Source: Alphaproteobacteria bacterium (lineage in GTDB: Bacteria; Pseudomonadota; Alphaproteobacteria; Sphingomonadales; Govanellaceae). From it: a stretch of 34,427 nucleotides of DNA. The first letter of the stretch is position 1; the number at the start of each line of letters is the position of its first letter. Below are positions 1-34,427 of the stretch, in pieces. The stretch lies in the NCBI GenBank assembly GCA_003695065.1, contig RFJA01000030.1, positions 1 through 34,427 on the forward strand, in the 5' to 3' direction. A program made the translations under genes and the position numbers. The notes under the pieces were generated by a model. The model saw nothing but the letters and a program-made list of their open reading frames with translations, ran no database searches and was not told the DNA's origin.

Positions 1-65
1 ACTGGGCATTATGATCGACCTGTGGTTCTAGGGTCCGGACCCCAGGGCCCAACCCACAATCACAT

Positions 66-94
66 AAAAAAGGCCGGCCCGGAAGGGCCGGCCT
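66..94 (-). terminator. Intrinsic terminator of the downstream-facing TonB receptor gene
   Basis: Perfect 10-bp stem AGGCCGGCCC-GGAA-GGGCCGGCCT (71-80/85-94). On the minus strand it is followed by a T-run (aaaaa at 66-70 on +). It lies just past the stop at 118. Confidence 0.9.
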
Positions 95-117
95 CGTCGT
101 TTCAGGGAGGATTTCGC

Positions 118-2388
118 CTAGAAATTTACCGAAGCCCGCAGGCCAATGGTCCGGGGACGCACTGTCAGGTAAGACAGCGGGTCTTGCGAGGTGTTGATGG
201 CATCGACCTGAGCCAGCTTGTCCGTAAGGTTCTTCACATAAGCGGTCAACCGCCACCTGTCGGACTGAACGCTGGCCTGAACATCGACCAGAGTGTAGCT
301 GTCCAGATGGACATTGAACGGATCATTCGTGCGGAACAACGTATTTACATCATCCCGGTAGGTAATATCGCCCCTCACAGAGGCCTCCAGTGCATTGGCG
401 AGTGGCCAGCTGTACTGGACGCTGCCGCCAAACTGCCATTTTGGAACGTTCGGTATTTTGTCGCCATCGAGGCCAAGCACCTCGCCCGAGGGGAAGTCTT
501 CAGTCAGCCGCGCATCCTGGTAAGACCCTCCGAAGAAGATGTCGAGCCCGTCAGTCGGCCGGGCCTGTATTTCCACCTCGATACCGTCGATCGACGCCTT
601 TCCGGCGTTCTGAACGAAGGGGAACGGCGAGGAGGGGGAAAAGTCACCGACCTGAATATCCTTCCAACGAATTGCATAGATCGCACCGTTGAAGGTTATC
701 CGGTTGTCAGCCAAACGGGTTTTCCATCCAAGTTCGTAGCTCCACAACTCGTCCGGCCCAAATCCTACTGGAACATCCACATTGCCGGGGTTGATCGCAT
801 TGTCGTTGGTGCCCCCAACACGAAAGCCCTGGGCTGCCGTGGCATACACTAGTACATCCTCGGTTGCCTGATAGGACGCATTGAACTTGAAGGTGGTCTT
901 GCTGTCATCCTGATTAACCGAGAATGCGGTATTATTGTTGGGCGGGAAGCCCACGAACGGTTTGGTCTGGATCGCATCGGAGGTGAGATCCGAGGTGAAG
1001 TAGCGAATACCGGCGACAAATGTTAGCCGCTCGGTCGCCTCAAAGGTGACCTCGCCAAAAAGCGCTTCCTGGTTGAGATCGTCCAGCTTCTGACGACCGA
1101 AAATCGCGGCATTGGGCGGCCCGTCGAGGAAAAAGTCCTTGCTGGTATCAAACGGTCCCAGCGGCAGACCATCGGCGCCGGTGGCCAGAACCTGAACTTC
1201 GAAATCCTTGTCCTCACGGCTCAAGAATCCGCCAACAACGAAGTTGAGCGGGCCATCGAAATCAGAGCTGAAGCGAATTTCGTTGGACCAGACGTCACGA
1301 CTTTGGGGTTCGAATGTCACCGCCGCGGCCGGAGCGCCAAAGAACAGCAGAATTGGTGTAGAATCGAACCGATACTCGATTTCGCGATCAAAATAGTTGG
1401 TAGTGGCAAGAAATGTTCCCCAACCCGTATCCCATTCAGCGACCAGGCTGTAGAGCTGCATTTCCTCATCCCAGTTATTTATGGTGAACTCCTGATTTTC
1501 GAGTTCGCCCACGGGCAGTGCACCGAATCCGAACGTGTTCAGATTGGCCTCGAAACCAGGCTGCAGCCTGTCAATGTTGATCCGCGAACTGCCGTCGACC
1601 TCCCGTTTCTGGTATAGTGCCATTGCGGTCACCGAGAACCCTTCAGTCAGTTCGAATTTGGTCATAAGGCGGCCGCCCGTCACCTCGTTGTCATTGATGT
1701 CGTCAAGCCCCAGCCGGACATTGTCGACCCAACCATCTTCGCGGGTTATCCAGGCCACGGCACGAATCGCCGCCTTGTCCTCTGCCACGGGCGCATTGAC
1801 CATGGCATTGGCCCGAAAGCCCTCACCCCCATGGCGAACCGTCATGGCTTCGACTTCGGCACGCGCGGCAAACGCGGAAGGATCGGGGTCATTGGGAATG
1901 AACCGCAATGTACCCGACATCGAGCTCGCGCCGAAAAGCGTGCCCTGCGGTCCCTTGAGCACCTCAATACGCTGCAGGTCATGAAGTTCAATGTCGGCTT
2001 GGCGTCCTCCACCATCCTGCTTGTTGCGTCCGGTGATTACCGCTTCGCCAAAATACACCCCGGTCGTCGCCGTCCCGCGCGAATTCACGCCGCGAATAAC
2101 GTACTTGCGGTCCCCGGGTCCCTGATCCTGAAAGGCAAGACCGGGAATTTTACCGGCAACATCGGTAAATTCCACCGCTCCGACACGGCTGATGAGATCC
2201 CCCGTCAGCGCCTGCACCGTAACCGGCACGTTCTGCAGCGCCTGGGCGCCGCGTTTGGTAGCAGTCACAACGATTTCCTCAAGGAACGGTGCCGCCTCCT
2301 GCTGGGCAGCGGCCACTTGCGGCGCGCATATCGCGGTCGTGACAAGAAACGCTCCGGCGAGCGAAGTATTGACAGATTTTCGTATCAT
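118..2388 (-). CDS. TonB-dependent outer-membrane receptor
   Basis: Signal peptide, plug domain (EEIVVTATKRGAQALQNVPVTV..., RIEVLKGPQGTLFGASSMSGTLRFI) and C-terminal beta-barrel ending in ...IGLRASVNF with terminal F. Start at MIRKSVNTS chosen because GGAGA lies upstream; the ORF track extends to 2421. Confidence 0.93.
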   Translation of the reverse strand: MIRKSVNTSLAGAFLVTTAICAPQVAAAQQEAAPFLEEIVVTATKRGAQALQNVPVTVQALTGDLISRVGAVEFTDVAGKIPGLAFQDQGPGDRKYVIRGVNSRGTATTGVYFGEAVITGRNKQDGGGRQADIELHDLQRIEVLKGPQGTLFGASSMSGTLRFIPNDPDPSAFAARAEVEAMTVRHGGEGFRANAMVNAPVAEDKAAIRAVAWITREDGWVDNVRLGLDDINDNEVTGGRLMTKFELTEGFSVTAMALYQKREVDGSSRINIDRLQPGFEANLNTFGFGALPVGELENQEFTINNWDEEMQLYSLVAEWDTGWGTFLATTNYFDREIEYRFDSTPILLFFGAPAAAVTFEPQSRDVWSNEIRFSSDFDGPLNFVVGGFLSREDKDFEVQVLATGADGLPLGPFDTSKDFFLDGPPNAAIFGRQKLDDLNQEALFGEVTFEATERLTFVAGIRYFTSDLTSDAIQTKPFVGFPPNNNTAFSVNQDDSKTTFKFNASYQATEDVLVYATAAQGFRVGGTNDNAINPGNVDVPVGFGPDELWSYELGWKTRLADNRITFNGAIYAIRWKDIQVGDFSPSSPFPFVQNAGKASIDGIEVEIQARPTDGLDIFFGGSYQDARLTEDFPSGEVLGLDGDKIPNVPKWQFGGSVQYSWPLANALEASVRGDITYRDDVNTLFRTNDPFNVHLDSYTLVDVQASVQSDRWRLTAYVKNLTDKLAQVDAINTSQDPLSYLTVRPRTIGLRASVNF

Positions 2389-2912
2389 ATGTGGTTCTCC
2401 CTGCAAGACATCGATTCTCAAAGAAAATTATCGTTCCTGTGGTTGGCGCATGTGGTTGCCCGCAATTTCTCTCCATTTGCCCCATTCAGTTGACGGTCCG
2501 GGGAAGGACTCTTGGCCGGCACACCTTGCTAGGCCAGCCGCCTTCCCGCGCCAGGCCAATTGCCGCCAAAACGGTCGCAGTCTGTGATCGAACGATCGGC
2601 TGGACTTGTGGCACCAGAGCCCCGGAACCGGTGGTCTGCAACGCTGCCTTTACGGTCACCCGCGCTCTGCACCCACACCTTCCAACAGACCGCAGCGCGA
2701 CTCGTAGCCCTTCTGCAGCGATTTGGGCCGGCTGTATTGCACTGCCCAGTCCAATTCGACTCTCTATTTGGCGATTACGTTTCCTCCAGAGGAATATGCA
2801 CATTGGTTTTTATATGAAAAAGGATATTTCTGGATACCGAGAATTGCAAGCATTTTCCTGCGGGCATGTTGAATCCTCTCTCCGCAGTGGCCAAAACGCT
2901 CCCGAATCGCGA

Positions 2913-2935
2913 CGCGGCACCACATTGGTGCCGCG
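2913..2935 (-). terminator. Terminator-like hairpin downstream of the CDGSH/cupin gene
   Basis: Perfect 10-bp inverted repeat CGCGGCACCA-CAT-TGGTGCCGCG immediately after the minus-strand stop at 2946. There is no strong T-tract, so function is uncertain. Confidence 0.45.
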
Positions 2936-2945
2936 CCCCGAACGC

Positions 2946-4004
2946 TCAGTAATTGATGCTCGGATTGTCGCCGGGATAGATCACCCCAACAACATCCATT
3001 CCTGCTTCGGCGGTTGCTTCCAGGGAGTGGAGCTGTTTGCGCGGCAGAAAGATCACATCTCCGCCCTTGACCGGGGCCTTGCGGGTCTCGGTCCACATCA
3101 TGCCCTCACCGGACAGGATGATCAGCGCTTCCTCATAGAGATGGCGATGGGGTTCGGCCTTCGACTTCGGAATATGACCAATGAACTGGGTCACCACGTC
3201 CGATCCGATGGATTTGTCCACCAGCATCTGAAAGTACCGCGCCGCCATCGCCTGGCGCCGGGCTGGATCAATCCCAACAACCCGACGGGGTATTGCCGCA
3301 TCAAATTTGTCGGGCATGGTTTCGCGCCATTCGGGCTCCCCAGCCGCGGGACAGGCAGATATAAACAGCCTGACCGGCGCATCGCCGGATGGTGTCACCT
3401 GGAAAGCCTCGCCCGGGCGCACGTAAACACCGTCGCCCGTGCCCGCTGAAATCTCCCTCCCCGATATGGTGACGGTACCCGTCCCCTGAGCGAGGAACAG
3501 GATCACATGGCGGTCGCCAAATCCCATGATGGGCGATGCGCCCGCATCGATTTCGCCATAAAACAGCGACTGATACCGGGCACCCTGGGCCTCCGAAATC
3601 ACTCTGCAATAGCGAAAGTTGCCTTTGGTCTTGTACTCGGCCTTGTCGAGGGAAAACACATAGCAACCACCATCCAGCATCGCAGTTGGCCCTTCCTGCG
3701 TCGGCACAACGGGGATCGCCCGATTCTCAGGGCTGTTGGGATCGTCCTCGGCATACCCGCCGGGCAGATTGTTGTGAGTCCCGTCGCAGAACGGCCGGTC
3801 CTTGGTATGCTTGCATCCACAGAACAGAACCTCCTCGCCCGCCTCGCGCGCCACATACTCGACCGGCTCGAAACCGGTTCCCTTGTGGGAGCCATCACAA
3901 AAGGGCTGACGCGTCGAGTGGCCGCAACTGCACCAATAGTAGCGCCGCCCCTGCTTCAATTCCTGATAATAGGGTTTGCGGTTGGCGATGACCGGCTCAC
4001 TCAT
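2946..4004 (-). CDS. Two CDGSH iron-sulfur domains fused to a bicupin
   Basis: Two exact C-x-C-x2-[ST]-x3-P-x-C-D-G-[ST]-H motifs (CSCGHSTRQPFCDGSH and CGCKHTKDRPFCDGTH), then two cupin-like regions. The second carries PHRHLYEEALIILSGEG...LPRKQLHSLE. Start at MSEPVIANRK chosen; the ORF track extends to 4064. Confidence 0.85.
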   Translation of the reverse strand: MSEPVIANRKPYYQELKQGRRYYWCSCGHSTRQPFCDGSHKGTGFEPVEYVAREAGEEVLFCGCKHTKDRPFCDGTHNNLPGGYAEDDPNSPENRAIPVVPTQEGPTAMLDGGCYVFSLDKAEYKTKGNFRYCRVISEAQGARYQSLFYGEIDAGASPIMGFGDRHVILFLAQGTGTVTISGREISAGTGDGVYVRPGEAFQVTPSGDAPVRLFISACPAAGEPEWRETMPDKFDAAIPRRVVGIDPARRQAMAARYFQMLVDKSIGSDVVTQFIGHIPKSKAEPHRHLYEEALIILSGEGMMWTETRKAPVKGGDVIFLPRKQLHSLEATAEAGMDVVGVIYPGDNPSINY

Positions 4005-4074
4005 GCCCGCCTCCAAACTTGCCTGTGTCGCGCAAAGAGGATACCCAGAACCGCAGCATAGCATAGCAAATCTT

Positions 4075-4090
4075 TAGGGCGTGCGCCCTA
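4075..4090. promoter_or_regulatory. Candidate operator between TetR gene and CDGSH/cupin gene
   Basis: Perfect 7-bp-arm inverted repeat TAGGGCG-TG-CGCCCTA in the divergent intergenic region, ending 13 bp before the TetR ATG. Confidence 0.55.
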
Positions 4091-4103
4091 GGATCCGAAG
4101 GTC

Positions 4104-4709
4104 ATGGCCACCGGCGAAACTCAAGCCCGCATTCTGGACACAGCCATCACCCTGTTCAACGAGAACGGCGTCAAGGCGATTTCCGTCAATCGCATCGCCG
4201 AAGCCGCCGGAGTCAGCCGTGGCAATCTTCACTATCACTTTCCCACCAAGGAAACGCTTGTCGCCGCCATATTCGATCGCATGGCCCGAGAAATGGAAGA
4301 AGCCGGCGCCCGGGATCTTGAAACACCCACACTGGCGCATCTGCGCATTATGTTCGAACGCTATGCGGGACAGGTATGGCAGTACCGCTTTCTGTTTCGG
4401 GAACTGACCGCACTGATCCTTCGCGACTCTGTACTGCGCCGGCGCTACCACGCCCACCGGCAACGAAGACTGGCGGAACTGGAACAGTTCTTCGAAGAAC
4501 TCATCAGCCACGGCCTGATGGCTCGGCCCGACCCGCCGGTCACCGTCAATGGCCTGGTTACCCTGAGCTGGATCGTCTGCGACAATTGGCTGGCCTTCCT
4601 GGAGGCTGGCGGAGAAGCGATTACCAGCCATCGGATCGACGACGGCTTCGCGTTGGTGCTCTCCCTCTTTCAGCCCCATCTGAAGACGGGTGACGACGGC
4701 CATTCGTGA
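4104..4709 (+). CDS. TetR/AcrR family transcriptional regulator
   Basis: N-terminal TetR HTH: ARILDTAITLFNENGVKAISVNRIAEAAGVSRGNLHYHFPTKETLVAAIFDRM. Confidence 0.92.
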   Translation: MATGETQARILDTAITLFNENGVKAISVNRIAEAAGVSRGNLHYHFPTKETLVAAIFDRMAREMEEAGARDLETPTLAHLRIMFERYAGQVWQYRFLFRELTALILRDSVLRRRYHAHRQRRLAELEQFFEELISHGLMARPDPPVTVNGLVTLSWIVCDNWLAFLEAGGEAITSHRIDDGFALVLSLFQPHLKTGDDGHS

Positions 4710-4960
4710 CTCCCGTCCGCCCGCGACCATATTTGCCAGCAGGGTAATGGCGCACGGCACAACCGGCCGGCACAGGGGCGGACGACCCGGCAAAATCCGG
4801 ACAAATTGGGGATCGGCCTCTCGTTCGAGACCCCTGCGATGTGGCGGCGATACGCGAACGGGGCAGCCATGAGCGCCGCGCGCTGGACCCTGCACCCCCA
4901 ACAGGTGTTGAGACAATAGTCACCCTGTTCTGCACAATCAAAGCCCGTTGGCCGGTGTGC

Positions 4961-4989
4961 TGAAATACCGCATAAGTTGAAATGCCGCA
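4961..4989. repeat. Imperfect direct repeat upstream of the MarR gene
   Basis: TGAAATACCGCA (4961-4972) and TGAAATGCCGCA (4978-4989), 11 of 12 identical, 17-bp period. Confidence 0.5.
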
Positions 4990-5058
4990 AAAAAATGTCG
5001 AAACTTTTCGGACTTGGAGCTAGGCTGTGGGGCCAGGCCATTAATGGAACGCGGCTTC

Positions 5059-5556
5059 ATGGACAAGACGAGCAAGGACATTAAGGCGCTACCGCCCATC
5101 GAAAACCGCGTCTCCTTTCTGATCCATCGCGTCAACGCACAACTTGCCCGGCTCTGCAATCCTTTCTTCGCCCGATACAAACTGGACCTGTTCAGTTCGC
5201 GCATTCTCGTGGCGTTGCTCGAAAAACGGGAAATGCGCGTCGGCGAGCTGGTGGACCTGATGGCGCTGCCCCAATCGACCATTTCGCACCAACTGCGCCG
5301 GCTTGAAACGCAGGGACTCATCGAACGCAACCGGCGCGCTGATGACAATCGTTCCGTCACCGTGAACCTGAGCAAGGATGGAGAACGAGTCGCCAGCGAA
5401 TGTAACGCACTGAGCGCGGTGATCTATGACGCTCTGGTGGACAAGATTCCTGCGACCGACCTTGACGTGCTCGAACGCCACCTGAGCGGCATGTACGCCC
5501 GCCTCAAGCAATTCGACCCCGCAGCCCTCGAATATCCCGACGATTCCCGGTCCTGA
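5059..5556 (+). CDS. MarR family transcriptional regulator
   Basis: Winged-helix signature VGELVDLMALPQSTISHQLRRLETQGLIERNRRADDNRSVTVNLSKDGERV. Start ambiguous (5014, 5044 or 5059). Confidence 0.9.
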   Translation: MDKTSKDIKALPPIENRVSFLIHRVNAQLARLCNPFFARYKLDLFSSRILVALLEKREMRVGELVDLMALPQSTISHQLRRLETQGLIERNRRADDNRSVTVNLSKDGERVASECNALSAVIYDALVDKIPATDLDVLERHLSGMYARLKQFDPAALEYPDDSRS

Positions 5557-5634
5557 CACCGCCTGCCGAGCCCGGCATTACCCCCTGAACAGGACGCAAA
5601 AGGGTGACCAGCTCGATTCGCCCACCACCCCATA

Positions 5635-5658
5635 ATCTGTTGCTATCTGGCAACAGAT
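5635..5658. promoter_or_regulatory. Perfect inverted repeat between MarR gene and TonB receptor gene (candidate operator)
   Basis: ATCTGTTGC-TATCTG-GCAACAGAT, 9-bp arms, no following T-run on either side. Confidence 0.45.
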
Positions 5659-6019
5659 CCGTCGTTAATTGACTCCGGTCGCAAATTTATATTGCTTTCG
5701 ATATTATTAGTATTGATATTAAACGTGCTGGGAGCGGCGGCTGTATCATGCCGTGCCGGTTGACAGATCCGGCCGTCGGGAGTGGCCGAAAGAAAAAGAA
5801 CATCGGACGCACGCCAAAAGGGGCGGGAGAGGCCCCAAGCGGCACAAGAAGAGAGGCAAGGGAAATGCAATGCCCAGACATGCCATGGCGGCACCAGCAT
5901 TCATGTGCCGCATGTGCTGACAGGTCCCTTTTCGATCGATCCACCAACTGTCCTGACAGTGGCTCAGCAGAGCGTACCACGCATCTGAACGCGCACTATA
6001 TGAACAGGGAGAATTTGCC

Positions 6020-8338
6020 ATGACACGGTCCAACACACTGCAACACCGCCTTGGGGCATCGATTCTTCGAAACGTTTCCGTTTCGGCGATCGTCGCCCCT
6101 CTCGCCATAACACCGGCGCTAGCCCAGACCGCGGCGCCGACAACCACCAGCGGCCGACTGATCGAAGAGGTCGTCGTCTATTCAACCAAGCGTGGCGTCG
6201 GCGAGTCCGCACAAGGCGTTCCCAATGCGATCACGGCCATCGGGCCAGGCAAGATCGAAAACACCTTCTCGGTGGACATCACCGAAATCGGACGGCTGGC
6301 GCCGAACGTGGAACTGCAGCCGGTCAGCACCTTCCCGGGGTTCGCCAACTTCACCATTCGCGGCATTGGCGTCAACAACAGCACGCGTTCCATCGACCCG
6401 GCGGTCAATGTGCTCATGGATGGCATGGTGTTTGGCTTCCAGGGCGCCACCATTCTCGAAACCTTCGACCTTGAGTCGGTAGAAATTCTGCGTGGCCCCC
6501 AGGGCATTCTGTTCGGGCGCAACACCACCGGTGGTGCGGTTTCCTTCCGCACCCGCCGTCCGACCGGAGAATTCGGGGTGCGCGGCAAGGTGACGGTCGG
6601 AAAGTACGACCGGTTCGATGCCAGCCTGAGCGTGGAGGGGCCTTTGGTTGAGGACAAGGTGGCAGCCAAGATCGCCATTCTGTCACGCAACCAGGACGGC
6701 TATTTCGAGGACAACAACGCCGGCACCTTCGTCCCGGCGCCATCGAACCCGTCGGGTCTGCAACCCCAGAACTCCACCGTGGACATCCCGGAAACCGAGT
6801 TCATCATGGTCAAGCCAACCATCGTGTTCACGCCCAGTCAGGATCTGGAGATCACGCTGCTCGGCCAATATCTGCGGTCACGCGGAGGGTCAGGCGCGGG
6901 CGGAGCCTTTATCCCCGAAGACGGCACGCTGACGCTGGCCCAGACCCAGTTCGGCTACTTCCCCGACGAGGACTTTTTCGAAGCCAACCACAACCTGCCG
7001 GGGCGCAACAAGACCGACCAATGGTACCTGATCGGCGAAGTCAACTGGAACGTTGGCCCAGGCACCGTCACCTCAATCACGGCGTACCGTGACGTGCCCA
7101 CGTTCGATACCGATCTTGACGTTGACGAGACCCCGTTCACCCTGATCCATTTCCCCAACAACGAGGAGAGCAGCAACCAGTTCAGTCAGGAACTGCGGTA
7201 TGCGTCCACCGTTTCCGACAATTTCGACTTCGTGGCGGGGGCCTATTACTTCAACATGAAGATGCGGATCATCGAACGCCGCCAGTTGACCGGCGTTGCC
7301 GCCGGCCGGGCGCATGAGGATTTCCTGTTCCAGCAAGGCGACTTCACCCAGAGAACCGAAAGCATCGCCGGATTCATCCATGGCAACTACCACCTGAACG
7401 AAGCCTGGACCATCTCGGCGGGGGGGCGCTATACCCATGAAAAGAAGGAACTGGACCTGATCCCGATCACCACCTGCGCCGGCCCCGGATTCACGGGTTG
7501 CGCCACCACGGTGACACCGCTCGAGGAAAGCTGGAACAACTTCTCTCCGACCATCGGCGTCGACTACCAGCCGCATGACGACTTTCTGGCCTATGCCAAA
7601 TGGACCCGGGGTTTCCGAAGCGGCAACTACAACGGACGTACCGCCAATCCGGCAGCGGTTGGACCGGCCGACCCCGAAAAGGTCGATCAGATAGAGGTTG
7701 GCATGAAAGGTACGTTCCTGGAAGGCCGTCTGCGGGTCAACGCCGCGGCTTTCTGGTCGGATTTCAAGGATATCCAGCGGCCCTTCCAGCGGCCGTTCGG
7801 GGGCGGCCTGGTGCAGGACCTGGCAAACGCCGGTTCCGCCACGATCCTCGGTGCCGAGCTTGAGGTCACTGCGATCCCTCATCCGGATCTGGTGCTTGAA
7901 GCCAGTGGCGGCTGGACAGACGCCTCATTCGACGAGTTTCTGGGACTTGATGTTGACGGTGACGGCCAGATTACACCGGAAGACAACGCAGCCGCCAAAG
8001 AACTGAAATTCGACCGGGTGCCAGAGTTCAATTTCCACGTGGCTGGCACCTACACCTTCCCGATCAAGACCCTGGCTGGCGATCTGTTTTACAGGGTCGC
8101 CTACACCTGGAAGGACGAATTCTTCACGGACATTCGCAACGTGCCCAATCTGAAGCAGGATTCCTACGGCCTCCTCGATATGAGTCTGACCTACCAGACC
8201 GAAAACTGGCGCGTCGCGGTGTTTGGCAAGAATCTGACCAAGACCGAATATGCCGATGTCTACAGCCGGATCTTCAACTTCCAGGCGTTCGGCGGCACGC
8301 CGCGGACCTGGGGACTTGAGGTGTCATTCGAATACTGA
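6020..8338 (+). CDS. TonB-dependent outer-membrane receptor
   Basis: Signal peptide, plug (IEEVVVYSTKRGVGESAQGVPNAITAI..., VEILRGPQGILFGRNTTGGAVSFRT) and beta-barrel ending ...TWGLEVSFEY. Confidence 0.94.
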   Translation: MTRSNTLQHRLGASILRNVSVSAIVAPLAITPALAQTAAPTTTSGRLIEEVVVYSTKRGVGESAQGVPNAITAIGPGKIENTFSVDITEIGRLAPNVELQPVSTFPGFANFTIRGIGVNNSTRSIDPAVNVLMDGMVFGFQGATILETFDLESVEILRGPQGILFGRNTTGGAVSFRTRRPTGEFGVRGKVTVGKYDRFDASLSVEGPLVEDKVAAKIAILSRNQDGYFEDNNAGTFVPAPSNPSGLQPQNSTVDIPETEFIMVKPTIVFTPSQDLEITLLGQYLRSRGGSGAGGAFIPEDGTLTLAQTQFGYFPDEDFFEANHNLPGRNKTDQWYLIGEVNWNVGPGTVTSITAYRDVPTFDTDLDVDETPFTLIHFPNNEESSNQFSQELRYASTVSDNFDFVAGAYYFNMKMRIIERRQLTGVAAGRAHEDFLFQQGDFTQRTESIAGFIHGNYHLNEAWTISAGGRYTHEKKELDLIPITTCAGPGFTGCATTVTPLEESWNNFSPTIGVDYQPHDDFLAYAKWTRGFRSGNYNGRTANPAAVGPADPEKVDQIEVGMKGTFLEGRLRVNAAAFWSDFKDIQRPFQRPFGGGLVQDLANAGSATILGAELEVTAIPHPDLVLEASGGWTDASFDEFLGLDVDGDGQITPEDNAAAKELKFDRVPEFNFHVAGTYTFPIKTLAGDLFYRVAYTWKDEFFTDIRNVPNLKQDSYGLLDMSLTYQTENWRVAVFGKNLTKTEYADVYSRIFNFQAFGGTPRTWGLEVSFEY

Positions 8339-8362
8339 TCGGCACCTCCTGTGAATAGGCAA

Positions 8363-8405
8363 GGCCGCCCGTGGTCCGCGAAAGTCATCACGGGCGCGGG
8401 CGGCC
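8363..8405 (+). other. Intergenic structured element with two competing hairpins upstream of the LuxR-type gene
   Basis: GGCCGCCCG (8363-8371) pairs with CGGGCGGCC (8397-8405). Alternatively GCCCGTG (8367-8373) pairs with CACGGGC (8389-8395). Confidence 0.4.
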
Positions 8406-8424
8406 CCCCTCAAGGACGACCGCG

Positions 8425-9189
8425 ATGGAAAGAATCTCTGACTGGTTCCTCGACAAACTGGAAACCGCAAGCGGCCTGATGGACGGCATTGCACTACTCC
8501 GCGAGGTGGGCGAAAGGGTCGGCCTGCCTTTGCCTGCCGCTACCCTTGACGTGGACGACTGGGACCCCCCGCTCTACCGCGACCGCCCCCTCGCCGTCCT
8601 GATGGGATGGCCGGAAGACTGGGTCACCGAATTCCGGGCACAGGGTCTCAATCGCTATGACCCGTTCACCAACTATTGCAGGTTCGAACATCGCCCCTTT
8701 CACTGGCGCACCAACGACAGCGGCACCACCTGGAAAGGCCAGCTCTTGAACGGCATGCCCCGGCACGCCATGCAAGCCCTGCGTAAACAGGTCGGGGTCG
8801 GGATCACTATTCCCATCTATCGAACCTGCGGCCGCATCGGCCATGTCACATTCACCCATCACGATATCACCACCGACGTGGAATCGTTGTTCCGGGTGCA
8901 CCGGAGCGACCTGTTTCTGATCGCGCACCATTTCATTGATGCTCTGGATGGATGGGTCAAGCGGGATCGCGAGATACCCGATTTCGACCCCCTGACCCCG
9001 CGCGAAAAAGAGTGCCTGCACTGGGTATCCATGGGCAACACCGACGAGCAGGTGAGCAGGATCCTGTTCCGGTCCCCGGCAACGACCCGGTTTCACATCA
9101 AGAACGCTATCCGCAAGCTGGGCGCCACCAACCGGGCGCACGCCATCAGCATTGCCTACCAGCGCCGCCTGCTAAGCCCGCATTTCTGA
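8425..9189 (+). CDS. LuxR family regulator with autoinducer-binding-like N-terminus (no luxI in window)
   Basis: N-terminal region with DWVTEFRAQGLNRYDPF...PFHW. C-terminal LuxR HTH: LTPREKECLHWVSMGNTDEQVSRILFRSPATTRFHIKNAIRKLGATNRAHAISIA. Start at MERISDW preceded by AAGGA; the ORF track starts at 8371. Confidence 0.88.
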   Translation: MERISDWFLDKLETASGLMDGIALLREVGERVGLPLPAATLDVDDWDPPLYRDRPLAVLMGWPEDWVTEFRAQGLNRYDPFTNYCRFEHRPFHWRTNDSGTTWKGQLLNGMPRHAMQALRKQVGVGITIPIYRTCGRIGHVTFTHHDITTDVESLFRVHRSDLFLIAHHFIDALDGWVKRDREIPDFDPLTPREKECLHWVSMGNTDEQVSRILFRSPATTRFHIKNAIRKLGATNRAHAISIAYQRRLLSPHF

Positions 9190-9238
9190 GCCGGCGCTGG
9201 CGGCGGTGGCGCGCGTCAAGGCCGACAGGTATCGGGCG

Positions 9239-10525
9239 CTACCGCCCCCGGGCGCGCAGATGGTTGACCGTAAAGGTGCGCGGCGACACATCCCCGCCGA
9301 CGATGGAGGTGGGCGTAATGGTGGTGCAGTGACGCGCCTGCAGGTCGATCATGGAAACCGCAGCAAAGATGGGAACGCCGGTGCCCCGGTTCGCCGGCAG
9401 GTGATGGTCGGGATGGGCGAAGGCACCAAGCGCCAGCTTCCATAACTTGCCGGATCGGTCGTAGATCTGTCCCAGGGCGATGGTGGAGGTCTGGACGTCC
9501 ACATAGAACAGGCGCTTCGACAACGGATGACCGGCATTGCGCGGTACCGCCTCGAGAACATAGGCCGGACGCACCTGCCAGCTCACATCGGGAAAGCACC
9601 CACCTGCCCCGGCAAACCCCGGGGCTTCCCCGCCACGCCTGCCGACAAAGAATGGCAGAAGGACATCGCGGCGCCCCAGATAGCGCCATTCCATGTCAAC
9701 GATCCGGCCATTGTAGCCCAGGAAATCCTCAATCATGATGTCGGAGCCGAGAAAGGCATCCGTGGTCTGGCCGGTGCCCAGCCGCCGCACGCGCCGCTGG
9801 GACGACAGATACATCCAGCTTCGCTCGCGGGCATGATCGTCGGACAGGCGATGCACCAGAAGCTGCGTGTTGCGAATGTCATACGGCTCGTCGACGCGAA
9901 GGTAGAGACCCCGGAACACCTCCTGTGGCCCGGCATCGAGCTCGGTACCGCGCTGGTCCATCAGGCGATGCTTGAACAACAGGCTCGCGGCTTCCATTTT
10001 CAGGGTCCGCTCCACCTTGCCCGACGACATATCGATGTAGCGCCAGATCATCGGATCGACGCGCCCGCTGCCACCGCCCCAAGCATGCCGAATATTCCAG
10101 GCCAGCTTTTCGCCGGCCCGCGGGTCATCCGCTGTCAGGGGCTCGGCAAAGGGCAACCCGGCCACATAGTTGTTCAGAATACCCACCGCGTTGCCGAGGC
10201 TAGGCTCACCAAGATGGGCTGCGGTGGCCGCAATGTAATTTTCATGCGGTACGAACGGTACCGGCGCGGCTACGGTAATCGTCACGTCGCCGGCGCGAAC
10301 ACGCGCGGCCAGTATCGGGTCAAGATAGCTCTCGGCCAACGCCAGATTCTGCGCCGTGATGACGGTACCCGGAGGTAGCGGAGAGGACCAGTCATGGTCC
10401 AGCAAGAAAGCGGCCCGCACCTCTGGCGGCAGGTCCCGCGCACTGGCAAGCGTGGATAGAAAAACCAGCGCAAGCGCGCACATACAGCGGTTGACCCAAC
10501 GCACCATGCCTGCCCCTTTGTCCAT
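9239..10525 (-). CDS. DUF1329-like exported protein
   Basis: Signal peptide (MCALALVFLSTLASA). DUF1329-like signatures: ERSWMYLSSQRRVRRLG, DAFLGSDIMIEDFLGYNGRIVDMEWRYLGRRDVLLPF, RPAYVLEAVPR..HPLSKRLFYVDVQT. Start at MDKGAGMVRW or MVRWVN (10507) rather than 10705. Confidence 0.72.
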   Translation of the reverse strand: MDKGAGMVRWVNRCMCALALVFLSTLASARDLPPEVRAAFLLDHDWSSPLPPGTVITAQNLALAESYLDPILAARVRAGDVTITVAAPVPFVPHENYIAATAAHLGEPSLGNAVGILNNYVAGLPFAEPLTADDPRAGEKLAWNIRHAWGGGSGRVDPMIWRYIDMSSGKVERTLKMEAASLLFKHRLMDQRGTELDAGPQEVFRGLYLRVDEPYDIRNTQLLVHRLSDDHARERSWMYLSSQRRVRRLGTGQTTDAFLGSDIMIEDFLGYNGRIVDMEWRYLGRRDVLLPFFVGRRGGEAPGFAGAGGCFPDVSWQVRPAYVLEAVPRNAGHPLSKRLFYVDVQTSTIALGQIYDRSGKLWKLALGAFAHPDHHLPANRGTGVPIFAAVSMIDLQARHCTTITPTSIVGGDVSPRTFTVNHLRARGR

Positions 10526-10783
10526 TGCCCTAACTGGCTCCCGACAGCATTCTGACAGACCGCGCACACCCTGCAAGCGCAAGCCGACCACCACTTGCCA
10601 TCGAACCTCTCCAAGTGTCAGATAGTGAGAAATGCCAACCAGACGTTCTGAATTGAACACACAACGGACACAGGCGACGCAATTGCGATGTACCGGGACC
10701 CGCAATCCGGTTGGCTCGCAATCCCCTTGATCGGCTTACGTTTTTTCGTTGACCGGCCCGACGGTTCCGGGTCCCATGGAGCT

Positions 10784-11587
10784 ATGATGATCCGTCGTGC
10801 GAAGACCCATTCTGTGGCGCGGCTGGCTATCCTCGGATGGCTGCTTTTCACACCTGGCGCCTTGATTGCAGAAGGCGAACCGGTGACCGTGTTTGCCGCC
10901 GCCAGCCTGACCGATGCCATGGAGGCTGCCGGTATGATCTGTCAGGCCGACACGGGCATTGCCGTGCGGTATTCCTTCGCCGCGTCGTCGACCCTGGCTC
11001 GTCAAATTGAGGCCGGCGCGCCGGCACAGATCTATGTGGCGGCCGACCAGCGCTGGATGGATTATCTGGACGCACGCGGCCTCATCGACCGGGCAAGCCG
11101 AACGGCCCGCCTCGCCAATCGGCTGGTACTGATCGTGCCGGCGGCCCGCCGGCAGCGTCAGGCGACCATTAACAGGCGATTAGATCTTGCCGGCATGCTG
11201 GGGCCGGCGGGCTGGCTTGCCGTGGGCGATCCCGATCATGTCCCATCCGGGCTATACGCGCGGCAGGCGCTCGTGGCGCTCGGATTCTGGGACAGCGTGA
11301 AGCACCGTCTTGCCCGCGCCGACAATGTGCGCGCCGCCCTGGCACTGGTGGCTCGTGGCGAAGCCGCCCTTGGTATCGTCTACGCCACCGATGCCCGCAT
11401 CAGCGATGCCGTCCGGGTCATCGGAACCTTTCCTGCGGCCAGCCACGCGCCAATCCGCTATCCCTTTGCCATGGTGGCCGGGCAGCGCACCCCTGGGGTC
11501 GTCGCGGTGTTCGCCTGTCTGACCAGCCCCCGGGCAAGCGCCCTGTTCACGCAGTTCGGATTCGAAATAGCGGAGACCACGCAATGA
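10784..11587 (+). CDS. modA: Molybdate ABC transporter substrate-binding protein
   Basis: VTVFAAASLTDAMEAA...VRYSFAASSTLARQIEAGAPAQIYVAADQRWMDYL, with ModB- and ModC-like genes directly downstream. Confidence 0.92.
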   Translation: MMIRRAKTHSVARLAILGWLLFTPGALIAEGEPVTVFAAASLTDAMEAAGMICQADTGIAVRYSFAASSTLARQIEAGAPAQIYVAADQRWMDYLDARGLIDRASRTARLANRLVLIVPAARRQRQATINRRLDLAGMLGPAGWLAVGDPDHVPSGLYARQALVALGFWDSVKHRLARADNVRAALALVARGEAALGIVYATDARISDAVRVIGTFPAASHAPIRYPFAMVAGQRTPGVVAVFACLTSPRASALFTQFGFEIAETTQ

Positions 11588-12273
11588 TTCTTTCGGAAGC
11601 CGAGGTCACGGCCCTGTTGCTGAGCCTGCGCGTGGCCGGTGTGGCGGTGGCAATGGCGCTCCCGCCCGCAGTCCTCGTCGCCCTGGCTTTGGCCCACGGG
11701 CGTTTTCCCGGAAAAACCATAGTCAATGGCATCGTCCACCTGCCGCTGGTCATGCCCCCGGTGGTGGTGGGATACATTCTGCTTGTGACCTTAGGGACCC
11801 GCGCTCCGCTTGGGGGCTGGCTGTATGACACCTTTGGCATCCGGTTCGTCTTCAGCTGGACCGGGGCGGCGCTCGCCTCGGCCATTGTCACATTCCCGTT
11901 GCAGGTTCGAGCGATCCGGTTGTCGCTTGAAGCGGTGGACCCGGGTTTGCGCGACGCGGCCGAAACACTCGGGGCCGGCCCCATCGACCGGCTATTCTCG
12001 CTCACCCTGCCGCTAGCCCTGCCCGGCGTTATCGCCGGTGCCATCACCGCCTTTGCCGCAAGTCTGGGCGAATTTGGCGCGATCATCACCTTCGTCTCCA
12101 ACATTCCTGGAGAAACGCGAACCCTGCCACTGGCTATATACACAGCGATTCAATCGCCGGGAGGCGAAGCCATGGCGGCGCGGCTGGCAGCGTTGTCGAT
12201 CGCGCTGGCCTTCGCCGGTCTGATCCTCTCGGAACTGGCTAGCCGCCGGGTCAAACGCATGGTTGGGCGATGA
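11584..12273 (+). CDS. modB: Molybdate ABC transporter permease
   Basis: Multi-TM permease with LPLVMPPVVVGYILL and EAA-loop-like AAETLGAGPIDRLFSLTLPLALPGVIAG. ATGA overlap with modA. Confidence 0.93.
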   Translation: MILSEAEVTALLLSLRVAGVAVAMALPPAVLVALALAHGRFPGKTIVNGIVHLPLVMPPVVVGYILLVTLGTRAPLGGWLYDTFGIRFVFSWTGAALASAIVTFPLQVRAIRLSLEAVDPGLRDAAETLGAGPIDRLFSLTLPLALPGVIAGAITAFAASLGEFGAIITFVSNIPGETRTLPLAIYTAIQSPGGEAMAARLAALSIALAFAGLILSELASRRVKRMVGR

Positions 12274-13346
12274 CGGTACGGGTCACCATGCGCCACCGCC
12301 TCGGGTCGTTTCTGCTCGACCTCTCGTTCGCGCTCGATCATCCCGGGATAACGGCGCTTTTCGGGCCATCAGGCGCCGGAAAGTCCACGGTGATCAACGC
12401 CGTGGCCGGTTTGGTCCGCCCCCACCGGGGCCGGATAGAGATCAATGGCGCGACCGTGTTCGATTCCGAAGCCAAAGTGTACATCCCGCCGCGCCGGCGT
12501 AATGTGGGCTATGTGTTTCAGGATGCCCGGCTGTTCCCCCACCTGAGCGTGCGTCGCAATCTCCTCTATGGCTGGCGTCGCGCAGCGCGACGCGCCAGCG
12601 ACAAAGACATCCGCGACCTGGTGGCCCTGCTTGGTCTCGAATCATTGCTCGACCGCCGTCCGGTCTCGTTGTCCGGTGGTGAGCGCCAGCGGGTAGCCAT
12701 CGGGCGGGCGCTCCTCAAAAGCCCCGACATTCTGCTTCTGGACGAGCCGCTTGCCGGCCTTGATCGCAAGCGACGGGACGAGATTCTGCCTTATCTGGCC
12801 CGTTTGCGCGACCGCTACGGAATTCCGATGCTCTACGTCAGTCACGATATTGATGAAGTGGCGCGCCTCGCCGACCAGGTGCAGATCATCGATAATGGCC
12901 GGATCGTTGCCTCGGGACCGGTCAGCGAGGTGTTCACGCGTCTCGACCTGTTTCCCCTGACCGGGCGGTTCGAGGCGGGCACCGTGATCGACGCCCGGAT
13001 CGTGGCCCATGACGATGGCTACGGCCTGACCCGGCTGCATTTCGATGGTGGCACCCTGACCGTGCCCCGGGTGGACGCTGAAACCGGGGCCCTAGTGAGG
13101 GTACGTGTACGGGCCCAGGACATCGTCATCGCTCTGTCCAGGCCCGACGCGATCAGCGCCAACAATGTGCTGGCAGCGACAATAACCGACCTGCGCGTCG
13201 ACCCCGAGACCTATGCCGACGTTCAACTTTCCTGCGGGGGGGCCAGACTGGTGGCCCGTATCACGCGCCAGTCACTGGACCGGCTCGCCCTGGAGGTCGG
13301 AAAAAAGGTCTTCGCGGTCATCAAATCGGTGACAATCATTAGATGA
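12270..13346 (+). CDS. modC: Molybdate ABC transporter ATP-binding protein
   Basis: Walker A GPSGAGKST, signature LSGGERQRVAIGRALL, Walker B ILLLDEPLAGLD, C-terminal TOBE-like region. ATGA overlap with modB. Confidence 0.95.
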   Translation: MTVRVTMRHRLGSFLLDLSFALDHPGITALFGPSGAGKSTVINAVAGLVRPHRGRIEINGATVFDSEAKVYIPPRRRNVGYVFQDARLFPHLSVRRNLLYGWRRAARRASDKDIRDLVALLGLESLLDRRPVSLSGGERQRVAIGRALLKSPDILLLDEPLAGLDRKRRDEILPYLARLRDRYGIPMLYVSHDIDEVARLADQVQIIDNGRIVASGPVSEVFTRLDLFPLTGRFEAGTVIDARIVAHDDGYGLTRLHFDGGTLTVPRVDAETGALVRVRVRAQDIVIALSRPDAISANNVLAATITDLRVDPETYADVQLSCGGARLVARITRQSLDRLALEVGKKVFAVIKSVTIIR

Positions 13347-13365
13347 ACGTTCGAGACAAAAAGAA

Positions 13366-13395
13366 ACTCCGCCTGCCGACAACGACAGACGGAGT
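13366..13395. terminator. Bidirectional intrinsic terminator between modC and the PEP-CTERM gene
   Basis: ACTCCGCCTG...CAGACGGAGT stem (one G-U on the minus transcript) between convergent stops. T-rich on both sides: attcgttctttt on +, tttctttttgtc on -. Confidence 0.75.
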
Positions 13396-13424
13396 ATTCG
13401 TTCTTTTGGGCCGAAAGAAAGCGC

Positions 13425-14225
13425 TCAGGCCTTCCTCCGCCGCCCGAGCGCACCCAGAGCCGCTATGCCGAAGCCCAGAAGACCAAGCGCAGCGGGCGCC
13501 GGAATGTCGCCGCCGCCCGGGACGACCACCTCTCCACGGCGACCGAACCGCAGGTTGTCAATGGCAAAGCCCGCCGGTTCCGAACCGACCAGATCCAGGA
13601 ACACACCGGCAATCTGTTCGGAACCATCATCGGTCACAAGCCCAAGGAACTCGATTCCGGTGCCGACATTCACGACCGTACCCAGAATTGAACCATCACG
13701 CGCGAACGCCGTGATCCCCGTGCTTCCCGCCGCATCAAAGAAACCGCCGTCAAACCCGACACCGGCCAGATCCACGTCGAACAGAACGGCGATCGGACCA
13801 TTGAACCTGGGCGTACCGGACAGTACGGGAGAGGTGGGGTTTGCACCATCTGTGGTAATGAATGTGTCGGGCGCCGCAGCGTCCAGGGTCAGTGGATTTG
13901 TCGGACTGCCCACAACGCAGGCCGACGCCGCCGCACCGGGGCAGTCAACGCCGGGATTCGCGCTCAACGATTGACCCATAAAGAAACCATCAAACGTTAC
14001 CGTGGGACTGCCCGCGCCCCCCCCATAGTCTCCTGGGGTGTAGGTGGGATTGACGGTACCCACGGAAAACTCACTAAAGGTAATCAGACCCGACCCGGCA
14101 ACAAAGTCACCTTCCGAAACGCGCACAACGGCGGCCTCGGATACGGTCATCGTGCTCACAATCATTGCGGCGCCCACGGCCGCGCCGGTCAGCAAACCGG
14201 ATAAAAATCGTCTGGATGTCGTCAT
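13425..14225 (-). CDS. Secreted protein with VPxPA/PEP-CTERM-type sorting signal
   Basis: N-terminal signal peptide. C-terminus IPAPAALGLLGFGIAALGALGRRRKA: PAPA motif, TM helix and Arg-rich tail. AGGAGG lies 6 nt upstream of the ATG at 14225; the ORF track starts at 14243. Confidence 0.83.
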   Translation of the reverse strand: MTTSRRFLSGLLTGAAVGAAMIVSTMTVSEAAVVRVSEGDFVAGSGLITFSEFSVGTVNPTYTPGDYGGGAGSPTVTFDGFFMGQSLSANPGVDCPGAAASACVVGSPTNPLTLDAAAPDTFITTDGANPTSPVLSGTPRFNGPIAVLFDVDLAGVGFDGGFFDAAGSTGITAFARDGSILGTVVNVGTGIEFLGLVTDDGSEQIAGVFLDLVGSEPAGFAIDNLRFGRRGEVVVPGGGDIPAPAALGLLGFGIAALGALGRRRKA

Positions 14226-14367
14226 GTTCAACCTCCTCGTCATATGACCAGCTTTGCCCTCTTCAGACCGTGTTCTTTCCGGCGGGCGATATAGCTGATC
14301 GGACTCGCTTGCGCCTGAACCATACAGAATTCAACGGCCTTTAAAGACTCTGCCACGAAGGGGGATG

Positions 14368-14383
14368 AGCAAGTCCCGTGCCA
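14368..14383 (-). promoter_or_regulatory. Sigma-54 (RpoN) -24/-12 promoter for the PEP-CTERM gene
   Basis: Minus strand reads TGGCAC-GGGAC-TTGC-T, an exact match to TGGCAC-N5-TTGC, intergenic and oriented toward the gene starting at 14225. Confidence 0.8.
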
Positions 14384-14532
14384 CAAAAGAGAAGTTATTG
14401 AGAACGTTCAATTAACAGACACGCATCCGACAATGGAGCATGTGACTCTGTAAAATTAATCGACACCTTGTGGTAATTATTGTCTGATTTGCTTGAGATA
14501 TAGATGCTATCTTGAGTTGCTACAGGAAATCT

Positions 14533-15726
14533 CTATTTCAAATGATCCAACAAAAGGCGGCGGGTTTTGACAACATCCGCGCCCAGATCTTGCGCCGAAG
14601 TTACCCCAAGCAGGGCCATGGTCCGTTCGACCTCGGCCTTGAGGATCGCAAGAGCACGTTCCACGCCCGCCTGCCCGCCGGCGGCAAGACCAAACAGATA
14701 CGGCCGGCCGATGGAACAGGCGTCAGCGCCGAGCGCCAGTGCCTTGACCACATGGCTGCCGCGGCGAATTCCGCCATCAACGATCAGTTCCAGTTTGTCA
14801 CCCACCGCATCACGCATGGACGCCAGGCAGTCCACCGGCGCCGGCGTGGTGTCAAGTTGTCGGCCACCGTGATTTGATATCATCACGGCGGTGGCGCCTG
14901 CATCCAGTGCACGCCGGGCGTCGTCGGCGCTCTGCAGGCCCTTTATGGCGAAGGGACCGCCCCATTCTTCGATGATCCAGGCCACGTCATCCCAGGTGAC
15001 CGTGCGATCGAACTGGCTGTTGATATAGTCGATCAGGCCCATGGCGCCGCCGGCCAGCGCATCGACCCGGTGAGCGACATTGGCCATACGAAAATCCGGA
15101 TCGCGGAGATAGTGGAGCGACCACCGGGGATGGGCCACGAAGCTCCACAGGCTGCGAAGCCCGAATTTGGGAGGCAGGAGCATGCCGGTCACCTTGTCGC
15201 GTTCCCGATTGCCGGCTACGGGCGTATCCACGGTCAGGCACATGGCGTCAAAACCCGCGGCCTTGCAGCGCGCCACGAATTCCCGCGTCAGCGCCCGATC
15301 CTTGAAAATGTAGATCTGGAACATCTTCGGTGTCGGGATCGCTGCCGCGATATCCTCGATGGAGGTGGTGCCGACCGTGGACAAGCTATAGAGCGTCCCG
15401 AATCTGGATGCTGCACGGGCAACGCCCAGTTCCTTGTGATGATGAAACAGGCGTGACATGCCAGTGGGCGACAGGAAAAACGGCAGATCCACATCAACAC
15501 CGAGAATACGGGTCTTCAGGTCAATGGACTCGATGTTGCGCAGGTAGCGCGGCAGGAACTCGTAATCGTTGAAGGCCAATGTGTTCCGGCCAAGTGATAT
15601 TTCATCGTCCGCGCCGCCATCCAGATAATGAAAGATCGGCGCGGGCAGACGTCTTTTCGCAACCGCCCTCAGGTCGGCAATGTTGTTGGCTCTGGATAGC
15701 CTCCTCGGCGCCCTGGGCTTCACCAC
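14533..15726 (-). CDS. FMN-dependent alpha-hydroxy acid dehydrogenase (L-lactate dehydrogenase-like)
   Basis: LldD/glycolate-oxidase family signatures: FHYLDGGADDEISLGRN, FFLSPTGMSRLFHHHKELGVARAA, FAIKGLQSADDARRALDAGATAVMISNHGGRQLD, VDGGIRRGSHVVKALALGADACSIGRPYLFGLAAGGQ. GTG start. Confidence 0.93.
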   Translation of the reverse strand: MVKPRAPRRLSRANNIADLRAVAKRRLPAPIFHYLDGGADDEISLGRNTLAFNDYEFLPRYLRNIESIDLKTRILGVDVDLPFFLSPTGMSRLFHHHKELGVARAASRFGTLYSLSTVGTTSIEDIAAAIPTPKMFQIYIFKDRALTREFVARCKAAGFDAMCLTVDTPVAGNRERDKVTGMLLPPKFGLRSLWSFVAHPRWSLHYLRDPDFRMANVAHRVDALAGGAMGLIDYINSQFDRTVTWDDVAWIIEEWGGPFAIKGLQSADDARRALDAGATAVMISNHGGRQLDTTPAPVDCLASMRDAVGDKLELIVDGGIRRGSHVVKALALGADACSIGRPYLFGLAAGGQAGVERALAILKAEVERTMALLGVTSAQDLGADVVKTRRLLLDHLK

Positions 15727-15790
15727 ACTCTCCTGCCCGTTTTACAGGTGTTGATAGTGCAGCCAGATTGCCGGGGTCCAGACGTCGATG

Positions 15791-18184
15791 TCAACGCCGC
15801 AGCAGGGCCACCGCACAGGCGTCAAGAATGGCGTCGGCGTTGAGCCTGTAGGCCTCGTAGAGCGCCGGAACGTCACCGGACTGCCCAAACCGGTCCACAC
15901 CAATGGGAACCACCCGATGGCCACGCACCCCACCCAGCCACGAGAGCGCATGCGGCGAACCGTCGATCACCGTCACGAGGGACGCCTGCGGTCCGAGAAG
16001 ACCAAGCAGCTCCTCGATCGGCGCGCGATTGCGTTGTCCGCTGATCGCCTGATCATCCAGCGCCGCCTTCCAGTCGCGATGCGCAACGTCGGGAGAGGGC
16101 ACCGCCAGCAGACCCGCACCCGGAACATCCTCGCGCAGGGCCTCGAACGCCTGCCATGCCTCGGGCGCGACCACACCGGTGTAGGCGATGGCGATTTCCG
16201 CTCCTGGTTCGGGCTTTACCTGCCAGTAAGCACCGTTGAGCGTGCCCGTGCGCCAGTCGTCGTTGTCGCGGCGGGCCTGCGGAATCTGGCGGGTGGACAG
16301 GCGCAAATAGACCGAGCCACCATCCTCGGCCTGCATATGGGCAAACCCCCAACGCATGATTTCAGCCAGTTCGTCCACATAGGCCGGCTCAAAATAGGTG
16401 AGCTTGTCCTGCCCCATGCCGATGAGGGGTGTGCTGATCGACTGGTGGGCGCCGCCTTCGGGCGCTAGCGTAATGCCGGACGGCGTCCCCACCAGCATGA
16501 ATCGCGCATCCTGATAACAGGCGTAATTCAGCGCATCGAGACCGCGGGCGATGAACGGGTCATAGAGAGTGGCCACCGGCAGCAGGCGTTCGCCAAACAG
16601 AGACGCGGAGAGGCCGAGCGCGGCGAGCGCCAGAAACAGGTTGTTCTCAGCAATCCCAAGCTCCAGGTGCTGACCCTGGGCCGACATGGCCCAGCGTTGT
16701 GCCGACAACACATTTTCCGCCTTGAACACATCATCTCGCGCCTGACGGTTGAAGATCCCGCGCTGGTTGACCCAGCCACCGAGATTGGTGGAAACGGTTA
16801 CATCCGGCGAAGTGGTGACGATACGATCGACGAAATCGCCTTGCATTCGGGCAAGGTCATTCATGATCTTGCCGAAAGCGACCTGGGTTGCCGCTTCCTC
16901 GGCCTTGGGCGCGGGGAACTGGTCGCGCCCGGGAACCTCGAAGCGTGCCGATCGGTAGCGCCGATCGCGACGCGCCGCAAAGGGTACCTTGTCGAGAAAT
17001 GCCTGCAGTCGCTCGGCCGCTTGGTCGATGCCGGCAAAAGGTTCCCACTCCCGGCCTTCGGCAACGCCCATGGCGGTCCGGAAAGCCGCCATCTGCGCAT
17101 CGTTCATAATGCCGGCGTGATTGTCCTTGTGCCCCTGAAACGGCAGATTGTGACCCTTGATGGTGTAGGCGATGATGCACTGGGGCCGCTCGCTGGTGAT
17201 TCCGTGGAAGGCGTCCAGAAGCACCTCCAGATCATGGCCCGCCAGATTGGTCATCAGGGCATGCAGTTGATCGTCGTCATAAGAGTCGAGAAGCGCTTTT
17301 ACCCCGCGCCGTGATCCGATATCCTTCGTCAGGCGATCGCGCCACGCCTGGCCACCCTTGAAAGTCAGCGCCGAGAACAGGGAGTTCGGGCAATTGTCGA
17401 TCCATTCCCTGAGCGCCGCCCCACCCGGCTTTTCGAAGGCAGCGAGCTGCTGCTTGCCGTATTTGAGGGTTGTGACCTGCCAACCCGCGGTCTCGAAGAT
17501 GTCCTGAAAACGACTGAACATGCGGTCGCTCGTGACCGAATCCAGACTCTGGCGGTTGTAGTCGATGATCCACCAGCAATTGCGCAGATCGTGCTTGGTC
17601 CCCTCGATCAACGCCTCATAGATGTTGCCTTCGTCCAGTTCGGCATCACCGAGAAGCGCAATCATCCGCCCGGTTCTGGCCTCGTCCAGCCAGCCCTTGG
17701 CCAGAAGGTAATCCTGGGTCAGCGACGCAAAGGCTGTCATGGCCACGCCAAGCCCCACCGACCCGGTGGAAAAGTCCACGTCATCCTTGTCCTTGGTGCG
17801 CGACGGGTAGGACTGGGCCCCGCCGAAAGCCCGGAAATTCTCAAGCTGGTCCCGACTCTGGTTGCCCAGAAGATACTGAATGGCATGAAATACCGGACTG
17901 GCGTGGGGCTTGACCGCAACCCGGTCCTCCGGCCGCAGCACACTGAAATAAAGGGCCGTCATGATCTGGGTTACCGAGGCACAGGATGCCTGATGGCCGC
18001 CCACTTTCAGGCCGTCCCGCTTGTCCCGCAGGTTGTTGGCGTTGTGAATGGTCCAGGCGGACAACCACTGCACCTTGCGGTCCAGCAACCTGATTGCTTC
18101 GAGCGTCTCGGGCGCGATGGCCTGCGGCGCCAAGGGGGTAACGCAATGCAGTGACCCGCGGTGCGACCCGGCCTGTTGACTCAT
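15791..18184 (-). CDS. Transketolase / homodimeric pyruvate dehydrogenase E1-like TPP enzyme
   Basis: TPP-binding GDAELDEGNIYEALIEGTKHDLRNCWWIIDYNRQSLD. AceE-like layout: GGHQAS, SYPSRTKDKDDVDFSTGSVGLG. Transketolase pyrimidine-binding region: LELGIAENNLFLALAALG. Start at MSQQAG chosen. Confidence 0.87.
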   Translation of the reverse strand: MSQQAGSHRGSLHCVTPLAPQAIAPETLEAIRLLDRKVQWLSAWTIHNANNLRDKRDGLKVGGHQASCASVTQIMTALYFSVLRPEDRVAVKPHASPVFHAIQYLLGNQSRDQLENFRAFGGAQSYPSRTKDKDDVDFSTGSVGLGVAMTAFASLTQDYLLAKGWLDEARTGRMIALLGDAELDEGNIYEALIEGTKHDLRNCWWIIDYNRQSLDSVTSDRMFSRFQDIFETAGWQVTTLKYGKQQLAAFEKPGGAALREWIDNCPNSLFSALTFKGGQAWRDRLTKDIGSRRGVKALLDSYDDDQLHALMTNLAGHDLEVLLDAFHGITSERPQCIIAYTIKGHNLPFQGHKDNHAGIMNDAQMAAFRTAMGVAEGREWEPFAGIDQAAERLQAFLDKVPFAARRDRRYRSARFEVPGRDQFPAPKAEEAATQVAFGKIMNDLARMQGDFVDRIVTTSPDVTVSTNLGGWVNQRGIFNRQARDDVFKAENVLSAQRWAMSAQGQHLELGIAENNLFLALAALGLSASLFGERLLPVATLYDPFIARGLDALNYACYQDARFMLVGTPSGITLAPEGGAHQSISTPLIGMGQDKLTYFEPAYVDELAEIMRWGFAHMQAEDGGSVYLRLSTRQIPQARRDNDDWRTGTLNGAYWQVKPEPGAEIAIAYTGVVAPEAWQAFEALREDVPGAGLLAVPSPDVAHRDWKAALDDQAISGQRNRAPIEELLGLLGPQASLVTVIDGSPHALSWLGGVRGHRVVPIGVDRFGQSGDVPALYEAYRLNADAILDACAVALLRR

Positions 18185-18325
18185 ATCCCACACTCCCCGC
18201 GGCAACGTTGATCGTGACACGATCCCAGTTTACGCCACCCTGACGCTTCGATCATTGCAAAAACCCGTGATTCACGCGATAAACCAGCAATAAAATTTCA
18301 ATATTATTCATTAAGGGACGCACAA

Positions 18326-18808
18326 ATGCTAAAATATGACCTTGATGACATTGATCGCCGTATTCTGAAGACCCTGCAGAAAGATGCGCGCATCAGCAAT
18401 GTGGCGCTGGCCGAGACGGTGGGACTGTCCCCCTCCCCCTGCCTGCGCCGGGTCAGGACGCTCGAAGAACAGGGTGTGATTCGCCAGTATGTGGCCCTGG
18501 TCGATCCGGCCGCCCTTGATCTGACCATGAACGTCTTCATCCAGGTCAGTCTGGAGCGGCAGTCGGAAGATGCGCTGGAAGTGTTCGAGACCGCCATGCG
18601 CAACCAGCCGGAAGTCATGGAATGTTACCTGATGAGCGGCGACGCCGACTATTATCTGCGCGTCGTGGTCCCGGATCTGGCTGCCTTCGAACGATTCCTC
18701 AAGGACGTGCTGACCCGGATCCCGGGGGTCGCCAAAATCCGCTCCAGCTTTGCCCTGAAACAGGTCAGCTACAGCACGGCCTTGCCCATTGACGGGCAAA
18801 CCGCGTAG
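18326..18808 (+). CDS. Lrp/AsnC family transcriptional regulator
   Basis: [51 protein letters not shown] plus an RAM-like C-terminal domain. Confidence 0.95.
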
Positions 18809-18858
18809 AACGCTTTCGTCCAGACCCCTTGGCTAAACCACAGGAGGCCGACAGGCCG

Positions 18859-20682
18859 ATGGCCACCCCCTTCGTCTTGCTCGAAACCATTGGCAATGCC
18901 CGCGCCGGTTTTCCCAACCGGTTTTACGCCGCCCCCAGGGAGGTGATCGTTTGCACCTGCCAGGACGAGGTGTCAGACGCCATCGCCGCCATGGATAGCG
19001 CCCTTGAAGCGGGTTGCCATCTTGCCGGCTGGATCGCCTATGAGGTGGGTTATGCGCTGGAGCCGCGCCTGGCGCCTCTGGCGCCCCGGGATGGAACCGC
19101 CCCCTTGATCTGGATGGGCGTTTTCGATGGCTTCGAAGTGGTTGACGGGTCGCTGCGCAACCGGCTGGTTGGCGCCCCCCGGCACGAGGCAAATGCCTTC
19201 ATGCGCGTCGACAGCCTCGAACCCGGGATCACCAAAGCCGTCTACGCCGACGCCCTCGCCCGGATTCATGACTATCTGGTGGCCGGCGACGTTTATCAGA
19301 TCAACTACACTTTTCCCCTGCGTTTTCGATTGGAAGGGACGCCTGGCGCCCTTTACCGGCGGCTTCGCGATGCCCAGCCGGTGGGATTCGGGGCGTGGAT
19401 CGATACTGGCGAAATCACCGTCTTGTCGCTGTCGCCGGAGCTTTTCATGGAAAAGGCCGGCACCAGCATGACCACGCGGCCGATGAAAGGGACCATGCCG
19501 CGCGGCCGCACGCCGGCAGAAGATGACGAGGCAGCTCGCTCACTCGCCACCGACCCCAAGTCGCGCGCCGAAAACCTGATGATTGTCGACCTGTTGCGCA
19601 ATGATCTCAGCCGCATCGCCAAAGCTGGCAGCGTCAAGGTTCCCGAACTGTTCGCGGTGGAGCGCTACCGAACGCTTTTGCAGATGACCTCGACCATCAC
19701 GGCGCAGGTGGATCGGGATTTGTCGATGGCAGCATTGCTGCGTAGCCTGTTCCCCTGCGGGTCCGTGACCGGTGCACCCAAGATCAGGGCCATGGAAATC
19801 ATCCGAGAGCTCGAATCCGCGCCACGCGGCCCTTATACCGGCGCTATCGGCTGCATCTCCCCCGATCGCGATTTCACCTTTTCGGTCCCCATAAGAACGC
19901 TGACGCTGCAACCGGAGGATCCCACCGGCCGGGTGTTAAGGGGTACGCTCGGCATCGGTTCGGGCATCGTGGCGGACTCGGAGACCGCAGCGGAGTATGA
20001 GGAATGCCTTCTGAAAGGCCGGTTTCTGACCGCGCCGCAGCCTGCCTTCGACCTCATCGAGACCCTGGGATGGTCGAAAGGGGAGGGCTACCGTTTTCTC
20101 GACCGCCATTTGGCCCGCCTCGGTGCCTCCGCCCGGTTCTTCGGCTTCACTTTTGACGAAAACGCGGTCCGGGCGCAGCTGGATCACATCGCCCAATCTC
20201 TGACCAGCGAAAGCCTGTACCGGGTGCGCCTCGTGCTGGCCGAAAGCGGCGCGGTTACGGTCTCGGCCGCACCAATGACAGACCGCCCGCCAGAAACGCC
20301 GCAAGTGACGCTCGCCCGATCACCCGTCGACAGCGCGGACCCCCTCCTTTATCACAAGACCACGGCGCGCCAGTTCTATAATCGGGAACTGGCGGCGGCG
20401 CGGGCCAGCACCGGCTGTATCGACGTATTATTCCAGAACGAGCGCGGCGCCCTGACCGAGGGCAGCTTCACCAATCTGTTTATTGAAAAGAGCGGGCAGC
20501 TCCTGACCCCGCCGGTGGACGCGGGCCTGCTCCCTGGAGTGCTCCGGGCCGAGTTGATCGCGACGGGGCGGGCGGTCGAAGCGGCGTTGACCCCGGCCGA
20601 CCTCGAACAGGCCGACGGAATATACGTGGGCAACGCCCTTCGCGGTCTTATTGAAGTGAGCTTGGCCCCAAGCAGTCGCTAG
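18859..20682 (+). CDS. pabB: Bifunctional aminodeoxychorismate synthase component I / 4-amino-4-deoxychorismate lyase fusion
   Basis: Chorismate-binding region: GDVYQINYTFPLRF, TRPMKGTMPRG, SLFPCGSVTGAPKIRAMEIIRELE. PabC/class IV aminotransferase-like C-terminus: GCIDVLFQNERGALTEGSFTNLFIEKSGQLLTPPVDAGLLPGVLR. Confidence 0.92.
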   Translation: MATPFVLLETIGNARAGFPNRFYAAPREVIVCTCQDEVSDAIAAMDSALEAGCHLAGWIAYEVGYALEPRLAPLAPRDGTAPLIWMGVFDGFEVVDGSLRNRLVGAPRHEANAFMRVDSLEPGITKAVYADALARIHDYLVAGDVYQINYTFPLRFRLEGTPGALYRRLRDAQPVGFGAWIDTGEITVLSLSPELFMEKAGTSMTTRPMKGTMPRGRTPAEDDEAARSLATDPKSRAENLMIVDLLRNDLSRIAKAGSVKVPELFAVERYRTLLQMTSTITAQVDRDLSMAALLRSLFPCGSVTGAPKIRAMEIIRELESAPRGPYTGAIGCISPDRDFTFSVPIRTLTLQPEDPTGRVLRGTLGIGSGIVADSETAAEYEECLLKGRFLTAPQPAFDLIETLGWSKGEGYRFLDRHLARLGASARFFGFTFDENAVRAQLDHIAQSLTSESLYRVRLVLAESGAVTVSAAPMTDRPPETPQVTLARSPVDSADPLLYHKTTARQFYNRELAAARASTGCIDVLFQNERGALTEGSFTNLFIEKSGQLLTPPVDAGLLPGVLRAELIATGRAVEAALTPADLEQADGIYVGNALRGLIEVSLAPSSR

Positions 20683-21644
20683 CGGCGCACCACGAAGCAG
20701 TCACCGTCTGCTTCCTGAATTCGGGCGCATCGCGTCACCGCCGCCGGGCGGCTGTCAAAGGCACCAAGCAGCAGACGGTAGACCCTGCGGCCGTCTTCAA
20801 GAATCGCCTCTTCAACCCGCAGGTCCTTGTCAGCCATCAAAGGCCCGAATGTGTCGACCAAGCGCTTCCCCGCGGCATCGGCGCCGGCAGCAGAGCTCAC
20901 GGCGCCCAACTGAACATAATAGCCGGAAAGCGCCTGATCACCGGCCGCCACGGGATTGGCGGCAGGCGACTCGGCGCCATTGCCTGGAGTTGACGCATTT
21001 TGCGCCATCACGGCCGAGTCCGCAGAGGCAAAGTCGGTCTCGACAGGGAGTTCATGGACACGAGGCACCAGCTCGTTGCCCGCCGCCAGTTCCTTCACCG
21101 ACAGCGCCCGAATCAGCTTTTTCTCCGCCGCCACCGCTTCGGGCAGGCCGGCGATCGCAGCCTTGCGAATCCAGGCATAGGCGCGCACGGTGTCGCGGGG
21201 CAGATGCTTGCCATTGTAGTACAGAAGGCCCAGCATGTATTGGGATCGGGCATCACCCGCGCGGGCCGCCTTTTGCCACCATCTGAGCGCCGCGGCCACC
21301 CTTGGGGAGTCGTCGAACCCGAAGTAATAAAGCGTCCCCAGATTTCCCTGGGCCGATACATGCCCCAGTTCGGCCGCGCGGCGATAGAAATATTCGGCCA
21401 TCACCGGATCCCTGGCAACCCCCTTGCCCATCCGGTAGAGCTGCCCCATGTTGAACAGTGCGTCCGGGTGATCGGCATCGGCCAAGGGCATCCAGGCCTC
21501 GATCGCGGCCTGATAGTCACCACGCTCATAGGCCGCCACACCGTCCTCAAGATCACCCGCTGCCGCGGCCGCTGCTGCGATCCGGACCAACGCAACAAAA
21601 ACCACAGCCACCGTCGGCAAGCCGCGCAAATCCTTGATCACCAC
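20679..21644 (-). CDS. Sel1-repeat protein with C-terminal SPOR domain
   Basis: Sel1 repeats: DALFNMGQLYRMGKGVARDPVMAEYFYRRAAELGHVSAQGNLGTLYYFG, SQYMLGLLYYNGKHLPRDTVRAYAWIRKAAIAG. SPOR-like C-terminus: GYYVQLGAVSSAAGADAAGKRL...RVYRLLLGAFDSRPAAVTRCARIQEADGDCFVV. Confidence 0.87.
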   Translation of the reverse strand: MVIKDLRGLPTVAVVFVALVRIAAAAAAAGDLEDGVAAYERGDYQAAIEAWMPLADADHPDALFNMGQLYRMGKGVARDPVMAEYFYRRAAELGHVSAQGNLGTLYYFGFDDSPRVAAALRWWQKAARAGDARSQYMLGLLYYNGKHLPRDTVRAYAWIRKAAIAGLPEAVAAEKKLIRALSVKELAAGNELVPRVHELPVETDFASADSAVMAQNASTPGNGAESPAANPVAAGDQALSGYYVQLGAVSSAAGADAAGKRLVDTFGPLMADKDLRVEEAILEDGRRVYRLLLGAFDSRPAAVTRCARIQEADGDCFVVRR

Positions 21645-21830
21645 CTTCGATCATCCCTCTTCGCCAGATTTCCAGGCAGCGCAGGCGCCCTTCGGAGATC
21701 CTGCACGGGCCCGCGCCGGAACGCAACACACGCCTGTTTCCCAAAGCAGTTTTTACCCGGGCAACCGGGCAAACGTCATACGAAAAACAACGGGTTACAT
21801 CTCCGAAAAGTTTACGGAATATCTTTTCGT

Positions 21831-21845
21831 TTAACCAATTCTTAA
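21831..21845. promoter_or_regulatory. CtrA-type box upstream of the ParA operon
   Basis: TTAA-CCAATTC-TTAA, an exact TTAA-N7-TTAA, ending 83 bp before the ParA ATG. Confidence 0.65.
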
Positions 21846-21928
21846 GAGGCGGCGCCCTACCCTCCATGCTGGAATGCCCGAATTTACGGGTTTTCGCGCT
21901 TGCAACGGGCCAGAGAAAGGATTGAGCC

Positions 21929-22642
21929 ATGCGCGTGATCGCATTTGCATCGCAGAAGGGAGGGTCGGGAAAGACCACGCTCAGCGGACATGTGGCCGTC
22001 GAAGCGGAGCGCCGGGGCGACGGGCCGGTTGTTCTGGTGGATGCCGACCCGCAGGGTAGCCTGTCCGAATGGTGGAACGCGCGTGAAGCGCCAACACCGG
22101 CCTTCGCCCAGACCACGGTTTCCCGGCTCCTGACCGATCTTGACGACCTCAAGGCGCGTGGTTTCAAACTGGCGATTATCGACACCCCCCCGGCGATCAC
22201 GCTGGCGATTCAGAGCGTGATAGCGGTGGCCGACATGGTGGTCATTCCCACCCGACCCAGTCCGCACGACCTGCGCGCCGCCGGCGCTACGGTCGAGCTG
22301 GCGGAGCGATCCAACAAGCCGCTGTTATTTGTGGTAAACGCGGCGACCCCGCGCGCCCGCATTACAGCCGATGCCGCCATCGCCTTGTCGCAGCACGGCA
22401 CCGTTGCGCCGGTGACCATCCATCAGCGCACAGACTTTGCGTCCAGCATGATTGACGGGCGCACGGTAATGGAAATCAACGAAAAATCCCGATCAGCCCG
22501 GGAAATCAGCGACCTGTGGGAGTATGTGAGTGACCGGCTGGAACGCAATTTCCGCCGCACCGTGTTCCAGGCCAGCGCGGTCAGCCGGCGGGATATACAG
22601 CCGCGAACCGGATTTGGCCGTCGTCACGCCAACGCTTCGTAA
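21929..22642 (+). CDS. ParA/MinD-like P-loop ATPase
   Basis: Deviant Walker A SQKGGSGKTTLSGHVA; VVLVDADPQGSLSEW; KLAIIDTPPAI; VVIPTRPSPHDLRAAG. Confidence 0.93.
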   Translation: MRVIAFASQKGGSGKTTLSGHVAVEAERRGDGPVVLVDADPQGSLSEWWNAREAPTPAFAQTTVSRLLTDLDDLKARGFKLAIIDTPPAITLAIQSVIAVADMVVIPTRPSPHDLRAAGATVELAERSNKPLLFVVNAATPRARITADAAIALSQHGTVAPVTIHQRTDFASSMIDGRTVMEINEKSRSAREISDLWEYVSDRLERNFRRTVFQASAVSRRDIQPRTGFGRRHANAS

Positions 22643-22678
22643 GTGCGAGACCCGAAGAACCGACGGGAGTGGAAGACA

Positions 22679-23293
22679 ATGAAGAAAGCAGCCCGCCTGA
22701 GCAGCTCGCTCCTTGCCAGGAAAGGTTTTGCCTCTCCGGCGGCCGCCGTGCCCATGTTCGGCAAGGCGCATCACTACGGGCAGACCAGCCATCACCACAT
22801 ACGCGACGTTGTGTATGACCATGTGGATCCGGAACAGGTCGACCTCGACCCCGACTTGGCCGGTGACTCGGCCCAGCCTCGCCACGAAGATGGCGACAGC
22901 TTCGTCCGACGCATCGAAAAAGGACTGAAATCGCTGCGCCGGGCGGCCGAAGGTGACGAGAAAAATGATGACGCGCTGTCGCCAGCAGTCGAACCGGCAC
23001 AAAAAGCCCGCTCGTCGGCGACCAAATCCGAAAAGACCGGCTCCAAAAAGACGAGCAAGACCGGCAGCGTGCCGGAAGGTTGCTGCCAGGGCAAACCTTC
23101 CCGGAAACGGGTGGCCATGACACTCCGTCTGGACCAGCAGCGCCATTTGCGGCTCCGGATCCTGTCGGCCCACATCAATCGCAGCAGCCAGGATATCCTG
23201 ACCGAGGCTCTGGACAGGTTTCTGGACCAGTTCGCCCACATGCCTGAAATGCGCCAGTGCGACTGCCTGAAGGCGCAAGCGGATAACAGCTAG
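22679..23293 (+). CDS. Uncharacterised protein with basic/charged linker and RHH-like C-terminus
   Basis: C-terminal RKRVAMTLRLDQQRHLRLRILSAHINRSSQDILTEALDRFLDQF resembles a ribbon-helix-helix DNA-binding region. Starts 36 bp after the ParA stop. Confidence 0.68.
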   Translation: MKKAARLSSSLLARKGFASPAAAVPMFGKAHHYGQTSHHHIRDVVYDHVDPEQVDLDPDLAGDSAQPRHEDGDSFVRRIEKGLKSLRRAAEGDEKNDDALSPAVEPAQKARSSATKSEKTGSKKTSKTGSVPEGCCQGKPSRKRVAMTLRLDQQRHLRLRILSAHINRSSQDILTEALDRFLDQFAHMPEMRQCDCLKAQADNS

Positions 23294-23376
23294 CGGCCTG
23301 GTCCGAAAAGCCTCGAGAGGAACACGGCATCAAAGGCCGGTTTAAGGGGATGTAAACACTCCCCGCGTAGGCTTGA

Positions 23377-24837
23377 ATGAACGCACAAAGATCCTTGCAA
23401 CGAGGAAGCCGAGTGACTGCGATGCATCATCAGACCACCAGACCCGCCAGCATCTCGCCGGTCGACAAAAGCTGCGACGAAGGCGTCACCGCCCCTGTCC
23501 GCTCCGGAAGGCTGCTGCGCAGCTCGGTGGCTGCCGTCGCGCTTGCCGTGGCATTGGCCGGGTGCACCGCCAACCCGGAATCGCGGATCGCTGACTACGC
23601 GACCAGCACCCGCACCATGGAACAGGGCGGCAACAGCCTGCTCAGCCTGGCCGAGACCATGGCCGCGGATGGCGATCATGCCGCCGCCGTGCCGGTTTTT
23701 CGGCGCGCCCATGCCAGGGATCCCAACGCGGCTGAACCGCTGGTAGGCCTTGGCCGCTCGCTGATGGCGCTGGGCCAGGTTGCTGCTGCGGAACACGCGT
23801 TCCGCGACGCGGTTGACAGGGACGACAATGATCCCGACGCCCTGGCGGGACTGGGCAGCGCCCTGGTCAGGTTGAACCGGCCAGAGGCGGCCATCGCGCT
23901 ATTCGAGGATGCGCTGCGCATCGATTTCGACCACGGCGAGGCAACCCGCGGGCTCGCCCTTGCGCTGGATATGACAGGTCAGCATGACGCCGCTATCGCC
24001 ACCTATGAGCAGGCCCTTGACCGAGATAGTGAGGACCTCAAGCTGCGCAACAATTATGGCCTGTCACTGGCGCTGTTCGGCGAGTCCGATGCCGGCGTGC
24101 GAGTGCTTGAAGACGTTCTGCGCGACGATCGCGCCGGACCGTCGCAGCGCCAGAATATGGCGCTCGCATATGTTCTGGCGGGTAACGAGCGAGACGCCGT
24201 CCGAATGATCGCGATCGACCAGGATACCCGGACGGTGGGTCAGACCCTCGATTATTTCCGGATCATCAAGATGCTCGCCCCCGAGGACCGCCTGGCGGCG
24301 CTGGTGGCCGGGACGACTCCGCCAAAACAGGACACCACCAGGCCCGCAAACCGGAGCTACGACAACGACGCGGAAACCAGGGTCGAAACAGCCAGACGAA
24401 TTGTCGGACTGGACGTCGAGCAGGTCGTGGAAGACCCCTTCCCCGAACCGGCGCCCATGCCCGAACCGGAGCCGGAACCCGCGCCGCATGAAGACGCCGA
24501 TCTTTCAGGCATTCCGCTGATGGCGCCGGGCGAAGGCTGGTCCCTGCAGATCGCGGCCTACCGCAAGGCGAGCCAGCTCGTGGCCGGCTGGAAGCTGCTG
24601 CGAGAAAAATATTTCAGCATCATCGGCGATCTGGAGCCACGCCGCACCGAAATCGACTTCGGCGATCGACCGGAAAAACCCAATGGTTTCTTCTATCGGC
24701 TCAACGCGGGCCCGCTGACATCGCTTGAGGAAGCGACCGAAAAATGCCGCCAGATGCGGGATCTGGGCGCCGATTGCTGGGTTCGTCCGCCAGAGGAAGA
24801 TGAAAACGCAGCGCCCACCCCGGAGCTGTTTCAGTAG
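23377..24837 (+). CDS. TPR (TadD-like) lipoprotein with C-terminal SPOR domain
   Basis: Lipobox-like VALAGC after a hydrophobic stretch. Multiple TPRs (e.g. PNAAEPLVGLGRSLMALGQVAAAEHAFRDAVDRDDNDPDALAGLGSALVRLNRPEAAIALFEDAL). SPOR-like C-terminus with C-x11-C (EKCRQMRDLGADCWV). N-terminal start uncertain. Confidence 0.83.
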   Translation: MNAQRSLQRGSRVTAMHHQTTRPASISPVDKSCDEGVTAPVRSGRLLRSSVAAVALAVALAGCTANPESRIADYATSTRTMEQGGNSLLSLAETMAADGDHAAAVPVFRRAHARDPNAAEPLVGLGRSLMALGQVAAAEHAFRDAVDRDDNDPDALAGLGSALVRLNRPEAAIALFEDALRIDFDHGEATRGLALALDMTGQHDAAIATYEQALDRDSEDLKLRNNYGLSLALFGESDAGVRVLEDVLRDDRAGPSQRQNMALAYVLAGNERDAVRMIAIDQDTRTVGQTLDYFRIIKMLAPEDRLAALVAGTTPPKQDTTRPANRSYDNDAETRVETARRIVGLDVEQVVEDPFPEPAPMPEPEPEPAPHEDADLSGIPLMAPGEGWSLQIAAYRKASQLVAGWKLLREKYFSIIGDLEPRRTEIDFGDRPEKPNGFFYRLNAGPLTSLEEATEKCRQMRDLGADCWVRPPEEDENAAPTPELFQ

Positions 24838-25121
24838 GCGCCGATACCGGTGCGCAATGGCTGCTCTTGAAGCGGCGCAAAACGATACCAGATATAGGGG
24901 ACCGGCCGCCGAAGCAATCGATCCGCTGTTCCGCAGTGCCGGCCCGAGCCCCAACGGGCGCCTTAGTGAGATGTGTTGAGTGAGGAGGGCTGTTTTCAAG
25001 CTATGACGGACAGCGGTGTTTGCCGAGGCTGCCACCAAGGCCGGCACACCGACTGAACACGAAACTGGTCGGCGATACGTCATCTACATAAACGATGGTT
25101 ACTGGGCAGGAGTAGTCAGCG

Positions 25122-25340
25122 ATGATGACCTCTTATGAATTCCTGAAGAACATGACGCCCGAGATGTTCGCCAATTTCGGTGGGAATGCAGTGGTTTACC
25201 TCAAACCATTCACTGGTCCCGGCGGCAGCGGGTTTGTCATTCACGCCGCAAATGGGGAAAAACTGGCAATCGTGGATAGTCTTGAGGCTGCGCTTGTCCA
25301 AGCGTACCATAATGACCTGGCGGTGACGCGCCTGCATTAG
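25122..25340 (+). CDS. DUF1150 family small protein
   Basis: 72-aa ORF: NFGGNAVVYLKPF...GFVIHAANGEKLAIVDSLEAALVQAYHNDLAVTRLH fits the DUF1150 pattern. AGGAG upstream. Confidence 0.75.
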   Translation: MMTSYEFLKNMTPEMFANFGGNAVVYLKPFTGPGGSGFVIHAANGEKLAIVDSLEAALVQAYHNDLAVTRLH

Positions 25341-25374
25341 GGGTGCCCGAGCCAGGACCCTGAAACGGCGCCGG

Positions 25375-25839
25375 TCAGGCTGCCGAAGGTGTTTCCTGCG
25401 TGGCCAGAAGCGCATGGATTGCATCTGGCCCCTCGGCCTTCCGGAGCTTGTCACAAATCGCGCGATCGCGCAGCAGGCGGGAGACTTTAGCCAACATCTT
25501 CAAATGATCGGCCCCGGCACTTTCCGGCGCCAGAAGCAAAAAGATCAGGTCAACCGGCTGTTCGTCGACCGAGTCAAAATCGATAGGCTGAACCAGCCGG
25601 GCAACAACCCCATAGAGCCGGTCCAGACCGGACAATTTTCCGTGCGGGATCGCCACACCTTGGCCGACGCCGGTTGTGCCGAGCTTTTCGCGCTCCAGGA
25701 GCACATCCAGAATCTCCCGGGAATCAAGCCCGGTAAGGTCGGCGGCCCGCGCCGAAAGCTCCTGCAGCGCCTGCTTCTTGCTCGATACCCTGAGTGCCGC
25801 GACGACGGCCTCTAGCGGGACGAGTTCCTGAAGTTCCAT
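25375..25839 (-). CDS. ptsN: PTS IIA-like nitrogen regulatory protein
   Basis: IIA active-site region GTTGVGQGVAIPHGKLSGLDRLYG. Located downstream of rpoN-hpf as in many proteobacteria. Confidence 0.93.
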   Translation of the reverse strand: MELQELVPLEAVVAALRVSSKKQALQELSARAADLTGLDSREILDVLLEREKLGTTGVGQGVAIPHGKLSGLDRLYGVVARLVQPIDFDSVDEQPVDLIFLLLAPESAGADHLKMLAKVSRLLRDRAICDKLRKAEGPDAIHALLATQETPSAA

Positions 25840-25844
25840 GGTTC

Positions 25845-26447
25845 TCAGACCGTCTTGGTCTTTACGTTTTCAGGATCGACCCAACCGATATTTCCGTCAG
25901 GTCGACGGTAAACCACATTGACCCCGCCGTGCGCGCTGTTGCGGAACATGAATGCCGGCTGCTCGGCCAGATCCATACGCATCACAGCCTCGCCCACGGT
26001 CATTTCCGGGATCGCTGTCGTTGTTTCGGCGATAATGATGGGTTCGTCACCACCCTCGCCGTGCGCCTCAAGGTCGTCGTCTTCTTGGGCGTCGCCGGCT
26101 ATCACATAGGCTGCGACACGCCATTCCTCTTCGGCCCGCTCGACCCGTTTCTTGTGATGGTCCGTCAGCCGACGCTTGTATCGGCGCAAACGTTTCTCAA
26201 GCTTGTCAGCGGCGGCGTCGAAAGCGGCGTAGATATCGTCCGCCTCTCCATGGCTCTGGAGATAGAGATCGTGCCCCGCATGTACGGTGCAATCCGCCCT
26301 GAACAGATATCTTTCCTTCGTCAGGGTAACAGTCGCTTCATGGGTGTCGTTGAAAAACTTCACCAGACCTTGACCGAGACGGTTCTCGATATGAGTGCGC
26401 AACGCATCACCCACATCAATGTTTTTTCCGGTAACCGTGATTTGCAT
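25845..26447 (-). CDS. hpf: Ribosome hibernation promoting factor (long form)
   Basis: MQITVTGKNIDVGDALRTHIENRL...HEATVTLTKERYLFRADCTVHAGHDLYLQSHGEADDIYAAFDAAADKLEKRLRRYKRRL with a C-terminal extension (long-form HPF). Confidence 0.94.
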   Translation of the reverse strand: MQITVTGKNIDVGDALRTHIENRLGQGLVKFFNDTHEATVTLTKERYLFRADCTVHAGHDLYLQSHGEADDIYAAFDAAADKLEKRLRRYKRRLTDHHKKRVERAEEEWRVAAYVIAGDAQEDDDLEAHGEGGDEPIIIAETTTAIPEMTVGEAVMRMDLAEQPAFMFRNSAHGGVNVVYRRPDGNIGWVDPENVKTKTV

Positions 26448-26662
26448 TGCGTGATTGAGAAGCCTTGTTGGATCGAGTTACAGAATAAGCGCGACTCTGG
26501 TGCGCTCCACAAAAATCCGCGGAAGAAATAGTTGTCAGCCCTGCCGCTGTCAATCTTTTATACTACCACAAACCTTCTCCCGCCAGAACGTTCATTGCGC
26601 CGCCCGTCCCGACCGTCGGTTTGCCTCCTTCGCTTGCCATCGACTCCGGGGCGTTCCCAGCG

Positions 26663-28171
26663 TCAACCCGCCAGCTTCTTTTCCCGGCGGCGCTGAACCG
26701 AGGACGGAATGCGCAGGGCTTCCCGATATTTGGCTACTGTTCGCCGGGCGATCTCGATCCCCTCTTGCTTCAGAATCTCCACCAGCTTGTCATCGGACAA
26801 AACCGCCTTGGGATCTTCAGCGTCAATCAATTCCCGAATGCGCTGCTTTACGGATTCGGCGGAGTGCGCCTCACCATCACCCGAAGCCGGGATCGCCGAC
26901 GTGAAGAAATACTTCATTTCGAAGATGCCGCGTTCGCACGCGAGATACTTGTTGGACGTTACGCGGCTGACGGTACTTTCGTGCATGTCGATGGCCTCGG
27001 CAATTGCCTTGAGGTTGAGCGGCTTCAAATGGCGCACGCCATGAAGGAAGAACCCCTCCTGCTGGCGCACCAGTTCGGTTGCCACCTTGAGAATGGTGCG
27101 GGCCCGCTGGTCGAGCGCCTTCACCAGCCAGTTGGCGTTGGCCAGACAGTCGTTCAGATAGGTCTTTTCGGCCTTTTCATGCGCCCGCCCCGCAAGTTCG
27201 GCGTGGTAGGCGGTATTCACAAGAACCTTGGGCAGGGTATCGCTGTTGACCTCCACCAGCCAAATCCCCTTGGGGCTGCGCCGCACGAATACGTCGGGCA
27301 CCACCACCTGGGCCTGCTCACCACCAAAGGCCAGGCCAGGCTTGGGGTTGAGCGTCCTGAGCTCCTCCACCATATCGGCCAGATCTTCCTCATCGACGCC
27401 GCATGCCCGCTTGAGACCGGCGAAATCCCGCTTCGCCAGCAGCTCGAGATTGTCCAGAAACACCATCATTACAGGATCAAGGCGATCGCGGTCCTTGAGC
27501 TGCAAAGCCAGACATTCCTTGAGATCCCGGGCGAACACGCCGACCGGATCGAATTCCTGCAACCGCTCCAGAACCTGTTGCACCTCCTCCTGCGTGCATC
27601 CGAGCTTCTCGGCAACAATTTCCAGTTCGTCCCGGAGATACCCCGCCTCATCGACCATATCTATGAGAAAATGGGCGATCATTTCGTCGGACGGAGAAAA
27701 CTGAGCCAGAGGAACCTGCGCTTCCAGGTGACTCTTGAGGGTCTCGGCAGCGGACACGTTCTGCTCGAAATCATAGTCGCCGCTGTAGCTGCCGCCGCTG
27801 CCAATCGGCGTACCGCCATTGAGGCTGAGGCCAGTCTGGCCTTCTCCGTCCTGAGACCGGTCGCTTTCATAAAGATTGTCGTAATCGGTATCGAGCGGGG
27901 CTTCCCGTTCCGATACCGAATCGGACCGCAGCTTGATATCGGCCGCCGACAGCGGTGTTTCCACCCTGGGGGCTTCGGGTTGCGGCTCCCCTTCCACCGG
28001 CGGTTCGGGGCCCTCGCTGAACTCAAGGAGCGGATTCTTTTCCACTTCCTGGGCGACGAAATCGTTGAGCTCGATATTGGTGTATTGCAACAGCTTGATC
28101 GCCTGTTGCAATTGCGGCGTCATCACCAGGGTTTGGGTATGCTTGAGCTCCAGTCGTGGTGACAGTGCCAT
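26663..28171 (-). CDS. rpoN: RNA polymerase sigma-54 factor
   Basis: Region I LELKHTQTLVMTPQLQQAIKLLQYTNIEL. RpoN box ARRTVAKYREALRIPSS. HESTVSRVTSNKYLACERGIFEMKYFFTSAI. Confidence 0.97.
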   Translation of the reverse strand: MALSPRLELKHTQTLVMTPQLQQAIKLLQYTNIELNDFVAQEVEKNPLLEFSEGPEPPVEGEPQPEAPRVETPLSAADIKLRSDSVSEREAPLDTDYDNLYESDRSQDGEGQTGLSLNGGTPIGSGGSYSGDYDFEQNVSAAETLKSHLEAQVPLAQFSPSDEMIAHFLIDMVDEAGYLRDELEIVAEKLGCTQEEVQQVLERLQEFDPVGVFARDLKECLALQLKDRDRLDPVMMVFLDNLELLAKRDFAGLKRACGVDEEDLADMVEELRTLNPKPGLAFGGEQAQVVVPDVFVRRSPKGIWLVEVNSDTLPKVLVNTAYHAELAGRAHEKAEKTYLNDCLANANWLVKALDQRARTILKVATELVRQQEGFFLHGVRHLKPLNLKAIAEAIDMHESTVSRVTSNKYLACERGIFEMKYFFTSAIPASGDGEAHSAESVKQRIRELIDAEDPKAVLSDDKLVEILKQEGIEIARRTVAKYREALRIPSSVQRRREKKLAG

Positions 28172-28180
28172 TGCCGATCC

Positions 28181-29026
28181 CTATAGCCTGAATCGTTCGC
28201 CAAGATAGACCCGACGCACATCAGGATTGGCAACGATTTCCTCGGGCGGCCCCTCCATGAGCACTGCCCCGTCGTGAATGATGTACGCCCGGTCCACGAT
28301 ATCGAGTGTCTCGCGCACATTGTGATCCGTGATCAGGACACCGAGCCCCCGGTGTTTGAGATGAGTGACCAGTTCGCGAATGTCATTGATCGCGATGGGG
28401 TCGATCCCGGCGAATGGCTCATCAAGCAGGATGATGCTCGGCCGCGCCGCCAGCGCCCGCGCGATCTCCACCCGGCGACGCTCGCCACCGGACAAGGCCA
28501 GCGCGGGTGCATGGCGAAGCCGGGCAATGGAAAATTCCGCGAGCAGGTCATCCAGCATGACCTGGCGCGTATCCCTGTCCTTTTCCGTCACCTCAAGCAC
28601 CGCCAATATATTATCCTCGACCGATAGCCCTCGGAAGATCGACGCTTCCTGGGGCAGATAACCAATCCCGAGCCGGGCCCGGCGAAACATGGGCAGCCGG
28701 GTTATGTCCTCGCCATCCAGCAAGATCCTGCCGGAATCTGGCGCGATCAGACCGGTAATGGTGTAAAAACTGGTGGTCTTGCCGGCACCGTTGGGCCCCA
28801 GCAGACCAACCACCTCTCCCCGCTTCACCGAAAGGCTGACGCCGCGCAGCACCGGACGCTTCTTGAAGCTCCTGGTCACATTGCGGACCAGAAGTCCGTC
28901 ACTGTCGAGCGTCGCCTCTGGGGTCGCCCCGCGCTCCGTCCCTGGCGACTCGCGCCCCGGGGGAGTGGCAACTGTTGCGTCCTTCAATACCTGCCCCTTT
29001 TCACCCGAGGTCGTTCTGTTACCCAT
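28181..29026 (-). CDS. lptB: LPS export ABC transporter ATP-binding protein
   Basis: [83 protein letters not shown]; located between lptA and rpoN. Confidence 0.96.
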
Positions 29027-29111
29027 TCAACATCCAACGCCTTAAAAAATCGTATTCAATCAACGCGTCCGTCGATCTCTCCACATGGCTTGCGCCACCC
29101 GGGTCTCCACC

Positions 29112-29666
29112 CTAGCCGTCCTTACCACCGGCCGGCACGAACCGCCCCTTGACGCGCCCTTTGCCACCGGTCTCCTCGGATCCGGTATCGGCCGTCTCCA
29201 GCCGGGTCACCCCCGTTCTGAGATCCACCAGCAACCGGTCGCCTTCGACCCTGACTTCTCCGCGTTCCAAAACCACGTTACCGCCGAGCGTGATCAGCCG
29301 CTGTTCCAGATCGTATACCCCCCACTCGCTGCGCACCACTTCGCTGGGGGAGGTGAGGCGTACCGCGCCGGCCGCGTCAATACGCGCAATGGTCGGCGCG
29401 CCACCATCGGAGCCCAGGGGACGAGCGGACTCGTAGTACACCACCACACGGTCGGCGTTCAGGGTCAATTCCTCCTGAACCGCTTCCACGCCGCCTTCAA
29501 AAATGGCCTTGTTGTCCTCGGTGCGCACTTCGAGACGATCGGCCGAAATGTCTATGGCGCGCCTGAAATCATGGTCCTTGAGCGCCGAGATGTCCTCGGC
29601 GTGCGCACTGCCCGCCCACAGGACCGCGATCACGGCCGTCATGCCTATGCCGAAACGAGCGATCAC
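29112..29666 (-). CDS. lptA: LPS transport periplasmic protein LptA (OstA-like)
   Basis: Signal peptide, OstA-like repeats (IDISADRLEVRTEDNKAIFEGGVEAVQEELTLNADRVVVYYE). Between lptC and lptB. Confidence 0.9.
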   Translation of the reverse strand: MIARFGIGMTAVIAVLWAGSAHAEDISALKDHDFRRAIDISADRLEVRTEDNKAIFEGGVEAVQEELTLNADRVVVYYESARPLGSDGGAPTIARIDAAGAVRLTSPSEVVRSEWGVYDLEQRLITLGGNVVLERGEVRVEGDRLLVDLRTGVTRLETADTGSEETGGKGRVKGRFVPAGGKDG

Positions 29667-30358
29667 TCCGTTTTCTCCTCATCTTCAAAGGACCGATAGC
29701 CAGGATCAAGGCGCACCTGGACCTTGCCCTCAAGCACCACTGTACTCCCCGACACATCGGCCGAGAAGCGGTCAGCGGCGAACGACCCGAATGGCGCTGC
29801 CCCGCGAACACCGCCGTCACCCTGCATGGCCCCCCGGTCAAGGTCGAGGGTCAGCCTTTCGCCCTCGAAACTGTATCCGCCGCCGGCCCGCAGGCGAATG
29901 CCATGGTCGAGGATAAGACGTTCTTCCTCCGGCCGGTAAATCCCGCGCGCCGCGGCCGCGGTGACATCGTCGCCGCTGTCAAGCCGCAGGCTGGCCCGCA
30001 CCCCGTCAAGCCGAACCGCATTGGCATTGATCCCTTGTTGCACCGCATGATCCGCAGCGATGGCGAATCTGCGGTCCCGGGCATCGGTGCCGAGATAGCG
30101 CGGCTCGACCATGCGGATCTCGTCACCGCTCTTCTCAAGCTCGCGATACGACAACGTCACACTGGCTTCCTGACCGCTCAGAAATGGCCAGGCAATGATC
30201 AGAGCAAGCAGGGCAAGCGCGGACAGCGGCAACAGCACCTTGCTGAAACGCACACTGCGGTCCAGCCCTCGGTCATCCACCACCGGCCGATTGGCAAAAA
30301 ACTCGGCCAGTTCCCCTTCCCGGCGCGCCTGTTCCTTATTCGGCTGTTCCTGCGCCAT
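29663..30358 (-). CDS. lptC: LPS export periplasmic protein LptC
   Basis: Single N-terminal TM then an LptC-like beta-rich domain (MVEPRYLGTDARDRRFAIAADHAVQQG). Overlaps lptA by ATGA. Start at MAQEQPNKEQ. Confidence 0.87.
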   Translation of the reverse strand: MAQEQPNKEQARREGELAEFFANRPVVDDRGLDRSVRFSKVLLPLSALALLALIIAWPFLSGQEASVTLSYRELEKSGDEIRMVEPRYLGTDARDRRFAIAADHAVQQGINANAVRLDGVRASLRLDSGDDVTAAAARGIYRPEEERLILDHGIRLRAGGGYSFEGERLTLDLDRGAMQGDGGVRGAAPFGSFAADRFSADVSGSTVVLEGKVQVRLDPGYRSFEDEEKTE

Positions 30359-30521
30359 CACCCCGCACCACCTGCTTCCCGGGTTGTTCAACGTCTTCAT
30401 AGAAGCGGGCGACCCGGACCTCACGGCCGAAACCCCGCCGAGCAAGAATCATGCCGGCTTTGGCACCGTTGCGCAAGGCGTTCACGTCGCAAAGCCAGAA
30501 AATTGCGCCTGGGGAATCCGT

Positions 30522-31133
30522 TCAGTGCGCGAAGATATCCTCGTCGGGCCAGCCCGCAAGATCCAGAGTTGCGCGCGCTGGCAGAAAGTTGAAACAGGCT
30601 TCGGCGAGCGCGCGCCGGCCGGATCTCGCCAGCATCTCGTCCAGTACCGCACGCAGGCGATGGAGATAGAGCACGTCGCTCGCCGCATAGTCGAGCTGGC
30701 TGTCGGTGAGTTTCTCGGCCCCCCAGTCGGAAGACTGCTGCTGTTTCGAGATTTCCACGCCCAGAAGCTCCCGACACAGGTCCTTGAGGCCGTGCTTGTC
30801 GGTGTAGGTGCGGGTCAACCTGGAGGCAATCTTGGTGCAGTACACCGGTGCACAGCGGATTCCCAGGTAATGGTTGAGCACAGCGATATCAAAGCGGGCG
30901 AAATGAAAAATCTTGGTCCGCTTCGGATCTTCCAGCAAACGTGCCAGATTTGGGGCCTGGCGCTGACCCGGCCCGACCTGTACCAGATGGGCGTCGCCAT
31001 CGCCTGCCGACACCTGGACCAGGCAAAGCCGGTCGCGATGGGGTACGAGCCCCATGGTCTCGGTATCCACGGCAATATCACCCTCGAGCTTCAGATCATC
31101 CGGCAGATCGCCCCTGTGCAAGGTATTGGTCAT
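30522..31133 (-). CDS. Ribonuclease D-like 3'-5' exonuclease
   Basis: DEDDy exonuclease motifs: IAVDTETMGLVPHRDRLCLVQVS, FHFARFDIAVL, QLDYAASDVLYL. Confidence 0.92.
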   Translation of the reverse strand: MTNTLHRGDLPDDLKLEGDIAVDTETMGLVPHRDRLCLVQVSAGDGDAHLVQVGPGQRQAPNLARLLEDPKRTKIFHFARFDIAVLNHYLGIRCAPVYCTKIASRLTRTYTDKHGLKDLCRELLGVEISKQQQSSDWGAEKLTDSQLDYAASDVLYLHRLRAVLDEMLARSGRRALAEACFNFLPARATLDLAGWPDEDIFAH

Positions 31134-31398
31134 CCAGCCCGCGCCTCCCGTCCAAACATCAAAAGCGCCTTCATCATAGCGACCTGTCTTCGGGCTTCAA
31201 CACGCCAGCCACACGGTTTGGTAAATTTTGTTCTGACTCGGAACTTCGACGCACCGGCGCGCAAGAGCCGGGTGCCGGAACAGAGGCGAAAAAGGCTGGC
31301 GTCCGGACCCTGGTAGAAACAGTCCATGACAGATTGACGGGGACCCAGCCGAAAACCTCCCTGAAAGCCGCATTTTTCATCACGATGTCTCCGGTCCA

Positions 31399-31413
31399 TT
31401 AACCCCCCATTAA
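31399..31413. promoter_or_regulatory. CtrA-type box upstream of the small membrane protein/MCP operon
   Basis: TTAA-CCCCCCA-TTAA, an exact TTAA-N7-TTAA, about 50 bp upstream of the likely start at 31464. Confidence 0.65.
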
Positions 31414-31463
31414 ATCGTGCGGCGTCTAATGGCGACGTGCATCGTCCCGGCGGGGGAATGGAT

Positions 31464-31799
31464 ATGGCGCGACAGCTCTTCCCGACTGTATTGCTGACGA
31501 TGGTCGTGCTTGGCGGCATCATCGTGGCCACGGCTCTACCATCAGGGCGCGGAACGGTCGTTGCGGTCTTTTCTCCGCTGGTCGATGACGCGGCGCTGAT
31601 CTCGGCGGTGGTAAAGGCGGATGTTCGCCTGGTTGCGATTGGCAGCGTACCCGGCACAGTCGTGGTGTATAGCGACCGATCCGGGGTTGCGGGCCGTCTG
31701 CGTCGCGCCGGTGCCCTGTTGGTGCTGAATCCGATGAGCGCTGTCGGTTGCGGTGGATCCGCGCCGGTCTTTCGGCCTCCGTTAACCTTTCAAGGATAG
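31464..31799 (+). CDS. Small single-TM protein of unknown function, upstream of MCP
   Basis: ORF with one N-terminal hydrophobic helix (FPTVLLTMVVLGGIIVATAL). GGGGG 7 nt upstream of ATG 31464 (alternatives 31437, 31458). Stop is about 9 bp before the MCP start. Confidence 0.6.
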   Translation: MARQLFPTVLLTMVVLGGIIVATALPSGRGTVVAVFSPLVDDAALISAVVKADVRLVAIGSVPGTVVVYSDRSGVAGRLRRAGALLVLNPMSAVGCGGSAPVFRPPLTFQG

Positions 31800-31808
31800 A
31801 GGGAAATC

Positions 31809-33362
31809 ATGTCATCGCTTGATGCCTTTCGCGACACCTCCACCAAGGCGCTGGCCATCGCGCAATGGCTGCATCTTCCCGTAGTGCTGCTCCTTGGCTG
31901 GGCAATCGGCGCTGACGGCGTTCTTTTCGCCGGTCTGCTATCTGCAATCGTCGCGGGCAGCGGCTTCGCTGCGTGGATCATTGGGGGGGCGGCGCCCTTG
32001 AGCCGAAATCTTATCGCCGCGGGCTATGTCCTCCAGGCGGCGCTGCTCGTTTTCCTGTTCCACGGGCATCCGTGGCAGATCGACATGCATATGTATTTCT
32101 TTGCCGCCCTGGCCATCGGTACGGCCATGTTCGACTGGCGCAGCATTGCGATCGCTGCGGCGGTAACCGCGGTCCATCACCTGGTCCTCAATATTCTCCT
32201 GCCTGTGTGGGTATTTCCCGATGGCGCGAGTATCCTGCGCGTAGCGCTCCATGCGGTGATTGTCGTCTTCGAAGCCGGGGCATTGATCTGGCTTTCGGCC
32301 AAGCTGAATGACGCCTTTACCAACGCCGACACCGCGCGGGCAGATGCATTGAAGGAGGCGGAAAAGGCCAATACTGCGGCTCGCGAGGCGGAGGAAGCGC
32401 GCAAGGCCGCCGAGCAGGCGCTTGCGGAAAGCCGCAACGCCCGTGAGGAAAAAGAACGACTGCAGGCGGAACGGGAGGCCGAGCGCAAACGTCTTGAACA
32501 GCAAGCGCAAGAGCGGCTCGCGCGACTGGCGGAGGACTTTGAAGCAAACATTGGCAGCATCGTACGCGACATTGAAAATGCTTCCCGGGCCCTGTTGGAG
32601 GAAGGCCACAATCTTGGAACCGCCGCGTCGGACGCGCGCGATATGCTCAATGCTGCGGCGAACCTGACCGACAACATCAACAACAACTCGACGACCGTCG
32701 CCGCAGGCGCAGAGGAGATGAATTCTTCCATAGGCGAGATTGCGCGTCAGGTCGCGGGAAGCCTGGAAATCACGGAAAACGCGCTGCGCGCCGTGGCGCA
32801 AAGCAAAGACACTTTAGGCACGCTTGTGGAACGCGCCGAATCCATTACCAGCGTTGTCGACATGATCAACGAAATTGCCGAGCAGACCAACTTGCTGGCC
32901 CTCAACGCGACCATTGAGGCTGCCCGGGCGGGCGAGGCGGGCAAGGGATTTGCAGTGGTCGCGTCGGAAGTCAAGTCGCTTGCCAATCAATCGGCCAAGG
33001 CGACGCAGCAGATTTCCGACCAACTTTCGGCCATGCAAGCCATCAGCCGCGACATCGTTGACGTCGTGCAGGAAATCGCCGAAACCATTCAGCGCAGCAA
33101 TGAATATGCCAGGAACATCTCATCCGCGGTGGAAGAGCAAAGTGCAGCCACGCGTGAGATTAGCCACTCGGCCCAGGCCGCTAGCCAGGAGACGGGGGAA
33201 GCAGCGCACCGTGTCGCCGCCGTTCTCGGCCTTATGGAAAGGGTTGACGGTTCGGCTGGCATCAATAGCGGCGAGGCAGCCAAACTCTCGGAACAGGCGA
33301 GGCAGTTGTCGGAACGCTGCCACGCCTTCCTCGACGCGATCAGAAAGACCAACGCCGCCTGA
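31809..33362 (+). CDS. Methyl-accepting chemotaxis protein with multi-TM N-terminal module
   Basis: Signalling hairpin tip [47 protein letters not shown]. Several N-terminal hydrophobic helices, then a long coiled coil. Confidence 0.95.
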
Positions 33363-33536
33363 ACGTCGACTGTCCTTGCGGATCGCAACGGCAGGAGGAG
33401 GCCGGCAGGACATGGGAAGGCTGGCGATGGCCCGGGCGCTGCGGCGGGAGGGCCACTGTCGTAAAGCGCCGGCGCCGTACCGGCGCGCACCGGTGGTTCT
33501 GTTTCCGGGCGTTGACCCGAGCCGAAGCCATGACAC

Positions 33537-33563
33537 CAAAAAACCCCGCATTGCTGCGGGGTT
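33537..33563 (-). terminator. Intrinsic terminator downstream of tRNA-Leu
   Basis: AACCCCGCA-TTGC-TGCGGGGTT perfect 9-bp stem, followed on the minus strand by TTTT. Confidence 0.88.
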
Positions 33564-33597
33564 GGTGGATGAATGCGAACGTCTGTGATGAGGGTGA

Positions 33598-33684
33598 TGG
33601 TGCCCAGGAGAAGACTCGAACTTCCACGGCCTTGCGGCCACTAGCACCTGAAGCTAGCGCGTCTACCAATTCCGCCACCTGGGC
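33598..33684 (-). tRNA. tRNA-Leu(CAG)
   Basis: Minus strand GCCCAGGTGGCGGAATTGGTAGACGCGCTAGCTTCAGGTGCTAGTGGCCGCAAGGCCGTGGAAGTTCGAGTCTTCTCCTGGGCACCA. Acceptor GCCCAGG/CCTGGGC, anticodon loop TTCAGGT, long class II variable arm, GTTCGAGTC T-loop, encoded CCA. Confidence 0.97.
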
Positions 33685-33845
33685 CTCGGCCCTGTCGCTA
33701 CCGCGGCGCGCCCCGGTTGTCAAGCCCCATCAGCGCAGCCGGCCCGACACGGTGTTGTCGGACAAAAAATACTTAGAGATTCCGAGCGATTTCTGCTACC
33801 CCCTAGCGTGGATTTAAGGACGTGATCATCAAGGAGGATGCACGC

Positions 33846-34427
33846 ATGACGATCAAGGGCCGCCTGATCACGGTTTTCGGGGGTTCGGGCTTCATCGGGC
33901 GCAACCTGGTGCGCGACCTGGCGGCAAAGGGCGCACGGATACGGGTCGCCGTTCGCCATCCCAACGAGGCGCTTTTCCTCAAGCCCATGGGCGACGTAGG
34001 GCAAATCCAGATCATGCAGGCCAACCTGCGTCACGCACCCTCGGTGGCGGCTGCCGTGGACGGCGCCGATGCGGTCGTCAATCTGGTTGGTATTCTGTTC
34101 GAATCAGGAAAACAGAAATTCACCGATGTCCAGGCCAGAGGGGCCGCCACCGTGGCCGAGGCAGCGGCCAGAGCGGGAGCAAGCCGGCTGGTCCATATTT
34201 CCGCCATCGGCGCCGACCCGAAATCGCCATCCAAATATGCCCGCTCGAAGGCCGAGGGCGAAGAGGGGGTCAGGGCGGCCTTCCCCGAATCGACCATTCT
34301 GCGCCCCAGCATCGTGTTTGGTCCCGATGACGACTTCTTCAACCGTTTTGCGTCACTCGCCCGGATATCGCCGGTCTTGCCACTGATCGGCGGTGAAACC
34401 CGGTTCCAGCCTGTGTATGTGGGAGAC
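33846..34427 (+). CDS. NAD(P)-binding SDR-family protein, complex I NDUFA9-like (truncated by window end)
   Basis: Open to the window edge. Translation MTIKGRLITVFGGSGFIGRNLVRDLAAKGARIRVAVRHPNEALFLKPMGDVGQIQIMQANLRHAPSVAAAVDGADAVVNLVGILFESG. Confidence 0.88.
   Translation, partial: MTIKGRLITVFGGSGFIGRNLVRDLAAKGARIRVAVRHPNEALFLKPMGDVGQIQIMQANLRHAPSVAAAVDGADAVVNLVGILFESGKQKFTDVQARGAATVAEAAARAGASRLVHISAIGADPKSPSKYARSKAEGEEGVRAAFPESTILRPSIVFGPDDDFFNRFASLARISPVLPLIGGETRFQPVYVGD

Follow-up and report, generated by a model that had tools for sequence, protein, structure and literature searches.

What might a small chromosomal ParA position, and through which partner, when it is encoded beside proteins with SPOR domains and behind a CtrA-type promoter box? 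The question is raised by a locus within a 34,427 nucleotide stretch of an alphaproteobacterial genome (the whole of this stretch is called the window here), which consists of ordinary components in an unusual arrangement. Many ParA-type ATPases have been termed orphans as their partners are too diverse to be recognised (PMC10241942), and the preliminary description of this DNA also called its ParA an orphan. That label is wrong, since a ParG-like partner is encoded directly downstream.

Gene content and gene order

The box, the ParA with its deviant Walker A motif, the middle ORF and the TPR-SPOR lipoprotein ORF are all present as earlier described (Table 1), with 83 bases between the box and the ATG of ParA. 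The three genes stand as a cluster, to which a fourth member that had been missed has to be added, a divergent gene encoding Sel1 repeats and a SPOR domain. The start of the partner has been placed at the ATG at 22679, and not at the GTG at 22643, because the N-termini of its relatives align and are conserved from there. In Pfam the SPOR domains of both flanking genes score above the cut-off (28.4 and 48.1 bits, the cut-off being 21); the TPR-SPOR protein matches SPOR at 2e-6, and the Sel1-SPOR protein matches Sel1 at 5.6e-23 and SPOR at 1.5e-12.

Table 1. Features of the ParA locus, in coordinates of the window
Feature	Position	Strand	Remarks
CtrA-type box TTAACCAATTCTTAA	21831-21845	+	Between ParA and the divergent Sel1-SPOR gene, in the promoter region of both
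ParA ATPase ORF	21929-22642	+	237 aa, small ParF-type, KGGSGKTT; ATG at 21929
ParG-like partner (middle ORF)	22679-23293	+	N-terminal tag, variable charged linker, C-terminal RHH
Partner tag KAARLSSSLLARKGFASPAAAV	22685-22750	+	Predicted ParA-docking peptide; alignment A4 and genome-wide co-occurrence with ParA
Partner RHH-like domain	23108-23236	+	RVAMTLRLD strand and two helices
TPR-SPOR lipoprotein	23377-24837	+	Lipobox LAGC, Cys codon 23563-23565; SPOR about 24529-24786
Divergent Sel1-repeat/SPOR gene	20679-21644	-	Fourth member of the conserved cluster

The three-gene order had been expected to be a matter of Rhodospirillales, which is the wrong lineage, the host and its relatives with named contigs belonging to Sphingomonadales in GTDB (Sphingomonas, Novosphingobium, Erythrobacter, Emcibacter, Kordiimonadaceae). 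The gene order itself is well conserved: of 39 orthologous loci in relatives from Sphingomonadales, 37 have ParA, partner and TPR-SPOR gene in succession; one of the remaining two lies at a contig end (L065) and the other is a divergent copy (L059). The Sel1-SPOR gene is found in 29 of the 39, in 23 of them divergently upstream of ParA and in six between the partner and the TPR-SPOR gene, and 23 of the 39 loci match the exact four-gene arrangement of the window. Downstream of the TPR-SPOR gene, on the minus strand at 25375-30445, there is a run of six genes which by eye we take to be ptsN, hpf, rpoN, lptB, lptA and an lptC-like gene, presumably a common proteobacterial cluster.

The ParA ATPase and its partner

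The window's ParA falls within the 200-240 aa of the small ParAs, it has no N-terminal HTH and its KGGSGKTT motif lies at residue 10; in Pfam it matches AAA_31 (1.7e-15) and CbiA (5.4e-12). The solved structures nearest to its profile are TP228 ParF (4dzz) and the ParA of 5u1g, both at 1e-22. With a threshold of E below 1e-60 the ParA was found in 52 of 385 sampled alphaproteobacterial genomes, and its relatives across order and class, from many families, are 54-80% identical to the window copy, with K10, K15, D38 and D85 invariant throughout the family.

The absence of a ParB-like gene from the locus, which had been reported earlier, has held up. In Pfam the partner has no ParB_N domain, so that this ParA lacks the neighbouring ParB by which a chromosomal ParABS system is recognised, and the only ParB_N match in the genome is on another contig (C67), where it adjoins a canonical ParA; the canonical parAB is thus apart from the window.

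An RHH-like C-terminus had been proposed for the middle protein and is borne out both by the partner family profile, which among PDB entries matches ParG (1p94, weakly, at 0.0083), omega repressor and other RHH proteins, and by an AlphaFold2 model of the partner alone, in which two RHH helices are predicted with pLDDT above 95. Foldseek matches of this model are mostly RHH proteins, at E above 1, and Pfam finds almost nothing in the partner, Antitox_RHH being a weak match at 0.014. When 57 partners are aligned they resolve into an N-terminal block, an unconserved linker and the RHH C-terminus, and this ParG-like layout agrees with the role of ParA adaptor that had been suggested for the protein. 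The single middle protein gave no matches when used as a query against the genome contigs, whereas the ParA family alignment did give matches.

Many partners end in a CxC motif, as seen in the window (CDC, 23250-23270) and at L084, L085 and L090; it is present in 26 of 113 partners within the order and 23 of 44 outside it, and is absent from the plasmid partners examined.

A conserved N-terminal tag

The N-terminal block of the partners has the consensus xLxxxLLARKGxAxPA, in which the K, G, A and P of K-G-x-A-x-P are invariant in the 57 sequences of alignment A4. With a profile made from this block alone (22 positions) the tag can be followed through whole genomes, and it keeps close company with ParA. 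In 157 of 175 loci a tag-bearing ORF lies 300-1500 nt beyond the start of ParA, compared with 2 of 175 in a minus-strand control, and several of the 18 loci without a standard tag are contig ends or have a diverged block such as FATLTADMMERRGA. Of 38 genomes with the ParA 37 match the profile, and of seven without it none does; genomes with two ParAs can hold two tags, each adjoining one ParA, and the profile search of the genomes found no convincing tags away from ParA. There is an exception, which counts against the explanation that we favour below: in three Novosphingobium genomes (L110, L141, L142) the ParA looks intact and the TPR gene is kept, yet the tag is nowhere in the genome.

Since known ParA partners dock on their ATPase with a flexible N-terminal peptide, the remainder of the protein serving the cargo (PMC10241942), the tag is predicted by analogy to be a ParA-docking peptide, and the exchanged C-termini described in the next section may be read as links to cargo. 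In the TP228 complex 5u1g about 15 N-terminal residues of the partner become a helix in the groove of the ParA dimer, Gly16 and Arg19 being the mapped partner residues (PMC5393062). An AlphaFold2 prediction of an artificial monomeric read-through fusion of ParA and partner, with the TAA read as Q, left the tag undocked at a pLDDT of ~46; the known site lies at the dimer interface.

Exchange of the C-terminal domain

Outside the order the same tag is found on proteins of another kind. At seven loci from five families (L088, L091, L092, L093, L186, L190, L198) the tagged partner has a SPOR domain (Pfam 5e-7 to 8e-15) at its C-terminus, joined to the tag through a transmembrane segment of hydrophobic residues, and at one of these loci, L088, a second tagged gene follows that encodes a DivK-like receiver (Response_reg 1.6e-25). 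The tag-DivK protein has an 85% identical full-length copy in a second species, making two species in total, and in each of the two genomes there is, besides, a DivK-like protein encoded separately and without the tag. This swapping of the domain behind the tag to SPOR and to DivK is new, and we regard it as the result of greatest interest; to judge from sequence, it suggests that ParA is tied to the septal cell wall and to cell-cycle signalling. In the ParA tree the SPOR swaps need three changes, of which the supported branches force only one.

When loci of the window's order were searched with a SPOR profile built for the purpose, 117 of 120 had a SPOR gene close to ParA. Outside the order this is so in 7 of 55 loci, where it is always the tagged partner itself, and in the other 48 no SPOR gene was found nearby with this profile, so that SPOR cargo is not universal to the ParA family. 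The survey therefore gives two forms of the association between ParA and SPOR, neighbouring genes in Sphingomonadales and fusions elsewhere.

The link from ParA to a SPOR protein that had been put forward for this locus gains independent support from the seven fusion loci, in which it is predicted to be one polypeptide with the tag in the cytoplasm and the SPOR domain in the periplasm. The part that falls is any direct contact: in the window's genome ParA is cytoplasmic and the lipoprotein periplasmic, so that the two cannot touch. The RHH partner is likewise cytoplasmic, whereas the window's SPOR proteins are in the periplasm or outer membrane, and a link between partner and SPOR proteins therefore needs a bridge. 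In the literature searched, mostly papers outside subscription, we found no experiments on the window's ParA family and nothing direct on a ParA-SPOR link or on regulation of this ParA by CtrA, nor did we meet a description of a transmembrane SPOR protein that has a ParA tag at a cytoplasmic N-terminus.

The CtrA-type box

The box is exact, as had been noted, and it is conserved with the N7 spacing of the CtrA type. Allowing one mismatch at most, 37 of 40 regions upstream of ParA have TTAA-N7-TTAA between -60 and -145, as have 70 of 80 among named genomes; the loci are related and some genomes were entered twice, so these counts are not independent. In the 40 regions shuffled sequences gave a mean of 5.2 and a maximum of 10, an N6 spacing gave 23, all other spacings 5-10 and AATT half-sites 4-10, and the half-sites of the box persist while the sequence around them changes between families. 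The genome encodes CtrA, the presence of which had been an earlier concern, with 78% identity over 227 aa to Caulobacter CtrA, and CtrA would presumably bind at the box. Outside the order the box occurs in 14 of 55 loci, which is no enrichment, and CtrA control therefore appears from these comparisons to be a trait of the window's order.

The number of exact motifs in the genome was considered as evidence and rejected, since the motif has 26 sites and the reversed pattern 21; because of this an exact box taken by itself is weak evidence, and it is the conservation that carries weight. In the window the exact motif occurs twice, with 0.06 expected, the second copy at 31399-31413 lying ~400 bp before a methyl-accepting chemotaxis-like gene (31809-33362, plus strand). 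Elsewhere in the genome (L074, contig C162 4428-5814) a paralogue of the TPR-SPOR lipoprotein gene has an exact TTAA-N7-TTAA of its own, ~100 bp before its likely start.

A proposed positioning module and its alternatives

Our best guess, which we hold with moderate confidence, is that the locus is a chromosomal positioning module of plasmid ParF/ParG descent that is timed by CtrA and tied to the envelope at the division site. ParA-ATP dimers would bind the nucleoid, and the tag of the partner would dock in the groove of the ParA dimer and trigger ATP hydrolysis; ParA would be cleared locally, and the partner would trail the gradient of ParA. The C-terminal half would form the link to cargo, here as a dimeric RHH, and in sister lineages either as a DivK-like receiver or as a SPOR domain anchored in the membrane. 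Expression in Sphingomonadales would be under CtrA and alongside two SPOR proteins, and it is because of this company that we propose, as the probable task of the module, that it couples the envelope at the septum or pole to the nucleoid or to the state of the cell cycle; that the output should concern the envelope is suggested by the permanent linkage of two SPOR proteins to the pair. Against this reading weigh the Novosphingobium genomes devoid of the tag, the undocked tag of the monomeric AlphaFold2 model (though not decisively), the bridge that a link to the window's SPOR proteins requires and, outside the order, the lack of enrichment of the box and of nearby SPOR genes at most loci.

It would seem unlikely that the pair is instead engaged in DNA partition, with the RHH partner binding a chromosomal site, ParA segregating or tethering that region and the SPOR genes being merely co-regulated neighbours. 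RHH is a DNA-binding fold, the matches of the partner profile are to ParG and omega repressor, and the plasmid kin, which adjoin replication initiator genes, are presumably partition genes. However, the sequence upstream of ParA (21640-21935) has no centromere-like repeats, 8-nt repeats being all that was found there, and the genome already has its canonical parAB on another contig. Partition would also have to accommodate the replacement of RHH by SPOR or a receiver elsewhere, and SPOR genes that stay beside the pair across the order. In NCBIfam the ParA scores 171.7 bits against NF041546 (ParA family partition ATPase), narrowly below the curated cut-off of 180, and on account of this and of the missing centromere-like repeats the pair has not been filed as a partition system.

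The compact genes, with a divergent promoter in common and a conserved box, could also be taken for a regulatory switch, in which the RHH partner represses the divergent promoter and the SPOR genes, much as ParG does its own operon, and ParA tunes this repression, moving no cargo. Autoregulation is indeed carried out by the centromere-binding protein of small-ParA systems (PMC5393062). A switch leaves unexplained, however, why the tag should also be joined to a receiver and to SPOR proteins with a transmembrane segment, none of which has a DNA-binding domain, and we regard it as very unlikely. That the locus is a relic of plasmid integration, maintained by drift and with no positioning role, is hardly credible: the plasmid relatives described below would suit it, but ParA is conserved across many families with its catalytic residues invariant and the gene order is kept in nearly all orthologous loci.

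Returning to the positioning module, a broader proposition can be made which we consider evenly balanced, namely that one conserved tag is the interchangeable cargo handle of a ParA family widespread in Alphaproteobacteria. Exchange of the domain behind the tag would then have harnessed one nucleoid-based motor to three kinds of target: DNA, through RHH; peptidoglycan of the septum on the far side of the inner membrane, through tag-TM-SPOR; and the CtrA/DivK cell-cycle circuit, through tag-DivK. Nucleoid position, cell-wall constriction and cell-cycle signalling would thereby be linked directly. If true, it shows a plasmid segregation pair turned into a general positioning device and, for Alphaproteobacteria including Sphingomonadales, offers a testable link of ParA with DivK, CtrA and the septal SPOR proteins. 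A conveyor pair with a shared, predicted docking tag suggests a reusable system for placing different cargo in the cell, and the practical value of such a tag is that a short conserved sequence identifies the partner of a ParA without experiments, whilst the domains joined to that sequence indicate the cargo.

Comparison with known systems

The closest known system is ParF/ParG of TP228 (4dzz, 5u1g, 1p94), which also has a small Walker-box ParA without an N-terminal HTH and, downstream, a partner with an N-terminal peptide (here the predicted docking tag) and a C-terminal RHH; by analogy the ParA-partner pair of the window would work like ParF/ParG. Unlike ParF/ParG, the pair is chromosomal, has no visible centromere repeats and has SPOR genes and a CtrA-type box beside it; its partners are 100-250 aa with a long linker and the tag LLARKGxAxPA, and in its relatives the C-terminal domain has been swapped for SPOR or a receiver.

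In McdAB, ParC, FlhG and MinDE it is again an N-terminal peptide of the partner, a "luggage tag", that joins the ATPase to its cargo (PMC10241942). Whilst each of these has a separate, dedicated partner, the ParA family of the window has one conserved tag and a cargo half that varies by lineage. In the PomXYZ system of Myxococcus a ParA-like ATPase, PomZ, serves to position the division site (PMC7993993), whereas the genes beside the window's ParA encode SPOR proteins and a partner of the RHH type. The SPOR domains of both flanking genes and of the tagged partners score above the Pfam cut-off, as expected of SPOR-domain proteins of the FtsN-like and DamX-like kinds, from which the tagged partners differ in adding an N-terminal ParA tag that is predicted to be cytoplasmic.

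Plasmid relatives and origin

Small plasmids of Comamonas, Deefgea, Thiothrix and an uncultured host encode ParAs that are 57-65% identical to that of the window, followed by RHH partners of 80-114 aa with the same tag block, for example MSKTASLTSGLVAKKGQAAPA. Because plasmids have such ParAs together with tagged RHH partners, the simplest reading of the sequences is that the chromosomal module probably descended from a domesticated plasmid partition pair. A 10.7 kb contig, L097 (G216 contig C2), is probably a plasmid as well. Its ParA is 50% identical, its RHH partner has 84 aa and a tag that has diverged, and the contig also has a resolvase-like gene.
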